Source: Bacteroidia bacterium
Lineage (GTDB): Bacteria; Bacteroidota; Bacteroidia; B-17B0; Aurantibacillaceae
Length of the DNA: 64,000 nucleotides
Assembly: GCA_016787705.1 (NCBI GenBank)
Contig: JAEUTP010000015.1
Coordinates: forward strand, 186,001-250,000
Direction: 5' to 3'
The translations under genes were made by a program, and so were the position numbers. This document shows positions 1 through 64,000 of this stretch, in pieces (position 1 is the first letter of the stretch; every line of letters begins with the position of its first letter). A model generated the notes under the pieces. That model saw nothing but the letters and a program-made list of their open reading frames with translations, was not told the origin of the DNA and made no database searches.

Positions 1-1
1 A

Positions 2-1042
2 AAAGGTTTTGCATACGAAGTAAACGGCACCGTTTATTTTGATGTAGAAAAATACAATAAAGATTTTTCTTACGGTCAGTTAACAAACAGAAAATTAGAA
101 GAGTTGTTAGAAGGTACACGCGAATTAAGCGGGCAGGATGAAAAACGCGGTCGCCTGGATTTTGCATTATGGATAAAAGCAAAACCCGAAACATTAATGC
201 GTTGGCCATCGCCTTGGGGATGGGGTTTTCCGGGTTGGCACATTGAATGTTCTGCCATGAGCAGTAAATATTTAGGCGATGTATTTGATATACATGGCGG
301 TGGTATGGACTTACAAGCCACACATCACACTAATGAAATTGCGCAATCACAAGCTTGCAACCATAAATCACCTGTAAATTACTGGATGCACACCAACATG
401 CTAACGGTTAACGGTGTGCGTATGTCTAAATCTGCAGGTAATGGTTTTTTACCCGGAGAATTATTCACCGGTTCTCATCCTTTATTAGAAAAAGGCTACA
501 GCCCTATGGCGGTGCGCTTTTTTATGATGCAAACACATTACCACAGCACGCTCGATTTTTCTAACGAAGCATTGCAGGCAAGTGAAAAAGGCTTTGAGCG
601 TTTGATGGAGGCACATTCAACATTACAAAACTTAAAAGCATCGGCAACATCTACTGAAGATATAAAAGCATTGCAACAAAAATGTTACGATGCTATGAAT
701 GATGATTTTAATACACCTGTTTTAGTTGCACATTTATTTGAAACTGTTCGTATCATTAATTCAGCCAACGATGGTAAATTAAGTTTAACGCAGGCAGACA
801 TCGATCTTTTAAAAACGATATATCAAAATTTTATTTTTGATATAATGGGCTTGAAAAAAGAAGAAGAAGGAAACTCCAAAGCTGCGGGAGCGCTTAGTAA
901 AGTAATGGATCTTGTTTTAGATATTCGTAATAAAGCAAAAGTAGAAAAGAATTTTCCGTTAAGTGATGAGATCCGCAATAAGTTGACTGATGCAGGCGTT
1001 CAGATAAAAGATACCAAAGAAGGCTCTTCTTGGAAAATATAA
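2..1042 (+). CDS. cysS: Cysteinyl-tRNA synthetase, 5' end missing
   Basis: Class I aminoacyl-tRNA synthetase that charges tRNA-Cys in the cytoplasm. The frame is open from base 2, so the start and the HIGH motif lie outside the window. Visible are the zinc-site region (GWHIECSAM, then HGGGMDL and HHTNE, supplying the Cys, His and Glu ligands), the KMSKS loop as RMSKSAGN near bases 419-442, and the C-terminal helical DALR-type domain with the anticodon-binding end. The protein stops at 1042, two bases before the next gene, so the two are probably co-transcribed. The family assignment is certain; only the N-terminal part is missing. Confidence 0.97.
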
Positions 1043-1044
1043 AA

Positions 1045-1893
1045 ATGAAAAGCGCAAAAAAAATAATTTCTTTTTCTGCAATTGTTATTGCATTTGTCTC
1101 CTGTAGTTCTTGCGAACCCGAAGTAAAAAAAGACCCTGAAATACCGGTAAATGATCCTATTCATGAAAAACCCGTTATTCCTGTATTGGATTATTCTATT
1201 GTTGCTACTGTACCACACGATACAACTGCATTTACCGAGGGCCTTTTATTTCATGATAATAAATTATTTGAAAGCACAGGCTCACCCGATAATATGCCAG
1301 AATTAAAATCTGTTTTAGGAATTGTAGATATGAAAACGGGTAAACTCGACGCTAAAGTTGAGCTAGATAAAAAAGCTTACCCTTTTGGTGAAGGTATGGT
1401 TATTTTAAACGAAAAAATTTACCAGGTAACCTACAAAGAGCAAACCGGTTTTATTTACGATGTAAAAACATTTAAAAAAATTGGTCAGTTTAATTATTCA
1501 AATAAAGAAGGCTGGGGTTTAACCACCGATGGTACGTACATTATTATGAGTGATGGTACCAATAACTTAACTTATTTTGATGCAGAAATGAAACCGGTAA
1601 AAACCCTTGCCGTTAATGAAAATGGCTATGCTGCCGATGCATTAAATGAATTGGAATACATTAAAGGCTTTATTTACGCTAACATTTATACAACAGGTTA
1701 TATTGTTAAGATCGATCCTAAAACCGGCAATATCGTAGCCAAAATTAACTTAACACCGAAGTTTTATGAAATGCACACAGCGCATCCTAATACTTTAGAA
1801 ATGAACGGCATTGCCTACGATTCTATTGCAGATAAAATTTATGTTACGGGCAAGCTCTGGCCTGTAATGTACGAAGTTAAATTCGATCACTAA
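1045..1893 (+). CDS. Glutaminyl-peptide cyclotransferase-like lipoprotein
   Basis: The protein (282 aa) matches the plant-type glutamine cyclotransferase family (five-bladed propeller, Glu_cyclase_2), which converts N-terminal Gln to pyroglutamate. Family marks are AFTEGLLF near the start of the mature part, STG, GWGLTTDG, LNELEYI and LEMNGIAYD. The first 20 residues are a lipoprotein signal with lipid Cys at position 20 (FVSC), so it is probably anchored in the periplasm or outer membrane. An in-frame TTG lies 15 bases upstream, but ATG at 1045 gives a proper signal peptide and fits the 2-base gap after cysS. The substrate is unknown; N-terminal pyroglutamate is common on T9SS-exported proteins, which suggests a link (inference). 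Confidence 0.88.
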   Translation: MKSAKKIISFSAIVIAFVSCSSCEPEVKKDPEIPVNDPIHEKPVIPVLDYSIVATVPHDTTAFTEGLLFHDNKLFESTGSPDNMPELKSVLGIVDMKTGKLDAKVELDKKAYPFGEGMVILNEKIYQVTYKEQTGFIYDVKTFKKIGQFNYSNKEGWGLTTDGTYIIMSDGTNNLTYFDAEMKPVKTLAVNENGYAADALNELEYIKGFIYANIYTTGYIVKIDPKTGNIVAKINLTPKFYEMHTAHPNTLEMNGIAYDSIADKIYVTGKLWPVMYEVKFDH

Positions 1894-1953
1894 CTTATCC
1901 ACACAGTTCCAACAACGCTTTTTTAAAAGCCAAAAATTAATTTTCTTTGGTAT

Positions 1954-2496
1954 ATGAAGAATTTACTGTTGGCTTTGTTTGCATGTCTTACCTCATTCTC
2001 TGCAAACGCGCAAATCACATTTGTAAAAGGATACATCGTTAACGAAAAAGGAGATACACTTAAAGGTGAAGTAAAAATAAATCCAAAAAAAGAACAGGAT
2101 AATTATAACAAAGTTTTCTTTAAAGGGGAAGACGGCACTCAAAAAAATTACAAAGCAAATAAAGTAAAAGCCTATGGCTTTGATAAACAAAACTATATTG
2201 CTATGGAATATGAAGGAGAGCAAAAGTTTTATCGCGTACTTGCCCGCGGTGAGATCTCACTTTATAAAATGATGTTTGAAGTAATAAATATGAACGCCGT
2301 AAGCTGGGATGGAGAATATTATCTTACAAGAAAAGATGATAAAAAAATGACCACAGTTAAAGAAGGCAAATTTAAAAAGCAATTACAGGAAATGATGAGT
2401 GGCGCTGCGGGTTACGCAAATGAATATGATGGCGATAAAAAACTGGACGAAGAAAAGGCTGTAGAAGTCATTACAAAATATAATAACAGAAGTTAA
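1954..2496 (+). CDS. Secreted protein of unknown function
   Basis: A 180-aa protein with a clear Sec signal peptide (20 residues, ending SANAQ). The mature part begins with a strand pattern typical of small Bacteroidota envelope proteins (KGYIVNEKGDTLKGEVKI) and is rich in Lys and in alternating hydrophobic residues, ending in a charged helix. No catalytic motif was recognised. It sits alone between the cyclotransferase and polA, with 60 bases upstream and 38 downstream. Probably a periplasmic or surface beta protein; a function cannot be given. Confidence 0.7.
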   Translation: MKNLLLALFACLTSFSANAQITFVKGYIVNEKGDTLKGEVKINPKKEQDNYNKVFFKGEDGTQKNYKANKVKAYGFDKQNYIAMEYEGEQKFYRVLARGEISLYKMMFEVINMNAVSWDGEYYLTRKDDKKMTTVKEGKFKKQLQEMMSGAAGYANEYDGDKKLDEEKAVEVITKYNNRS

Positions 2497-2534
2497 TTTT
2501 TTAAACTGTTATTTCACTTACAAAAAACCAAACA

Positions 2535-5363
2535 ATGATCACAAAAAATACTGACAAGAAACTATTTTTATTAGATGCCTACGCGCTTATTTACCGTGCC
2601 TTCTTTGCTTTTAGTAATGCACCGCGTATTAACTCAAAAGGATTTAACACATCTGCTATTTTTGGTTTTACAAATACCTTACTCGAAATTTTAAATAAAG
2701 AAAAACCAACGCATATGGCTGTTGTGTTTGATATGGAAGGGCCAACGCAACGTCACGTAGAGTTTGAAGCATATAAGGCTAACCGAGAAGAAATGCCGGA
2801 AGATCTTCAAAAATCTATTCCGTTAATTATGGATCTTATTAAAGGATTCAACATTCAAATTCTTGGCACTCCGGGTTATGAGGCCGATGATATTATTGGC
2901 ACTTTGGCTATTAAAGCAGAGAAAGCCGGTTATACAACGTATATGATGACGCCGGATAAAGACTACGGTCAGCTGGTTGACGCAAATACATTTATTTATA
3001 AACCCGCTCGTTTTGGCAATGCCGCTGAGGTGTTGGGGCCTGAAGAAATTTGTAAGAAGTGGGAAATAAACAATGTATTACAGTTAATTGATATTTTAGG
3101 CCTGATGGGCGATAAGGTAGATAACATTCCTGGTATTCCGGGTGTGGGCGAAAAAACAGCCATTCAATTAATAAAAGATTTTGGAAGCATCGAAAATCTT
3201 TTAGAAAATACAGATAAGCTAAAAGGTAAATTAAAAGAGAAGGTCGAGAATAACAGAGAAATGGCTATTCAATCAAAACGATTAGCGACCATTATTTTAG
3301 ATTGCCCCGTTGAGTTGGATGAAACAGAATTAGAAATAAAACCAATAAATAAAGATGCCTTGTTAGAACTCTTTAAAGAATTAGAGTTTCGCGCTATTGC
3401 GCAAAAAGTGTTGGGCGAAGATATTGGAGGCAAAGAAAAATTACCTGAGCCTAAACCGAAGGCCCAGGCAAAACCCGACCTTTTTAGTGATGGCGATCTT
3501 TTTTCGTCTTCAAACGAAACGGTTGAAAACGCCATGCCGGCTACAAATTTTAAAACCATTCACGATATTGAACACAACTACGAATTGGTTGATTCAATGG
3601 AAAAAATAAACGCGTTGGTTTCGGTTCTTGAAAAAGAGGCAGAGTTTTGTTTTGACAGCGAGACAACCGGACTGGATACCATCACTGCAGAGCTTGTTGG
3701 CTTGTCTTTCTCAGTAAAATCACATCACGCGTATTATGTTCCTATTGCAGCAGACAAAGAAAGTGCCTTAAAACAATTAGAGCCTTTCCGTAAATTATTT
3801 GCCGATCAATCAAAAACATTAATAGGTCAGAATATTAAATACGATTATCAAATTTTATTGAATTATGATATAGAGGTAAAAAATAAATTATTCGATACCA
3901 TGGTGGCGCATTTTTTAATTATGCCTGATATGCGTCATGGTATGGACATTCTGGCTCAAACGTATTTGAATTATACACCTGTAAGCATTACCGAATTAAT
4001 TGGTAAAAAAGGAAAAGAGCAATTAAGCATGCGCGATGTATCAGTAGATCTCATTAAAGACTACGCTGCCGAAGATGCTGATGTAACCATTCAATTACAA
4101 AAAAAATTCGCACCGCTTTTAAAAGAAAACGATGTTGAGAATTTATTTAATGACGTGGAAGTTCCATTAATTAAAGTACTCGCAAATATAGAACGCGAAG
4201 GCATTAATTTGGATGTACCTGTTTTAAAAGAATTCTCTGCCCAACTGCAAATTGATATTACCAATGTTGAGAAAGAAATCCAGGATCTGGCCGGAACAAA
4301 ATTCAATGTATCATCACCAAAACAGGTTGGCGAAATTTTATTTGAATATTTAAAAATTACCGATAAGGCCAAGAAAACAAAAACCGGTCAGTATGCTACC
4401 GGCGAAGAAGTGTTGAGTAAATTAGAGAACGCACATCCCATCGTTTCAAAAATATTAGATTACCGAGAGTTGGTAAAGCTAAAATCTACGTATGTAGATA
4501 CCTTACCTGAATTGGTGAATGTAAAAACAAAACGCATCCACACATCATTTAACCAGGTGGTGGCTGTTACAGGCCGTTTAAGCAGCGATAATCCCAACCT
4601 GCAAAATATTCCAATAAGAACAGAAAGAGGAAGGCAAATTCGTAAAGCATTTATACCACGAGATAATGATCATATTTTGTTAAGCGCCGATTATTCACAA
4701 ATTGAATTGCGTATTGTTGCCAGCATTAGCGGCGATAAAAATATGTGCGAAGCGTTTCGTTCAGGAAAGGATATTCATACAGCCACTGCTGCAAAAGTAT
4801 TTAATGTAGCAGAGGCGGATGTGACAAAAGAAATGCGCTACAAAGCAAAGAGCGTAAACTTTGGTATTATTTACGGACAGGGAGCTTTTGGTTTGTCCGA
4901 TAACTTGGGTATTAGCCGCACCGAAGCAAAAGAGATCATTGATAATTACAAAAAAGAATTTTCTGCCATTGATATGTACATGAATGATTCTATCAATTTT
5001 GCACGTGAAAATGGTTATGTAAAAACCTTGTTGGGTCGCAAACGTTGGTTGCGAGATATTACCTCAAACAACGCAACGGTTCGCAGCTTTGCAGAACGTA
5101 ATGCTATTAATGCACCAATACAAGGCAGTGCTGCCGATATGATAAAAGTGGCCATGATCAATATTTACAACGATCTTAAAGCACAAAATTTTAAAACCAA
5201 AATGTTATTACAGGTGCATGACGAATTAATATTTGACGTTTATAAACCCGAGCTGGAAATTGTAAAACCAATTATTGAAAAACACATGCGCAACGCTTTA
5301 CCACTAAACGTACCGGTTGAAGTAGGAATGGGAACAGGTGAGAATTGGTTGGCGGCGCATTAA
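2535..5363 (+). CDS. polA: DNA polymerase I
   Basis: Full-length 942-aa Pol I with all three domains. The N-terminal 5'-3' exonuclease covers about residues 1-290 (DAYALIYRAF, GYEADDIIGT, MGDKVDNIPGIPGVGEKTA). The 3'-5' proofreading domain is intact: ExoI DSETTGLD near 370, ExoII NIKYDYQ, ExoIII YAAEDAD. The polymerase domain has motif A (SADYSQIELR, near 716), motif B (KAKSVNFGIIYGQ, near 768) and motif C (QVHDELIFDVY, near 893). It fills Okazaki gaps and acts in excision repair. The ATG at 2535 starts a normal N-terminus. The following gene begins three bases after its stop codon. Confidence 0.98.
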   Translation: MITKNTDKKLFLLDAYALIYRAFFAFSNAPRINSKGFNTSAIFGFTNTLLEILNKEKPTHMAVVFDMEGPTQRHVEFEAYKANREEMPEDLQKSIPLIMDLIKGFNIQILGTPGYEADDIIGTLAIKAEKAGYTTYMMTPDKDYGQLVDANTFIYKPARFGNAAEVLGPEEICKKWEINNVLQLIDILGLMGDKVDNIPGIPGVGEKTAIQLIKDFGSIENLLENTDKLKGKLKEKVENNREMAIQSKRLATIILDCPVELDETELEIKPINKDALLELFKELEFRAIAQKVLGEDIGGKEKLPEPKPKAQAKPDLFSDGDLFSSSNETVENAMPATNFKTIHDIEHNYELVDSMEKINALVSVLEKEAEFCFDSETTGLDTITAELVGLSFSVKSHHAYYVPIAADKESALKQLEPFRKLFADQSKTLIGQNIKYDYQILLNYDIEVKNKLFDTMVAHFLIMPDMRHGMDILAQTYLNYTPVSITELIGKKGKEQLSMRDVSVDLIKDYAAEDADVTIQLQKKFAPLLKENDVENLFNDVEVPLIKVLANIEREGINLDVPVLKEFSAQLQIDITNVEKEIQDLAGTKFNVSSPKQVGEILFEYLKITDKAKKTKTGQYATGEEVLSKLENAHPIVSKILDYRELVKLKSTYVDTLPELVNVKTKRIHTSFNQVVAVTGRLSSDNPNLQNIPIRTERGRQIRKAFIPRDNDHILLSADYSQIELRIVASISGDKNMCEAFRSGKDIHTATAAKVFNVAEADVTKEMRYKAKSVNFGIIYGQGAFGLSDNLGISRTEAKEIIDNYKKEFSAIDMYMNDSINFARENGYVKTLLGRKRWLRDITSNNATVRSFAERNAINAPIQGSAADMIKVAMINIYNDLKAQNFKTKMLLQVHDELIFDVYKPELEIVKPIIEKHMRNALPLNVPVEVGMGTGENWLAAH

Positions 5364-5365
5364 TT

Positions 5366-6523
5366 ATGGTCAGGATAACTTGTATATTAATTTGTTTTAC
5401 GTTTTTAGGCAAATCCCTAGCTCAAAATTTCAAAAAATTAGAGCACTTTGCAGATAGTTTATATAATGCTGAACAATATAAAAAAGCAATACTCATTTAT
5501 ACAAAAATGCTGGCCTTACAACCAAAAAGTTTTGAAACATACTCTAGTAGAGGCTATTCTTATTTTTATTCAAAAAATTATAAAAACGCTATTGCTGATG
5601 CAGGTCAAGGCTTAGCATTAAAACCATCAATTTATTATGAAGATAAATTTATACGCTTAAAAGGGTATAGTTTTTTTTATTGGGAAAAGTATTATGAAGC
5701 TATTAAGTTTCTTAGCGAAGACTTGGTAGTAAACCTTCAAGAGTATTATTCTTATTTATTAAGAGGCAGAGCATATTACGAAACCGAAAATTATCAAAAA
5801 GCTATTTCAGACCTCAGGGTGGGTTTGCAAGATAAGATGATCGATAAAGACAATAAAGTTTTTGCTTTGGTAACAATAGGATTAAGCTATTTATATATGG
5901 ATAGCATTTCTAAAATTGCTCCGATCATAAAAGAGATAAAAGCGGTTGACTCAACGTGTAATGACATTGATCTTTTAAAAGGAAGGGTAAGTTATTATAA
6001 AGAGGATTATGCAGGAGCGCTTGGTTATTATAACGAGGCATATAAAAAAGATACTATAAGTACTGGTATTTTGGAAAGTATAGCGCACTGCAACTACTAT
6101 TTGAAAAACTACGACACTGCCGTTAATCAATTTAAAGTATGTGATAAGAAAGAAAAAGGCAATTCAGGTTTAAATAACATGATTAGCTGGACATTATTTC
6201 TTCAAAAAAAATATAATGAAGCATTACCGTATGCAGATAAAGCGATTTTGTACGATAAATTAAATGCGCCGGCTTACGACACACGCGGTTGCGTTTTATA
6301 CAAAACAGGTTTATACAGTAAAGCAATTACAGATTTTAACAAATGCCTTCAACTTGATTCAACAATATTTAATTCTTATTATTTTAGAGGCAGTAGCTTT
6401 TTAAAAACAAATAATAAGAAAGAAGCCTGTGCAGATTTTCAAAAACTAAATACAGAAAAAGATTATAAGGTTATGGAAGGAGAGATTCTGCTTAATGATC
6501 TTTTAGAAGAGAATTGCAGGTAA
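5366..6523 (+). CDS. Secreted tetratricopeptide (TPR) protein
   Basis: A 385-aa protein with a signal peptide (ILICFTFLGKSLAQN; cleavage after about residue 20) and at least seven TPR-like helical pairs along its length (for example ADSLYNAEQYKKAILIYTKM and YSSRGYSYFYSKNYKNAIAD). TPR arrays bind proteins; no enzymatic domain is attached. The open frame extends 21 bases into polA through a TTG, but ATG at 5366 gives the signal peptide. It follows polA closely but there is no functional tie. Probably a periplasmic scaffold; partner unknown. Confidence 0.8.
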   Translation: MVRITCILICFTFLGKSLAQNFKKLEHFADSLYNAEQYKKAILIYTKMLALQPKSFETYSSRGYSYFYSKNYKNAIADAGQGLALKPSIYYEDKFIRLKGYSFFYWEKYYEAIKFLSEDLVVNLQEYYSYLLRGRAYYETENYQKAISDLRVGLQDKMIDKDNKVFALVTIGLSYLYMDSISKIAPIIKEIKAVDSTCNDIDLLKGRVSYYKEDYAGALGYYNEAYKKDTISTGILESIAHCNYYLKNYDTAVNQFKVCDKKEKGNSGLNNMISWTLFLQKKYNEALPYADKAILYDKLNAPAYDTRGCVLYKTGLYSKAITDFNKCLQLDSTIFNSYYFRGSSFLKTNNKKEACADFQKLNTEKDYKVMEGEILLNDLLEENCR

Positions 6524-6603
6524 AGCGTTTATTCTAGCAAAAGACACTTAACTCACTCTATGCCTAAACCCATCGCCCCTAAATCAATTTAAACTTATTG
6601 GTG

Positions 6604-6634
6604 TTTGTGTTTCATCTATTCATGATTATATTTA
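6604..6634 (+). promoter_or_regulatory. Bacteroidota-type promoter for the C25-like T9SS gene
   Basis: TTTG at 6604-6607 and TATATTTA at 6627-6634, separated by 19 bases, match the Bacteroidota sigma consensus (TTTG, 19-21 bases, TAnnTTTG). Transcription would start near 6640, about 16 bases before the ATG at 6656. Confidence 0.6.
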
Positions 6635-6655
6635 TCAATCCAAAAAACATAATTT

Positions 6656-8872
6656 ATGAAGAAACATTTACTTGCTGCATTTGCTCTTTTATCTTTTCTT
6701 AATATACATTCACAAACTCCAAGTCCAAAAGATTGTTCGGTAGAGCTTTGGGCAAACGTACAGGTTAGTCCGCCACAAATAACAATTAACTGGGTACCAA
6801 ACGTTGGCACAACTAATTATTCGATCGACAGAAAGCCAAAGAACAGTTCTACATGGACTTCCTTATCTGCAACTAACCCAAGCACTACCACGCAATATGT
6901 AGACAATACAGTTTCTGTTGGTGTGCATTACGAATACCGAGTTACGCGCACAGCACAAACGGGTACATTAACTTACCCGGGCTATGGTTATATTAATTCA
7001 GGCATTCAAATTCCTGTTGTAGAGAACCGTGGAAAATTAATTTTATTGGTAGATGTTACGCATAGTGTTACGTTAGCACCTGAAATTAAGCGTCTGCAGG
7101 ATGATCTGGAAGGAGATGGTTGGGAAGTATTAACAAGTTATATTAGCCCTACATTAGCTGTAACCACCGTTAAATCACAAATTGTAAACACTTATAATTC
7201 AGATCCAGCAAATGTAAAAGCTCTTTTCTTATTAGGACATATCCCCGTTGCTTATAGCGGAAATCTTGGTCCGGATGGGCATTCCGATCATCAAGGCGCA
7301 TGGCCAACAGATGTATACTATGGTGAAATGAATGGCAGCTGGACAGATGTTTCAGTTACTTCAACAACCGCTTCACCGGCACGTACTCAAAACGTGCCGG
7401 GTGATGGAAAATTTGATCAATCATTTATTCCAACTGCAGTTGAGTTACAAGTTGGCCGTGTTGATCTAAGTGGCATGACAAGTTTTACAGCAACTGAAAC
7501 ACAGCTATTAAAAAATTATTTAGACAAAGATCACGATTACCGGAAAAAAATATATACACCAATTAAACGCGCAGTATTAGATGATAACTTCGGATACTTT
7601 GCACCCGGAGAGTCTTTTGCGTCGAGTGGCTTTAAAAATTTTGGCCCATTAGTTACACCAACAAATGTGACTCAGGCAGATTATTTTACAACTATGACTG
7701 GCAATAGCTATCAATGGTCGTATGGCTGTGGCGGTGGCACATTTACCGGTGCAGGTGGAATCGGGTCTACATCTAATTTTGCGGGCTCAAACTTACAAGG
7801 AACATTTACCATGTTGTTTGGAAGTTATTTTGGTGACTGGGATATAAATGATAATTTTTTACGCGCACCTTTATGCCAGGGAAAAACATTAACCAATGCC
7901 TGGGCGGGCCGCCCTAACTGGATGTTTCATCATATGGCTATGGGCGAGAATATTGGTTACAGTACCATGTTAACACAAAACAACACAACTGTTTATTTTC
8001 CATCGCCATATCCAAGTAACTATGGTTTGTTTAATGTGATCACAATTAATTTAATGGGCGATCCTACTTTGCGTAATGATATTGTAGCACCGGTTTCAAA
8101 TGTGGTAGCTACAAAAGTTGGAAATAATTGTAATATTTCGTGGAGCGCTTCAACCGAAACTGCAATTGCGGGCTATAATATTTATATGAAGAATGCAACG
8201 AATACAAGTTATATAAAAATAAATCCAACATTAATTGCCGGCACAACGTATACAGATAATTGTTTGATCTACCCTGGTATTTATAAATACATGGTACGCA
8301 CCGTAAAATTAGAAACAACGCCCAGCGGCACGTATTATAATATGAGTGAGGGTATTGCAGACACAGCAAACAATACCAGTAACTTTGTTTCTATTGCGTC
8401 GTTTACAAACTCGGTTGCTGGGCCAACTGTAAATGTTACCAATACGTCTACTAATGCAACAACTTATTCGTGGAATTTTGGAAATACACAAACAAGCACG
8501 TCTGCCAACCCTGGACCAATAACATATACAGGTACGGGACAATATACCATTACACTGGTTGCCTCTAATGCTTGCCATAGCTCAACATCAACAGCTGTTG
8601 TAAACATCTTAATTACTGGTTTAGATGAAACCAATTTTGCCAATTCTGTTTTAGTTTGGCCAAACCCTTCAATAGGTAAAATTAAAATTGACAATGCTAC
8701 AAATGAATTAATGGAGGTAAATATTTATAGTTTGGAGGGAAGATTGCTTTATTCGAAGAACAACGTTTCTAAAAATGAAGAGTTAAACATTTCGAAACTA
8801 AGCAAAGGACTTTACGAGATAAAAATTAAAGAGGGAGAAAAAACTGTAAATAGAAAACTGGTTATAGAATAA
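6656..8872 (+). CDS. T9SS-exported C25 (gingipain)-like protein, apparently catalytically dead
   Basis: 738 aa. In order: signal peptide (1-20, ending IHSQ); FnIII-like module (about 25-120); a core of about 125-480 that follows the peptidase C25 layout (LLVDVT, ALFLLGHIPV, GAWPTDVYYGEMNG, VGRVDLSGM, then a closing LMGDPTLR); second FnIII module (about 480-565); PKD-like module (about 575-655); and a type A T9SS sorting domain (from about 665, with VWPNPSIGK and final KLVIE). In gingipains the catalytic His sits in a GHG motif and the Cys about 33 residues later. Here these places read YGCGGG (Cys358) and FGSYFGDW (Ser390-Tyr391), so both catalytic residues appear replaced. Exported across the outer membrane, function probably binding or structural. 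A divergent active site cannot be excluded. Confidence 0.78.
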   Translation: MKKHLLAAFALLSFLNIHSQTPSPKDCSVELWANVQVSPPQITINWVPNVGTTNYSIDRKPKNSSTWTSLSATNPSTTTQYVDNTVSVGVHYEYRVTRTAQTGTLTYPGYGYINSGIQIPVVENRGKLILLVDVTHSVTLAPEIKRLQDDLEGDGWEVLTSYISPTLAVTTVKSQIVNTYNSDPANVKALFLLGHIPVAYSGNLGPDGHSDHQGAWPTDVYYGEMNGSWTDVSVTSTTASPARTQNVPGDGKFDQSFIPTAVELQVGRVDLSGMTSFTATETQLLKNYLDKDHDYRKKIYTPIKRAVLDDNFGYFAPGESFASSGFKNFGPLVTPTNVTQADYFTTMTGNSYQWSYGCGGGTFTGAGGIGSTSNFAGSNLQGTFTMLFGSYFGDWDINDNFLRAPLCQGKTLTNAWAGRPNWMFHHMAMGENIGYSTMLTQNNTTVYFPSPYPSNYGLFNVITINLMGDPTLRNDIVAPVSNVVATKVGNNCNISWSASTETAIAGYNIYMKNATNTSYIKINPTLIAGTTYTDNCLIYPGIYKYMVRTVKLETTPSGTYYNMSEGIADTANNTSNFVSIASFTNSVAGPTVNVTNTSTNATTYSWNFGNTQTSTSANPGPITYTGTGQYTITLVASNACHSSTSTAVVNILITGLDETNFANSVLVWPNPSIGKIKIDNATNELMEVNIYSLEGRLLYSKNNVSKNEELNISKLSKGLYEIKIKEGEKTVNRKLVIE

Positions 8873-8906
8873 TATAAATCCCAGGAACAGAAAAATTTTG
8901 GCACTT

Positions 8907-9578
8907 TTAATTTGAAGTAGTATTTATACTTAACTTATCCTTACCGTTTGATCCTACAATATCACAAAACTGTATTCGTACGGTTGTGTTAGATATTTTA
9001 GTTATATAGATCGAATAACCATCACCAATAGATCCACTAAAATTATTAAAGCTATCGTAATATTTTATTTTCACTTCGTTATCTTTATAAATATCAAATG
9101 TTGAAAAGGAAAGTGTTTTAAATACCATGGTTGTATTTAAAGGAATGAACGTTACAGGATTAAAGTCATCCTTAAATTCTATTCCCAGGTGTATAAGCAC
9201 TCCTCCCGAAAGACTTATACTTATATCACTATTTACACTGGAATAATAACCTGTACTGGCGTTTTGTGATCCACCTGTTGAAAAGGATGACGAGGAAAAA
9301 AGCGTGTAGTTTAAAACACCTGCAGTTACACTGCAAGGTGGCGTGCAGCTGTTACAAACGCCGCCACAATCAATACCTGTTTCATTATTGTTTTTAATGC
9401 CATCGTCGCAACTTGAGCAAGGCGCGCAAACACCACCACAATCCACATCTTCTTCGTTCTGGTTTTTTACAGCATCAGTACAATTACCGTATTTTTCTTT
9501 ATCGATCTTATGATCTTTGCATGAAAAAAATGCAACGCAAAATAAAATAACCGGTATGAATAAATAAAATCTTTTCAT
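8907..9578 (-). CDS. Cys-rich lipoprotein with two DCGGxCxxC repeats
   Basis: 223 aa. Lipoprotein signal with lipid Cys20 (AFFSC). Residues about 32-80 hold two copies of a compact motif of the form C-x-D-(x6-8)-N-x-E-x-(G/D)-(V/I)-DCGG-x-C-x-x-C, a disulfide or metal knot common in Bacteroidota surface proteins. The rest (about 80-223) is a Ser/Thr/Asn-rich beta domain without a recognised motif. It is the last gene of a four-gene run on this strand; 8 bases separate it from the upstream gene. Surface-exposed lipoprotein, function unknown. Confidence 0.75.
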   Translation of the reverse strand: MKRFYLFIPVILFCVAFFSCKDHKIDKEKYGNCTDAVKNQNEEDVDCGGVCAPCSSCDDGIKNNNETGIDCGGVCNSCTPPCSVTAGVLNYTLFSSSSFSTGGSQNASTGYYSSVNSDISISLSGGVLIHLGIEFKDDFNPVTFIPLNTTMVFKTLSFSTFDIYKDNEVKIKYYDSFNNFSGSIGDGYSIYITKISNTTVRIQFCDIVGSNGKDKLSINTTSN

Positions 9579-9586
9579 GATATTTT

Positions 9587-10600
9587 TTATTTAGCTTTCA
9601 TATTAAACGACATTCCAATTTTCATCATCAGGTAAATATTATCTGCCGGATTTATAATGCCTGGTCTGAAACCAAATTCAAAACCAACAATGCTGCCAAC
9701 AGGGCCTAAGCCAATTTGTTCCCAACCAATTCTGCCGCCTACCGGAATTTTTTTATAGCTGCCATTAATATCCACGCTATAAAAATTATATGGATCGTTT
9801 GAGTAATAACTTCCGCCGGAAGTATTTGCATTTGGCCCGTTACCGTTTAATGGTACTAAAATATTTTCGAATGTCATTTTTGTACCAATTAAAAAATCAG
9901 TGTAAAAAGTAGAGATGTATTTGTTTTTATATTCTTTTAATTCTCCACCATTATTAACCTGCACTACGCAATGCTGCACAAGCTGCCTGTGCATGCCAAT
10001 AGTGATCATATTCATGCTAAACATAGGGGTTGCATGGCTGGCAATAAGCACAGTGTCTTTTGGGAAGTTGGTTGCAGTGCCCGTAAAGCTAATGGTGGAG
10101 CCTTGTGCAAGGATGCTTCTGAAATAATCAAAGCCCACATGTAAACCATATGACCTGTAAGACTTAACAGGAAGCTTTACACTTTTAATATCCGATCTTT
10201 TTAAGAACGTTGCTTTAACTAATTTAAAATCTTCTTTTCTTACAAGATTAAAGCCAATGCTTGCACCGTAGGTTTTAAGAGGCTTAGTGCCTTCAGCAGG
10301 CACAGCCCACGACGAAGTGTTTGATTCTGTTACTTCTTCAAGCCTGTCTGCAAATGCTATAGTGTAGTTTGCCTTTATCCAGGCTTTTTCTTTTTTAAAG
10401 CGGTAGCCTAATTTACCTTCAATAAACATATTTAAATTAGGATCGTAAATATCTACGCCCAACAAAGTGCCGCCAATTGTAAGGTTAGGCGAATTGTTTA
10501 TAGCATTATCTTTTATGGCAGCGCTTTGGCTAAAAAGCAAACTACTTTTAATTGAACAAAAAAAGAAGATTAAAAATATGGCTTTTTTTATTTTTAGCAT
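9587..10600 (-). CDS. Secreted, probable outer-membrane protein
   Basis: 337 aa with a signal peptide (hydrophobic IFLIFFFCSI, cleaved near SLLFSQ). The mature part has repeated amphipathic beta strands with glycine and aromatic residues (GKLGYRFKKEKAWIKANYTIAF, SIGFNLV, YGLHVGFDYF, GGRIGWEQIG, VGFEFGFRPG) and ends with a strand, IGMSFNMKAK, as outer-membrane barrels do. It lies 3 bases after the M48 protease gene and 8 bases before the Cys-rich lipoprotein gene, so these are surely one transcript. A barrel is inferred from the pattern only; no family recognised. Confidence 0.7.
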   Translation of the reverse strand: MLKIKKAIFLIFFFCSIKSSLLFSQSAAIKDNAINNSPNLTIGGTLLGVDIYDPNLNMFIEGKLGYRFKKEKAWIKANYTIAFADRLEEVTESNTSSWAVPAEGTKPLKTYGASIGFNLVRKEDFKLVKATFLKRSDIKSVKLPVKSYRSYGLHVGFDYFRSILAQGSTISFTGTATNFPKDTVLIASHATPMFSMNMITIGMHRQLVQHCVVQVNNGGELKEYKNKYISTFYTDFLIGTKMTFENILVPLNGNGPNANTSGGSYYSNDPYNFYSVDINGSYKKIPVGGRIGWEQIGLGPVGSIVGFEFGFRPGIINPADNIYLMMKIGMSFNMKAK

Positions 10601-10603
10601 GTT

Positions 10604-12709
10604 TTAATTTTTTCCATAAACTTCTTGAATGTATTTCTCTTTTTCTTTTTTACTTTTCTTAAACATTTTAACTGCTTTTTTTGGTGTTAACCAATATCCT
10701 TTTATTTTGCTGGATGAAAGCGTTTCTCCTGCTCTTGAATCATAAGAATAAAGATCTAAGCGTTTTGAGTTGGCTATCCTGAAAGGAAGAAACAACCATG
10801 TAAAGCCAAGTGTTGGAATGCCCATGTAGAGTGCCGGGCGACGTAAAATATGATCCATTTCGCTAAAGTGCCTGGTGTAACGCGCGTACGTGATAGTGTT
10901 TATCTTTTCTTTATTAAAAAAATCCCAAATTTCAGGGTTAAGTCTGAAAATATCTACTTTACCAATATAATCTTCATCTTCCAACTCTTTATAATAATGA
11001 ACCATCTCATAACCTTCATTTTCTTCACGCTGCGCAAGCGATGTTGAGATAATTATTTCTTCATATTTTTCTTTGGTGTTAAAATTTTCCACAGATGCCT
11101 GCGGTAACGAAATAGATTTTGTATTAGGAAGCCTTGTATTAAATGACTTGCTTATATCCGTGGCTAGCTCACCACCAACCATTTCAGACTTTCCGTAATT
11201 GTAACGTGTGCGGCCGTAGCTTATGGTTTTTGTATATTTTGTATGCGAAAAATAATCTACCTGCGGTATCATAACAATTTCGCCGCTGTTATTAAGAATG
11301 CTTGATGTAAGTGTATTATTAAGATAATTTTTAGCATACTCTTTTCTTAAAGCTTTAGGGTGCGCTAAATATTTATCGATGCTTGTTTTTTGTTTTTCTT
11401 TATTATTTTCAAACAAAGCTGCCATTAAATGCGCTTCGGCAAAATCTTTTTTAATCAATTTCTCATTAAAATAATAAAAGGCTTCTCTGTAGGTTTGAAA
11501 AGGCGGTGCAGCAGCATTTAATAATTCGGTTGCAGTAATGTTCTTATACATTTCCTCGTTTGGAATTAAGAATTTAAGGTCGGCCAAAATACCTGTTCCC
11601 TCGTTAAAACCATTATTTATGAGATTTTCAGCCAAAAAGCCTTTTTTTCGTAAAGTATAATCCAATAAGCAAAGGCGGCGAATACTTTCTGTAATGTAAT
11701 AATGATATGTACTTTCGTTAGGCTCAAATAAATGAAAACGGAAAGCGCGCTCTAAACATTCGGCATAATTGTGTTCACCAAAAATAAGGCCAATAGACTC
11801 TAAGCGCGCTTGTTTTTGAAGCGTTGCAAAAGTAGTTGCGTCCATTTTATTTAATAGTTTTTTTGTTGAATTATTGTTTTTTACAAAAGCAATAAGTTTT
11901 TCTTTTCTTTCTTTTTCATCCGGATGAGTGCTCAATAACTTTTCTAGCGTGTTGGCAGAATATATTCCTGATTTGGTTTTTATTTTTACCGTATCGCCAT
12001 TTACAAGATCGCTGCTTGTGCGTTTTTGATAATATTCTTTTTCACGAATAAATAATTCAAAATTTGAAATAGCTTGCGACACGTCGTAGCCGGCGTTTTT
12101 TGCAATGGAATAACCCAGGTCGTCTGCTTCAAGTTCTAATTGTTGCGAATAGCCTTTACGCTTAATAGCCAGCGCCAGTTCATCTTCTTTTCTACGGCTT
12201 TTTTCTTTAACGCTTTTAACGTAGTCGTTTAAAACGTGTTCTTTAATATGATGGCCTAATTCGTGACCCATAATGGTTGCTAATGCAGCCTCGTTCTTTG
12301 CTTCTGCAATTAAGCCAACATTCACGATCATAGTACCATCGTATAAACAAAACGCATTTATTTCGCTGCTGCGACCAATGAAAGCTTTAATTTTTTTATT
12401 TTTTAAATTGTCAGGCATTATACTATCCAATACCTGGTTAACATAACTCTCAAGTGCAGGCCAGCTCAAATATATTTTGCCGTCTTTAAACATATCGGAT
12501 TTGCCAAAGGCGCATGAGTATGTAAATGGCTTTAAGTGCTTTTTTGGAATTTTCTTTTGTACTTTTTTACGATATTTTTCTTCGTCTTTTAACGGGAGTA
12601 AAATATATTTTTTATCTACCTTTTCCGGAAACGGCATAAGCTGGTAGATTTGTGCCTTTGTAAGTAAAACACAAAACAAAAAGGTGTATAATAGGATTCT
12701 TCTTTTCAT
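10604..12709 (-). CDS. Periplasmic M48-family zinc metalloprotease
   Basis: 701 aa. Signal peptide of 20 residues (ending TKAQ). The M48 protease domain holds HELGH (His149, Glu150, His153) and the third ligand region ELEADDLGY (Glu192). The domain is preceded by YDGTMIVNVGLI, as in BepA/Oma1-type proteases, which cut or repair envelope proteins. A long C-terminal region of about 400 residues (helical, then beta) has no domain I can name. BepA has a TPR region in this place; weak helical pairs are visible but not convincing. Gaps of 3 bases on both sides tie it to the C-anchored protein upstream and the barrel-like protein downstream. Confidence 0.87.
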   Translation of the reverse strand: MKRRILLYTFLFCVLLTKAQIYQLMPFPEKVDKKYILLPLKDEEKYRKKVQKKIPKKHLKPFTYSCAFGKSDMFKDGKIYLSWPALESYVNQVLDSIMPDNLKNKKIKAFIGRSSEINAFCLYDGTMIVNVGLIAEAKNEAALATIMGHELGHHIKEHVLNDYVKSVKEKSRRKEDELALAIKRKGYSQQLELEADDLGYSIAKNAGYDVSQAISNFELFIREKEYYQKRTSSDLVNGDTVKIKTKSGIYSANTLEKLLSTHPDEKERKEKLIAFVKNNNSTKKLLNKMDATTFATLQKQARLESIGLIFGEHNYAECLERAFRFHLFEPNESTYHYYITESIRRLCLLDYTLRKKGFLAENLINNGFNEGTGILADLKFLIPNEEMYKNITATELLNAAAPPFQTYREAFYYFNEKLIKKDFAEAHLMAALFENNKEKQKTSIDKYLAHPKALRKEYAKNYLNNTLTSSILNNSGEIVMIPQVDYFSHTKYTKTISYGRTRYNYGKSEMVGGELATDISKSFNTRLPNTKSISLPQASVENFNTKEKYEEIIISTSLAQREENEGYEMVHYYKELEDEDYIGKVDIFRLNPEIWDFFNKEKINTITYARYTRHFSEMDHILRRPALYMGIPTLGFTWLFLPFRIANSKRLDLYSYDSRAGETLSSSKIKGYWLTPKKAVKMFKKSKKEKEKYIQEVYGKN

Positions 12710-12712
12710 TTT

Positions 12713-13687
12713 TTATTTTAATAGTGTTGCTATTACAAATGCTACGGCTAAAATACCCAGCGAGGCTAAAACAAAATGATCTTTTTTAACCGGGGCATCG
12801 GCCATAACTGAGGGAGCGGCAACAACAGAGCCGTTAGAAGCGTTAAGTAGCATTTCATTGCTAAAAATAAGTACCTCTTTATCTGCTTTTGTTAAAGCAA
12901 GCTTTATATCTTCAGGAAAAACGGTATAAACATTTTTTGTAGGAGGATTAAATTGTGAAACTGCATTGAACGGCGTGGTTTTTTTATTTGCTGCTTTATC
13001 TGCCGCTAAAGTTTTATTTACCTGTTCTTTTACTAGTAAAATGCTTTTTGTTTGCACGTCGTTTAATCCTGATTCAAAATAAACAATACCGTCTTTGTCT
13101 TCTTTCTTTACATCCCTAAAAGCAATAGCTTTTTGGCAAAACACAACTTCGTTATTAAAATATTTCAGCATAAGATCAAAGTAACCATCTAAAACTTTTT
13201 CTTTTGTATTTGTAAGAGTAGAACTTAAGTCGAATTTTATTTTTACAGATTCTTTAGTAGAGTATTTTAATCCACCCGATTTTTTTTGAACGTCTTTTTC
13301 ATTACCTGCTAAAAGATAAAACACACCTGTGTGAGTTTTATTTAAAACGTTTGCTAAAACAGCATTACCCGAACTCTCATTCATCGAATAATCTCCGTTA
13401 CTTTCATACAAATAAAGGTCATTCTCTGATAACTCGCTCTTTGATTTTGAATTTAAAAAAGCCGTGCCGGATAATAGATTATATGAACCCACTTTCCAAT
13501 TGCTTTTTACTGCATTTAACAGCGCGGCATCATAAGGTTCTTTTTCATTATTAATCACTACATAAAGGGTGCCTTTTTTTGAAAGATCAGCAATTTTTTT
13601 TGCGCTTTCTTCAGTCAATGAAACCGAAGAGTACTGCGAAAATACAATGGAGGAAGAAAATAAAAAGAGAAAAAGAAATTTATACAC
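12713..13687 (-). CDS. Exported protein with C-terminal membrane anchor, unknown function
   Basis: 324 aa. N-terminal signal peptide (cleaved near residue 18, IVFSQ) and a hydrophobic C-terminal segment at about 304-323 (VLASLGILAVAFVIATLLK), so the chain is probably held in a membrane by its tail with the bulk in the periplasm. The body is Lys/Asn/Ser rich with a few aromatic strands; no enzyme motif seen. It is the first gene of the four-gene envelope run (next gene 3 bases away) and follows rpoN by 66 bases. Function unknown; possible adaptor for the M48 protease (inference from order only). Confidence 0.68.
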   Translation of the reverse strand: MYKFLFLFLFSSSIVFSQYSSVSLTEESAKKIADLSKKGTLYVVINNEKEPYDAALLNAVKSNWKVGSYNLLSGTAFLNSKSKSELSENDLYLYESNGDYSMNESSGNAVLANVLNKTHTGVFYLLAGNEKDVQKKSGGLKYSTKESVKIKFDLSSTLTNTKEKVLDGYFDLMLKYFNNEVVFCQKAIAFRDVKKEDKDGIVYFESGLNDVQTKSILLVKEQVNKTLAADKAANKKTTPFNAVSQFNPPTKNVYTVFPEDIKLALTKADKEVLIFSNEMLLNASNGSVVAAPSVMADAPVKKDHFVLASLGILAVAFVIATLLK

Positions 13688-13753
13688 AATGCGTAAAAAT
13701 AACTAAAAAACACACACTTATTGCTATCTAAACAATCTTTAGTTGTAATATTA

Positions 13754-15244
13754 TTAAATTTCTTTACGCATCCGGCCAACAGGTATTTCTAACTGTTCAC
13801 GGTATTTGGCAACGGTGCGGCGTGCAATGTTATAGCCTTTTTCTTTTAAGATGTTGCATAACTCATCATCTGTATACGGGTGTTTTTTATCCTCAGCACT
13901 TATACAATCCTGTAATATTTTTTTGATCTCGCGGCTGCTCACCTCTTCACCGCTATCGGTACTCATACTTTCGCTAAAGAATGTTTTTAATAAAAAAGTG
14001 CCATAAGGTGTTTGCACATATTTGCTGTTAGCCACACGCGATACGGTTGACAGATCTAAATTTACCCTCGTAGAGATGTCTTTCAAGATCATGGGTTTTA
14101 ATTTACTCTCATCACCGGTAACAAAATACTCGTGCTGGTAATCCATAATGGTATGCATACAAAGCGCAAGTGTAGCATGGCGTTGCTGTAAGGCTTCAAT
14201 AAACCACTCTGCACTTTCTATTTTACTTTTTATAAAACCAGTAGCTTCTTTAGCGCTTTTATCTTTGTTTTTTGAATACTCTTTTAACATTTCAAAATAA
14301 TCGCGGCTAACTTTAAGATCGGGCAGGTTACGTCCGTTAATACTTAATTCAGGCACGCCATCGTTTACCGCAATAATAAAATCTGGAATAACAGCCGTGA
14401 AATTACTTTCTTTTGTTTCGCTATTGCCCGGGCGTGGATTTAAATGTTTTATAACATCAACAATATCCTTTAACTCTTCATTTTCTATATGAAGACGCTT
14501 TAAAATTTTATCGTAATGTTTTTTTGAAAATTCTTCCATTTGATGTTTAATAACATCCATGGCCTGAACAATTTCTTTTGTTTTTTCGGGCTTTCTTTCA
14601 AGTTGTATCAACAGGCACTCCTGTAAATTACGCGCACCAACACCTGCCGGATCAAAGCTTTGAATAAGCTTTAATACTTTCTCTAACTCTGCTACATTGG
14701 TGGTGATGTTATAATTAAAGGCCAAATCATCTACAATAAGATCTAATTCTCTTCTTAAATAACCATCTTCATCCAAACAACCAATTAAATAAACGCCAAT
14801 GGTGTACTCATTTTCTGATGTATCTTTTAAACCTAACTGTTGTTCTAATTGTTCCTGGAAACCAATGCCCTCTACAACAACAAATTCACGCGTTTCATCA
14901 TCAGCGCCTTTATTGGAGATCTCGTATTTATAAGAATCCAGTTCTTCCGCATCCATGTAATCTTCCATGGCTACATCGTTCTCAATTACCTTGCTTTCAT
15001 CTTCTTTGGCTTCGCCAAACTCATCAAACTCTACATCTTCGCCGAGTTCAGGCTCTTCGTTACTATATAATTCTTCATCGGTAGAGGTATCCAGATCTTC
15101 TTCTAATGCAGGATTTGCTTCCAGCTCTTCTTTTATTCTTTCTTCTAAAGCAAGTGTTGGCAACTGCAACAATTTCATTAATAAAATTTGTTGCGGCAGT
15201 AACTTTTGCGAAAGTTTAAGCTGTTGCGAATGCTTAAGTGCCAT
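13754..15244 (-). CDS. rpoN: RNA polymerase sigma-54 factor
   Basis: 496 aa. Region I is the Gln/Leu-rich N-terminus (QQLKLSQKLLPQQILLMKLL) that contacts activators and the -12 element; an acidic region II follows (about 50-110); then the core-binding domain (DPAGVGARNLQECL), the helix-turn-helix region, and the RpoN box at about 474-483 (ARRTVAKYRE), which reads the -24 element. Sigma-54 needs AAA+ activators; none is encoded in this window. Its start is two bases after the tyrS stop, so the two are co-transcribed. Confidence 0.97.
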   Translation of the reverse strand: MALKHSQQLKLSQKLLPQQILLMKLLQLPTLALEERIKEELEANPALEEDLDTSTDEELYSNEEPELGEDVEFDEFGEAKEDESKVIENDVAMEDYMDAEELDSYKYEISNKGADDETREFVVVEGIGFQEQLEQQLGLKDTSENEYTIGVYLIGCLDEDGYLRRELDLIVDDLAFNYNITTNVAELEKVLKLIQSFDPAGVGARNLQECLLIQLERKPEKTKEIVQAMDVIKHQMEEFSKKHYDKILKRLHIENEELKDIVDVIKHLNPRPGNSETKESNFTAVIPDFIIAVNDGVPELSINGRNLPDLKVSRDYFEMLKEYSKNKDKSAKEATGFIKSKIESAEWFIEALQQRHATLALCMHTIMDYQHEYFVTGDESKLKPMILKDISTRVNLDLSTVSRVANSKYVQTPYGTFLLKTFFSESMSTDSGEEVSSREIKKILQDCISAEDKKHPYTDDELCNILKEKGYNIARRTVAKYREQLEIPVGRMRKEI

Positions 15245-15246
15245 AG

Positions 15247-16533
15247 TTAGTTAACAATGCAGAGAAAATAATTTTTCTTGCCTTTTTGTATTAAAATATA
15301 TTTGTTGTTTATCAGAAACGAAGGGTTAATAACCAATTCATGTGTCTCAACTTTTGCTTTATTAATGCTTACACCGCCGCCCTGAATTAATTTTCTTGCT
15401 TCACTTTTGCTTGGAAGTACCTGTGTTTTTTCTGCAAGAAGATCTAAAACATTTATAGAATTTTCAAGCTCGGTTCTTATAATATTGAATTGAGGAATAC
15501 CATCAAATACGTCTAAAAAAGTAGTTTCATCTAAAGCAGAAAAATCTTTTAACTCACCATTAAATAAAACCTTGCTTGTTTCTACTGCAGCCTCATAATC
15601 GGCAGCACTATGTACAATGGTTGTCAACTCTTTTGCCAAAGCTTTTTGTAAAACACGCTTACCTTTATCTTTAACGTGTTCAGCAATTAAACCGTCTATC
15701 TCTTCCTTAGTTAAAAAGGTAAAGATCTTTATCCAATTTTCAACATCTTCATCAGATGCATTTAACCAAAACTGAAAAAATCTGTATGGTGAAGTTTTAG
15801 TTTTATCTAACCAAATGTTACCGCTTTCTGTTTTACCAAATTTGGTACCATCTGCTTTTTTTACCAACTGCGTGGTTATACCATAAGCTTCACCACCTGC
15901 TTTACGCCGCACAAGCTCAGTACCACTGGTAATGTTGCCCCATTGGTCGCTGCCGCCTAACTGTACCTTGCAGTTTTTGTGTTTGTATAAAAAATAAAAA
16001 TCGTAAGCCTGCAATAATTGGTAGCTGAATTCGGTAAAGCTCATTCCGTTTTCTAAACGATTTTTTACAGAATCTTTTGCCATCATGTAACTAACGGTTA
16101 GATGCTTGCCAATATCACGGATAAAATTAATAAAAGAATAATCTTTCATCCAGTCATAATTATTCACAAGCTCTGCACCATTTGCATCCGCATTAAAATC
16201 TAAAAATTTTTCGAGTTGTTTTTTTATTCCACTTACATTTTTGTTCAAGGCTTCTTCATCCAGTAAATTGCGCTCGGCCGATTTTCCGCTTGGGTCGCCC
16301 ACCATACCGGTAGCACCGCCCACCAAAGCAATAGGCTTGTGCCCGGCTTTTTGTAAACGCAAAAGTGTAAATATTTGTGTTAAGCTGCCAATGTGTAAAG
16401 AATCTGCTGTAGGATCAAATCCAATATAACCTGTAACGGTTTCTTTTTTGAATAATTCTTCGGTGCCAGGCATTATATCCTGTAAGAGTCCGCGCCAGCG
16501 TAATTCTTCTATAAAATCGGTCTTTGTTCCCAT
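15247..16533 (-). CDS. tyrS: Tyrosyl-tRNA synthetase
   Basis: 428 aa, class I synthetase charging tRNA-Tyr. The HIGH motif is HIGS (residues 47-50), the KMSKS loop is the bacterial TyrRS form KFGKT (about 235), and an S4 RNA-binding domain closes the protein ([19 protein letters not shown]). The start is ATG at 16533; a TTG five codons upstream would add MNIKF and is less likely. It heads the tyrS-rpoN pair and perhaps also drives the four envelope genes downstream. Confidence 0.97.
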
Positions 16534-16646
16534 AAACTTAATATTCAACCAGAGTGAATTAAGGTAAAATTACAAATATTATACCAAGGATTTAGAGTTT
16601 GGCACGATGTTATTTTTGCTTAATTATAGTTATATTTAGTGCTGTT

Positions 16647-16949
16647 ATGTTCATATACAATGTTACTGTAAATATTGCCGATGAGGTCCACAACGAGTGG
16701 TTAAAATGGATGAAAGAGATCCACATTCCGGATGTAATGAAAACGGGTTGTTTTATAGATAACCAGATCCTTAAAGTGTTGTATGTAGAAGACGAAGGGC
16801 ACACCTATTCTATTCAATATAAATTTTTAGAAATGGTAGATATTGAAAAATATCAAAAAGAATTTGCGCCTAAATTACAGGAAGATCACAAGAAAAAGTT
16901 TGATGGCAAATACGCTGCCTTTAGAACACTGTTGCAGATTGTGGATTAG
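16647..16949 (+). CDS. DUF4286 family protein
   Basis: 100 aa starting MFIYNVTVNIADEV, the usual N-terminus of DUF4286, a ferredoxin-like small-fold family found across Bacteroidota. Conserved points visible here are the double WL/W near residues 18-21 (EWLKWMKE), HIPDVM and the aromatic/charged C-terminus. The open frame extends 16 codons upstream from a TTG, but ATG at 16647 matches the family start. Cytoplasmic; biochemical role unknown. It stands alone, diverging from tyrS, and ends in a strong terminator. Confidence 0.85.
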   Translation: MFIYNVTVNIADEVHNEWLKWMKEIHIPDVMKTGCFIDNQILKVLYVEDEGHTYSIQYKFLEMVDIEKYQKEFAPKLQEDHKKKFDGKYAAFRTLLQIVD

Positions 16950-16975
16950 TGGCAAAACATAAACTTTATAAAAAC

Positions 16976-17003
16976 AAAAAAGTCGGTAACCAACCGACTT
17001 TTT
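16976..17003. terminator. Bidirectional intrinsic terminator
   Basis: Perfect stem of about 11-12 pairs (AAAAAGTCGGT / ACCGACTTTTT) with a 5-base loop between two convergent genes. T-runs are present on both strands, so it can end both the DUF4286 gene (+) and the hypothetical gene at 17081 (-). Confidence 0.9.
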
Positions 17004-17080
17004 CGAACCAAAGTAACTAATTGTTTAACCCTTAATTATGACAATTGTGCTACTTACTCTCTTAAAACAAAAGAACTACG

Positions 17081-17518
17081 CTAATTCATTTTAAATGGTG
17101 GAATTTTTCCTTCCTCCATTAGTTGTATGCTTTTCTTTTTATGTGCTTCAAAATTTCCGAATGCTAAAGCGTCTAACATTTCTGTACGGCTCATATCCGG
17201 ATTACCAAATTGCTTGCGAATCTCTTCAGAGCAACGGTCAACATATTTTTCAAATTTATTTGGCGCCCAAACGTATTCTTTTTTTACAGCGTCTTTATTA
17301 ATTGCAAATTCTTTTGGCAAACCACCTTCAATTTTTGCTTTGATATCCAAACCTTCGTAGGTTTTTGGTAACAAACGGTTATCAAACATAAATGGCTTAC
17401 TAACCATAATTACATGTTTTTTACGTTTAGGGTCTATCATCGATAAACCTTCTATACGCAAGCCCTTTTTCTTAAGGGTTCCGTATTTACTTTCAAAGTG
17501 TTTTAATATCTCAAACAT
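17081..17518 (-). CDS. Conserved hypothetical cytoplasmic protein
   Basis: 145 aa from the ATG at 17518; an in-frame ATG at 17614 would give 177 aa but adds a Lys/Ile-rich stretch unlike a normal N-terminus, so the shorter form is preferred. Basic protein, no signal peptide or membrane segment. Recognisable stretches are LRIEGLSMIDPKRKKHV, VWAPNKFEKYVDRC and SRTEMLDALAFG. I do not recognise the family. Alone on its strand, 167 bases from the divergent or upstream neighbours. Confidence 0.6.
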   Translation of the reverse strand: MFEILKHFESKYGTLKKKGLRIEGLSMIDPKRKKHVIMVSKPFMFDNRLLPKTYEGLDIKAKIEGGLPKEFAINKDAVKKEYVWAPNKFEKYVDRCSEEIRKQFGNPDMSRTEMLDALAFGNFEAHKKKSIQLMEEGKIPPFKMN

Positions 17519-17781
17519 GAGCGGTAGTATTGGGACTTCAAATTTAACTATATAATTGTTAATAACTTTATTTATTAGACGAAAATAATTTGTTAAATCG
17601 CATTTGGGAATCAAAACCTGTTTATTTTAGGTTTAAAAGCTGTTCATCAATTATTAATAATGTTGTAATTTATTGATTTAAAAGAATTTACAACTTTTAC
17701 ACAATTAACACTCTTTATTGAGTCATTTGGACCAAAAACCCCAAAAAACCGACGAATGCAGAACTTACAAAATTTACAGAT

Positions 17782-18861
17782 TTAGATGTCCTTTTTATAA
17801 ACCAATACGTTGAACACATATGGATTGATACGTTTGATCTGCTCTGTACGCTTTAAGCCTTTAAGCGCCTGTTTTTTAGGCTGGCTTAACAGTTCGGTTC
17901 TTATGCTATCAACAGTTATGGAAGAGATTGATTTTAAGATCTCGTTAGATTTGATAGCAAATCCGGTAGCTTCAGCGCCGGTGATTTTACCACGAATAAC
18001 ACCAATAACATTACCCTGATCGTTCAATAACGGCCCGCCGCTATTACCCGGATTTACAGGAATAGAGATCTGGTACATGGTAGTATCGTTAGAATAACCG
18101 CTTAATGAGCTTAACGAGCCTTCGCCGTAAACCATATCTTTACGCGGATAGCCAAGTGTATAAACTGTTTCGCCAATATCGGTAGGTTTTTGATGAAATG
18201 TAAAAGGCACCTCCCATTTTTTTGTAATATCAGCGTTTGTGATCTTTAATATGGCAATATCAAGTTTAGGATCAATTAAAATAACTTCAGTTAATGTTCT
18301 TTCTAAAGAGCCGTTTTGTACAAATACACTATCGGCACCTTTAACCATGTGAGAGCTGGTAATAATGTAGCCTTTGTTATTCAATGCAAAAGCACTGCCT
18401 TCCATATTTGCGGGTGCCGGTAAAGGTTTTTGGCGCGCGCCTTCTTTAATACCTTCAACAACAGCATTGTTTGAAGCGCTAACTTTAAAGCTCAGCTCTG
18501 TAAAATCATTAATGGTTTGTTTAACGCCCGGGCTAATTGCGGCAACCGTACTTAAAACAACTATAGCAGCTGTACTTGCAGCTACTAAAACAGTTTTACC
18601 ATAACGTTTTACAAAGCCTTCTTCTGTTTTAATAGAAATAATTTTGGCATCATTTCCAAAAGCAGAAGCGTGAATGGCTTTTAATTTATTTTTAAACGCA
18701 TTACGTTTTTCGTTACGGTTTAAAGTATCTACTAATGTTTTATGTTGTTCAAAAGCATTGGCAAATGTTGGATCAGAATTTAATCTCGCCTCAAATTCAG
18801 CAGCATCGTTCGCACTTAGCTCTCCGTTTAAATAATCATCAAATAAATCAATCGGTCTCAT
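17782..18861 (-). CDS. Membrane anti-sigma-like regulator fused to HtrA/DegS-type serine protease
   Basis: 359 aa in three parts. Residues 1-70 look like the cytoplasmic domain of an ECF anti-sigma factor (DYLNGELS, AEFEARLNSDPTF), without zinc ligands. Residues 88-112 form one membrane segment (TVLVAASTAAIVVLSTVAAI). Residues about 150-310 are a trypsin-fold S1C domain with a full triad: His171 (ITSSHMV), Asp201 (DPKLDIAIL), Ser274 (GNSGGPL). No PDZ domain follows, only about 50 basic residues. The gene overlaps the ECF sigma gene by 4 bases (translational coupling), so it most likely controls that sigma factor, with the protease outside the cytoplasm acting as sensor or effector (inference). 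Confidence 0.82.
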   Translation of the reverse strand: MRPIDLFDDYLNGELSANDAAEFEARLNSDPTFANAFEQHKTLVDTLNRNEKRNAFKNKLKAIHASAFGNDAKIISIKTEEGFVKRYGKTVLVAASTAAIVVLSTVAAISPGVKQTINDFTELSFKVSASNNAVVEGIKEGARQKPLPAPANMEGSAFALNNKGYIITSSHMVKGADSVFVQNGSLERTLTEVILIDPKLDIAILKITNADITKKWEVPFTFHQKPTDIGETVYTLGYPRKDMVYGEGSLSSLSGYSNDTTMYQISIPVNPGNSGGPLLNDQGNVIGVIRGKITGAEATGFAIKSNEILKSISSITVDSIRTELLSQPKKQALKGLKRTEQIKRINPYVFNVLVYKKDI

Positions 18862-19448
18862 TTTCTTTCTATTTGTTCAACTGGTAATAATTCAAAAAAA
18901 CTTTTCTTTAATCGTTGTAAACATTTATATTTTTGATTTTTTGCATTGTCGGCATTGGTATAACCAAATTTTTCGGCTATTTCATCCATGCTTAGTTTTT
19001 GAATGTAAAAATCTTTTATCAATGTGGCACAAGGTTCTCCAAGCTCTGCAAGGCTTTGGTTCATCTTCTCTAACTCTGCTTCCTTGGTTTCGTGTGCGGT
19101 AACATCTTCAGTTACATCTACTACTTCATTCTCATCATCATCTTTAAATAAAAAGGTTTTGCTGTTCTTTTTCAATTGCTTTAACCATAAACGTTTTGCA
19201 ATTGAATAAATATAAGTTTGCAGCTGGCAATTTAATTCAAAGCCGGGCTTTTGTACATTTTCATATAAAACTATTATTGTTTCCTGGTAAATGTCTTGTG
19301 CCGCTTCCTGTGAGCCACTATTGTTTACAATAAATTTAAGAACGATGTTATAGTACTTTTTATACAAAGCATTTAAGATCTCATTATCTCCGGTGCGCAA
19401 CCCATCAATAAATTGATCTTCGGTATACTGCACTTTATTTTTGGACAT
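18858..19448 (-). CDS. ECF-type RNA polymerase sigma factor
   Basis: 196 aa, sigma-70 family with regions 2 and 4 only. Region 2 is at about 20-95 (ALYKKYYNIVLKFI, AQDIYQETIIVLYENV) and region 4 at about 130-190 (LIKDFYIQKLSMDEIAEKFGYTNADNAKNQKYKCLQRLK), the second with the helix-turn-helix. The last four bases overlap the start of the anti-sigma/protease gene. A lone -10-like TACCTTTA element lies about 34 bases upstream. The target regulon is unknown; ECF operons are often autoregulated. Confidence 0.93.
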   Translation of the reverse strand: MSKNKVQYTEDQFIDGLRTGDNEILNALYKKYYNIVLKFIVNNSGSQEAAQDIYQETIIVLYENVQKPGFELNCQLQTYIYSIAKRLWLKQLKKNSKTFLFKDDDENEVVDVTEDVTAHETKEAELEKMNQSLAELGEPCATLIKDFYIQKLSMDEIAEKFGYTNADNAKNQKYKCLQRLKKSFFELLPVEQIERK

Positions 19449-19481
19449 AGATGCCTTGTTTAGATTAATACGTTTATTTGA

Positions 19482-19489
19482 TAAAGGTA
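19482..19489 (-). promoter_or_regulatory. Possible -7 element for the ECF sigma gene
   Basis: TACCTTTA read on the minus strand fits TAnnTTTG/A, with the ATG 34 bases downstream. No TTTG is seen at the right distance upstream, so this could equally be an ECF-type or chance element. Confidence 0.3.
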
Positions 19490-19676
19490 ACCTTTCGGGA
19501 TTTAAAATTTATGATTTTAGATTTAAAAAAACAAGTCACCCAATTAATTTACAAATTTATTTATTTGATTTTCAATGCGTTATAAAATATTTCTAAAATC
19601 TTCAATATTTCTTGGGTTACTATTTTAAAAAAAAGGGATAAATGTAAAATTAACCAACAATTTAAAAAAAACTAAA

Positions 19677-19907
19677 ATGAAAAAAGTATTCTCAATCGTA
19701 ATGGTAGCTGCTTTAGCTACAGCTTTCGTAGCATGTGGTCCTTCAGCTGAAGAAAAAGCTAAAATGGAAGAAAGAGCAAAACAAGTTGCTGATTCTATCG
19801 CTGCTGCTATTAGCGCTTCTATGAACGAAGTTCCTACTGAAACTGCTCCAGTTGATTCAGCTGCTGCTACTACAGCTCCAACTGAAACTACTGCACCTGC
19901 ACACTAA
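19677..19907 (+). CDS. Small lipoprotein, member 1 of a tandem pair
   Basis: 76 aa. Signal peptide with lipid Cys20 (AFVACGPSAE). After the Cys comes a short charged helix (EEKAKMEERAKQVADSIAAAI) and a Pro/Thr/Ala-rich tail (TETAPVDSAAATTAPTE). The codons are strongly biased to GCT/ACT and similar forms and a good terminator follows, both suggesting high expression. The gene at 20121 is a paralogue with the same plan. Function unknown; an abundant envelope spacer or Lpp-like role is only a guess. Confidence 0.8.
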   Translation: MKKVFSIVMVAALATAFVACGPSAEEKAKMEERAKQVADSIAAAISASMNEVPTETAPVDSAAATTAPTETTAPAH

Positions 19908-19933
19908 TATTGTGTTTAGTTAGTTAGCTGATT

Positions 19934-19969
19934 GGCCTCAAAGCATTGCTTTGGGGCCTTTCTGTTTTT
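19934..19969 (+). terminator. Intrinsic terminator after small lipoprotein 1
   Basis: An 11-pair stem (GGCCTCAAAGC / GCTTTGGGGCC, one G-T pair), 3-base loop, followed by TTTCTGTTTTT. It lies 27 bases behind the lipoprotein stop codon. Confidence 0.9.
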
Positions 19970-19985
19970 AATGATTAGATGTTGT

Positions 19986-20080
19986 CACATATTACGCAGA
20001 TATCACAGATTGTTTTTTAAGGAACAATTATAATTTAATTCTAATCTGCGCCATCAGCGATCCAGATAGCTATCGGGAGT
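19986..20080. repeat. Interspersed inverted-repeat element, type D
   Basis: The stretch has the arms ACGCAGATATCACAGATT (19994-20011) and AATCTGCG (20043-20050), then ATAGCTATCGGGA (20067-20079). Such CGCAGAT / ATCTGCG elements are common between genes in Bacteroidota genomes. It fills most of the gap between the two lipoprotein genes. No coding potential. Confidence 0.5.
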
Positions 20081-20094
20081 GCCTATAAATTTCC

Positions 20095-20102
20095 TATCTT
20101 TG
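20095..20102 (+). promoter_or_regulatory. -7 promoter element for small lipoprotein 2
   Basis: TATCTTTG is a perfect TAnnTTTG match 18 bases before the ATG at 20121. No TTTG was found 19-21 bases upstream, so the promoter is half supported. Confidence 0.45.
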
Positions 20103-20120
20103 TAAACCAAACAATTATTT

Positions 20121-20330
20121 ATGAAAAAAATACTTTTAGTTATTAGTACACTACTTATAGTTGTATTTGTAGCTTGCGGCCCTGCTGCCGAGAATAAAGA
20201 CACTATGCATAAGCGCGCTAAAGAAGTTCAGGACTCCATAGCTAATTCTATTAAAACAGCTATCGAAGAAGTATCTGCAACACCAAATGCTGTTATTGTA
20301 CCCGATACTACACAGAAAAAACCTCAATAA
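20121..20330 (+). CDS. Small lipoprotein, member 2 of a tandem pair
   Basis: 69 aa, lipid Cys19 or so (VVFVACGPAAE). The mature helix (NKDTMHKRAKEVQDSIANSI) aligns with that of the gene at 19677 (same MxxRAKxVxDSIAxxI spacing), and a short Pro/Thr tail ends the protein. The pair arose by duplication and then diverged in the tail. It has its own -7 element, so it can be expressed apart from its twin. Function unknown. Confidence 0.78.
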   Translation: MKKILLVISTLLIVVFVACGPAAENKDTMHKRAKEVQDSIANSIKTAIEEVSATPNAVIVPDTTQKKPQ

Positions 20331-20347
20331 ACTTTTATTGCAATATA

Positions 20348-20369
20348 CAGAAGATTAGAGCATCTTCTG
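20348..20369 (+). other. Perfect hairpin upstream of mrp
   Basis: CAGAAGAT / ATCTTCTG, 8 pairs with a 6-base loop, lies between the lipoprotein 2 stop and the mrp start. There is no T-run after it, so it is not a standard terminator; it may protect an mRNA end or act in the mrp leader. Confidence 0.45.
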
Positions 20370-20383
20370 AAATAAAATTACAC

Positions 20384-21466
20384 ATGGAAATTACAGTTCA
20401 AAAAGTTTTAGATGCATTAAAATATGTTGATGACCCGGATCTTAAAAAAGACCTGGTTACACTTAACATGGTTAAAGATGTTGAGGTGGATGGAAAGAAC
20501 ATTGCTTTTACAGTAGTTCTTACAACGCCAGCCTGTCCTATGAAAGACATGATACACAATGCCTGCATGAATGCTATTTTACATTATGTTGATAAAGAGG
20601 CTAAGGTAAAAATAAACATGACGGCAACCGTTACCTCTAAAAAAGAAAAAGACGAAACTACTTTAAAGGATGTAAAAAATATTATTGCAGTTGCCAGTGG
20701 CAAAGGTGGTGTTGGTAAAAGCACTGTTGCCGCTAATTTGGCTTTGGGCCTTGCGCGTATGGGCGCAAAAGTGGGTTTGGTTGATGCTGATATTTATGGC
20801 CCCTCACAACACATTATGTTTGGTGTTGAGCGCGACGCGCCCGGCCCGGCAGAATTTAACGGCCAAAAGAAAATGGCGCCTGTAGAAAGTTACGGTGTAA
20901 AAATAAATTCAATAGGTTTTTTGGCGGGTCCGGGGCAGGTAATTGCCTTACGTGGTCCAATGGCCACTAAAGCTTTATCACAATTATTTTACGATACTGT
21001 TTGGGGCGAGTTGGATTATTTAATTGTTGATCTTCCTCCGGGTACAGGCGATATTCAGATTAGTTTATGCAGCCAGGTGCCTGTAACGGCTTCTGTGGTT
21101 GTATGTACGCCGCAGCCTGTTGCGATTGCCGATGTAAGAAAAGGTATTGGCCTGTTTCAGTTACCGCAAACAAATATTCCCATTATTGGTCTAATTGAAA
21201 ATATGGCATGGTTCACTCCGGCAGAATTACCAAACAATAAATATTATATTTTTGGAAAAGATGGCGTTAAAGATCTTTCTGAAGAATTAAATATTCCGTT
21301 ATTAGCGCAATTACCGTTAGTACAAAGTGTGCGCGAAGCTGCGGATGCAGGCCGCCCGGCAGTTTTACAGGATAATACACCACAGGCTATTGCGTTTATG
21401 GAATTGGCGCAAAACGTTGCACAACAAGTTGCCATACATAATGCCTCGCTTTTAGAAACAGTTTAA
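20384..21466 (+). CDS. mrp: Mrp/ApbC family iron-sulfur cluster carrier ATPase
   Basis: 360 aa. An N-terminal MIP18/DUF59 domain (residues 1-80, VDDPDLKKDLVTLNMV and TPACPMKDM) is joined to a ParA/MinD-like ATPase with deviant Walker A SGKGGVGKST (near 105) and Walker B LIVDLPPGTGD. The family carries Fe-S clusters to target enzymes in the cytoplasm. Most Mrp proteins bind the cluster with a CxxC motif after ENM; here the site reads ENMAWFTPAELPNNKYYIFG with no Cys, the usual Bacteroidota form. The next gene starts 10 bases downstream. Confidence 0.95.
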   Translation: MEITVQKVLDALKYVDDPDLKKDLVTLNMVKDVEVDGKNIAFTVVLTTPACPMKDMIHNACMNAILHYVDKEAKVKINMTATVTSKKEKDETTLKDVKNIIAVASGKGGVGKSTVAANLALGLARMGAKVGLVDADIYGPSQHIMFGVERDAPGPAEFNGQKKMAPVESYGVKINSIGFLAGPGQVIALRGPMATKALSQLFYDTVWGELDYLIVDLPPGTGDIQISLCSQVPVTASVVVCTPQPVAIADVRKGIGLFQLPQTNIPIIGLIENMAWFTPAELPNNKYYIFGKDGVKDLSEELNIPLLAQLPLVQSVREAADAGRPAVLQDNTPQAIAFMELAQNVAQQVAIHNASLLETV

Positions 21467-21476
21467 ATTTATAAAA

Positions 21477-22544
21477 ATGAAAAAATTATTTATTAGTGCA
21501 TTAGCGGTTCTTAGTATTTCAATTACCGCACAAGAAAAAAATTTCAGAAAAACATTTAGGCCTTATGCGGCAAAAACCTCACTGGTTGCACCTCCCAGTA
21601 CCTATTATTCTTTTTCAACCTTTACAGCTGCATATACTAATATTACTGGTGTAAGCGTTACAAATAATTTAATGTGGGATGAAGATATTGATACCATTCC
21701 TATTGGATTTAACTTTAAGTTATACAATATGCAAAACGATAGTATATCATTTGTCGGCGGATCTTATGCCTCATTTAATGATATAATAAACGATCCTTTA
21801 CTAACTGCGGCAGCACCAATGTTTGAAGATCTTTGTGATAAAGCGTTTGATCCTAATGTAAATGTAGAAGGTGATCCAGGGGGGATCTCAAACATCTCAT
21901 ACACAACAACCGGAACCGTTGGTAGCCGTATTTGCAAAATTGAAGTTAATAATGGCGGCTTTTATGGCGAAAATTTAAACGGCCCTTCGGCAAGTACCGT
22001 TAATTACCAGTTATGGTTGTATGAAACAAGTAATGTAATTGAATTCAGGTTTGGATCATGTACACTTTTAAATCCGGGCGATAATTTTATAAATGCCGGA
22101 GGTTTTATTAGTGGATTGATTGATGATCTTGATTACAACACAATTACCGCAACCAATTCTAATTTATTAAATGGTCCGCATGCTAATCCAACAATGGTAG
22201 GTTTAAGTCCAACCGCTTCAGATTATATTACCGGCACACCCCAAAGCGGCCGTGTTTACAGATTTGCAAACAATACTATTACTTCTGTAAAAAACAATTC
22301 AATTGCAGCCGATATTAAACTATATCCAAATCCGGTAAAAGATAAGCTATACATTGCAAATATTTCTTCTGAATTAAATAATGCAGTAATTGAGTTTTAT
22401 GATGTTGCAGGAAAACAAATTCATTCAGAGAAATTAAGCTCACAAATAGATCTTTCTTTTTTTGCTAAAGGAATTTATTTGGTAAAAATAAAAGCGCAAA
22501 ACAACGAAAGTATTTTTGTAAACAAATTAGTAATTGCAGAATAA
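21477..22544 (+). CDS. T9SS-exported secreted protein
   Basis: 355 aa. Signal peptide (residues 1-18, ending ITAQ), a beta-rich body of about 270 residues that starts like a lectin or jelly-roll domain (YYSFSTFTAAYTNITG, WLYETSNVIEFRFGSC), and a type A T9SS sorting domain from about 280 (IKLYPNPVKDKLYI ... GIYLVKI ... NKLVIAE). It is therefore delivered to the cell surface or medium. No catalytic motif was found. It lies 10 bases after mrp, an arrangement likely due to read-through rather than shared function. Confidence 0.85.
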   Translation: MKKLFISALAVLSISITAQEKNFRKTFRPYAAKTSLVAPPSTYYSFSTFTAAYTNITGVSVTNNLMWDEDIDTIPIGFNFKLYNMQNDSISFVGGSYASFNDIINDPLLTAAAPMFEDLCDKAFDPNVNVEGDPGGISNISYTTTGTVGSRICKIEVNNGGFYGENLNGPSASTVNYQLWLYETSNVIEFRFGSCTLLNPGDNFINAGGFISGLIDDLDYNTITATNSNLLNGPHANPTMVGLSPTASDYITGTPQSGRVYRFANNTITSVKNNSIAADIKLYPNPVKDKLYIANISSELNNAVIEFYDVAGKQIHSEKLSSQIDLSFFAKGIYLVKIKAQNNESIFVNKLVIAE

Positions 22545-22565
22545 GGCTTTTAAAAAAGTATTAAA

Positions 22566-22597
22566 CCGCTGGTAGCTTTGCTGCTAGCGGCTTTTTT
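22566..22597. terminator. Intrinsic terminator between convergent genes
   Basis: CCGCTGGTAGC / GCTGCTAGCGG forms an 11-pair stem (two wobble pairs) with a 3-base loop and a CTTTTTTATTT tail on the plus strand. It closes the mrp-T9SS protein transcript and may also stop the minus-strand barrel gene. Confidence 0.9.
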
Positions 22598-22605
22598 ATT
22601 TAAAA

Positions 22606-23331
22606 TCAGCTGTTTTTTTGTTTATCGCGAACCGCTTTGTTGGGGTTGAATTTAAAAACAAGCCCTGCCTGCAATATAGCACCCTTTTCATATCCAAACT
22701 CAAAATTAAAACCAAAAAAAGGATTTACATAAGCTCTGTAGCCAATGCTTGGTGCAAAATAAAAACCACCCGGCAACGATAAACCATACTTAATGTCTTT
22801 ACGAAACTTGCTTGTAAAGCGGCCCGCATCTGTACTGCTAAAATCAATATTTAATTTGTTTGAAGTAAAACCAACCCCCACGCCAATATAAACATCGTGC
22901 TTATGGTTTTGAATTGGAAAATGAAAATTTGGCCTGATACCAAAAGATCTGCTGGTTATCTTTATTTTATAAACATCTACACTGTCTATATAAAGCGAAC
23001 CCAGATTTTGACGCTGTGCGTTATAATGATCTATTACATCAAAACGAATATTCCAAAACGAATAATTTAAACCAAGACCAAACATCTCATTAATGCCATA
23101 TTCTGCTCTTACAGCAACAGGGTTAAGGCCTTTAATTGCAGATATCTCAATGTTACCATCAAAGTTTACTTTAAACGCCTCGCTCTTTGCCGCAATTTTT
23201 GCAAAGGTCTTAAATAAATGTGGAGCGCCAATATTTGCATTAAGAATTATATCTCCACTGTTAACAGATTGCGCATAGCTATTTATATTAAATAGTCCCG
23301 CTGCAAAAAGTAATGAAAGATACTTTTTCAT
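22606..23331 (-). CDS. Outer-membrane beta-barrel protein, unknown
   Basis: 241 aa with signal peptide (residues 1-21, NINSYAQ). Alternating strands with Gly and aromatic ends (FGLGLNYSFWNIRFDV, SFGIRPNFHFPIQ, DVYIGVGVGFTS, FFGFNFEFGYEKG, LQAGLVFKFN) fit an 8- to 10-stranded outer-membrane barrel of the OmpW/porin-like kind. It starts 3 bases after the threonine dehydrogenase stop, so both are on one transcript, though no shared role is apparent. Confidence 0.75.
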   Translation of the reverse strand: MKKYLSLLFAAGLFNINSYAQSVNSGDIILNANIGAPHLFKTFAKIAAKSEAFKVNFDGNIEISAIKGLNPVAVRAEYGINEMFGLGLNYSFWNIRFDVIDHYNAQRQNLGSLYIDSVDVYKIKITSRSFGIRPNFHFPIQNHKHDVYIGVGVGFTSNKLNIDFSSTDAGRFTSKFRKDIKYGLSLPGGFYFAPSIGYRAYVNPFFGFNFEFGYEKGAILQAGLVFKFNPNKAVRDKQKNS

Positions 23332-23334
23332 AAA

Positions 23335-24291
23335 CTAAACTGTTTTTAAACTTTTAAGGTTAACCAACATGTTCTCAACTAATTTTGGCAGATCATAATG
23401 TTCCTTCCAGCCCCAGTCTTTTCGGGCCTCAGCATCGTTAATACTTTTTGGCCAACTATCTGCTATGGCTTGTCTAAAGTCAGGCTTATAGGTAATTGTA
23501 AAATCAGGAATATGTTTTTTTATTTCGGCAGCAATTTCTTTTGGACTAAAACTAATGCCTGATAAATTATAAGCACCGCGGATTTTTATTTGTTCTGCCG
23601 GCGCATGCATTATCTCTATTGTAGCGCGAATAGCGTCTTCCATATGCATCATTGGTAAAGCGGTATGCTCACTTAAAAAACTTTCGTAAGCTCCTTTTTT
23701 TAAAGCCTCATGAAAAATGTGAACGGCATAATCCGTAGTTCCACCGCCCGGAGCGCTTTTCCAGCCAATTAAACCCGGGTAACGAATGCTACGTGTATCA
23801 ACGCTATGTTTTTGAAAATACCATTCGCACCAGCGCTCACCGGCCTGTTTGCTAATACCGTAAATGGTACTTGGTTCCATAACTGTATATTGTGGTGTGT
23901 TTTCGCGCGGTGTGGTGGGTCCAAACACGGCAATAGAGCTGGGCCAATAAATTTGTTTAATGTGTTTTTCTTTACCCAGATCTAAAACATGAAACAAACT
24001 TTCCATATTTAATTTCCAGGCAAACATTGGGTTTTTTTCGCCGGTAGCAGATAGCATGGCTGCTAAATGATAAATGTGTGTAATACCGTGTTTTTTTACA
24101 ATATCGTACAAGGCCTTGCCATCAAGGGCATCCAGCACTTCAAAAGGATTCTCTGTTTTTACTGTAGGAGCTTTAAGATCAGACGGAACAACGTTTTGGT
24201 GCCCGTATATTTTAGATAATTCGGCTGTAAGCTCAAGGCCAATTTGCCCGCCAGCGCCAATAATTAATACTTTTTCGTTTTTGGTTGACAT
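23335..24291 (-). CDS. L-threonine 3-dehydrogenase, SDR type
   Basis: 318 aa. Extended short-chain dehydrogenase with the NAD site GAGGQIG (residues 12-18) and the active-site YGISK, plus sequence features of the SDR-type threonine dehydrogenases known from Flavobacterium and other Bacteroidota (TIYGISKQAGERWCEWYF, RSIRYPGLIGW, YAVHIFHEALK). It oxidises L-threonine to 2-amino-3-ketobutyrate. This differs from the zinc MDR-type Tdh of E. coli. Related NAD-dependent epimerases share the fold, but the CEWY and RYPGLIGW stretches favour the threonine enzyme. Confidence 0.87.
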   Translation of the reverse strand: MSTKNEKVLIIGAGGQIGLELTAELSKIYGHQNVVPSDLKAPTVKTENPFEVLDALDGKALYDIVKKHGITHIYHLAAMLSATGEKNPMFAWKLNMESLFHVLDLGKEKHIKQIYWPSSIAVFGPTTPRENTPQYTVMEPSTIYGISKQAGERWCEWYFQKHSVDTRSIRYPGLIGWKSAPGGGTTDYAVHIFHEALKKGAYESFLSEHTALPMMHMEDAIRATIEIMHAPAEQIKIRGAYNLSGISFSPKEIAAEIKKHIPDFTITYKPDFRQAIADSWPKSINDAEARKDWGWKEHYDLPKLVENMLVNLKSLKTV

Positions 24292-24303
24292 GATAAAGAT
24301 CAG

Positions 24304-24334
24304 TTTAAATTAGGAAAACAATTTTGTACCTTTA
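24304..24334 (+). promoter_or_regulatory. Promoter for trhO
   Basis: TTTA at 24304-24307 and TACCTTTA at 24327-24334, 19 bases apart, fit the Bacteroidota consensus in relaxed form. The leader to the ATG at 24439 would be about 100 bases, longer than most here; a second weaker element nearer the gene may exist. Confidence 0.4.
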
Positions 24335-24438
24335 CAAACGTAATTATAATTTTTGAAATTAGGCACAATGTACGGTGTACAAGCCAAAACGCAAAATTAT
24401 GGTACAATGATAATATAAATTGCAATTATTTTTATCAA

Positions 24439-25503
24439 ATGGCATTATTAGTAAATAGAGAGAACAAAGACGTTTTAAAACAACGTTTAAAAGAAGAAAA
24501 CATTGAGCGCAAAACAATTTCATTTTACCGCTATGTTTCAATTACCGAACCACAACAACTTAGAGACGAGTTATTTAAAACCTGGAGCAACTGGAAATGC
24601 TTTGGTCGTATTTATATAGCAAAAGAAGGTATAAATGCCCAAATGAGCGTTCCGGTGCAGCACTGGGATGAGTTTGTAAGCTATCTTAATAACATTTCTT
24701 ATTTTAAAGATGTGCCATTTAAACATGCAGTAGATGGCAATGGCAAATCATTTTACAAACTGGTTATTAAAGTAAAAGAAAAAGTTGTTGCCGATGGAAT
24801 TACTGATCCTGATTTTGATCCATCAAAAACCGGTACGTATTTAAATGCGGTTGAATTTAATAAGGCTTTAGAAGATCCCAATACCATTGTAGTAGATATG
24901 CGTAACCATTACGAAAGTGAAGTAGGCAAATTTGATGGTGCTTTTACACCCGATGCCGATACCTTTCGTGAGGAATTGCCTTTGGTAATAGATCATTTAC
25001 AGGGCCAGGAAGACAAAAAAATATTAATGTACTGCACCGGAGGTATCCGCTGCGAAAAAGCCAGTGCTTACTTTAAACACAAAGGCTTTAAAGATGTTAA
25101 CCATTTACAGGGCGGCATTATTCAGTACGCCAAAGAGGTAAAAGAACAAGGCCTTGAAAGTAAATTTAAAGGCATGAACTTTGTTTTTGATGAACGGATT
25201 GGAGAGCGTATAACAGATGATGTTTTAAGCGAATGCCACCAATGTGGTGCTCCTTGCGATACCCATGTAAACTGCAAGAATGACGATTGCCATTTGTTAT
25301 TTATACAATGTGCCGCTTGTGCAGAAAAGATGCAGGGTTGTTGTACGCCCGAATGCGTTACAATTGCTGCTTTACCTATTGAAGAACAACGAAAATTAAG
25401 AAAAGGAAGAATAAAGAATGGGCCTGAGTGCCTGGCAGTTTATAAAAGCAGGTTAAGGCCCAACCTTAAAGAAATCATTAAAAATAACTTTACAATAAAA
25501 TAA
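24439..25503 (+). CDS. trhO: tRNA uridine(34) hydroxylase, rhodanese domain
   Basis: 354 aa, YceA/TrhO family, which makes 5-hydroxyuridine at position 34 of tRNAs in the presence of oxygen. An N-terminal acylphosphatase-like domain (FGRIYIAKEGINAQMS) precedes the rhodanese domain with active-site Cys in YCTGGIRCEKAS. A C-terminal Cys-rich zinc-binding tail follows (CHQCGAPCDTHVNC, CAACAEKMQGCC). All family motifs are intact. It leads a plus-strand run with a lipoprotein and homogentisate dioxygenase, but only the latter two are close enough to be one unit. Confidence 0.95.
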   Translation: MALLVNRENKDVLKQRLKEENIERKTISFYRYVSITEPQQLRDELFKTWSNWKCFGRIYIAKEGINAQMSVPVQHWDEFVSYLNNISYFKDVPFKHAVDGNGKSFYKLVIKVKEKVVADGITDPDFDPSKTGTYLNAVEFNKALEDPNTIVVDMRNHYESEVGKFDGAFTPDADTFREELPLVIDHLQGQEDKKILMYCTGGIRCEKASAYFKHKGFKDVNHLQGGIIQYAKEVKEQGLESKFKGMNFVFDERIGERITDDVLSECHQCGAPCDTHVNCKNDDCHLLFIQCAACAEKMQGCCTPECVTIAALPIEEQRKLRKGRIKNGPECLAVYKSRLRPNLKEIIKNNFTIK

Positions 25504-25544
25504 AATACCCACATAAGGGTAGCTTTATTATTCACTGATTTTTT

Positions 25545-25552
25545 TATCTTTA
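25545..25552 (+). promoter_or_regulatory. -7 promoter element for the 25568 lipoprotein gene
   Basis: TATCTTTA lies 15 bases before the ATG at 25568. TTTA about 17 bases upstream is a weak -33 partner. Fits TAnnTTTG/A only in relaxed form. Confidence 0.4.
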
Positions 25553-25567
25553 CATCAAATAAATTTT

Positions 25568-26092
25568 ATGAAAAAAACAATCAGTATAATAACAATTTTA
25601 ACACTAATAATTGGCTTAAACGTTTCATGTAAAAAGAAGCCGGTTGAATTTGACATCGACTATACCAACACAGTAACCATTCCTGCAACAGCAGTAAGTA
25701 TTAATGTACCCGCAGATTTTGACAGCCCCGAAATACCTACAGATTCAAAAAGCAAATTCTCATCAAATAATACAGCAAAAGAATTGATCGATGAGATCAG
25801 GATGACAAAATTTGATCTTTCTGTTGCAAACGGCAATCTTGATTTTTTAAAATCATTAAAGATCTATTTAAAAACATCTGATCTTGGCGATATTTTAGTT
25901 GCAAGCAAAACAACTATTCCTCAAGGCGTTTCATCTTTGTCAATGGATCTCCAGGATTTGAATATTAAAGAATATATTTTTAAAGATAAGATCCAGTTTA
26001 GGGTAAATGTTACCATTAAAACCGGTATGACAGAAACCCAACAATTAAAAATGGATCAAACTGTGCATGTAAAGGCCAGTATTATGCGTTAA
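25568..26092 (+). CDS. Lipoprotein of unknown function
   Basis: 174 aa, signal peptide with lipid Cys21 (LNVSCKKKP). The mature protein is a beta-rich, Asp/Thr/Lys-containing domain of about 150 residues (FDIDYTNTVTIPAT, LKSLKIYLKTSDLGDILVA, QFRVNVTIKT), reminiscent of FnIII or jelly-roll folds without a named family. It ends 15 bases before homogentisate dioxygenase and may share its transcript by position only. Confidence 0.75.
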   Translation: MKKTISIITILTLIIGLNVSCKKKPVEFDIDYTNTVTIPATAVSINVPADFDSPEIPTDSKSKFSSNNTAKELIDEIRMTKFDLSVANGNLDFLKSLKIYLKTSDLGDILVASKTTIPQGVSSLSMDLQDLNIKEYIFKDKIQFRVNVTIKTGMTETQQLKMDQTVHVKASIMR

Positions 26093-26107
26093 TTAAAATA
26101 AAATACC

Positions 26108-27265
26108 ATGCCCATCTATCATAAACTAGGAAAGATTCCACCAAAACGCCATACCGTTTTTAAAAGTGAAAAAGGAAATCATTATTACGAACAGCTTTTT
26201 GGCACCGAGGGCTTTAGTGGTATGGATTCTTTGCTTTACCATACACATCGCCCTACACAAGTAAAAGAAATTTTAAAAAGCTATTCGGTTGAACCAAAAA
26301 TTGCTATTGGTAAAAACATTAAAGCTTTATTATTAAAAGGTTTTGAAATTAAACCTGTAGAGGATTATTTAGAAAGCCGCAAAACACTTTTAATAAACAG
26401 CGATTGCGCTATTGGCCTTGCAGCGCCTACAAAAAGCCAGACAAACTATTTTTATAAAAATGCAGACGCAGATGAAATGTTATTCATCCATAAAGGAAAA
26501 GGCACTTTAAAAACCTTTATGGGAAACATTAATTTTGAGTATGGTGATTATTTGATCATTCCACGCGGTATGATTTATCAAATGCATTTTGAAACAAGTG
26601 ATAACCGTTTATTATTTTGCGAAAGCCACTCACCTTATTACACCCCAAAACGCTATAAGAACTCACAAGGTCAGTTATTAGAGCATTCACCATTTTGCGA
26701 GCGCGATTATAAATTACCAACCGAATTAGAAACGCATGATGAAAAAGGTGATTTTATTGTGAAGATAAAAAAAGAAGGCATGATGCATGAATTGGTTTAT
26801 GCAACACATCCTTTTGATGTTGTGGGTTGGGATGGTTACAATTTTCCATGGGGTTTTTCAATTCATAATTTTGAACCCATCACAGGTCGTGTACATCAAC
26901 CACCACCGGTACACCAAACCTTTGAAACAAACAGTTTTGTAGTGTGCAGTTTTTGCCCGCGTGTATATGATTACCATCCGTTGGCAATTCCTGCTCCATA
27001 CAACCATAGTAATATTGATAGCGACGAGGTACTGTATTATGTAGATGGTGATTTTATGAGTCGCAACAATATTGAACAAGGTCATATTACATTACATCCT
27101 AAAGGCATTCCTCATGGTCCCGCACCTGGCGCAATGGAGCGCAGCATTGGGCAGAAAGATACGCAGGAATTAGCTGTAATGATAGATACCTTCCGCCCTT
27201 TGATGGTAACCGAAGACGCTATGGGAATTGATGACGGGAAATATTACAAAAGCTGGGTTGAATAA
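26108..27265 (+). CDS. hmgA: Homogentisate 1,2-dioxygenase
   Basis: 385 aa. The iron enzyme opens the ring of homogentisate to maleylacetoacetate in tyrosine and phenylalanine breakdown. The cupin-type core is complete; the likely Fe ligands are His300 (APYNHSN), Glu307 (SDEVLYY) and His336 (GIPHGP), and GRVHQPPPVHQTFET and FCPRVYDYHP are conserved. The length and sequence fit the shorter bacterial type rather than the about 440-residue animal type. No other gene of the pathway (hydroxyphenylpyruvate dioxygenase, fumarylacetoacetase) is in the window. Confidence 0.95.
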   Translation: MPIYHKLGKIPPKRHTVFKSEKGNHYYEQLFGTEGFSGMDSLLYHTHRPTQVKEILKSYSVEPKIAIGKNIKALLLKGFEIKPVEDYLESRKTLLINSDCAIGLAAPTKSQTNYFYKNADADEMLFIHKGKGTLKTFMGNINFEYGDYLIIPRGMIYQMHFETSDNRLLFCESHSPYYTPKRYKNSQGQLLEHSPFCERDYKLPTELETHDEKGDFIVKIKKEGMMHELVYATHPFDVVGWDGYNFPWGFSIHNFEPITGRVHQPPPVHQTFETNSFVVCSFCPRVYDYHPLAIPAPYNHSNIDSDEVLYYVDGDFMSRNNIEQGHITLHPKGIPHGPAPGAMERSIGQKDTQELAVMIDTFRPLMVTEDAMGIDDGKYYKSWVE

Positions 27266-27304
27266 TTAATAATTCTAACCACTAAAATTCAAAGCCGGAT
27301 AAAT

Positions 27305-29554
27305 ATGAAAAATAAAATCGCTTTTCTGTTTATCTGGCTTTTTTCATTTAATTTTTTAGCCCAGGATAAAACATTAGATTCTTTAAAGTTAGCGCTAAAA
27401 AAAATTCCTGATCTTAATGCAACAGCGCCTAATGATACGTTGGCACTTTATCTTTTAAATCGTTTGGCAGAAGCTGCGCCAGATGGTGAATGGGAAGGAT
27501 ATAATGAACAATTATACAACCTTGCTCTTTTAAAAAGTAAAACCGCAACAAAAAACAATAAAGCTGTTAAACGTTATTTAGGCTCTGCCCTTAATAATAA
27601 AGGTTTTGGTTTTATAGGAAAAGATAAAACCCTTGCGCTTGAAAATTACAATAAAGCCTTAGAGGTTTATAAAGAAATTGATAATAAGCCGGGAGTTGCA
27701 GCAGTGCTAACCAACATGGCAGCTATCTACAAAACAAGTGGTGAAATAGAAAAAGCAATTGAGTATAACATGCAGGCAATGGCCACCTGTGAACAAACGG
27801 GCGATGAAAAAACGCTGGCCAAAACGCTAAACAATGTTGCGTTGATATATCACAGTCAGGGTAATATTGCGGGCGCATTGGATTTTCTTTTTCGCTCATT
27901 AAAGATCCGTGAAAAGTTACAAGACACTCTCAGCATTTCTAACGTGTATCTTAATCTTGGTTTAATGTATACGGCACAAAATAAAAAAAACAAATCGTTG
28001 GAATATTATTTAAAAGCATTGGCTATTCGCCAGCAAAAAAAAGATAATAATGGTGCCGCTACTGTTTTAAATAATATTGGCCAATTATACTCGCAGGCAG
28101 GTATGTACGATTCTGCACTTTATTATTTGGATAAGGGATTAATTATAAAACGAAGCGCCCAGGAAAAACAGGGACTAGTATACGCTTTAAATGCTTTAGG
28201 ACTTGTGTATGTAAAACTTGAGCAGCCTGAAAAAGCGTTGGAATATTATGAAGAAGCACTACAATTAGCCTTAACAAGAAACGATAAACAATCGGTAACA
28301 ACATTGTATTCGAGCATTGGCGGTATTTATTTCAGGAAAGGAAATATTGCTAAGGCAGAAGAATATGGAAAGCTGTCGCTAAAAAATTCGCAGGAAATGG
28401 GTTATCCTAAAAATCTTTACTTAAGTAGTAATTTACTTTACATGATTTATCGTTCGCAAGGCAAACACAAAGAGGCTTTGCAGATGTATGAATTAAGTGT
28501 GAAAATGAATGATAGTATTAATAACCAGGAAGCCCGTAAAGCAGATATTCAAAAACAATTTCAATATGAATATGAAAAAAAGGCCTCTGCTGATAGTTTA
28601 AAAATTGCAGAAGAAAAAAAAGTAACCGCAGCGCAATTAAAACAGGAAAAAACACAGCGTTACGCACTGTATGGAGGCCTGGCGCTTGTTGCCTTATTTG
28701 CTGTTTTTATGTTTAACCGTTTTAGAGTAACTAACAGGCAAAAACAAATTATAGAAATTAAAGAACAGGAAACTCAGCACCAGAAAAAAGTTGTAGAAGA
28801 AAAAAATAAAGAAATAACAGATAGTATAACCTATGCAAAACGCATACAGGAAGCCATTTTACCGCCACAGGATTTTGTGAACGAATTTTTACCTGATAAT
28901 TTTATTTTATATAAACCAAAAGATCTGGTGGCCGGCGATTTTTACTGGATGGAAGTTGTTGATGAAAAGATATTTATTGCGGCAGCAGATTCAACCGGCC
29001 ATGGCGTGCCGGGAGCACTTGTATCTGTAGTTTGTAGTAATGCCTTGAACCGTGCATTAAAAGAATTTAATTTAACCGACACCGGTAAACTACTTGATAA
29101 AACAAGGGGGTTGGTTTTGGAAACATTCGCAAAAAGTAGCGAACAGGTAAAAGATGGTATGGATATTTCGCTGTTGTGCATTGATAAAAAAAACAGCACA
29201 GCGTTTTGGAGCGGTGCAAATAATCCACTTTGGAAAATCTCAACAAATAATTTATCAGAAATAAAAGCAGATAAACAGCCTATCGGCAAGACCGATCAGC
29301 CAAAACCTTTTACAACACACAGTATGCAAATAAGTAGTGGCGAGATATTTTATTTATTTACCGATGGCTTTGCGGATCAGTTTGGTGGCGATAAAGGAAA
29401 GAAATTCAAATACCAGCAATTAAAAGATCTATTGGTAGACATCAATAAGAAATCGTTAAGCGAACAGCATAAAATTCTGTCAGAAAAATTTGATGCCTGG
29501 AAGGGAAAATTAGAACAGGTAGACGATGTTTGTATTGTTGGAATAAAGATCTAA
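27305..29554 (+). CDS. TPR-transmembrane-SpoIIE phosphatase
   Basis: 749 aa. Signal peptide (ending FNFLAQ), a periplasmic run of about nine TPR units (about 40-430), one membrane segment at about 453-473 (YGGLALVALFAVFMF), a coiled coil (about 475-515) and a cytoplasmic PP2C/SpoIIE phosphatase domain (about 520-749) with AGDFYW (near 543), DSTGHGVPG (near 561), FTDG (near 685) and DDVC (near 740), the metal-binding Asp residues. This layout suggests a sensor that signals by dephosphorylating anti-sigma-antagonist-type partners. A relative with the same plan lies at 30578-32674, across trpS. Its last 4 bases overlap those of trpS (convergent). Confidence 0.9.
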   Translation: MKNKIAFLFIWLFSFNFLAQDKTLDSLKLALKKIPDLNATAPNDTLALYLLNRLAEAAPDGEWEGYNEQLYNLALLKSKTATKNNKAVKRYLGSALNNKGFGFIGKDKTLALENYNKALEVYKEIDNKPGVAAVLTNMAAIYKTSGEIEKAIEYNMQAMATCEQTGDEKTLAKTLNNVALIYHSQGNIAGALDFLFRSLKIREKLQDTLSISNVYLNLGLMYTAQNKKNKSLEYYLKALAIRQQKKDNNGAATVLNNIGQLYSQAGMYDSALYYLDKGLIIKRSAQEKQGLVYALNALGLVYVKLEQPEKALEYYEEALQLALTRNDKQSVTTLYSSIGGIYFRKGNIAKAEEYGKLSLKNSQEMGYPKNLYLSSNLLYMIYRSQGKHKEALQMYELSVKMNDSINNQEARKADIQKQFQYEYEKKASADSLKIAEEKKVTAAQLKQEKTQRYALYGGLALVALFAVFMFNRFRVTNRQKQIIEIKEQETQHQKKVVEEKNKEITDSITYAKRIQEAILPPQDFVNEFLPDNFILYKPKDLVAGDFYWMEVVDEKIFIAAADSTGHGVPGALVSVVCSNALNRALKEFNLTDTGKLLDKTRGLVLETFAKSSEQVKDGMDISLLCIDKKNSTAFWSGANNPLWKISTNNLSEIKADKQPIGKTDQPKPFTTHSMQISSGEIFYLFTDGFADQFGGDKGKKFKYQQLKDLLVDINKKSLSEQHKILSEKFDAWKGKLEQVDDVCIVGIKI

Positions 29555-30525
29555 CTATATCCCAGCACTTCGCGTACCTGTTTTAATTTTTCGTTGGCCA
29601 TTTTCATTGCCTTTGCTTCACCAATAGCCAATTCTTTTTCAAGCAAAGCAGTATTAGACATTAAATGATCAAATGTTTTACGTTGCTCTTTAAATTTTTC
29701 TAAGATCAATTCCAACAATGCTGTTTTTGCATGACCATATCCAAAATTGCCTGCAAGGTATTTATTGCGCAGATCTTCTGTTTGTTCTTTACTGCCTAAA
29801 AGCTTGTATAGTTTAAATGTATTATCTGTATCAGGATCTTTAGGATCTTCTAATGATTTGCTGTCGCTTACAATACTCATTACTACTTTTTTTAATTCCT
29901 TCTCAGGTAAAAAAACATTAATAAAGTTATTGTAGGACTTGCTCATTTTCTGTCCGTCAATGCCCGGCACTATCATCACCCGTTCATCTACTTTTCCTTC
30001 AGGTACAACTAAAATTTCTTTGCCAAGTTTATTGTTAAAGGCTTTTGCAATATCGGCCGCAATTTCCAAATGTTGCATCTGATCTTTACCAACCGGTACA
30101 TATTTGGCATCATACAATAAAATATCGGCGGCCATTAAAACCGGGTAAGTAAATAAACCAGCATTAACATCGCTTAAACGATCGCTTTTATCTTTGAACG
30201 AATGCGCGTTGGCCAACATGGGGTAAGGCGTAAAGCAATTTAAATACCACGTAAGCTCGGTAACCTGTGGCACGCGGCTTTGACGGTAAAAAACAGTTTT
30301 ATCGGGATCCAGACCAAACGCTAACCAGGTTGCCGCAACAGCATTAGTACTTTGTTTTATAAAATCAGCATCTTTTTTACTTGTTAAAGTGTGAAGGTCT
30401 GCGATAAAAAAGAGACTGTCATTTTTTTCATCTCGGCTTAATTCAATAGCCGGTAATATTGCGCCTAAAATATTGCCAAGGTGCGGAACGTTTGTGCTTT
30501 GTATGCCTGTTAAAATGCGTGCCAT
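29551..30525 (-). CDS. trpS: Tryptophanyl-tRNA synthetase
   Basis: 324 aa, class Ic synthetase charging tRNA-Trp. HIGH-type motif PHLGNI (residues 14-19) and KMSKS as QKMSKSYNN (about 195) are intact. Length and spacing match bacterial TrpRS. It lies between two SpoIIE phosphatase genes; its stop overlaps the convergent plus-strand phosphatase and it follows the minus-strand phosphatase by 52 bases. Confidence 0.97.
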   Translation of the reverse strand: MARILTGIQSTNVPHLGNILGAILPAIELSRDEKNDSLFFIADLHTLTSKKDADFIKQSTNAVAATWLAFGLDPDKTVFYRQSRVPQVTELTWYLNCFTPYPMLANAHSFKDKSDRLSDVNAGLFTYPVLMAADILLYDAKYVPVGKDQMQHLEIAADIAKAFNNKLGKEILVVPEGKVDERVMIVPGIDGQKMSKSYNNFINVFLPEKELKKVVMSIVSDSKSLEDPKDPDTDNTFKLYKLLGSKEQTEDLRNKYLAGNFGYGHAKTALLELILEKFKEQRKTFDHLMSNTALLEKELAIGEAKAMKMANEKLKQVREVLGYS

Positions 30526-30577
30526 AATTGTATTGCAAATGTAATATTTTAATTGGTTGAAATGGGAGCTTTATTTT

Positions 30578-32674
30578 TTACGATAAACGTATGGAGATGA
30601 AGGTTACATCATCTGTTTGTTCTACGTTGCTTTTCCATGATTCAAAAAGATATTTAAACCTTTGCTCCTGCTCATTTACAGGCAGCGAAGCCGTTTGGTG
30701 TATAAATTCCTGTAATTGTTTGCTCATGAATTTTTTTCCTTTTGGCCCACCAAACTGATCGGGTACACCATCGGTAAACATATAAAATTGTGTTGGCGCA
30801 TCTATTTTAATTTCGTGTAAAATATAATTTACTTCCTGCGTATCATAAACACCGCCAATAGAATATTTATCGGCCTTATAAGTTTCAAGCCTATTGTTTT
30901 TGATCACATATAAGGGTCTTCCGGCACCCGCATAAACAACCTTTTTATTTTTTAGATCAATGCGTATCAAAGCAATATCCATCCCGTCTTTAGAAGCTCG
31001 TTGCTGCATGTTTTCATTTAAGGTTTTTACAACATGAAAATGCAGTTCTTTTAAGATGATATTAGGTGAATCTATTTTAGAGTTCAATACGATCTGGTTT
31101 AACAAACTATTGCCCAGCATACTCATCATGGCACCTGGTACACCATGACCGGTGCAATCTGCCACGGCATAATAAATAAAATTGTTGTTTTGCGCTATCC
31201 AGTAAAAATCACCACTAACAATGTCTTTAGGCTTAAAATAAATGAATGATTCGGGAAACAATGTTTTTGCAAGTTTTTCAGATGGAAGCACAGAGCCTTG
31301 AATTCTTTGAGCATAATTTATACTATCAGTAATTTCTTTGTTTTTATGCTGCAACTCTTCTTTTTGTTCTTCTATCTCATTTTTTTGTGATGCTAATAAA
31401 TTGTTATCTTTTTTCTTCTCTCTGAAACGGTAGATAAAAATAACACTCAATAGTAAAAGTAAAGCGGCAACAATGCCAATAAATAATTTTACGTAACGAT
31501 CTTTTTGAATTTTATTTTCTTTTAATTCTTTGTCTTGTATTAAAAACTGTATTTGTTGTTGCTTTTTTTCAGCTTCATATTTTGCTGAAAGCTCGTTTAT
31601 TGTTCTTATATTTTCTTCTTCGGCCAATTGCTCCATTATTTCTATCGTAGCACGAGAATATAGAACAGAGTTTTTATAATCTCCCAGGTTATCATAGGTA
31701 TCCATTAAATTTTTGGCTGCCTCAAGCATTTGTGATGGAATTTTTAATTTTTTTGAGATGGCAAAAGCTTTTTGAAAATAGGGCAGGGCTTCATTTGCTT
31801 TATTCGTTTGCAAATAGAGTTTTCCAATATAAAGGTTAGAAAGTTGTTCGCCGTATTCATCACCAATTGTTGTATTTATATCGTAGGCTTTCTTAATAAA
31901 TAACTCTGCTTCTTTATATAGTTTAAGGTTTAAAAGTGTAGAACCAAGATTTATATAACTTTCGGCTAAAAAACCCGGTTCGTTTAATTGTTCGATAATC
32001 GCTACAGATTTTTTTTGATAAAACAATGCAGAATCAAACATTCTTAAGTTTGAGAAGGCAAGGCCCACGTTATCTAGTGTAGAAATATATTGTCTGATAT
32101 CTTTTTGTGCGGAGGTAAAATTCAATGCGCGTTTATAAAATCTTACAGCGGCATTGTAATCGCTGCGGTAAAAATTAACCGATGCCAAATGTTCAAACCC
32201 ATTATGAAGTTTTAAAGTGTCTTTTTCTTTTTCAGCAAATTCTATACACTTATAAAAACATTTTGTGGCGTTTTCGTAGTTACCCATCCGCATGTGAATA
32301 AGACCCTCATAATCATAAACATTCGCATATTGTTCAACAACTTTATTATCAAAAGCAAAGGTTTTCGCACTATCAACATACATAAGTGCTGAATCGTGTT
32401 GGCCATGGGTTCGGTAAGTGCGGCAAAGCGCAAGGTAGGTTTTTACAACGGCAAACTTAAAATCATTTTTTTTAGCAAGTATAAGTGCGTATTTTGAAGT
32501 ATTTGAAGAAAGTTTAAAGTCTTTAGCGCGGTACTCAACCGCAAACGAGTCAAGCAATTTAATTTGGTCTTTAGTCTTTTTACCTGCTATTGCCTGTTTT
32601 ATATTTTGTGGCAGTGTTTGCCCGCTTGCGAGAAAAACGATATTTAACAAAAATATTATAAATGCGTGTTTCAT
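30578..32674 (-). CDS. TPR-transmembrane-SpoIIE phosphatase, second copy
   Basis: 698 aa, same plan as the 27305 protein: signal peptide (ending LASGQ), about eight TPR units in the periplasm, membrane segment at about 392-412 (LFIGIVAALLLLLSVIFIY), coiled coil, then SpoIIE domain with SGDFYW, DCTGHGVPGAMMS, FTDGVPDQFGG and TDDVTFIS. The phosphatase halves of the two proteins are clearly alike (for example FTDG-x2-DQFGG-x2-GKKF in both), but the TPR parts differ, so each probably senses its own input. Upstream (71 bases) is an FAD oxidoreductase gene on the same strand. Confidence 0.9.
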   Translation of the reverse strand: MKHAFIIFLLNIVFLASGQTLPQNIKQAIAGKKTKDQIKLLDSFAVEYRAKDFKLSSNTSKYALILAKKNDFKFAVVKTYLALCRTYRTHGQHDSALMYVDSAKTFAFDNKVVEQYANVYDYEGLIHMRMGNYENATKCFYKCIEFAEKEKDTLKLHNGFEHLASVNFYRSDYNAAVRFYKRALNFTSAQKDIRQYISTLDNVGLAFSNLRMFDSALFYQKKSVAIIEQLNEPGFLAESYINLGSTLLNLKLYKEAELFIKKAYDINTTIGDEYGEQLSNLYIGKLYLQTNKANEALPYFQKAFAISKKLKIPSQMLEAAKNLMDTYDNLGDYKNSVLYSRATIEIMEQLAEEENIRTINELSAKYEAEKKQQQIQFLIQDKELKENKIQKDRYVKLFIGIVAALLLLLSVIFIYRFREKKKDNNLLASQKNEIEEQKEELQHKNKEITDSINYAQRIQGSVLPSEKLAKTLFPESFIYFKPKDIVSGDFYWIAQNNNFIYYAVADCTGHGVPGAMMSMLGNSLLNQIVLNSKIDSPNIILKELHFHVVKTLNENMQQRASKDGMDIALIRIDLKNKKVVYAGAGRPLYVIKNNRLETYKADKYSIGGVYDTQEVNYILHEIKIDAPTQFYMFTDGVPDQFGGPKGKKFMSKQLQEFIHQTASLPVNEQEQRFKYLFESWKSNVEQTDDVTFISIRLS

Positions 32675-32745
32675 TTCTAATACAAACTTAAGAAAATATG
32701 TAAGCGGCTAAGCTATTTTAGCAAACAGTAATTAAAAGAAAATGT

Positions 32746-34320
32746 TTAAGCAAACAATTTATCGGCACAACGCTCACCATCCATAGCCGCGCTTACAATA
32801 CCCCCTGCATAACCGGCTCCTTCACCACAGGGAAAAAGATTTTTTAATTGGGGGTGATGTAAAAGGTCTTTATCTCGTGGAATACGCACCGGAGTTGAGG
32901 TGCGCGACTCTACACCAACTATTACCGCCTCATTGGTTAAATAGCCCCGCATTTTACCACCAAAGGCTTTAAAACCTTCTTTTAAAGCGGGGCCAATTAA
33001 TTTGCCAAGTACCTGTTGCATATCTACGCTTTTTAGGCCGGGCTGGTAACTGCAATCGGGTAAAGATGAACTGAATTTTGCATTTGTAAAATCAACTAAA
33101 CGTTGCGCGGGCGCTGTTTGTGTTTTACCGGCAAAACTCCATGCTTTTTTTTCAAGTTCTTTTTGAAATTCCAGCCCTGCCAAAGGACCAAAACTTTTAT
33201 ACGCCTCAAAATCGCTTAACTCTAAGCCAACAACAATTCCGCTGTTGGCGTATGGGTTATTACGTTTACTGGGACTCCAGCCGTTGGTAACCACTTCCTG
33301 CTGTGCCGTGGCACAAGGTGCGATGATACCACCTGGGCACATGCAAAACGAATACACGCCGCGGCCTTTTACCTGGTTAACCAAACTATAGCTGGCTGCC
33401 GGTAAAAAACCTCTTTTTTCAACAACCTCTTGCAGATTGCCGCAATGGTATTGAATTTTATCAATTAAAGCTTGTGGATGCTCGGCTCTTACACCTAAGG
33501 CAAACGGTTTGGCTTCAATTAAAATGGTTTTGCTGTTTAAAAGCTCGTAAATATCCCTTGCAGAGTGCCCGGTAGCCAATAGTAATTTTTGAACAGGAAT
33601 TTCCTGCTCGCCTTTTTCATTTAAAATGCGAATAGAAACGACAGTATCTTTTTTAGTCTTGAGATCAATCATTTTTGTATTGAAATGTATTTCGCCGCCA
33701 AATTTTAAAATGCTTTCTCTTATTTTTTCAATAAGCTGTGGTAATTTATTGGTACCAATATGCGGATGTGCGTCTACTAAAATTTCGTCGCTTGCTCCAT
33801 GATACACAAATGTTCTTAAGATCTTATCAATATCACCACGCTTGTTAGACCGAGTGTAAAGTTTGCCATCACTGTACGTTCCGGCACCGCCTTCGCCAAA
33901 ACAATAATTACTTTCGGGGTTTACAATATGTTCTTTATTTATAGCCGCAAGATCCCTTCTTCTGTCTTTTATATTTTTACCACGCTCAATAACTATTGGT
34001 TTTATTCCCAACTCTAAACAACGTAAGGCCGCAAATAAGCCGGCAGGTCCACTGCCAATAATATGACAGGTTTTTGTTGCGGAAGAAACATCATTATAAT
34101 TTACTTCAATATTTTCTAAGGGTAATGCTTCGTCAACAGAAGCTAAAACAGTTAAGTTAATTTCGATCTTTCGCGAACGCGCGTCAACGCTGCGTTTTAA
34201 GACCTTAATAAGCAGTGTTGAATTTTCGTTAAGATGAAGCTGCTGCGTTACTTCTTCTTTTAGCAGCTGTTCGTTAACTGCCGTTTGCGGACTAACCTTA
34301 AGTTGTATTTTTGTTTGCAT
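32746..34320 (-). CDS. FAD-dependent oxidoreductase, COG2509 type
   Basis: 524 aa. The N-terminal part (about 1-80) is basic and helical, followed by a dinucleotide-binding motif GSGPAGLFAALRCLELG and ERGKNIKDRRRDL, and a long FAD-binding domain ending with FPCGEGAGYAGGI and SAAMDGERCA. This is the uncharacterised FAD-dependent dehydrogenase group, close to the geranylgeranyl-reductase/HI0933-like fold; a substrate is not known. A short Cys-containing loop (CMCPGGIIAPCA) lies near the middle and is typical of the family. It follows porT by 38 bases, so both may be one transcript. Confidence 0.88.
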   Translation of the reverse strand: MQTKIQLKVSPQTAVNEQLLKEEVTQQLHLNENSTLLIKVLKRSVDARSRKIEINLTVLASVDEALPLENIEVNYNDVSSATKTCHIIGSGPAGLFAALRCLELGIKPIVIERGKNIKDRRRDLAAINKEHIVNPESNYCFGEGGAGTYSDGKLYTRSNKRGDIDKILRTFVYHGASDEILVDAHPHIGTNKLPQLIEKIRESILKFGGEIHFNTKMIDLKTKKDTVVSIRILNEKGEQEIPVQKLLLATGHSARDIYELLNSKTILIEAKPFALGVRAEHPQALIDKIQYHCGNLQEVVEKRGFLPAASYSLVNQVKGRGVYSFCMCPGGIIAPCATAQQEVVTNGWSPSKRNNPYANSGIVVGLELSDFEAYKSFGPLAGLEFQKELEKKAWSFAGKTQTAPAQRLVDFTNAKFSSSLPDCSYQPGLKSVDMQQVLGKLIGPALKEGFKAFGGKMRGYLTNEAVIVGVESRTSTPVRIPRDKDLLHHPQLKNLFPCGEGAGYAGGIVSAAMDGERCADKLFA

Positions 34321-34358
34321 AATTTAATGGAAGGATTTTATCCTTCAAATATTTATTC

Positions 34359-35120
34359 TTAACCTTCAAACGTAATGGTAAAAACTACCATGCGCGAACG
34401 TACTTTATCTAAACTATTTGTAAAGATACTGTTTTCGGGTCGTAATAAATTTCGTGTACCAATTAATAATTTCAGTTCTAATCCTAATTTAAAATATTCC
34501 AGATAAAAATCTGTGCCAGCCCCGGCGCTGTAATAAATATCATCCCGCTTTAATTTCACATTATCATCCAGCTGGTTGGGGCCACCTGTACTAACGCCCG
34601 CGGCTTTTTTACGGGAAGCCAGATCTAATGAATAACCGCCACCGCCAATTACGTAGGCACTAAAATTCCCTAAACGTTTGGATTGAATCTTGGCTTCTAA
34701 TGGCGCAAAAATAAAAGCAGATTCAACTAATTTTTGAAATATTTTAGAGCTATCGCGAGCCGCGTTAGATAAATAGTATTCTATTTTTCGCGAAGCAAAA
34801 CTAATGCTTGGCGTAAAGCGCAAACGCACATATTCGTGTATGCGCGCATCGCTCACAATACCAATAGCAAAGCCCGGGGCGGGGCGGGAGTAAATGGCTT
34901 TTATCCGGTAACGCGTAGTGCCAATAACCGTATCGGGAAATTGTGAATTGGGTTTTGGATTTAATCTAAAATCGGTGGAGTTGCCGGCAATGGTAAAACC
35001 AAAATGCAAGCGTTGCTTGTAGAATTTAGGCAGATGCACGCCGTAACCATCATTTTCTTGCGAAAAAGAAGTAAGAACAATTAAAAACGAGATGGCTATG
35101 AGGATGATCCTTTTCAGAAT
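34359..35120 (-). CDS. porT: T9SS outer-membrane protein PorT, non-AUG start
   Basis: PorT is a barrel needed for type IX secretion. The 253-aa chain shows family stretches such as QRLHFGFTIAGNSTDF near the start, DFYLEYFKLGLELK and a final strand RSRMVVFTITFEG. The signal peptide (KRIILIAISFLIVLTSFSQ) is in frame only from ATT at 35118-35120 (or CTG at 35115-35117); TAA is the codon just upstream, and the first ordinary start is a GTG at 35039, after the signal peptide. A TAACTTTA -7 element at 35154-35161 gives a short leader. So the gene seems to start on ATT or CTG, as infC does on ATT. A sequencing error is the other explanation. Confidence 0.82.
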   Translation of the reverse strand: MLKRIILIAISFLIVLTSFSQENDGYGVHLPKFYKQRLHFGFTIAGNSTDFRLNPKPNSQFPDTVIGTTRYRIKAIYSRPAPGFAIGIVSDARIHEYVRLRFTPSISFASRKIEYYLSNAARDSSKIFQKLVESAFIFAPLEAKIQSKRLGNFSAYVIGGGGYSLDLASRKKAAGVSTGGPNQLDDNVKLKRDDIYYSAGAGTDFYLEYFKLGLELKLLIGTRNLLRPENSIFTNSLDKVRSRMVVFTITFEG

Positions 35121-35153
35121 TTATATAACGAATGTTAAGTATTATAAATTGTG

Positions 35154-35161
35154 TAAAGTTA
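35154..35161 (-). promoter_or_regulatory. -7 element for porT
   Basis: TAACTTTA on the minus strand, about 33 bases before the ATT start. No TTTG at 19-21 bases upstream, so only half of the promoter is seen. Confidence 0.35.
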
Positions 35162-35206
35162 TTGATTTTGTTGAGTTTAATAATGCGTCAAACAAATAAA
35201 AAACCC

Positions 35207-35214
35207 TAAATTTG
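35207..35214 (+). promoter_or_regulatory. -7 element for panD, possible leaderless start
   Basis: TAAATTTG is a perfect TAnnTTTG, ending 7 bases before the ATG at 35222. Transcription would begin at or next to the start codon, so the mRNA may lack a leader. A -33 element is not evident. Confidence 0.45.
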
Positions 35215-35221
35215 CCACGTT

Positions 35222-35572
35222 ATGGAAATCCAGGTTTTAAAATCCAAACTACATTGTGTGACTGTTACACAGGCAGAATTGGATTATATTGGCAGCGTTA
35301 CTATTGATGAGGATCTTATGGATGCCGCAAATTTGATAGAGAATGAGCAGGTTCATATTTTAAATAAAAACAACGGTGAGCGCTTTATCACTTACGTAAT
35401 AAAAGGTGAAAGGGGCAGCGGCGTAATTTGTTTGAATGGCCCTGCAGCATTAAGGGTAAAATTAGGCGATGTGGTAATTATTATTTCTTACGCGAGCATG
35501 GATTTTGAAAAAGCAAAAATCTTTCGTCCCTGGGTTGTTTTTCCGGATACCAAAACCAATAAATTAAAATAA
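35222..35572 (+). CDS. panD: Aspartate 1-decarboxylase proenzyme
   Basis: 116 aa pyruvoyl enzyme that makes beta-alanine for pantothenate and CoA. The processing site Gly24-Ser25 (DYIGSVTID) is in the standard place; self-cleavage makes the pyruvoyl group on Ser25. Lys9 and other active-site residues and the NGPAA stretch are present. It starts a three-gene run; the next gene (GTG start) follows by one base. Confidence 0.97.
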
Positions 35573-35573
35573 G

Positions 35574-36611
35574 GTGGCCACAGCAAAAAACACTAAATCC
35601 ATACTACAATTTATTGTTTTACTTGGCATAGGTGTTCTATTTATCTGGCTTTCGGTAAGGGCAATTACGCCTGAGCAAAGGGTTAAAATTATTGATGCGT
35701 TTAAACAGGCAGATTATTTTTGGATAATTGTTTCACTGGTAATTTCATGGCTTAGCCATTTTTTAAGAGCCTATCGCTGGAACTATTTGTTAAAACCTAC
35801 CGGGCACAAAATTAATTTATTGAATGCTAATTGCCATGTAATGGTTGGCTATCTGGCTAATTACGGTATTCCCCGGATGGGCGAGATCTCGCGCTGTACC
35901 TTAGCAGCAAAATATGATGATACACCTTTTGAAGTTGCATTGGGAACTGTGATCACTGAACGAATAATTGACTTTATTTTATTTCTTGTAATATTTGCGC
36001 TAACTCTATTTGTTCAATTTAGTGAATTAATTGGTTTGGCTAATAAATACATTTTCGATCCTTTTATATTAAAACTTTCGGGTATAAGTGAAAGTCCTAC
36101 AAAAATTATTATTGCGGCAGCAGTTGTTTTAATAATGGTAATTGCGTTTTTTGTATTAAGAAAAAAATTCTCATCCCTTTTAAAGGGAAAACTTGGTGGA
36201 ATTGTAAAAGGAATGGGGCAGGGCTTGAGTTCTATTTCAAAAATGGATAAACCGTTTCAGTTTGTTGTTTTAAGCTTGTTAATATGGGCTTGTTATTTTT
36301 ACTCATTATACGTTTGTTTTTTTGCGTTAAATGGCACATCGCACCTGGGGCAATCAGAATGCTTGACTTTACTTTTGTTTGGAACCTTTGGTGTTATATT
36401 TGCTCCGGGAGGTTTAGGGGCCTATCCGGCCATTATCAGCTGGATCTTACTTAATACTTATCATGTAGACGAAGTATCATCTTTTGCTTTACCCTGGTTA
36501 GCATGGACAAGCCAATTTATTTTGATATTGTTTTTAGGATTGCTTAGCTTGATTGTTTTACCGCTTTACAATAAAGATAAAAATGTCGTTTCACCAACAG
36601 CTGAAAAATAA
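35574..36611 (+). CDS. Lysylphosphatidylglycerol synthase-type integral membrane protein
   Basis: 345 aa from a GTG start one base after the panD stop (no ATG fits; the next Met comes well inside). About eight membrane segments and the family stretches WNYLLKPTGHK, GYLANYGIPRMGEISRC and FAPGGLGAYPAIIS are of the LPG_synthase_TM / UPF0104 flippase domain. Such proteins move lipids or aminoacylated lipids, but the family has many other roles. No soluble MprF-type synthase domain is attached. It overlaps the following heptose gene by 29 bases. Confidence 0.85.
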   Translation: MATAKNTKSILQFIVLLGIGVLFIWLSVRAITPEQRVKIIDAFKQADYFWIIVSLVISWLSHFLRAYRWNYLLKPTGHKINLLNANCHVMVGYLANYGIPRMGEISRCTLAAKYDDTPFEVALGTVITERIIDFILFLVIFALTLFVQFSELIGLANKYIFDPFILKLSGISESPTKIIIAAAVVLIMVIAFFVLRKKFSSLLKGKLGGIVKGMGQGLSSISKMDKPFQFVVLSLLIWACYFYSLYVCFFALNGTSHLGQSECLTLLLFGTFGVIFAPGGLGAYPAIISWILLNTYHVDEVSSFALPWLAWTSQFILILFLGLLSLIVLPLYNKDKNVVSPTAEK

Positions 36612-37074
36612 AATTGTATCAAAAGAAGAAGCGCTGCAAAAAATAAAGGCGCAAAAATTTAACGGTAAAAAAATTGTTTTTACTAATGGTTGTTTTGATA
36701 TCATTCATCCGGGGCATGTTGATTATTTAAGCCAGGCAAGAGACCTCGGCGACTTTTTAATTTTAGGATTGAACACTGATAACTCTGTAAAGCAATTGCA
36801 AAAAGCCCCTAATCGCCCGATCAATAACGAACAGGCACGCGCCTCTGTTTTAGCAGCTTTGGCAAGCATAGATCTTATTATTTTGTTTGATGAAGAAACG
36901 CCTTACGAATTAATAAGCTTTTTAAAACCTGATGTTTTAGTTAAAGGAAACGATTACGAAGTAGAAAAAATTGTTGGATATGATGTTGTAATAGCCAATG
37001 GCGGCAAGGTAATTACCATTCCTTTTTTAGAAGGATTTTCTACTACAAATTTGATTAAGAAAATTCTTTCTTAA
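36583..37074 (+). CDS. rfaE2: D-glycero-beta-D-manno-heptose 1-phosphate adenylyltransferase
   Basis: 163 aa, nucleotidyltransferase making ADP-heptose for lipopolysaccharide core. The signature is GCFDIIHPGHVDYL with HPGH (residues 42-45) and a later GxDY-type ATP/phosphate loop (KGNDYEVEKI) and STTNLIKKI. It is the free-standing C-terminal half of HldE (no kinase half). The ATG at 36583 starts inside the end of the membrane protein gene (29-base overlap, different frame), a tight coupling. The earlier in-frame codons upstream do not look like an N-terminus. Confidence 0.95.
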   Translation: MSFHQQLKNKIVSKEEALQKIKAQKFNGKKIVFTNGCFDIIHPGHVDYLSQARDLGDFLILGLNTDNSVKQLQKAPNRPINNEQARASVLAALASIDLIILFDEETPYELISFLKPDVLVKGNDYEVEKIVGYDVVIANGGKVITIPFLEGFSTTNLIKKILS

Positions 37075-37075
37075 T

Positions 37076-37654
37076 TTATCTTACCGTTTGTTTAAGCGGT
37101 ATGTATGTTTTTCCATTCTCAATTACAATGTGATTTGAAGCAGAAAGCACTTCTATAGCCTCCATAAATATTTTTTTAAGCAATACCCTGTCCTGCTCCC
37201 AAAATTGATCCATCACGGCTTTTAACGAGTCTTCTATTTTTTCTATTTTACAGGCTGCAATTCTTCCTAAATAAAAAATAACTATTTCTGATTTTAATTT
37301 TAACTGACCATTGTCTGTTTTAATTTCTTCAGAATTTATTTTTGATTCAAGTACAATTTCTTTTTGAATTTTTGGCGCAGTAATAATTTTACTGTTGCCC
37401 TGTGTTCCATTATCTATGCGCTTTACAGCCCAACCTTGTCCGTTCACTAAAGCACCGCAGGTAAATTTTAAGCCGCAGGTTTTTTCAATATATTTTACTA
37501 ACGTGCTCGGACTTGCCTTACGATTCCAGTCTTTTTTCTCAATTAAAATGGCTTCTCCAACGTTTAAGTTAACAATGGAGTTAAAAATTGGTGAGCTACG
37601 GCCTTTACCTTTAAGTGCAAGGTTGTTAAACTCTTCTTCTTTAAGAATTCTCAT
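37076..37654 (-). CDS. Hypothetical protein, unknown family
   Basis: 192 aa, no signal peptide or membrane part. The N-terminal 70 residues have a conserved look (KGRSSPIFNSIVNLNVGEAILIEKKDW; ASPSTLVKYIEKTCGLKF), similar in flavour to small domains near DNA-binding genes, but I cannot name it. The remainder is Lys/Glu/Ile rich. It sits alone, one base after the end of the convergent heptose gene, and behind a 405-base gap with repeats that may hold its control region. Function unknown. Confidence 0.55.
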   Translation of the reverse strand: MRILKEEEFNNLALKGKGRSSPIFNSIVNLNVGEAILIEKKDWNRKASPSTLVKYIEKTCGLKFTCGALVNGQGWAVKRIDNGTQGNSKIITAPKIQKEIVLESKINSEEIKTDNGQLKLKSEIVIFYLGRIAACKIEKIEDSLKAVMDQFWEQDRVLLKKIFMEAIEVLSASNHIVIENGKTYIPLKQTVR

Positions 37655-37717
37655 AATTTTAGTGCAAAAATGTTGTGTATAATGTATTTAAACGCTGCTT
37701 TGGTAAAAAAGGTTACG

Positions 37718-37788
37718 AAATAGCTTTCATTAAAAATCTTATGCATGCTGTATAAATATTGTTTAAAATAGTATTAAAATAGCTTTCA
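37718..37788. repeat. Direct repeat pair AAATAGCTTTCA
   Basis: Two identical 12-base copies start 59 bases apart (about six helical turns), 64 and 123 bases upstream of the 37654 start codon. The spacing fits binding of a regulator on one face of the DNA; no regulator is known. Confidence 0.5.
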
Positions 37789-38012
37789 ATTCAAAAATTC
37801 AACATCAATTATTTGATAATCAATATATTAACATTTTATAAACTTTGTTTATAAACCGATTTTGACGGATTACATTATTAACAAAAAAATGTGGTTATAA
37901 ACAAAATAGGACTGTTTTAAAGCGCTTTAACTAATAATCAGACGTTAGACTAGCGAAAATTTTCGAAGCCTTTAAAACCTTCGGTAATGCAGTAAAAAAG
38001 AAAATAAAATAA

Positions 38013-38039
38013 AAAAGTCCGCTGGTTTTGCGGACTTTT
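38013..38039 (-). terminator. Intrinsic terminator of the rimP-nusA-infB operon
   Basis: AAAAGTCCGC / GCGGACTTTT, 10 pairs with a 7-base loop, followed on the minus strand by TTTTTATTTTATTTT. It lies 21 bases after the infB stop. Confidence 0.9.
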
Positions 38040-38059
38040 AAGTATAAGTGGGTTAATTT

Positions 38060-40846
38060 TTAAAGTTTTGCTTTTATTTCGATCATATCATAGCCTTCAA
38101 TAATATCTCCAACCTTAATATCATCAAAACTTTCAATGTTCAAGCCGCATTCATAACCTGCGCTAACTTCTTTTACATCGTCTTTAAAGCGTTTTAATGA
38201 ACCAAGTGCACCAGTGTGAACAACAATGCCCTCGCGTATCACACGCACTTTTGTATTACGTGTAACTTTTCCATCCAACACATAACAGCCCGCAATTGTA
38301 CCAACACGCGTAATTTTAAATACATCACGTATCTCAATATTACAAACGATCTTCTCTTCAAACTCAGGCGCTAACATGCCTTCCATGGCCGCTTTAATTT
38401 CGTTGATAGCATCGTAAATAATGGAATATAAACGAATATCAATTTCTTCTACCTCAGCTAATTTTCTGGCACTTGTACTTGGGCGTACCTGGAAACCAAT
38501 AATGATAGCGTTTGAAGCAGATGCTAATAATACATCGCTTTCACTAATGGCACCAACTGATTTATGAATAATATTTACCGCAACTTTTTCGGTTGATAAT
38601 TTTAATAATGAATCTGATAAAGCTTCAATAGAACCATCCACGTCACCTTTCACAATTACATTTAATTCTTTAAAATCACCAATCGCTAAACGACGGCCAA
38701 TTTCATCCAATGTAATATGTTTGTGAGTTCTGATTCCTTGTTCACGTTGTAATTGTAAACGTTTGTTGGCTATCTCGCGCGCTTCACGCTCATCGGTCAT
38801 CACATTAAATTTATCACCCGCAGTTGGCGCACCACTTAAACCTAATACTTTAACAGGATGTGATGGGCCGGCATGATCAACTTTTTGCCCGCGCTCATTA
38901 AACATGGCACGTACACGACCGCTGTAAGAACCTGCCAACATTACATCACCAACTTTTAAAGTTCCGTTCTGAACTAAAATGGTAGCAACGTAACCACGGC
39001 CTTCTTCCATACTTGCTTCAATTACCGAACCTATTGCATTTCTATCAGGATTTGCTTTAAGATCCATCATATCCGATTCAAGAATAACTTTTTCTAAAAG
39101 CAGATCGATGTTCTTACCCATTTTAGCTGATACTTCCTGGCACTGGTATTTGCCACCCCATTCTTCTACTAAAATATTCATAACCGATAATGCTTCACGG
39201 ATCTTATCAGGATTCGCTCCAGGCTTATCAATTTTATTGATGGCAAAGATCATTGATACACCAGCGGCTTGTGCATGGTTAATAGCTTCTTTTGTTTGAG
39301 GCATGATGCTGTCGTCGGCTGCTATTACAATAATAGCTATATCCGTTAACTTGGCACCACGCGCACGCATAGCGGTAAAGGCCTCGTGACCTGGTGTATC
39401 CAGGAAAGTCATACTTTTACCGTTTGCCATTTTTACATTATATGCACCAATATGTTGTGTGATACCTCCGGCTTCACCGGCAACCACGTTGGCTTTACGA
39501 ATAAAATCCAATAAAGATGTTTTACCATGATCTACGTGACCCATAACGGTAACAACGGGTGGGCGTGAGATAAGATCTTCAGGGTTATCCTTTTCATCTT
39601 CTTTGATCGTTTCAATATCTTCTGCGCTTGCAAATTCTACTTTGTAACCAAACTCTTCAGCAACAATCGAAATTGTTTCAGCATCCAAACGTTGGTTAAT
39701 AGAAACGAATAAACCTAAAGACATACAGGTAGATATAATTTGAGTTACCTGAACATCCATCATTTGTGCTAATTGATTTGCACTAACAAACTCGGCAACT
39801 TTTAAGATCTTTCTGTCTGCTTCGTCAATAACCGCTTTTTCAGCCATTTTTTCGCGAATATCTTCGCGTTTTTCACGACGGTATTTTGAGGTTTTTGATT
39901 TGGTTCCTTTATTACTTAAACGCGCAAGTGTTTCTTTTATTTGCGCCTGAATTTCTTCTTCAGTTAATTCGTGGCGGGGCTTGCCCGGTGTATTAACTGT
40001 TTTTTTAGCACGAGGGTCGCCATATTTTTCTTTGGCTTTTTCGCGGGCAATAGCAGATTGTTCTTTACCTACTTTTTTAATTTCTTCCTGCGAAAGCCCG
40101 CCTTTACGAATACGTTTACGTTTTTTCTTATCAGCATTCGGATCAATGGTAGATTTTTTTGCGGTTTCTTTAACCACAGGCAATTCAATACTTCTTAAGA
40201 TCTTAGGGCCTTCCAGTTTTTCGTATTTTGTTTCTAGGAACTCTTCTTTAGGCTCTTCCTTCGCAACTTCTGTTTCTGAAATAATGTTGTTTTCAACCGG
40301 GATTTCAGTTTCTTCTTTGGCACTCTTTTTATCCTTTACTTCAGCTTCTTTTTTATCAGCTTCTTTTTTGTTTTTTTTGTCCGGCTTGGTTTTTAAATTC
40401 ATCGAATCTAAATCAAGCTTTCCTAAAACTTTAGGGCCATCGGTAATTACAGGGTCTTTTTTTACAACTTCCGTTTCTTTTGTTTTTGAAACTTCTTTTG
40501 CTTCAGTTTTTTCGGTAACAACTTTATTATTAAGGCTAAGATCCTTGATCATTAATTCATCGGCATCTTCCTCTTTTTGGCGTTTTGTTTTAACGTCAGA
40601 TAATACAATCGTTTCGCGCTTAATTTTTGTAATGTTTTGCGCCACGTTTTCCGCCTCTTCTCTAGCGGATTTATCGCTTGAAAATTCTTTCAGCAACAGA
40701 TTGTACTCCCCATCGCCAATTTTGGCGTTAGGATTACTTTCTATTTGGTGGCCCTTGGAGGCAAGAAATTCAACTATCTTTCCTAAAGATAAGTTAAATT
40801 CTTTGGCCACTTTACTTAATCGAAGTGTTTTAGCTCCTTCTGACAT
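38060..40846 (-). CDS. infB: Translation initiation factor IF-2
   Basis: 928 aa. GTPase that brings initiator tRNA to the 30S subunit. N-terminal IF2_N domain (LSKVAKEFNLS, residues about 8-60) followed by a long Lys/Glu-rich low-complexity linker (about 90-350), then the G domain with G1 GHVDHGKT (near 435), DTPGHEA and NKIDKP, and domains II-IV. Complete and in the normal order. It is the last gene of the rimP-nusA-infB operon, 79 bases after nusA, and ends at a strong terminator. Confidence 0.98.
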   Translation of the reverse strand: MSEGAKTLRLSKVAKEFNLSLGKIVEFLASKGHQIESNPNAKIGDGEYNLLLKEFSSDKSAREEAENVAQNITKIKRETIVLSDVKTKRQKEEDADELMIKDLSLNNKVVTEKTEAKEVSKTKETEVVKKDPVITDGPKVLGKLDLDSMNLKTKPDKKNKKEADKKEAEVKDKKSAKEETEIPVENNIISETEVAKEEPKEEFLETKYEKLEGPKILRSIELPVVKETAKKSTIDPNADKKKRKRIRKGGLSQEEIKKVGKEQSAIAREKAKEKYGDPRAKKTVNTPGKPRHELTEEEIQAQIKETLARLSNKGTKSKTSKYRREKREDIREKMAEKAVIDEADRKILKVAEFVSANQLAQMMDVQVTQIISTCMSLGLFVSINQRLDAETISIVAEEFGYKVEFASAEDIETIKEDEKDNPEDLISRPPVVTVMGHVDHGKTSLLDFIRKANVVAGEAGGITQHIGAYNVKMANGKSMTFLDTPGHEAFTAMRARGAKLTDIAIIVIAADDSIMPQTKEAINHAQAAGVSMIFAINKIDKPGANPDKIREALSVMNILVEEWGGKYQCQEVSAKMGKNIDLLLEKVILESDMMDLKANPDRNAIGSVIEASMEEGRGYVATILVQNGTLKVGDVMLAGSYSGRVRAMFNERGQKVDHAGPSHPVKVLGLSGAPTAGDKFNVMTDEREAREIANKRLQLQREQGIRTHKHITLDEIGRRLAIGDFKELNVIVKGDVDGSIEALSDSLLKLSTEKVAVNIIHKSVGAISESDVLLASASNAIIIGFQVRPSTSARKLAEVEEIDIRLYSIIYDAINEIKAAMEGMLAPEFEEKIVCNIEIRDVFKITRVGTIAGCYVLDGKVTRNTKVRVIREGIVVHTGALGSLKRFKDDVKEVSAGYECGLNIESFDDIKVGDIIEGYDMIEIKAKL

Positions 40847-40925
40847 ATTTTATTTATCCTTTTTAATTTTTAATTCCATCGAAGTTTAAGGTACTTCGGA
40901 TATTGCTGCGTAAAACAGCAAACCG

Positions 40926-42185
40926 TTAGTCTTCAAACTCAGAAGCTAATACATCGCGGACGCTTTGAATTGTATCTTCTGCAATTCCGGTACGACGTAC
41001 TAATTCTTCATTGCTTAATTCTAAAACTGATTTTGCAGTATCGCAACCAATTGCTTTTAATTGATCAATAATGTCTGCCTCAATTTCGTCTGAGAACTCT
41101 TCCAGGTCAACATCTTCTGTTTCTACGTCTACATCTGTATCGCGGAATACATCAATTTCGTAACCTGTTAATTTACCGGCCAGTTTTATATTAAAACCAC
41201 CTTTACCAATAGCTAAGCTAATTTGATCGGGTTTTAAGAATACTTCTGCTCGTTTTGAATCTTCATCTATTTTAATAGAAGTGATCTTTGCAGGAGATAA
41301 GGTACGTTGAATTAATAATTGCGCATTGTTTGTGAAATTGATCACATCAATATTCTCATTTTTTAATTCACGCACGATGCCATGAATACGGGAGCCTTTC
41401 ATACCAACGCAAGCACCTACCGGATCAATTCTGTCGTCATAAGACTCAACCGCAACTTTTGCTCTTTCGCCCGGCTCACGAACTATTTTTTTGATAGTAA
41501 TTAAACCGTCAAAAATTTCGGGCACTTCGTTTTCAAATAAACGCTCTAAGAAAACAGGCGATGTTCTTGAAACAACGATAGAAGGAGTTCCGTTCTTAAG
41601 GTCAACTTTAGAAACCACTGCTTTAACCGTATCTCCTTTTTTAAAGAAATCAGAAGGAATTTGTTCTGTTTTTGGTAATAAAAGCTCATTGCCTTCATCA
41701 TCCATTAACATGATCTCTTTTTTCCAAACCTGGTAAACTTCGGCAGTAATAATATCGCCAACTTTTTCTTTGTACTTGTTATAAATTTCGCTTTTTTCAA
41801 GTTCAAGAATTTTTTGAACTAAGTTTTGGCGCACTGATAATACAGCACGGCGACCAAAATCCTCTAATTTTACTTTTTCTGAAAGATCTTCACCGATCTC
41901 AAAATCAGGTTCAATTTTTTGAGCTTCGGTAAAGCTAATGTGTTTATTCTCGTCAAAATCAAAAGAATCTTCTGCAAATTCATCATCTACGATCTTACGA
42001 TTTTTATATATCTCTACGTCGCCTTTATCAGGGTTAACGATGATGTCAAAATTTTTATCGCTTCCATATCTTTTGATCAGCATACTTCTAAAAACATCTT
42101 CAATGATCGTCATTAATGTTGCACGATCAATATTCTTATTGTCTTTAAATTCTGAAAACGATTCAATTAGGTTAACAGCTTCCAT
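40926..42185 (-). CDS. nusA: Transcription termination/antitermination factor NusA
   Basis: 419 aa. N-terminal RNAP-binding domain, S1 domain (about 130-200, GDIITAEVYQVWKKE), two KH domains (about 230-345, VGMKGSRIHGIVRELKNENIDVI and AIGKGGFNIKLAGKLTGYEIDV) and a C-terminal helix-hairpin-helix (about 375-415, LKAIGCDTAKSVLELSNEEL). NusA binds RNA polymerase and nascent RNA, acting at pause sites, terminators and rRNA antitermination. It begins 12 bases after rimP. It may also regulate its own operon through the leader hairpin at 42679. Confidence 0.97.
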   Translation of the reverse strand: MEAVNLIESFSEFKDNKNIDRATLMTIIEDVFRSMLIKRYGSDKNFDIIVNPDKGDVEIYKNRKIVDDEFAEDSFDFDENKHISFTEAQKIEPDFEIGEDLSEKVKLEDFGRRAVLSVRQNLVQKILELEKSEIYNKYKEKVGDIITAEVYQVWKKEIMLMDDEGNELLLPKTEQIPSDFFKKGDTVKAVVSKVDLKNGTPSIVVSRTSPVFLERLFENEVPEIFDGLITIKKIVREPGERAKVAVESYDDRIDPVGACVGMKGSRIHGIVRELKNENIDVINFTNNAQLLIQRTLSPAKITSIKIDEDSKRAEVFLKPDQISLAIGKGGFNIKLAGKLTGYEIDVFRDTDVDVETEDVDLEEFSDEIEADIIDQLKAIGCDTAKSVLELSNEELVRRTGIAEDTIQSVRDVLASEFED

Positions 42186-42197
42186 TGTTTTTGTTTT

Positions 42198-42662
42198 TTA
42201 AAATTTGAGTTTAACTTTTGATTCTTTTATTTGATTGTATTTTATTTTTTGTTGTTTTGTAACTGTAATTTTTCCTTTACCAATTGGTTTATTCTCTCTA
42301 ACCGTATTCTCAATCACTAATTCGTCATTATTAAATTCAACCAGGTTTCCCTCTGTTTTTGTTCCGTCTTCTAATTTAATCTCCAGTTCGCGGCCAATAT
42401 GCTTTTTATATTGCCTTGGCATTATAAGGGGCGTAGTAGCTCCATGCGAGCTTACATCCAAGGCAAAATCAGCGCCTTCTTCTATCAATCTTTTTTCTAT
42501 ATGACGGCTTAGGTCAACGCAATTTTTAATTGTTACGCCTTCATCACCATCTAAAAAAATATTAATATGGTTGTCTGAGCCAATCTTTATACCCGTAACA
42601 AAAATAGGCCCATTGCCTAAATGCTCCGCTATTAGCTCTGAAATATGTTCTTTTGTTATCAA
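42198..42662 (-). CDS. rimP: Ribosome maturation factor RimP, TTG start proposed
   Basis: 154 aa from TTG at 42660-42662 (ITKEHISELIAEHL...), matching the usual RimP length. RimP helps assemble the 30S subunit. Family stretches are FLDGDEGVTIKNCVDLSRHIEKRL and FALDVSSHG, then PRQYKKHIGRELEI. An in-frame ATG at 42734 gives 178 aa but its codons overlap a TATATTTG -7 element and a terminator-like hairpin, so transcription probably starts after it. The starts in this range are TTG at 42662 or ATT at 42674. Same operon as nusA and infB. Confidence 0.82.
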   Translation of the reverse strand: MITKEHISELIAEHLGNGPIFVTGIKIGSDNHINIFLDGDEGVTIKNCVDLSRHIEKRLIEEGADFALDVSSHGATTPLIMPRQYKKHIGRELEIKLEDGTKTEGNLVEFNNDELVIENTVRENKPIGKGKITVTKQQKIKYNQIKESKVKLKF

Positions 42663-42678
42663 TTTTTTAACAATAAAA

Positions 42679-42700
42679 GAGGGGACTGCTGTCCCCTCTA
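42679..42700 (-). terminator. Terminator-like hairpin in the rimP-nusA-infB leader
   Basis: AGAGGGGAC / GTCCCCTCT, 9 perfect pairs, 4-base loop, followed on the minus strand by TTTATTG. It lies between the inferred start of transcription (near 42718) and the rimP start. Placement as a leader attenuator is an inference. On the plus strand it is followed by ATTTTCTT, so it could also stop read-through toward 42866. Confidence 0.6.
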
Positions 42701-42723
42701 TTTTCTTAATTATTTTTCGGATA

Positions 42724-42731
42724 CAAATATA
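42724..42731 (-). promoter_or_regulatory. -7 element of the rimP-nusA-infB promoter
   Basis: TATATTTG on the minus strand is a perfect TAnnTTTG. It overlaps the codons that follow ATG 42734. TTTG upstream is about 24 bases away, more than the usual 19-21, so the -33 part is uncertain. Confidence 0.5.
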
Positions 42732-42782
42732 CATATATATATTTTAATAAAAAAACAAAAAAACAGTTAAATAGGCACATAG

Positions 42783-42814
42783 TTTGCCAACTAAAGGGTA
42801 GCGAAATACGTTTA
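42783..42814 (+). promoter_or_regulatory. Promoter for the 42866 small membrane protein
   Basis: TTTG at 42783-42786 and TACGTTTA at 42807-42814, 20 bases apart, fit the consensus. Start of transcription near 42820, leader about 45 bases. It diverges from the rimP promoter. Confidence 0.5.
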
Positions 42815-42865
42815 TATAAGTAGAAACGAGCTATTAAAACAATAATAACTTAAAAACCGAACCAT

Positions 42866-43186
42866 ATGAAAACAACTAAAATTAAAGCATTCTTGATCCT
42901 GGTAGGATTGGTGCTTGTAAACATTACAAAAATGAGTGCTGGTGTAATTGAGGATGTTAAAAAAACCGCCGAAGCGCAGGTGTCTAATTTTAACATGCAG
43001 GGAATACTGCTTATTGGCGGTATAATTGGAGCAGGTTTGCTTATTTATATTGTTTCCAACTATCTTGTAAAAGATAAGGAAGAACAGGTAGATGCAAAGC
43101 AAATTAGCCAGATTGCAAAGCATAATCACGAAAGATACCAGCAAAGACATTACCCAAATCGTCATATTATCAAAAAAACATCATAA
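42866..43186 (+). CDS. Small membrane protein, unknown
   Basis: 106 aa. A hydrophobic N-terminal segment (LILVGLVLVNITKMSAG), a short polar helix, a second strong membrane segment at about 48-70 (ILLIGGIIGAGLLIYIVSNYLV), and a basic, His/Arg/Gln-rich cytoplasmic-type tail (HNHERYQQRHYPNRH). The first segment may be a cleaved signal or a second membrane pass. No known family. Placed between rimP (divergent) and acpP, with its own promoter. Function unknown. Confidence 0.7.
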   Translation: MKTTKIKAFLILVGLVLVNITKMSAGVIEDVKKTAEAQVSNFNMQGILLIGGIIGAGLLIYIVSNYLVKDKEEQVDAKQISQIAKHNHERYQQRHYPNRHIIKKTS

Positions 43187-43213
43187 TTTGATGGATTTGT
43201 TTAACCCTAATTT

Positions 43214-43249
43214 TCAGCAACTTAACGTGTTTTTAACGTTAGTTGCTGA
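43214..43249 (+). other. Long inverted repeat between the small membrane protein and acpP
   Basis: TCAGCAACTTAACGT pairs with AACGTTAGTTGCTGA (about 14 pairs, one bulge) around a short T-rich loop. It follows the 42866 gene by 28 bases. No T-run behind it, so it is either a weak terminator or a protein site before the acpP promoter (43289). Confidence 0.5.
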
Positions 43250-43288
43250 TAAATTATGAAAAAAACGGCCTTATTTTCGCGTTTAAAT

Positions 43289-43318
43289 TTTGTTTTAGCT
43301 GCGATATAATTATTTTTG
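43289..43318 (+). promoter_or_regulatory. Promoter of the acpP-fabF operon
   Basis: TTTG at 43289-43292 and TATTTTTG at 43311-43318, 18 bases apart, a near-perfect Bacteroidota promoter. Transcription would start near 43324, about 19 bases before the acpP ATG. This is the best promoter seen in the window. Confidence 0.75.
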
Positions 43319-43342
43319 TGCCAAAATTTAAAAAGAATTATA

Positions 43343-43582
43343 ATGTCAGACATTGCAAACAAAGTAAAATCGATCATCGTTGACAAATTAGGCGTTGATG
43401 AGAAAGAAGTAACTCCAACAGCTAGCTTTACTAATGATTTAGGTGCAGACTCTTTGGATACTGTAGAATTGATCATGGAATTTGAAAAAGAGTTTAATAT
43501 CGCTATTCCAGATGAGCAAGCAGAAAAAATAGGTACTGTAGGTGATGCAATTGCTTACATTGAAGCAAACGCAAAAAACTAA
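43343..43582 (+). CDS. acpP: Acyl carrier protein
   Basis: 79 aa. Ser37 in [10 protein letters not shown] takes the 4'-phosphopantetheine arm that carries growing fatty acids. Small, acidic, helical, of normal length. ATG at 43343 is used; the frame upstream (TGC AAG...) is not a plausible N-terminus. fabF starts 9 bases after the stop, as in many genomes, giving acpP-fabF-rnc. Confidence 0.98.
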
Positions 43583-43591
43583 TTTAATTTT

Positions 43592-44845
43592 ATGCAATTA
43601 AAACGTGTAGTTGTTACTGGTCTTGGGGGAATTACGCCCTTAGGCAATAACGTTAACGATTATTGGAATAACCTGATAAATGGTGTTAGCGGCGCTGCGC
43701 CAATTACACGTTTTGATGCATCAAAGTTTAAGACCCGTTTTGCCTGCGAGGTAAAAGGATTTAATCCCGAAGATTATTTTGATAAAAAAGAGGCCCGTAA
43801 ACTGGACGCTTTTTCATGGTATGGAATTGCCGCCAGTGTACAGGCAATGGCCGATAGCGGACTGGATACAGCCAATGTTGATAAAAACGAGATTGGTGTT
43901 ATTTGGGGAAGCGGTATTGGTGGATTAGACACGTTTCAAACTGAAACTTTTGCTTTTGCAAAAGGCGACGGCACACCGCGTTTCAATCCTTTCTTTATTC
44001 CAAAAATGATTTCCGATATTTGTAGTGGGCATATTTCTATGCGCTTTGGCCTACGCGGACCAAACTTTACAACTGTTTCGGCCTGCGCTTCATCCACCAA
44101 CGCACTAATTGATGCTTTCAATTATATTCGTCTTGGCAAAGCTGTAGCTATTGTTAGTGGTGGAAGCGAAGCAGCGATTAACGAAAGTGGAATGGGCGGT
44201 TTTAATGCCTGTCAGGCTATGAGTACCCGTAACGATGAGCCTTCAAAAGCATCACGTCCTTATGATAAAGAGCGCGATGGGTTTGTTTTAGGCGAAGGCG
44301 GCGGTGCTATTATTCTTGAAGAATTAGAACATGCGTTAGCGCGTGGCGCGAAAATTTATGCCGAGATTATCGGTGGCGGTATGAGTGCAGATGCACATCA
44401 TATCACAGCACCTCATCCTGAAGGCTTGGGTGCCACACTGGTAATGAACCGCGCGTTAAAAGATGCAGGCATATCAGCAACCGAAATAGATTACATTAAT
44501 ACCCACGGCACAAGTACACCGCTTGGCGATACAGCCGAGTTAAAAGCCATTGTGAATGTTTTTGGGGAACATGCCTATAAAATGAACATTAGCTCTACAA
44601 AAAGTATGACAGGTCATTTATTAGGCGCAGCAGGTGCTATAGAAGGCATTGCTACCATACTGGCGGTTAAAAATGATATTATCCCACCAACAATCAATCA
44701 CACAACTCCCGATCCGGAGGTAGATCCTAAGCTAAACCTTACATTCAATAAAATGCAAAAGCGCGTTGTAAATGCGGCAATAAGCAATACGTTTGGTTTT
44801 GGCGGGCATAATGCCGCAGTTGTGATCAAAAAATTTAAACAATAA
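43592..44845 (+). CDS. fabF: Beta-ketoacyl-ACP synthase II
   Basis: 417 aa condensing enzyme that elongates acyl-ACP with malonyl-ACP. Active-site Cys165 in TVSACASSTNA, His in NTHGTSTPLGD and a second His in MTGHLLGAAGAIE form the Cys-His-His triad; the C-terminal FGFGGHNA is present. Full length. It follows acpP by 9 bases and precedes rnc by 4 bases, so the three are one operon. Confidence 0.98.
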   Translation: MQLKRVVVTGLGGITPLGNNVNDYWNNLINGVSGAAPITRFDASKFKTRFACEVKGFNPEDYFDKKEARKLDAFSWYGIAASVQAMADSGLDTANVDKNEIGVIWGSGIGGLDTFQTETFAFAKGDGTPRFNPFFIPKMISDICSGHISMRFGLRGPNFTTVSACASSTNALIDAFNYIRLGKAVAIVSGGSEAAINESGMGGFNACQAMSTRNDEPSKASRPYDKERDGFVLGEGGGAIILEELEHALARGAKIYAEIIGGGMSADAHHITAPHPEGLGATLVMNRALKDAGISATEIDYINTHGTSTPLGDTAELKAIVNVFGEHAYKMNISSTKSMTGHLLGAAGAIEGIATILAVKNDIIPPTINHTTPDPEVDPKLNLTFNKMQKRVVNAAISNTFGFGGHNAAVVIKKFKQ

Positions 44846-44849
44846 GATC

Positions 44850-45590
44850 TTGGCAATAAAAAAATTATTATCGCAATTTAATTTTAAAAAAACCAAGAGC
44901 GATAAAGATTTTAAAGACTGGATAAAAACCACTACCGGGTTTACTCCAAAAAATATTGTTATCTATCAACAAGCTTTCTTGCACAGCAGTGCCGCTGCTA
45001 AACGCAACAACACCCCCATTAGTAACGAACGCCTCGAGTTTTTAGGTGATGCCGTTTTAGGAGCCATTATTGCTGAACATTTATTTAAAATTTATCCCTA
45101 TAAAGACGAAGGTTTTTTAACGCAACTAAGAAGCAAGATTGTTAACGGACAAAATTTAAAAGAACTATCTATAAAATTTGGATTTAATGCTCAGTTAAAA
45201 GCTAACTTAACCAAAGAAGAAAAAGTAAAATCGAGCGCTTATGGTGATGCTTTTGAAGCCTTTATTGGCGCGGTTTACCTTGATCTTGGTTACGAAAAGA
45301 CAAAAAAATTTGTTACCTCGAAGATCATTAAATTTCATGTGGATATTTCGGAGTTGGTAAATACAGACACTGATTTTAAAAGCCAACTTCAGATCTATTG
45401 TCAGAAAAATAAATTAAATCTTGAGTACAAACTATTGAGTGAAGAAAAACAAGGCGCCAATAAAATTTACACCATACAGGTTTTTATTAATGGCAAACCG
45501 TATACAACATTTGAAAACTTTAGTAAACGCGTTGCTGAACAAAAAGCCGCGCAACTTACCTTAGAGGAACTGCAAAAACAAATTGGCTAA
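44850..45590 (+). CDS. rnc: Ribonuclease III
   Basis: 246 aa, TTG start at 44850. Cuts double-stranded RNA in rRNA and mRNA processing. The nuclease signature is NERLEFLGDAVLGAI, and the second acidic site is DAFEAFIGAVYLDLGY. A C-terminal double-strand RNA-binding domain (DFKSQLQIYCQKNKLNLEY ... FSKRVAEQKAAQLTLEEL) follows. No ATG suits the start: the TTG is 5 bases after fabF and gives MAIKKLLSQFNF. The acpP-fabF-rnc order is typical for bacteria. Confidence 0.96.
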   Translation: MAIKKLLSQFNFKKTKSDKDFKDWIKTTTGFTPKNIVIYQQAFLHSSAAAKRNNTPISNERLEFLGDAVLGAIIAEHLFKIYPYKDEGFLTQLRSKIVNGQNLKELSIKFGFNAQLKANLTKEEKVKSSAYGDAFEAFIGAVYLDLGYEKTKKFVTSKIIKFHVDISELVNTDTDFKSQLQIYCQKNKLNLEYKLLSEEKQGANKIYTIQVFINGKPYTTFENFSKRVAEQKAAQLTLEELQKQIG

Positions 45591-46068
45591 ACACGTTTTA
45601 AATACCAGCGATGATGATTTTGACTTTGTACTCATTGGACTGGTTTGCCTCGAAAATCAATACCACATTGTTAACGCAATAAACGATGTTTTAAAAACAG
45701 ACCTCCGCCTTATTGATTATATTCCATTTAATTTAAAAGATGGTAAATTATTTAAGTTTTCGCTTTATAACTTTTTTGATGAAGAATTAGGGCTTGATTA
45801 TAACTTTATACCCAATACCAGTAATTTTGATGAGCCGGATGGCACCGGCAACAACGCTAACGACCTTTTTGGTACTGTTGATGTAGATGAAAGTGTAAAA
45901 TTGATAAAAGAGCTTCCAAAAACCGATTATTTTATTTTGCTGAAAGGTGAAGATCTGCATAACTATCAATTTAAGATCATTGATAAATTAAAAACGATTC
46001 CTGAAATAATACAAGTGCAATCTATCGAAGCTAAAGAATTGAGTAGCAAACGTAACCTTATCTTTTAA
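45583..46068 (+). CDS. IPExxxVDY family protein
   Basis: 161 aa, TTG start overlapping the end of rnc by 8 bases. Near the C-terminus the chain has the family mark KTIPEIIQVQSIE. The rest shows two short beta-alpha repeats and an Asp-rich insert (residues about 85-105). The family is a small uncharacterised Bacteroidota protein regularly found behind rnc. Cytoplasmic. The overlap and order support translation coupling with rnc. Function not known. Confidence 0.68.
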   Translation: MAKHVLNTSDDDFDFVLIGLVCLENQYHIVNAINDVLKTDLRLIDYIPFNLKDGKLFKFSLYNFFDEELGLDYNFIPNTSNFDEPDGTGNNANDLFGTVDVDESVKLIKELPKTDYFILLKGEDLHNYQFKIIDKLKTIPEIIQVQSIEAKELSSKRNLIF

Positions 46069-46153
46069 ACCACTAAGACACATAGAGCATAAGATACACT
46101 AAGTGTTTTTTTAATTTCTTAGTGTTGCTAAGTGTGCTTAGGGCCTTAGTGGT
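46069..46153. repeat. Interspersed inverted-repeat element, type A
   Basis: The ends are ACCACTAAG and CTTAGTGGT (perfect 9-base inverted repeats), with inner degenerate copies CACTAAGTG and CTTAGTG. It begins the base after the stop codon of the IPExxxVDY gene. Elements of this CCACTAAG / CTTAGTGG type recur between genes in Bacteroidota. 85 bases, non-coding. Confidence 0.6.
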
Positions 46154-46222
46154 AAAATTTAATTGATAACGTTTACAACAAGAATTAATTATTGTATTAT
46201 AAATCTGCGGCTACTTTTTTAG

Positions 46223-46230
46223 TAAATTTA
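46223..46230 (+). promoter_or_regulatory. -7 element close to pdxH start
   Basis: TAAATTTA ends 4 bases before ATG at 46235, so a transcript would start almost at the start codon (leaderless candidate). Weak because this region is AT-rich and no good -33 is seen. Confidence 0.25.
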
Positions 46231-46234
46231 CAAT

Positions 46235-46885
46235 ATGGACGATCTGCACAGACATATTTCTAAATTGCGCGAAGATTTTACAAGCGGAACATTGAACGAA
46301 AGCGATGTAACCAAAGATCCTTTTGCTCAATTTGAAAAATGGTTACAAGAAGCCGTTGATTCTAAGATCCACGAAGTACAGGCAATGCATTTAAGTACGG
46401 TCTCCGCAGATAATAAACCATCGTCTCGTATCGTTTATCTTCGCGAGTTCGAAAACAATAATTTTTCTTTTTACACTAACTACAACTCAAAAAAATCGAA
46501 GGAGCTTTTAGCAAACCCAAACGCTTGCTTTACTTTTTTTTGGCCTGAATTAGAAAGACAAATTCGTATAGAAGGCTTTGTAGAAAAAGCAAGTGCAGAG
46601 CAAAGTAATAATTATTACAATCAACGCCCTTATGAATCAAAAATTGGCGCCTGGGCTAGTGAACAAAGTCATTTACTTGCTTCACGCAAAGAATTGGAAC
46701 AAAAAGTAGAACAATTAAAAAAGCAATATACGCCTGAAACTATTGTGCGGCCTGATTTTTGGGGCGGCTTTGTTTTAAAAGCAAATTATTACGAATTCTG
46801 GCAAGGGCGTAAAAGCCGTTTGCATGATAGAATTTGCTATGAAATAAAAAATAATAAATGGAATATTTCAAGACTCTCACCTTAA
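46235..46885 (+). CDS. pdxH: Pyridoxamine 5'-phosphate oxidase
   Basis: 216 aa FMN enzyme that oxidises pyridoxine/pyridoxamine 5'-phosphate to pyridoxal 5'-phosphate. Conserved stretches are SSRIVYLREF, FYTNYNSKKSKEL, FFWPELERQIRIEG, QRPYESKIGAWASEQS and the C-terminal EFWQGRKSRLHDR. Full length and no anomalies. It leads the run pdxH-agmatinase-thioredoxin-like protein, with 3 bases between the first two genes. Confidence 0.97.
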   Translation: MDDLHRHISKLREDFTSGTLNESDVTKDPFAQFEKWLQEAVDSKIHEVQAMHLSTVSADNKPSSRIVYLREFENNNFSFYTNYNSKKSKELLANPNACFTFFWPELERQIRIEGFVEKASAEQSNNYYNQRPYESKIGAWASEQSHLLASRKELEQKVEQLKKQYTPETIVRPDFWGGFVLKANYYEFWQGRKSRLHDRICYEIKNNKWNISRLSP

Positions 46886-46888
46886 ATT

Positions 46889-47941
46889 ATGACAAAACAA
46901 GAAAAAATAAAAAAGTTTGACGCCAACGGCATTGGCCAGTTAAACGATGGTATGTTTGGCCTGCCCTTTACTTTAGATGAATGCGAAACCGTTTTAATTC
47001 CTGTGCCATGGGAAGTAACTGTTAGTTATGGCGGCGGCACGGCTGATGGACCTGAAGCAATTTTAAACGCAAGTTACCAGGTAGATCTTTATGATCCTAT
47101 TGTTAAAGACGCCTGGCACAAAGGCATTGGTATGGATGCGATAAGCGCTGAGATAAAAGAAAAAAGCCACGGGCTTCGTGAGAAAGCAGAAAAATACATT
47201 AATGCTTTGGCAGAAGGCGCCAATGAAAACAATGCAGACCTTAAAAAAGTTTCTGCCGAAATAAAAGAACAATGTTTGTGGTTAAACGATTGGGTAAAGA
47301 ATCGTGTTTTACATTTTTTAAAACAAAACAAATATGTTGGTTTAATTGGCGGTGATCATTCTACACCATTGGGCATGATACAGGCTTTAGCCACTAAGTA
47401 CGATAATTTTTGCGTATTACAAGTTGATGCGCATGCCGATCTTAGAAATGCTTATGAAGGTTTTGAATTTTCGCACGCGTCTATCATGTATAATGCTTTA
47501 AAAATAAAACAGGTTGAAAAATTAGTGCAGGTTGGTATTCGCGATTACTGTGAGGAAGAATTAAATTTAATTAATAACAGCAACGGCCGTGTAAAAACTT
47601 TTTTTGATCGTGATATAAAATACGCGCAATACAATGGAGATAGCTGGAACCGTATTTGCGACAGGATCATTAACGAATTACCACAAAACATTTATTTAAG
47701 TTTTGATATTGATGGTTTAGATCCAAAACTTTGTCCGCATACAGGAACACCTGTTGCCGGAGGATTTGAGACCGAACAAATTTTATTCTTATTAGAAAAA
47801 TTGGTAAAAAGTGGCAGAAAAATTATTGCTTTTGATATTAACGAAGTAACTCCAGGCCCTGAAGGTGATGAGTGGGATGCTAATGTAGCAGCGCGTTTAT
47901 TGTATCGTATTGCCAACATGGCTAAAATGAGTATGAGCTAA
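46889..47941 (+). CDS. Agmatinase/arginase family (ureohydrolase)
   Basis: 350 aa. Mn-binding signatures are GGDHSTP (near 154), VDAHADLR (near 180) and SFDIDGLDPKLCP (near 271), all with their ligand His/Asp residues. Ureohydrolases split agmatine, arginine or formimidoylglutamate; the GGDHSTPLG and HTGTPVAGGFE stretches favour the agmatinase side but substrate cannot be fixed by eye. An inserted helical stretch between residues 80 and 130 is a Bacteroidota-type trait. Its stop codon shares a base with the start of the next gene (TAATG). Confidence 0.88.
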   Translation: MTKQEKIKKFDANGIGQLNDGMFGLPFTLDECETVLIPVPWEVTVSYGGGTADGPEAILNASYQVDLYDPIVKDAWHKGIGMDAISAEIKEKSHGLREKAEKYINALAEGANENNADLKKVSAEIKEQCLWLNDWVKNRVLHFLKQNKYVGLIGGDHSTPLGMIQALATKYDNFCVLQVDAHADLRNAYEGFEFSHASIMYNALKIKQVEKLVQVGIRDYCEEELNLINNSNGRVKTFFDRDIKYAQYNGDSWNRICDRIINELPQNIYLSFDIDGLDPKLCPHTGTPVAGGFETEQILFLLEKLVKSGRKIIAFDINEVTPGPEGDEWDANVAARLLYRIANMAKMSMS

Positions 47942-49173
47942 TGCATAGCAGAAAAATTAAATCTTTATTTCTTTTTTTATTGATAAGTTCTTTCACGTTC
48001 TCAAAAAAGCTGAAGGAAGGAACCTATCGTGCGGTTTTAATTTTAAACGAAAAAGAGAATATTGAATTGCCATTTAATTTTGATGTAAAATACAAAGGTA
48101 AAAAGCCAAATATCATTATAAAAAATGCCGATGAGCGCATTACCGTTGATGAAATAAGCATTAAAGGCGATTCACTTATTTTTAAAATGCCGGTGTTTGA
48201 TACCGAATTCAGGACTGTTTTTGTTGGCGATAATTTAGAAGGTGTTTGGATCAATCATTACAAAACAACCAACAACATAATAAAATTTAAAGCCACTTTT
48301 GGTGAAACAAATCGGTTTAATCTTGTTCCGGGTAAAGCCAACCCTTATTTTGAAGGCAGGTGGGAAACTACTTTTTCTCCGAACACAAAAGACAGCTCAA
48401 AAGCCATTGGTGTATTTCACCACGTTGAACAAACAGATTACGTGACCGGCACTTTTTTAACTGAGACGGGCGATTACCGTTATTTAGAGGGCATGAAACA
48501 TGGCAATAAATTATATTTGAGCTGCTTTGATGGCGGTCATGCTTTTTTATTTATCGCAGAGTATAATAACCCAACGCTAAATGGTAACTTTTACTCCGGC
48601 GCTACATGGCTAGAACCATGGACGGCCAAATTAAACTCTGATTTTAAATTAAAGGATGCTGAAGAAATTACATTCATTAAAAATAAAGATGAAAAAATAA
48701 ATTTTTCATTTCCAAATCTTGATAAAAAGATCACTTCATTGAATGATAAAAAGTTTGAGAACAAACCTGTTATTATCCAAATTATGGGAAGCTGGTGCCC
48801 TAATTGTATGGATGAGAGCGCTTATCTGGCGAATGTTTACAAACAGTATCAAAAAGAAGGATTAGAAATTATTGCTTTGGCTTTTGAAAAAACAAATGAT
48901 TTGGAAAAAGCAAAAAATAATTTACTGCGCTTAAAAAAGAAATTCGGAATGGACTATGAGATCTTAGTTACACAACAAACCGGTAAAGATAAAGCCAGCG
49001 AAGTTTTATCGGCGTTAAATAAGATCACCGCTTTTCCAACCACCATTTTTTTAAATAAGCAGCATAAGGTGGTAAAGGTACACACGGGCTTTAGTGGTCC
49101 CGCAACCGGTGCAGAGTATGAAGTATTTAAACAACGCACCGAAAGCTTCATTAAACAATTAGTAAAAGAATAG
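47941..49173 (+). CDS. Secreted thioredoxin-like (TlpA/ResA type) protein
   Basis: 410 aa. A short signal peptide (LFLFLLISSFTFS) with a beta-rich N-terminal region (about 25-250; GTYRAVLILNEKENIELPFNFDV) followed by a thioredoxin fold with WCPNC (Cys286, Cys289) and the cis-Pro stretch TAFPTTIFLN. Such proteins reduce or shuffle disulfides in the periplasm; the N-terminal domain (about 200 residues, DUF4369-like flavour) is probably the binding part. One-base overlap with the agmatinase gene. An interspersed repeat (type C) begins directly after the stop. Confidence 0.83.
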   Translation: MHSRKIKSLFLFLLISSFTFSKKLKEGTYRAVLILNEKENIELPFNFDVKYKGKKPNIIIKNADERITVDEISIKGDSLIFKMPVFDTEFRTVFVGDNLEGVWINHYKTTNNIIKFKATFGETNRFNLVPGKANPYFEGRWETTFSPNTKDSSKAIGVFHHVEQTDYVTGTFLTETGDYRYLEGMKHGNKLYLSCFDGGHAFLFIAEYNNPTLNGNFYSGATWLEPWTAKLNSDFKLKDAEEITFIKNKDEKINFSFPNLDKKITSLNDKKFENKPVIIQIMGSWCPNCMDESAYLANVYKQYQKEGLEIIALAFEKTNDLEKAKNNLLRLKKKFGMDYEILVTQQTGKDKASEVLSALNKITAFPTTIFLNKQHKVVKVHTGFSGPATGAEYEVFKQRTESFIKQLVKE

Positions 49174-49194
49174 TTTCGACAAGCTCAGCTACCA
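49174..49194 (+). repeat. Interspersed repeat half-element, type C
   Basis: TTTCGACAAGCTCAGCTACC starts right after the TAG of the thioredoxin-like gene. TTCGACAAGCTCAG-type motifs recur as interspersed repeats in Bacteroidota. Here one arm only is seen. Confidence 0.4.
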
Positions 49195-49205
49195 ATATAA
49201 AATAG

Positions 49206-49213
49206 TAATTTTA
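49206..49213 (+). promoter_or_regulatory. -7 element close to ribE start
   Basis: TAATTTTA ends 4 bases before ATG 49218. Chance is likely in such AT-rich DNA, but it matches the panD and pdxH pattern. Confidence 0.2.
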
Positions 49214-49217
49214 ATTT

Positions 49218-49805
49218 ATGTTTACAGGAATTATAGAAACACTTGCAAAAGTTGAGAAGATAGAAAAAGAAAATACCAATGTGCATTTTACTTTTTCATC
49301 TGAAATAACCGGCGAATTAAAAATCGATCAAAGTGTTGCGCACAATGGCGTTTGTTTAACTGTTGTAAAGATCAATGGCAATAATTATGTTGTTACAGCC
49401 ATTGATGAAACGTTAAAGCGCACTAATTTGGGCGAATTAAAAGCAGGAACCCTTGTGAATTTAGAACGCTGTATGCCTGCCAACGGCCGTTTTGACGGAC
49501 ATATTGTACAAGGCCATGTAGATGCTACAGCAAAATGTATTGAAGTAAAAGATCTAAACGGCAGCTGGGAGTTTGTATTTGAGCACGAAAAACACAAGAG
49601 CAATATTACAGTTGAAAAAGGAAGTATCACCGTTAACGGCGTAAGCTTAACGGTGGTAAAAAGTACCGATACAACATTTTCGGTTCATATTATACCATAT
49701 ACGTTCGAGCATACCAACTTTAAAAACATTAAAGCTGGAAGCTCAGTAAATTTAGAATTTGATGTGGTGGGAAAATACGTTGCCAAAATTCTTTCGCAAA
49801 AATAA
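49218..49805 (+). CDS. ribE: Riboflavin synthase alpha subunit
   Basis: 195 aa. Joins two 6,7-dimethyl-8-ribityllumazine molecules to make riboflavin. Two lumazine-binding repeats are clear: MFTGIIE at the start with NGVCLTV, and GRFDGHIVQGHVDATA with NGVSLTVV in the second half. Length and motifs are normal. It stands alone and meets the minus-strand LURP-like gene with no gap. Confidence 0.97.
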   Translation: MFTGIIETLAKVEKIEKENTNVHFTFSSEITGELKIDQSVAHNGVCLTVVKINGNNYVVTAIDETLKRTNLGELKAGTLVNLERCMPANGRFDGHIVQGHVDATAKCIEVKDLNGSWEFVFEHEKHKSNITVEKGSITVNGVSLTVVKSTDTTFSVHIIPYTFEHTNFKNIKAGSSVNLEFDVVGKYVAKILSQK

Positions 49806-50405
49806 TTAGCCCCTTCTTCTTTCTAAAAGTATCATCATCATAAGGCCAAGAACAATACGCTCTTCTTCGCCCGGTTTAAACTCGCCTAATTGTGTTACAC
49901 TAAATTGTCTGCCAAAAAAAGAAGATTCTTTTTTAATACGTACTAATTGTGTGCCATCCAATCTTGAAACTATATATGAAGGATGAAATAAATAACCGGT
50001 AAAAATTCCTAAAACCGGGATCTCACTAAAAAGTGCATCGCCTACTTTTACCCATGGTTTTTCTTCGCGCACAACCATATCGTTTTGCTGGTTCTTATCA
50101 AAGATCTCGTAATGTGCTTTCCAGATTGAGGCCCAGCCTTTGCGTGCAATTTTTCCAAGCTCAAGACCTGAAGACGCGCTTACAAAATTATACGCCGCTG
50201 AAAAATCAATCCATTTATTTGCTTTAATGGTATATAATGTTTCTGATTTTGATTCGTTATTAAACACAACAATTTCATCTATCAGTTTTAGCATTTTTTG
50301 CCTCACATAAGCAATGGTATTTCCACCGGCATCTTTGGCCACAAAATCGTTTGAAATCGTTGAAATTTTAAAGCTGAAGTTTAATGGAAATTGATTTTTT
50401 TGCAT
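49806..50405 (-). CDS. LURP-one/tubby-like beta-barrel protein
   Basis: 199 aa. The pattern of twelve short strands with a central hydrophobic helix at the end (IVLGLMMMIL) is like the LURP-one-related / DUF567 or phospholipid scramblase-like fold: GNTIAYVRQKMLKLIDEI, LYTIKANKWIDFSAAY, WASIWKAHYEIFD. In other organisms these folds bind membranes or lipids. No signal peptide. The family call rests on shape rather than hard motifs. Neighbours give no function. Confidence 0.6.
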   Translation of the reverse strand: MQKNQFPLNFSFKISTISNDFVAKDAGGNTIAYVRQKMLKLIDEIVVFNNESKSETLYTIKANKWIDFSAAYNFVSASSGLELGKIARKGWASIWKAHYEIFDKNQQNDMVVREEKPWVKVGDALFSEIPVLGIFTGYLFHPSYIVSRLDGTQLVRIKKESSFFGRQFSVTQLGEFKPGEEERIVLGLMMMILLERRRG

Positions 50406-50451
50406 AACATTTTTTGTTTGAACTATAAATATACAATTATTTTAATAGAAC

Positions 50452-50856
50452 TTACTGCCACCTTATACCCGAAACCGGATAGATAAACACTGAACAAACC
50501 TTTTGATTGCCTGCTATTCCGGGTTTCCAGCCCTGCATCTGAATAAATTCTGCAATTAATTTTGTTTTACAGTATTCTGAAAGAACTGGCTCTAATATTT
50601 CAACTGAGGTTACTTTTCCTTTAAGATCAATTATAAACTTTATCTTCATACTATGCACTACATCCAGTTTTTGTTTAATGCAATCACCTAAAATTGGAAT
50701 TATCTTTTCCTGAAAATATACGTGCATATCTTTTTTGCCGTTTTTATATTGTGCTAATGTATCGGGTGTATCATAAATGTTTTCGCAAGCATTTTTTTGC
50801 GCCACGCAAAACACATTTAGTGATACAAAAAATAATATAAGTTTAAATACAGTCAT
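50452..50856 (-). CDS. TonB C-terminal domain-like secreted protein
   Basis: 134 aa with a signal peptide (SLNVFCVAQ). The C-terminal 75 residues look like the TonB_C fold (KIKFIIDLKGKVTSVEILEPVLSEYCKTKLI ... GWKPG), but there is no N-terminal anchor or proline-rich stalk, so it is not a complete TonB. Four Cys may form disulfides. It shares one base (TAATG) with the upstream lipoprotein gene, so the two are co-translated. Function unknown. Confidence 0.65.
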   Translation of the reverse strand: MTVFKLILFFVSLNVFCVAQKNACENIYDTPDTLAQYKNGKKDMHVYFQEKIIPILGDCIKQKLDVVHSMKIKFIIDLKGKVTSVEILEPVLSEYCKTKLIAEFIQMQGWKPGIAGNQKVCSVFIYPVSGIRWQ

Positions 50857-51290
50857 TATTCAGCACTATGCAATAAAAGATCACCTCTATTATTTTTTAA
50901 TAAGATAAGGTTAAAGAATTTTAATTCGTTGTCTTTTAAGATTGACGATACAGCTCGTAGATCCATGCCCACTTTTATTTTCTCAAATTCATGCGGGCTA
51001 ATACCATGGCGGTTTGCCAGCATTTCAAAATATTGATTGGATTTGGTTACCGATGCCTGCATATTTTCCACATCTTTAGAAAGCAGTATGCATACATTTA
51101 CAATACTATCCACCTCGTTTGGTTTTACTTTTAACGAATCCCTTTGTATGCTGTCGGTATTTAATAATTTTATACGGCTGCCAATTTCTTTATCATACGA
51201 AACGCTCATTTTTCTTTTGCTCTTATCATCGTCACTTTCAGAACAGCTGATAAAAAATAAAAAACCAAAAAGTATATACAGTGCTTTCAT
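50856..51290 (-). CDS. Lipoprotein of unknown function
   Basis: 144 aa, signal peptide with lipid Cys16 (FFISCSES), acidic mature part with a long helix and several possible coiled heptads (VNVCILLSKDVENMQASVTKSNQYFEML). No family recognised. Overlaps the TonB-like gene by one base and follows the YkgJ gene by 23 bases; the three likely form one operon. Confidence 0.68.
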   Translation of the reverse strand: MKALYILFGFLFFISCSESDDDKSKRKMSVSYDKEIGSRIKLLNTDSIQRDSLKVKPNEVDSIVNVCILLSKDVENMQASVTKSNQYFEMLANRHGISPHEFEKIKVGMDLRAVSSILKDNELKFFNLILLKNNRGDLLLHSAE

Positions 51291-51313
51291 AATAATAAAG
51301 GTAAAAAGTAAAA

Positions 51314-51802
51314 TTACACACCCAACTTTTTCTTTATATCTTCAGTAATTTGTAATACAGCGGGGCAAACCAAAGTGTTACGATAAGTAAGTGTTAAAAT
51401 CTGCTGCATTTTTTTTCGGTTGGTATGTGGGTACTCTCGGCAGGCAGTAGGCCTGTCTTCATAAATACTACAATAATTGTCTTTATCTAAAAAAGGGCAG
51501 GGTGCTTGTTTTAAAACAAAGTCGCCTTCTTCATCCATTTCAAGGTATTTTTGAAGAAAGTCGCCAGGCTTTAATTTAAGCGCTTTTGCAGCTCGCTCAA
51601 TATCGCGCTGGTAAAATATGGGCGATGTTGTTTTACAGCAGTTAGCACAGCTTAAACAGTTGGTTTTTTCAAATACTTTATCATGTGTGGTATGAAAAAG
51701 TTCATCCAGGTTCTTTGGTTTGCGCCTGCTAAGCATTTTGTAAAAAGACTCATTTTCTTTTTTTAATGCCTGTGCTTTTTTATTGAATTCAGAAAGATCC
51801 AT
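51314..51802 (-). CDS. YkgJ family Cys-cluster protein
   Basis: 162 aa with the pattern CLSCANCC near residue 48, CPFLD and YCSIYEDRPTACREYPHT further on, marks of the YkgJ/Fe-S-or-zinc cluster family (possible iron-sulfur or Zn site built from these Cys). The family is widespread and not understood. Cytoplasmic, no signal peptide. It starts just behind the terminator of the THX gene, and leads the small lipoprotein operon. Confidence 0.87.
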   Translation of the reverse strand: MDLSEFNKKAQALKKENESFYKMLSRRKPKNLDELFHTTHDKVFEKTNCLSCANCCKTTSPIFYQRDIERAAKALKLKPGDFLQKYLEMDEEGDFVLKQAPCPFLDKDNYCSIYEDRPTACREYPHTNRKKMQQILTLTYRNTLVCPAVLQITEDIKKKLGV

Positions 51803-51811
51803 TAAAATAAA

Positions 51812-51834
51812 AAAGCTGCCTTTGGGGCAGCTTT
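51812..51834 (-). terminator. Intrinsic terminator of THX
   Basis: AAAGCTGCC / GGCAGCTTT, 9 pairs, 5-base loop, with TTTTTTTATTTT behind it on the minus strand. It lies 10 bases after the THX stop and just before the YkgJ start. Confidence 0.9.
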
Positions 51835-51843
51835 AATAATTTT

Positions 51844-52011
51844 TTATTCAGCTTTTTTAGCGGCTTTTTTTGGAGCTGCCTTTTTTGCTGCTTTTTTCGG
51901 CGCCGCTTTAGCTGAAGCTTTTTTAGCAGATTTTTTCTTTTTTTGACGAGTTACGCCAGATGATCCGATATGTATTTTACCACGTTTAGACCTTTTATCA
52001 CCTTTTCCCAT
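51844..52011 (-). CDS. 30S ribosomal protein THX, with long Lys/Ala tail
   Basis: 55 aa. Starts MGKGDKRSKRGKIHIGSSGV, the form of ribosomal protein THX, which sits in a cavity at the head of the 30S subunit. The tail (about residues 28-55) is a Lys/Ala/Pro repeat (KKAAPKKAAKKAE), much longer than the about 26-residue Thermus protein; Bacteroidota homologues often carry such tails. ATG at 52011 is chosen over the longer frame from 52062, whose first residues are not THX-like. Its promoter interleaves with that of rnpA. Confidence 0.85.
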   Translation of the reverse strand: MGKGDKRSKRGKIHIGSSGVTRQKKKKSAKKASAKAAPKKAAKKAAPKKAAKKAE

Positions 52012-52026
52012 AGTTAGTTTATTTTG

Positions 52027-52058
52027 TTTATGTGTGTAAAAGTAAAAAATTATCTTTA
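52027..52058 (+). promoter_or_regulatory. Promoter for rnpA
   Basis: TTTA at 52027-52030 and TATCTTTA at 52051-52058, 20 bases apart. Transcription would begin near 52064, giving a leader of about 17 bases to GTG at 52081. It overlaps the divergent THX promoter. Confidence 0.45.
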
Positions 52059-52067
52059 CCAATCAAA
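52037..52067 (-). promoter_or_regulatory. Promoter for THX, overlapping the rnpA promoter
   Basis: On the minus strand TTTG (52067-52064) and TACTTTTA (52044-52037), 19 bases apart. Start of transcription near 52031, about 20 bases before the THX ATG. Both -7 elements lie within the other promoter, so RNA polymerase can use only one at a time. Confidence 0.5.
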
Positions 52068-52080
52068 CTATTGCCATAAA

Positions 52081-52464
52081 GTGGAAGCTAAATTTACAAA
52101 GCAAGAGCGCTTGTGCAGCAAAAAGCAGATAGACTTGTTGTTTCTGAAAGGAAGCTCAACCACTGCTTTTCCATTAAAGCTGGTTTATATGGAAACCGAT
52201 GTAGCTTATGTAGATCCTTGCCAGGCAATGTTTGTGGTACCTAAACGTACGTTTAAAAGAGCGCATGATCGTAATACACTAAAGCGCCGCATGCGCGAAG
52301 CATACCGTTTGCATAAAGCACCGTTCTATGAATTAGCAAATTCAAAGAATAAAAAAATGCTGTTGTGCTTTTTGTTTGTCGGCAAAAAAATAGAAGAATA
52401 CAAAGCTATTGAGGCTTCTGTGCTCGTACATCTGAAAAAAGCAGGGGCTTTTCTGAATAAATAA
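52081..52464 (+). CDS. rnpA: Ribonuclease P protein component
   Basis: 127 aa from GTG at 52081 (EAKFTKQERLCSKKQID). Protein half of RNase P, which cuts the 5' leader of pre-tRNAs with the RNA half (not in this window). Signature FKRAHDRNTLKRRMREAYRL with the Arg-rich RNP helix is intact, and FTKQERLCSKKQIDLLF is the normal N-terminus. The open frame goes back to TTG/ATG at 52024/52030, but that lies upstream of the -7 promoter element, so it would not be in the mRNA. It is not next to rpmH/dnaA as in many bacteria. Confidence 0.93.
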   Translation: MEAKFTKQERLCSKKQIDLLFLKGSSTTAFPLKLVYMETDVAYVDPCQAMFVVPKRTFKRAHDRNTLKRRMREAYRLHKAPFYELANSKNKKMLLCFLFVGKKIEEYKAIEASVLVHLKKAGAFLNK

Positions 52465-52466
52465 GT

Positions 52467-53597
52467 TTAGCGTTTATTAGATTCTTTTAAATAAGCATCT
52501 ATCGCACCCGACATGCTGGGGTTTTGCGGGTTTGGTGCGAATATATCCAAACGGTATCCTAAATCTTTTACAGTTTGAGCAGCAACGTGGCCAAACGCTG
52601 CAATGCGTGTATTGCCCTGTTTAAAATTAGGAAAGTTTTGCTTTAAAGATTTAATACCTGCAGGGGTAAAAAACACAAGCAGATCAAAATCATTCAGGTT
52701 TTTAATATCGCTTAAGTTAGCGCTTACGGTTCTGTAAAAAGTAGCCTTGGTGTAGGTAATCTTTAATTCATCTAAAAAGTCAACTATCTGCTCTTTTGTA
52801 ACATCACTTGCCGGTAATAAAAATTTCTCATCTTTATTTTTACGGATCACATCAACAAGATCTAAAATAGTACCGTGGCCAAAAAATATTTTACGTTTAC
52901 GGTATTGGATATATTTTTGCAAGTAATATGCTGTTTGCTCGTTAATGCAAAAATACTTCATGCTTTCCGGCACGGTAATTCGCATTTCGTTACATAATCT
53001 AAAATAATGATCAACCGATAAACGGCTGGTTAAAATAACAGCACCATGCTCCAGAATATCTATACGCTGTGTTCTGAAATCCTGGGAGTTTAATCCTTCA
53101 ATTTTAATAAACTGGCGAAAGGTTGGGTTTAAATTGTATTTTCTTGCAAGATCGATATATGGATTTTTCTCTCCTTCTGCCGGTTTAGGTTGAGAGATAA
53201 CAAAACTCTTGATCTTGTTTTTTGGATAATTACTCACCTCAATAACAGGCGGTGGTGGCAAAGTAATTATAGGTTTTTTTGATGATTTGCGCGGACGTTT
53301 TACAGTAACCGCTTTTTCAATATTTTCTTTATCATTGCTTACTAAAACCTTTTTTTCTTTAACGGGTTTTACTTTTGCAACTTCAACAGGTTTAACAACG
53401 GGTTTTGCCTGTTTTTTAATGGTTTTTTTAACCGGAGATTTTTTAATGACTTTTTTTATGGGCGCTTTAGCTTTTTTAGCAACCGGTTTTGGTTTGCTTT
53501 TTTGTTTAGTTGAAGAAGCTTTTTTAGAAGATGCTTTAGATTTTTTAATGAGCTTTTTAACTAACTTTTTTTTAACTAATTTTTTTTTCGCTGACAT
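52467..53597 (-). CDS. hemD: Uroporphyrinogen-III synthase with a long Lys-rich N-terminus
   Basis: 376 aa. Residues about 135-376 are the HemD fold (ILTSRLSVDHYFRLC, EQTAYYLQKYIQYRKRKI, FLLPASDVT, FFTPAGIKSLKQNF, IAAFGHVAAQTVKDLG), closing hydroxymethylbilane to uroporphyrinogen III for heme. The first about 135 residues are a Lys/Ala/Pro/Val-rich low-complexity stretch (KKLVKKLIKKSKASSKKASS, KKVIKKSPVKKTIKK), unlike most HemD proteins and like a histone H1 tail. It might bind nucleic acid or membranes. The extension is in frame, with no stop, so not an assembly artefact. Followed by DUF4271 11 bases away. Confidence 0.85.
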   Translation of the reverse strand: MSAKKKLVKKKLVKKLIKKSKASSKKASSTKQKSKPKPVAKKAKAPIKKVIKKSPVKKTIKKQAKPVVKPVEVAKVKPVKEKKVLVSNDKENIEKAVTVKRPRKSSKKPIITLPPPPVIEVSNYPKNKIKSFVISQPKPAEGEKNPYIDLARKYNLNPTFRQFIKIEGLNSQDFRTQRIDILEHGAVILTSRLSVDHYFRLCNEMRITVPESMKYFCINEQTAYYLQKYIQYRKRKIFFGHGTILDLVDVIRKNKDEKFLLPASDVTKEQIVDFLDELKITYTKATFYRTVSANLSDIKNLNDFDLLVFFTPAGIKSLKQNFPNFKQGNTRIAAFGHVAAQTVKDLGYRLDIFAPNPQNPSMSGAIDAYLKESNKR

Positions 53598-53607
53598 TAA
53601 TTAAGCC

Positions 53608-54324
53608 TTAAAATGTTTCAATTATATATTTTACCAACACAACTACCGGTAAAATTTCTAAGCCGCAAAAGTAGGTAAAAGTTTGCAATAATCCTACTCT
53701 TTCCTCTACAATACCAATTATTACGCCACGGTACCACCTGTAAATTAATGAGGCGGCAAGCACAACAAAAGCTCCTGAAACAAAAATAAGTGCATTAAAT
53801 TTGGTTAGCTCGGCTAATATAAGCCATGGGAACAGAAAGATGCCAAAGGTTTGATTGATCTTTACAGAATTATAAGAATACTCTGCAATTGTTTTTCTAT
53901 CGTTTGATAAAAAGGATATAAATTGATTTAGGAAAGTTTTAAGCCCAATAAAAATAAGCAGGATAAAAAATATATAAGCGAATTGCATAAACAACGAACT
54001 TTCAGTAAAAACCAGATTATAAAAACTATTTACTTTATAAAGCAGGAAAGATACATTCAATAAAAAGAACAAAGAAAGTAATACCGAGTGTAGTTTAAAG
54101 CTTTTGCCTTCTTCTCTTTCCAATTCATGCAGTGCATTAGAACTAAAGGTGGATTGTATGATCTTAAGAACTTTAGCAGAAGCTGTAACCTTAACAAAAA
54201 CAATTAATGTAAGGCAGAATAATAAAAAAACAGATGTCCACACCACCTCGTTATGAACTCTTAAAAGAGGTGTTAAATGTTGTTTTTGTAAAAGATGATC
54301 GTAAAAAATATGATTATTGATCAC
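53608..54324 (-). CDS. DUF4271 integral membrane protein
   Basis: 238 aa with about six membrane segments (for example VWTSVFLLFCLTLIVFVKV, LLSLFFLLNVSFLLY, YIFFILLIFIGL, IFLFPWLILAELTKF). Matches the DUF4271 family of Bacteroidota, whose gene is typically beside hemD, as here (11-base gap). The first part carries a FV-K-V-TASAKVL stretch. Function not known; the linkage suggests a role near heme biosynthesis or membrane. Confidence 0.8.
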   Translation of the reverse strand: MINNHIFYDHLLQKQHLTPLLRVHNEVVWTSVFLLFCLTLIVFVKVTASAKVLKIIQSTFSSNALHELEREEGKSFKLHSVLLSLFFLLNVSFLLYKVNSFYNLVFTESSLFMQFAYIFFILLIFIGLKTFLNQFISFLSNDRKTIAEYSYNSVKINQTFGIFLFPWLILAELTKFNALIFVSGAFVVLAASLIYRWYRGVIIGIVEERVGLLQTFTYFCGLEILPVVVLVKYIIETF

Positions 54325-54336
54325 TTGGTTAAAAAT

Positions 54337-55284
54337 TTACAGTGCAAAGGTACGCGAAATACAGAAACCAAATTTTACTTGTCCTTTAGTCCACGTTTCG
54401 TTTGTGTAAGGAATAAAATTGTTCTCAATTAAACCGCCTGCATTTGTAAAGAAAAGGCTAAATACGTGGCCTCCTGTTTCAATCTCAAATCCTAATGATA
54501 AAGGGTTAAACGCGTTATCGTTATTGGTATAAAACGGGCTCACGTTATAAAAATAATCTCCAATAAAGCTGGTGCGCTTATTTAATTTTATCCTTCCGCC
54601 AAAACCAATACTTGCAAAACCATTCACATCAGCTTCGCCTTTGTTGTTGTATCTTTCTTTAATAAAATTACGGTGCATGTAGCTTGGTAATATTTCTAAA
54701 GATAACCAACTGGTTATCTTACTTGCTATGATCAATTGGTTAAAATAATTAAAACGGTGCATTTCATTCGTTTCAAAATCTTTAACAATACCGCTGTAAA
54801 TTGTAGAAGGAAGATCGTGTGTATAACCTGTACTTGAAAAGAAAGACACAGATACGGGAATGCTGAAATTAGAATTTTGTCTTATGAAGGTCCATTTTAA
54901 ACTTCCGTCAACAATATGGTTCATGCGGCTTCTGCCAATGCCAATGGTAATATCATCGGTTAAACCATAATCAAAACTAAAGCGGATGTCGTTTGCGCCT
55001 TCAAAGCCAACAAAGGTTTGACCTGTATTATTAATTGGGTTTGAAAGATCGGAATTATAAATATTTCCAAAACGGTGGCTTGTTCTAAAATCAAGATGTT
55101 TTTTCTTTACTGTTTCAATAGTTTGTGCATTACCAATACGTACGGTCTTAAACGTTGCGTAAACTCTTTGAGGTTTTTCATCCTTTTTGTCGGTTACAAG
55201 ATCCAAAAGGTCATCCTGCGAAAACACTGTATTTACAGACAAAGCAAGAGCAAGTATAAGAAGAGATTTTTTTAAAACGATCAT
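54337..55284 (-). CDS. DUF5777 family beta-barrel protein
   Basis: 315 aa with signal peptide (LALSVNTVFSQ). The family opening is YATFKTVRIGNAQTIETVKKKHLDFRTSHRFGNI; strands follow in barrel fashion, ending with WTKGQVKFGFCISRTFAL. DUF5777 proteins are Bacteroidota outer-membrane barrels without known function, often in the same cluster as YceI proteins, as here (12-base gap). Possible role in lipid or quinone-like small molecule transport (inference from YceI partnership). Confidence 0.83.
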   Translation of the reverse strand: MIVLKKSLLILALALSVNTVFSQDDLLDLVTDKKDEKPQRVYATFKTVRIGNAQTIETVKKKHLDFRTSHRFGNIYNSDLSNPINNTGQTFVGFEGANDIRFSFDYGLTDDITIGIGRSRMNHIVDGSLKWTFIRQNSNFSIPVSVSFFSSTGYTHDLPSTIYSGIVKDFETNEMHRFNYFNQLIIASKITSWLSLEILPSYMHRNFIKERYNNKGEADVNGFASIGFGGRIKLNKRTSFIGDYFYNVSPFYTNNDNAFNPLSLGFEIETGGHVFSLFFTNAGGLIENNFIPYTNETWTKGQVKFGFCISRTFAL

Positions 55285-55296
55285 AATTAAAATAGC

Positions 55297-55848
55297 TTAT
55301 TTTTTTACAAATGGCTCTAAAGTACTTACTAAGGTTACATCAACCACCTCTGCAATATTTTTTACATAAAGTGAAGGTACCTGAATGTTATAATCAGCAA
55401 CTTTTATTTTAAACTTTGTGTCCAATAAAATATCAGCACCTTTTTTAGTAAGTGTCCCATCTAATGTTACGTCTTTGGTAACGCCATGTAATTCCATTTT
55501 ACCGGTAACGGTAACTTTGTGCTCGCCGTCAACTGTGTAATCTACTTTTTCGTTGATCTTGCCTTTAAACACGCAGTTAGGATATTTGGTAGATTCTAAA
55601 TAATTCTCATTAAAATGTTCTTCCATTAAGGCATTTTTGAATTTAAAATTCTGAATGGTTACACGCACCTGTAGATCGCTGCTTGTGGTATTAAGAACTA
55701 TTACGGCACCTTTGTTGGCAGCATCAATATCTTCAAGTGGCGATTTAGAGTAAAAGTGAATTAGTGTGGTGCCGTCTTTTGCTTTATAAATTTGCGAAAA
55801 CCCGGTTAAACTAAAAAACAATACTGAAGCAAGTAATAATTTTTTCAT
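55297..55848 (-). CDS. YceI-family periplasmic lipid-binding protein
   Basis: 183 aa with signal peptide (FSLTGFSQ). YceI lipocalin-like barrel: IHFYSKSPLEDIDAAN, LMEEHFNENYLESTKYPNCVF, TVTGKMELHGVTKDVTLDG are recognised stretches (the KYP and LHGVTK points). YceI barrels bind long-chain isoprenoids such as polyprenols. Neighbour of DUF5777 and then mutY. Length and motifs normal. Confidence 0.88.
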   Translation of the reverse strand: MKKLLLASVLFFSLTGFSQIYKAKDGTTLIHFYSKSPLEDIDAANKGAVIVLNTTSSDLQVRVTIQNFKFKNALMEEHFNENYLESTKYPNCVFKGKINEKVDYTVDGEHKVTVTGKMELHGVTKDVTLDGTLTKKGADILLDTKFKIKVADYNIQVPSLYVKNIAEVVDVTLVSTLEPFVKK

Positions 55849-55869
55849 ATAGAATAATTTTAATCAAAT

Positions 55870-56931
55870 TTAAACTATTTCTTTCAATTCGCAATCATTT
55901 AGAAATTTTTCACTCAAACGGGCAAAAGCAAAGTCTGTTAAATTTTTTAAAGTGGTTTTTGTTTGTGTTTTAGGAAGAGAAACGGCCATTCTTACAACAT
56001 AAAACGTGGCATATAAATGCTGATGACTTAACACATGTTTGTATAATTTTGATGTATGAAGAAGTTTTAATTTGTTTCCGGCATTTTCTATAAATGTTTT
56101 GTGTTTTAAAAGTTGCTGTACTGTAATTTGCTTATTGCTTTCAATCAGCAAAAACTCATACAAGCCTTTCCAAATGTCGTTTGCAGAGCGCCTGTTCAAA
56201 TAAATAGAATTGTTTTTATCAATCAGTACTACATAATTTAAATAGCGGTTTTTTACCTTTATTTTTTTTGATTTAACCGGAAATTCATTTACCCTGGCGC
56301 TTTTAAAAGCAAAACATTTGGCGTTAAAAATACAATTTTGGCAATCGGGATTTGCAGGTTTACAGTATTGTGAGCCAAATTCCATTATAGCCTGGTTGTG
56401 CTGGCCGGGTTCTTTTTTATCTAATAATTTCGTAGCCAGCTGTTGGAATTGTTTTTTGCCAACGCTGCTATCTATAGGCGTTTCTATCCCAAATAGGCGA
56501 CTTAATACCCTATAAACATTGCCATCTACAACAGCATACGGCAAATTATAAGCAAAGCTGCTAATAGCCGCGGCTGTATAATCGCCAACGCCTTTTAAAG
56601 CTTTTATATCTTCATATGTTAATGGAAATACCCCTTTATATTGCTCATTTACCGCTTTTGCCGCTGCATGCAGGTTACGGGCACGTGAATAATAACCCAG
56701 ACCTTGCCACAATTTTAACACCTCGTCTTCTTTAGCAGCTGCTAATTGACCTATTTTAGGATACTTTTGGACAAATTTTAAGTAGTAGCTCATGCCCTGA
56801 ACCACCTGTGTTTGCTGCAAAATGATTTCCGAAAGCCAGATCTTATAAGGATCTTTATGATTGCGCCAGGGCAGGTCGCGTTTATTTTTATTATACCATG
56901 TAATGAGTTCCCGGCTAAACCAATTTTCCAT
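55870..56931 (-). CDS. mutY: A/G-specific adenine glycosylase
   Basis: 353 aa from ATG at 56931 (the longer in-frame form at 56979 is not typical). MutY removes A paired with 8-oxoG. Glu35 (SEIILQQTQV) is the catalytic acid, HhH-GVD is KGVGDYTAAAISSFAY with Asp136 (VVDGNVYR), and the 4Fe-4S loop is C190-x6-C197-x2-C200-x5-C206. The C-terminal NUDIX-like domain is present. It heads the minus-strand run mutY-YceI-DUF5777-DUF4271-hemD. HU and rng lie divergently opposite. Confidence 0.96.
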   Translation of the reverse strand: MENWFSRELITWYNKNKRDLPWRNHKDPYKIWLSEIILQQTQVVQGMSYYLKFVQKYPKIGQLAAAKEDEVLKLWQGLGYYSRARNLHAAAKAVNEQYKGVFPLTYEDIKALKGVGDYTAAAISSFAYNLPYAVVDGNVYRVLSRLFGIETPIDSSVGKKQFQQLATKLLDKKEPGQHNQAIMEFGSQYCKPANPDCQNCIFNAKCFAFKSARVNEFPVKSKKIKVKNRYLNYVVLIDKNNSIYLNRRSANDIWKGLYEFLLIESNKQITVQQLLKHKTFIENAGNKLKLLHTSKLYKHVLSHQHLYATFYVVRMAVSLPKTQTKTTLKNLTDFAFARLSEKFLNDCELKEIV

Positions 56932-57017
56932 AATAAGTGTAAAATTAAGGCTAAAAGCCTTATTAAACCTTAAAAACATAAATTCTTAAAAAAATTTTCA
57001 ATTAATAATAATAATAC

Positions 57018-57025
57018 TATCTTTG
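57018..57025 (+). promoter_or_regulatory. -7 element for the HU gene
   Basis: TATCTTTG is a perfect TAnnTTTG, about 46 bases before the HU ATG. TTTT 19 bases upstream is a weak -33. Confidence 0.55.
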
Positions 57026-57071
57026 CTGCCCGTTTTAAAATACAATTAATTGATTTTAAATAGTTTGTAAA

Positions 57072-57386
57072 ATGACCAAAGCAGATATTGTTAACGAAAT
57101 TTCAGAGAAAACAGGCATTGAAAAAATGGCTGTACAGGCCACTGTAGAAGCGTTTATGAAGACCATACGCAACTCAATGGTAGAAGGTAAAAATGTTTAT
57201 TTAAGAGGTTTTGGAACCTTTGTAGTGAAAAAACGCGCCGAAAAAATTGGGCGTAACATTTCAAAAAATACAACTGTAGTAATTCCAGCGCATTATATTC
57301 CGGCATTTAAAGCTTCAAAAACTTTTGCTGACAGGGTAAAACGCAATGTAAAAACTGCAGAACCCATACAAAAAAATATGGATTAA
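57072..57386 (+). CDS. HU/IHF-family DNA-binding protein
   Basis: 104 aa. Bacterial histone-like fold: MTKADIVNEISEKTG, the GFGTFVVKKRAEKIGRNI arm, and PAHYIPAFKASKTF. Binds and bends DNA as a dimer. The C-terminal tail of about 15 residues (KRNVKTAEPIQKNMD) extends the fold slightly. The position next to mutY and rng is conserved in Bacteroidota. 10 bases separate it from the TPR gene behind it. Confidence 0.92.
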   Translation: MTKADIVNEISEKTGIEKMAVQATVEAFMKTIRNSMVEGKNVYLRGFGTFVVKKRAEKIGRNISKNTTVVIPAHYIPAFKASKTFADRVKRNVKTAEPIQKNMD

Positions 57387-57396
57387 TAAATAAATC

Positions 57397-58224
57397 ATGA
57401 GCGTTAAGAGAACACAGTTACTTTTGGTTGTCGGCGCCCTGATTTTATTCGTTCTTTTATTTATTGCACCTAAAGTTGCCCCACCTCATACAGATGATGA
57501 CGGGCACGATCATTCAACAGGTAAAAGTAATTTGGCCGTTGCTACTGCTAATTTAGAAGTGTATTTAAACATGGCTGTTAAAGGCCTGGATCTTTCTAAA
57601 AAAGCACAATACGATAAGTTGCTTGCTGCGCAACAGTTAGACAGCACGGTTGTTTTTTGGGATAAAGAAAAACGTCCTGATCTTGCATCGCACTTCACAG
57701 AGGTGCTTGCAAAAAAACAAAATACGGCCGCTGCCTGGGCAAAAGCCGGCAACCGTTATTATTATGCCATACAATTCATCCAGGACAAATCTGCAATTCC
57801 GGCATTGTATCAATCTGCAAGCCGTTGTTTTGCTAAAAGTTTAGAGTTGGATCCAAAAAACACAGATACCAAGATCATGTTGGCATCTTGTTATGTAGAG
57901 GGCTCTGAAGACCCGATGGAAGGGATTAAGCGATTAAGAGAAGTTGAAAAGACTGATAGTAATAATGTAAAATTGCAATTAACTTTTGCGTTTTTCTCGG
58001 TAAAAAGCGGGCAGCTTGATAAAGCCATTGCAAGGTTTAACAATGTAATAAAAATAGATAGTAATTATATTGAAGCTTATTTGCATTTAGCTGATGCTTA
58101 CGAGCAACAAGGTGAAACAGATAAAACAATAAAAATGTTGGAAAAATATTCGGCAAAAGCTACCGATCCAACAGCAAGGATAGAAATAAACAAGTACATC
58201 CAACAACTAAAAAATATTAAATAA
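57397..58224 (+). CDS. Membrane-anchored TPR protein
   Basis: 275 aa. One N-terminal membrane segment (LLLVVGALILFVLLFIA, residues about 7-24), a short His/Asp-rich stretch (PHTDDDGHDHST), then about five TPR units ending with ARIEINKYIQQLKNIK. It belongs to the conserved HU-TPR-rng cluster of Bacteroidota. Probably periplasmic-facing scaffold (type II anchor). Followed by the very small basic protein (28-base gap). Confidence 0.8.
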   Translation: MSVKRTQLLLVVGALILFVLLFIAPKVAPPHTDDDGHDHSTGKSNLAVATANLEVYLNMAVKGLDLSKKAQYDKLLAAQQLDSTVVFWDKEKRPDLASHFTEVLAKKQNTAAAWAKAGNRYYYAIQFIQDKSAIPALYQSASRCFAKSLELDPKNTDTKIMLASCYVEGSEDPMEGIKRLREVEKTDSNNVKLQLTFAFFSVKSGQLDKAIARFNNVIKIDSNYIEAYLHLADAYEQQGETDKTIKMLEKYSAKATDPTARIEINKYIQQLKNIK

Positions 58225-58252
58225 AAATTAATAATAATTAAAAAGTAAAATT

Positions 58253-58342
58253 ATGCCAAGCGGAAAGAAAAGAAAAAGACATAAAATGGCGACACACAAA
58301 CGCAAAAAACGTTTGAGAAAGAATCGTCATAAGAAAAAATAA
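58253..58342 (+). CDS. 29-residue very basic AURKAIP1/COX24-type mini protein
   Basis: The frame MPSGKKRKRHKMATHKRKKR followed by LRKNRHKKK and TAA encodes 29 aa, almost half Lys/Arg. It matches short Bacteroidota proteins annotated as AURKAIP1/COX24 domain proteins, the domain of mitochondrial ribosomal protein mS38, so it is probably a ribosome-associated peptide. It sits in the HU-TPR-rng cluster, 28 bases after the TPR stop. No ORF of this length is usually called. Good start ATG and stop; expression is untested. Confidence 0.75.
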   Translation: MPSGKKRKRHKMATHKRKKRLRKNRHKKK

Positions 58343-58364
58343 TTAGCATTTAGCTAATTGTTTT
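58341..58364 (+). terminator. Weak intrinsic terminator after the mini protein
   Basis: AATTAGC / GCTAATT, 7 AT-rich pairs, 5-base loop, then GTTTTAATAA. It overlaps the stop codon of the 29-aa gene. Terminator of moderate strength. Confidence 0.4.
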
Positions 58365-58377
58365 AATAAAGAAATTC

Positions 58378-58424
58378 CCAAAACAGACCCATTACTATTA
58401 AGGTAGCTATTGGGACTGTTTTGG
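58378..58424. repeat. Imperfect long inverted repeat, type E
   Basis: CCAAAACAG and CTGTTTTGG are perfect 9-base arms, with inner CCCA / TGGG; the loop carries GTAGCTATTGGGA, close to the GCTATCGGGA of the type D element. Lies between the mini protein and rng, downstream of the weak terminator. May be a second terminator or repeat remnant. Confidence 0.45.
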
Positions 58425-58551
58425 TTATTTAGTTAAGTATAATAAATAACAAGTGTTGTACACCGATCTTTAATAATAAAAAATGATCTGTTTGGTGCTA
58501 TCCGTTATTTACTATAATTCTATACTATTAATAATTTAAAATATTACGCGC

Positions 58552-60108
58552 GTGAACCAAGAATTAATAATTAATTCCACGCCTAACGAAGTTGTTATAG
58601 CGCTGCTGCACGATAAACGTTTAGTAGAGCTACACCGCGAAAAAAGTAACTCAAGATTTTCGGTAGGCGATATTTACTTAGGCAAAGCCAAAAAGGTTAT
58701 GACAGGCCTTAATGCTGCTTTTGTAGATGTAGGATATGAAAAAGATGCATTTTTGCATTACCTCGACCTGGGGCCACAGGCTAACTCACTTATTAAATAT
58801 GTTAACCAGTCGCAAAACGGAAAACAAAATGTGAGCAACCTCATGTACTTTAAAAATGAGCCCGAAATTAAAAAAGACGGCAAAATTAATGAGGTCATAA
58901 AATCAGGACAAAATGTTTTGGTACAGGTTGCCAAAGAACCAATAAGTGCAAAGGGACCAAGAATTACAACCGAAATTAGTTTAGCAGGAAGATATCTTGT
59001 GTTGATTCCTTTCTCCGATAAAATTTCTGTTTCTTCAAAAATTAGAAATTTTGATGAGAAAAAACGCCTAAAGGATTTGATGCAAACAATAAAACCAAAA
59101 AACTTTGGTGTTATTGTGCGCACTGTTGCCGAAAATAAATCGGTTGCCGATTTGGAAGGCGATCTTAACGATCTTGTAAAACGTTGGGATGAATGTTATA
59201 ACAGTTTAAAAACGGGTCAACCGCCATTACGCGTGTTAGGCGAGGTGGATAGGACGAACGCTATTCTTCGTGATTTTTTAAATGCATCATTTAACGCTAT
59301 TCATGTTAACGATGCAAAAGTTTACGAAGATCTTAAGCAATACATAAAAACAATTTCTCCGGATAAAGTAGATATTTTAAAACACTATAATGGCAAGTTG
59401 CCAATTTTTGATGCCTATGGAATTGAAAAACAAATAAAAAGTTTGTTTGGTAAAACCGTGCACATGAAAAGCGGCGCTTATTTAGTTGTTGAGCATACCG
59501 AAGCTTTACACGTATTTGATGTGAACAGTGGTAACCGGGCAAAAAGTGACAGCAGCCAGGAAGAAAATGCACTGGAAGTAAATTTAGAATCTGCAGTTGA
59601 GGTAGCACGCCAGTTACGCTTGCGCGATATGGGTGGTATTATTGTGGTTGATTTTATTGACATGCACAATGCTGATAACCGTAAGCTGCTTTACGACAAA
59701 TTAAAAGAGGAGATGAAAGGTGATCGTGCAAAGCACAACATTTTACCTCCAAGCAAATTTGGTTTAATTCAAATTACACGTCAGCGTTTGCGTCCCGAAG
59801 TTAACGTTGAGGTTTTAGAAACCTGTCCAAGTTGTGGCGGTACAGGCAAAGTACAACCAAGTATTTTATTTGTTGACCAGATTGAAAATACCTTGCGCTT
59901 TATTATTAAAGAGCAAAATCAAAAAAACATTACATTAAACGTACACCCTTATATTGAAGCTTTTATTAAAAAAGGAAGTTGGTTTAAGAGCAAACAATGG
60001 CAATGGTATTTTGAGCACAAGCAATGGATAAAAGTACAAAGCATGGCCAGCCAGGGTTTTATGGAATTTAAATTTTTTAATAAAGAAGGAGACGAGATAG
60101 TGGTTTAA
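58552..60108 (+). CDS. rng: Ribonuclease E/G family endoribonuclease
   Basis: 518 aa, RNase G-type, GTG start at 58552. Cuts single-stranded RNA 5' ends, including 16S rRNA maturation. S1-like RNA domain in the first 200 residues, DNase I-like catalytic domain with the Mg-binding Asp of VFDVNSGNRAK and VVDFIDM, and the zinc-link CPSCGGTG (near 430). No RNase E-type C-terminal scaffold. Bacteroidota usually have one such enzyme. The bidirectional terminator at 60127 follows. Confidence 0.95.
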   Translation: MNQELIINSTPNEVVIALLHDKRLVELHREKSNSRFSVGDIYLGKAKKVMTGLNAAFVDVGYEKDAFLHYLDLGPQANSLIKYVNQSQNGKQNVSNLMYFKNEPEIKKDGKINEVIKSGQNVLVQVAKEPISAKGPRITTEISLAGRYLVLIPFSDKISVSSKIRNFDEKKRLKDLMQTIKPKNFGVIVRTVAENKSVADLEGDLNDLVKRWDECYNSLKTGQPPLRVLGEVDRTNAILRDFLNASFNAIHVNDAKVYEDLKQYIKTISPDKVDILKHYNGKLPIFDAYGIEKQIKSLFGKTVHMKSGAYLVVEHTEALHVFDVNSGNRAKSDSSQEENALEVNLESAVEVARQLRLRDMGGIIVVDFIDMHNADNRKLLYDKLKEEMKGDRAKHNILPPSKFGLIQITRQRLRPEVNVEVLETCPSCGGTGKVQPSILFVDQIENTLRFIIKEQNQKNITLNVHPYIEAFIKKGSWFKSKQWQWYFEHKQWIKVQSMASQGFMEFKFFNKEGDEIVV

Positions 60109-60126
60109 ACATATTGTTGATAAAAT

Positions 60127-60161
60127 AAAAAGGAGTTGCTGTGAAGCAACTCCTTTTTATT
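60127..60161. terminator. Bidirectional terminator after rng
   Basis: AAAAAGGAGTTGCT / AGCAACTCCTTTTT is a 14-pair perfect stem with a 4-base loop. The convergent minus-strand gene at 60179 also ends here, and T-runs lie on both strands. Confidence 0.93.
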
Positions 60162-60178
60162 TTAAGAAACCGTGCTTT

Positions 60179-61648
60179 TTACGTTCTTCTTGGCAAGGCC
60201 AATTGCTTTACAAATAATTTTTTCATTAGTGGTAAGCAAATAAAAAAAACAATTATAGGAGAAATTTTACAGATCAAAAACCAAATATCATATTGCTCTT
60301 GCCAGTAAGTATATAAATACTGGTCTAGATAGTGCCGGTAATCATAAATATAAACAGACTGGCCTTTTACCTGGGCAATTGTTGTAGCACTGGGCGATTC
60401 GTAGTCGTAAGAATACCTGTAATACTCAAAAACAGCACTGTGCCGCCTTAAGTAATAAATAATTATCATTGGCATATAAACTACAATGAGAAAGAAAATT
60501 TGATTTAGAATATTAAAGAAGGGTTTGAAAGATCTTTTTTCACTGGCAGTAACAACAATACTTATAATTGTTATCACGAACAGTAAAAAAACAAACCACT
60601 GAAAAGCCGCTTCCGAGTCTGAATAACTAAATAGTATTTGTGTAAATATAAAAGCTACCAACGGGTACAAACACATTACAATGGCCATTATTAAAAATTG
60701 TTTCCAGTTATTTAATTTAAATAATACAAGTAAAAGTGTAAGCGAAAAAATAACATAGAACATGCCCCACAAAAAATCTTTATCCCAAATAAATAGCGTA
60801 CCAAATTTTGCATCGAATATATTGTTAAAAGCCGTTTTTATCTGCTCTTTGTAATAATCATTGTTCAAAGGAATATCGTTAATGTCTATCCAACCCGCTT
60901 TTTGTGCCTTAACATAATTAGCAGCCATTTCATCGGCAGTGTATTGCGGAAATACACCATACTTATTACAAACGGCGATGTGTTTTTCTACTTTTGCTTT
61001 AACAGTGTTATAATCTGCGCTGGGCGTATAACTTAAACGCAATTGGTAATTACTTTTTATTTGCGGGTAATTAATACTATCGTTTAAAAAGCGCCATGGT
61101 GTATAATTATTATAACCATTTATTTTATTAACGTTAAAGTAGGTTTGTTTTTTTGTTGTATCGTAAGTATTCTCGTATGAATAATAATTTGTTGGAATAA
61201 AAGGCTCTATTTCATTAAGAGTATTTAGATCGGCAATAATTTCCTTATCGGTAAACATATTGGCCACTTTTGTATTATAACTTACAACAAATGGCGACCC
61301 AAACCATGCAAATACAGTTATGCATAAAAAAACCAAAAAGAAATTTTTGTATTCATCGCCCCATTTTAAATTACCAAAATTCTTTTCTTTATTAAAAATT
61401 AAATAACGGTAACCCCAAAACCACGATAGTATAAACGACAGTACACTTAACAATAAAAACCATAGGCCCGAATCAATCCTGCTGGTAAGGTCTACCGGCA
61501 CAAAAAATCCAATAACTGCAGAGATAATATACAGCAAAAAGCCATACCATAAAATGTAATGGATCTTGCTTATCCAGATAATTGGATATTTTGTAAGCAA
61601 ATGTGTATCTAAATGGTTTAAAAAACCAGGCGCTATTTTCTTGAACAT
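60179..61648 (-). CDS. Multi-pass membrane protein, partner of the ABC ATPase
   Basis: 489 aa with about 8-9 membrane segments (for example ILWYGFLLYIISAVIGFF, LWFLLLSVLSFILSW, FFLVFLCITVFAWF, WGMFYVIFSLTLLLVLF, ICKISPIIVFFICLPLM) and one periplasmic domain of about 140 residues between the third and fourth. Its gene lies one base after the ATPase stop, so it is the likely membrane half of an ABC transporter, though it lacks any known permease signature. Substrate unknown. Confidence 0.7.
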   Translation of the reverse strand: MFKKIAPGFLNHLDTHLLTKYPIIWISKIHYILWYGFLLYIISAVIGFFVPVDLTSRIDSGLWFLLLSVLSFILSWFWGYRYLIFNKEKNFGNLKWGDEYKNFFLVFLCITVFAWFGSPFVVSYNTKVANMFTDKEIIADLNTLNEIEPFIPTNYYSYENTYDTTKKQTYFNVNKINGYNNYTPWRFLNDSINYPQIKSNYQLRLSYTPSADYNTVKAKVEKHIAVCNKYGVFPQYTADEMAANYVKAQKAGWIDINDIPLNNDYYKEQIKTAFNNIFDAKFGTLFIWDKDFLWGMFYVIFSLTLLLVLFKLNNWKQFLIMAIVMCLYPLVAFIFTQILFSYSDSEAAFQWFVFLLFVITIISIVVTASEKRSFKPFFNILNQIFFLIVVYMPMIIIYYLRRHSAVFEYYRYSYDYESPSATTIAQVKGQSVYIYDYRHYLDQYLYTYWQEQYDIWFLICKISPIIVFFICLPLMKKLFVKQLALPRRT

Positions 61649-61649
61649 A

Positions 61650-62846
61650 TTAAATATCTTTATGAAATAATTGACGGGTACTTTGACTGATATCCCTATA
61701 ATAATTTAATTCTAAGCCATTTTTTTGAATAACAGATAATACGTCAAACCATTTTACGTTAATGCCGCAGCTAATAATAAAAGCGGTTCCGGCATCTTCA
61801 ATTTTATAACCATTGGCTTCTGTTAAACAATTTTGTAATTGTTGCAAGGTAAAATTACCTGCCACTTCGTAATTATTCACATTACGATCAACACCAAAAT
61901 TAATTTGTTTGCCATTATAAATTGTTTTGCCTTGTCGAATAAAAATAATGTTATCGGCAATACGCTCTATTTCGTGGAGCTGCTGTGAGCTTAAGATAAT
62001 AGAAATAGGATTGCTTTGCGATTGCGCGAAGAATTTCAGATCCTGCAAAAATAATTGCTGTGCATTGATATCTAAATTCGCTAAGGGCTCATCCAATATC
62101 AATAAATGCGGCCGCCACAATAACATCTTCGCTAATTCAAAGCGCATACGGTAACCACTCGATATCTGGTTCCAGGTAAGGTCACGAAATTTGTCCAAAC
62201 CTAAACGGAATAGTATATAATCTATCTGTTTTAAATTTTGTTCGCCGGTAATACCGTGAATGGCAGCAAAGAACAATAAATTTTCAAGCAAAGTACCATG
62301 CCATTTTGGAATACGTTGCGGAATAAATGCGAATTTATTTTTTGCCTGGTACCAGTTATTAAAAAAAGTACCCAAAGCAGGAAACTGAATGTTGCCGGTA
62401 TCTGTGGAAAGCTGACCTGAAACAATTCTCAATAAAGTTGTTTTACCATTTCCGTTCTCACCAACAACACCGGTAATTTCTCCTAATTTTAACTCAAAAG
62501 AAATAGCATGTAATTTAAAAGGATTACGCCCGCTGTGAAATTGTTTGGTAATATCCTTTGCTTTAAAAACAACGTCAGATTTTATAGCTTCTTTTGTTGC
62601 CAAAGAAGCATCCTGTGTTTTTATTTTTTGAAGCAGAAGCGAAGCTGCACCATTAATGCCTTCCTGTTCAGAAGGATTAACATCAATAATACTTAAATAA
62701 TTTTTTCTTAGTTCAAAGATCTCAGTTACCAAGATTTCAGGCAATTGATAGTCATTGGTAAGGTCAAGGCTTCGGCGGGTAAACAAGCTGTAATCTTTTG
62801 AGTTAAAAGATTCTTCGAGTTGTTGAATGAATTTATTTTCGATCAT
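61650..62846 (-). CDS. ABC transporter ATP-binding protein with N-terminal extension
   Basis: 398 aa from ATG 62846; another in-frame ATG at 62870 lies inside an interspersed repeat and is doubtful. A helical extension of about 95 residues precedes the ABC domain. Walker A GENGNGKTT (129-137), signature SSGYRMR (weak form of LSGGQ), Walker B LLILDEPLANLD, and switch-like SSQQLHEIERIAD. The C-terminal part (about 315-398) is another small beta-alpha domain. ATP hydrolysis is likely; the gene pairs with the multi-pass membrane protein one base away. Confidence 0.82.
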   Translation of the reverse strand: MIENKFIQQLEESFNSKDYSLFTRRSLDLTNDYQLPEILVTEIFELRKNYLSIIDVNPSEQEGINGAASLLLQKIKTQDASLATKEAIKSDVVFKAKDITKQFHSGRNPFKLHAISFELKLGEITGVVGENGNGKTTLLRIVSGQLSTDTGNIQFPALGTFFNNWYQAKNKFAFIPQRIPKWHGTLLENLLFFAAIHGITGEQNLKQIDYILFRLGLDKFRDLTWNQISSGYRMRFELAKMLLWRPHLLILDEPLANLDINAQQLFLQDLKFFAQSQSNPISIILSSQQLHEIERIADNIIFIRQGKTIYNGKQINFGVDRNVNNYEVAGNFTLQQLQNCLTEANGYKIEDAGTAFIISCGINVKWFDVLSVIQKNGLELNYYRDISQSTRQLFHKDI

Positions 62847-62864
62847 GTTTTTATTTTTGTACGC

Positions 62865-62958
62865 TGTCATGTCGAGCGGAGTCGAGACAAATTATGCTTC
62901 TCGCTAACGCACCTGCTCTATCGAAAGCTTTAAAGCTTTCGCCGTGCTCGAAGTGACA
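62865..62958. repeat. Interspersed inverted-repeat element, type B
   Basis: TGTCATGTCGAGCG at 62865-62878 and GCTCGAAGTGACA at 62946-62958 form imperfect inverted ends (about 11 of 14 matching), with the perfect 20-base palindrome CGAAAGCTTTAAAGCTTTCG at 62922-62941 inside. The TGTCATTTCGAGC family of repeats is common between genes in Bacteroidota. It lies between the ABC operon and the GH9 gene, upstream of both. Confidence 0.6.
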
Positions 62959-63092
62959 CAAATTATATTTTGAATAGTACTTTTCTTTTTCAAATAATAA
63001 TATTAAATTTAATCAAAGGTTTTTGATATAACAAAATTATATAATTAACTAACTTTCAAATTTTCTGATTGTTTAATATTAAATCTCTCGCC

Positions 63093-64000
63093 ATGAAAGA
63101 TAAATTTTACTTGTTAATGTTTGTACTTTGTTTAAACACGCTAATTCAAGCATCGCCTACTGTTACTGTTCAGTTCATTAAAACCGACCAGTTTGGCTAT
63201 AAACCTTCAGCACAAAAAATTGCGGTTATTTCTAATCCAATTACCGGCTTTAATAATGGCACGCCTTTTAATCCAGGCTCTACTTACCAGGTGCGCGACT
63301 GGTTAACAGATGTTGCAGTTTACACCGGCAGCATTACTGCATGGAATGGTGGCGCCACGCAAACGCAAAGCGGTGATAAAGCATGGTGGTTCGATTTTTC
63401 GTCGGTTAACACAACAGGGTCTTATTACATTTTTGATGTTACCAACAATGTTGGCTCTTACCGTTTTGAGATAAACAATTGTGTGTATAATGATGTATTA
63501 ACACAGGCAGTTCGTATGTTTTATTTTGCACGTTGCGGCTCTGCTAAAACAACAAGTAATGCCACGGTTGCATGGGCCGACGCTGCTTGTCACGCAGGCA
63601 CACAGCAGGATACTGATTGCCGTTTATATAACAACTCCAACGTTTCAACATCAAAAAATTTAAGCGGAGGCTGGCATGATGCGGGTGATTATAACAAGTA
63701 TGTGAATTTTACATGGAGTACATTAACAGATCTTTTGTTGGCTTATGAAGAAAACCCAACTGTTTGGATGGACAATTATAATATTCCTGAAAGCGGTAAT
63801 GGAATTCCTGACATTTTAGATGAGATAAAATATGAATTAGATTGGCTTTTAAAAATGCAACAATCTAACGGTTCGGTGCTTTCCGTAGTTGGTGGTGGGG
63901 CTTTAAGTCCACCAAGTACTGATGTGGCTTTTAGAAAGTATGGCCCGGCAAATACATCGGCCGCTTTAACCTGCGCTGCTATGTTTGCATTAGCTGCTAT
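63093..64000 (+). CDS. GH9 endoglucanase (cellulase), 3' end missing
   Basis: 302 aa seen of a longer protein that runs off the window. Signal peptide (LVLCLNTLIQA type, residues 1-21), an N-terminal Ig-like CelD_N domain (about 25-115, FIKTDQFGYKPSAQKIAVIS) and the start of an (alpha/alpha)6 GH9 barrel with GGWHDAGDYNKY (Asp196-Asp199 region, nucleophile side), then NGIPDILDEIKYELDWLLKMQ. Breaks beta-1,4-glucan. Secreted; a T9SS tail might lie in the missing end. ATG 63093 is the only suitable start. Confidence 0.9.
   Translation, partial: MKDKFYLLMFVLCLNTLIQASPTVTVQFIKTDQFGYKPSAQKIAVISNPITGFNNGTPFNPGSTYQVRDWLTDVAVYTGSITAWNGGATQTQSGDKAWWFDFSSVNTTGSYYIFDVTNNVGSYRFEINNCVYNDVLTQAVRMFYFARCGSAKTTSNATVAWADAACHAGTQQDTDCRLYNNSNVSTSKNLSGGWHDAGDYNKYVNFTWSTLTDLLLAYEENPTVWMDNYNIPESGNGIPDILDEIKYELDWLLKMQQSNGSVLSVVGGGALSPPSTDVAFRKYGPANTSAALTCAAMFALAA

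Follow-up and report, generated by a model that had tools for sequence, protein, structure and literature searches.

A putative composite envelope operon joining a BepA-like M48 protease unit to a likely barrel-lipoprotein unit in a Bacteroidia bacterium

Results of our analysis of a 64,000-nucleotide stretch of DNA of a Bacteroidia bacterium (hereafter, the window) suggest that four closely spaced genes for exported proteins may form a species-level composite operon, in which a pair encoding a membrane-anchored exported protein (EXP) and an M48 protease has been joined to a pair encoding a likely outer membrane barrel (BARREL) and a lipoprotein (LIPO). We consider the chances to be about even that the locus is such a composite and that its protease is a BepA-like periplasmic enzyme, which is tethered by EXP at the inner membrane and checks or matures the co-encoded outer membrane partners. 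The designations EXP, BARREL, and LIPO, as well as GBAR and TOLB used below, were coined in this analysis.

The four open reading frames are located on the minus strand at positions 13687-12713, 12709-10604, 10600-9587, and 9578-8907 and are separated by 3, 3, and 8 bases, exactly as claimed in the original prediction for this locus. Its description of their products as a C-anchored exported protein, an M48 protease with a large additional C-terminal region, a probable barrel protein, and a Cys-rich lipoprotein agrees with the features presented below, the barrel assignment being a likely one and the surface location that it gives to the lipoprotein a putative one. All four products carry export signals in their sequences, and Peptidase_M48 is the sole Pfam family matched above the cut-off by any of them; the statement that the partners of the protease match no family holds against Pfam for EXP, BARREL, and LIPO. 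The proposal that the genes represent an outer membrane assembly or quality-control module stands in part. It is supported by the BepA-like sequence and predicted fold of the protease, by the export signals, and by the repeated location of related long M48 genes beside genes for likely barrels, which fits such a role, but the set as a whole is not conserved. The four genes were found together in no other genome searched, and a four-gene module conserved as such was therefore rejected. The recurrence of the EXP-M48 and barrel-lipoprotein pairs elsewhere indicates more than chance, while the retention of EXP-M48 in congeners that lack the second pair at this place means that the join may be incidental.

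The only gap longer than 8 bases in this run of genes is that of 66 bases between rpoN and EXP (13688-13753, minus strand), directly 5' of EXP, which is the most likely site of the operon's own promoter. As a scan for sigma-70-type promoters gave results at chance level (33 found vs. 30 expected) and no consensus promoter is claimed, we infer a single transcript, and one operon, from the gene spacing. The G+C content of the four genes (0.33-0.36) is near that of the window (0.353) and thus provides no compositional sign of recent transfer.

The predicted link to tyrS and rpoN, which are 2 bases apart, could be seen in the window, where EXP follows rpoN after those 66 bases, but among four congeners with the EXP-M48 pair it was found in one only (G019) and not in the other three. 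In G019, an inverted gene separates EXP from rpoN, and EXP must therefore have its own start there. A functional tyrS-rpoN linkage, confined to one congener and broken in it, was rejected. The inverted gene of G019 (L034, 3410-5674) is a relative, 50% identical, of the window gene at 6656-8872 (plus strand), which is convergent with LIPO and encodes an exported 738-aa protein with a PKD domain and a type IX secretion C-terminal sorting domain; a gene of this type thus accompanies the EXP-M48 pair in two genomes. The congener G016 (L049, 4918-8265) has a cassette of the other type, with genes for a 477-aa M48 protease, a TOLB lipoprotein, and GBAR, which lies beside a DUF4286 gene at the opposite side of this tyrS-rpoN neighbourhood. 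M48 cassettes may thus have landed repeatedly in the tyrS-rpoN region.

The M48 protease (10604-12709, minus strand; 701 aa) comprises a signal peptide followed by peptidase, helical, and C-terminal alpha/beta regions. Its match to PF01435 (Peptidase_M48, E 2e-20) covers only about residues 88-280, and about 400 extra residues follow the peptidase domain. In the AlphaFold2 model, obtained with 14 relatives (pLDDT 82), the peptidase domain (about 80-280) is followed by helices (about 290-475) and an alpha/beta domain (476-700). The active-site residues, namely HExxH at 149-153 (H149, E150, and H153), E192, and H262-P263, show no variation across the 14 aligned long M48 proteases. In BepA (YfgC), the M48 beta-barrel assembly-enhancing protease of Escherichia coli, zinc is bound by H136, H140, and E201, with H246 as a regulatory residue on the active-site plug (PMC7950410, PMC8423444). 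By motif and position, and not by superposition, H149/H153, E192, and H262 of the window protease answer to H136/H140, E201, and H246 of BepA, respectively. The two proteins have in common the HExxH motif, the third Glu ligand, the regulatory His-Pro, the signal peptide, and a helical region behind the peptidase domain.

BepA is the nearest solved relative of the window protease by sequence, as indicated by a search of PDB with a five-orthologue profile (E 4e-6), and its nearest solved fold, being the first match of the model in Foldseek (E 4e-6). The Foldseek alignment extends over 450 columns with a TM-score of 0.21 and an rmsd of 16, and the domain arrangement of the two proteins differs accordingly. 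The C-terminal TPR domain of BepA cups its peptidase domain, and BepA interacts with BAM and LptD intermediates; the model of the window protease shows helices at 291-472. In contrast to BepA, the window protease also has about 210 additional C-terminal residues, which make up the alpha/beta domain, and is encoded together with EXP, a barrel, and a lipoprotein. As it scores 52.4 bits against a cut-off of 570 in the NCBIfam BepA equivalog model, we refer to it as BepA-like and not as BepA. Two further M48 proteases of E. coli, LoiP and YcaL, are lipoproteins linked to outer membrane protein turnover (PMC13067283). The window protease weakly matches the LoiP profile, but it differs from these proteins in its size (701 aa vs. 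the 247 positions of the LoiP model), in its signal of the signal-peptidase I type, and in the presence of two further domains.

EXP (12713-13687, minus strand; 324 aa, GTG start) is predicted to consist of a signal peptide, a periplasmic alpha/beta part, and a C-terminal transmembrane anchor. Its C-terminal hydrophobic segment appears in the model (pLDDT 78) as a helix at 302-323 and is the most hydrophobic among 49 family members. The five EXPs linked to proteases occupy exactly the top five places in this ranking, and all of them have a membrane anchor, which nearly all other EXP relatives lack. No match of the EXP model in PDB was found at E<=0.001 (the best was LptE, E 0.12), and no Pfam family was matched above the cut-off (a match to DUF1408, E 0.027, was disregarded). 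Neither TOLB nor the C-terminal part of the protease was supported as a homologue of EXP.

Among 60 relatives, protease orthologues were found in four congeners, 53-60% identical to the window protease over nearly the full length, and in all four an EXP orthologue is encoded directly upstream. On a tree of 66 long M48 proteases, the five EXP-linked ones form a single group (SH-aLRT 99, quick method). In the four congeners, no gene for a barrel or a lipoprotein was seen 3' of the protease gene, the contig of G019 ending 321 bases past it. A scan of genome-collection contigs with the window protease alone found nothing; the same scan with a five-row alignment returned four Bacteroidetes MAG contigs that correspond by position and length to the four congener loci, and no new locus. 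EXP relatives, which are mostly solitary, were found in 54 of the 295 Bacteroidia genomes sampled. In one genome (G303), two of them stand in tandem (L117, 3284-5125), and a LIPO-BARREL pair is located separately (L128).

BARREL (9587-10600, minus strand; 337 aa) is an exported protein that, judging from its signal peptide and from amphipathic-strand peaks (13 in BARREL itself) that exceed shuffled sequences in its family, is likely an outer membrane beta-barrel. Such peaks occur in the family at 3.49 per 100 aa vs. 2.61 in shuffles, and EXP and M48 proteins are not enriched in them; two of 22 BARREL relatives weakly match OMP_b-brl. LIPO (8907-9578, minus strand; 223 aa) contains a lipobox with the Cys at position 20, 12 Cys in all, two copies of a Cys motif ending with DCGGxC, and a C-terminal part that is probably beta-rich. 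The surface export signal of Bacteroidota lipoproteins has been described as a strict C-X-K-(D/E)2 or as acidic residues after the Cys (PMC5080379, PMC12578637). In LIPO, the lipid-bearing Cys is followed by KDHKID, in which the strict motif is absent and two of the first six residues are acidic. Neither LIPO nor BARREL matches a Pfam family, and no relation to SusC/SusD, TonB receptors, or FadL was found with Pfam; a match of LIPO to the PG1828 lipoprotein (E 0.1) was below the cut-off. The adjacency of genes for a barrel and a lipoprotein resembles that in the RagAB, HmuYR, SusCD, and BamGH (Bacteroidota BAM) systems, from which BARREL (about 340 aa) and LIPO differ in this lack of a Pfam match.

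A single-sequence search with BARREL (P0002) found no relative in 60 genomes. A LIPO profile search led to neighbouring BARREL relatives at L108 (G226), L127 (G248), and L128 (G303), and EXP, LIPO, and BARREL occur together at L085 (G134). Four genomes of other families thus have BARREL next to LIPO, in one case along with EXP. The gaps between them are about 8-30 bases in these loci and the window, and the lipoprotein gene, second in the window, is first in the four other genomes. By a rough estimate, which assumes one barrel relative per ~3,200 genes, such adjacency would arise by chance at ~6e-4 per LIPO gene, and the three cases among about two dozen LIPO loci that were not used to define the pair are therefore far above chance. 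The barrel profile gave matches in 34 of 295 genomes, in most cases with no adjoining LIPO, and most LIPO relatives that carry the DCGGxC motif stand alone. In the LIPO relatives of L085 (3416-3976) and L108 (5420-6070), the inner Cys of DCGGxC is replaced (DQGGSC and DFGGSC) and the E, D, GG, and outer Cys are kept, which looks like a stepwise loss of one disulfide. In the congeners G030 and G009 (L212 and L213), BARREL relatives are preceded by genes for small exported proteins (249 and 258 aa) that are similar to each other and are not LIPO. A search of open-licence papers for the DCGG motif yielded nothing relevant.

Long M48 proteases, defined here as open frames of at least 440 aa, were found in at least 98 of the 295 Bacteroidia genomes sampled and are frequently coupled to small likely barrels. 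In 63 long M48 loci with a visible downstream gene, which were drawn from top matches and from loci fetched otherwise, so that the fractions are not unbiased, the gene directly downstream encodes GBAR in 22 cases and the lipoprotein TOLB in eight, with GBAR following TOLB in most of the latter; ten further loci have genes of other small proteins there, some with the GBAR motif. GBAR is a small exported protein with the motif G-[YF]-x-G-[KR] after its signal peptide; it is probably a barrel, and no Pfam family was found for it. Comparison of TOLB with the long proteases of the GBAR-linked clade gave a match to their C-terminal domain (hhalign 99.4, E 2e-21), which indicates that the protease and this domain are encoded by one gene in the long forms and by two in the short ones. 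The window protease belongs to the other clade of the long M48 tree, which is mostly devoid of a downstream GBAR or barrel gene, and the C-terminus of its EXP-linked group shows no sequence match to TOLB (hhalign 0.1).

GBAR has no match in the genome of the window bacterium, where the gene 3' of the protease is BARREL. Homology of BARREL to GBAR was not accepted, as the hhalign probability of 78 fell to 60 with more sequences and the match extended over the signal-peptide end; the comparison of GBAR with EXP gave 39 in the same manner. The locus nearest to having all parts together is that of G072, with the gene run EXP-LIPO-M48-TOLB-GBAR-x-EXP. Two M48-GBAR pairs stand in tandem at L165 and near each other at L179, in each case within one genome, and at L159, three GBAR genes follow one protease gene in a row. 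These arrangements suggest duplication and specialization of the M48-GBAR module.

In the mechanism that we propose for the window locus, a BepA-like periplasmic zinc protease with an additional C-terminal alpha/beta domain would be paired with the inner-membrane-anchored EXP, which might tether it, present substrate to it, or regulate it. The second unit would consist of BARREL in the outer membrane and LIPO as its lipoprotein partner. The protease would hold a late or stalled intermediate of the barrel, or of the barrel with its lipoprotein, as BepA does; its His-switch (H262) would keep it inactive during normal assembly, and intermediates that fail would be degraded. In this species, the co-encoded BARREL-LIPO would be the natural candidate client. 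Counting against this mechanism are the lack of a recognizable fold of EXP, the congener EXP-M48 pairs without a barrel and lipoprotein, and the membership of the window protease in a clade mostly without downstream barrels.

It is possible, at clearly lower probability, that the operon holds two unrelated envelope pairs, a general periplasmic EXP-M48 protease unit and, inserted behind it, a functionally unconnected surface barrel-lipoprotein complex like those of other Bacteroidota pairs. Consistent with this are the occurrence of the join in this species only, that of EXP-M48 without BARREL-LIPO in the four congeners and of BARREL-LIPO without the protease in other genomes, and the failure of the single-sequence search to find BARREL relatives, but the same families combine elsewhere, as EXP-LIPO-BARREL in G134 and in the gene run of G072.

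Another reading is that of an export device of the CsgG or PelC type instead of a quality-control protease, in which the C-terminal domain of the protease would form oligomers at the outer membrane, with processing of an exported product by the protease. CsgG (rank 11, E 0.13, prob 0.66) and PelC (rank 15, E 0.62) are among the Foldseek matches of this part, which is a hint that the domain may be CsgG-like, and in short forms it is a separate lipoprotein, TOLB. These matches are weak and not significant, compared to E 4e-6 for BepA; moreover, the domain belongs to the protease here, its clade is the one without the TOLB sequence match, and no constant gene for an exported substrate was seen beside long M48 genes. 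We regard such a device as improbable. Shedding or processing of LIPO or other surface proteins by the protease, that is, surface remodelling instead of barrel assembly, appears more improbable still: LIPO is Cys-rich and in G072 is encoded directly upstream of the protease, but it usually accompanies BARREL or stands alone, and it is likely barrels that long M48 proteases are coupled to.

While the fold and chemistry of the protease are already known, neither Pfam nor the open-licence literature searched yielded its extra domain, the fused and separate-lipoprotein forms of that domain, or the recurrent coupling with an unnamed family of small likely barrels. Searches for M48 proteases in Bacteroidetes and for CsgG with M48 returned no relevant paper, and no description of the module was found in that literature. 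Structures of the Bacteroidota BAM were published in 2025 (PMC12611786, PMC12578637), and the main text of neither paper includes M48 or BepA. Returning to the BepA-like mechanism, we tentatively extend it, as a generalization of rather low probability, to Bacteroidota as a whole, in which long BepA-like proteases with an additional domain, perhaps CsgG/TolB-like, would be dedicated to maturation or quality control. Many of these would be encoded together with a specific client, a barrel and/or a lipoprotein (GBAR, TOLB, or BARREL-LIPO), in this genus with EXP as an inner membrane tether, and they would be client-specific and separate from the Bacteroidota BAM. A BepA-like family that occurs in at least one third of the sampled Bacteroidia genomes, often coupled to a gene for a small likely barrel, offers a concrete gene set with a co-encoded candidate client, and the proposed roles would give functions to EXP, GBAR, BARREL, and LIPO, families without a Pfam match.
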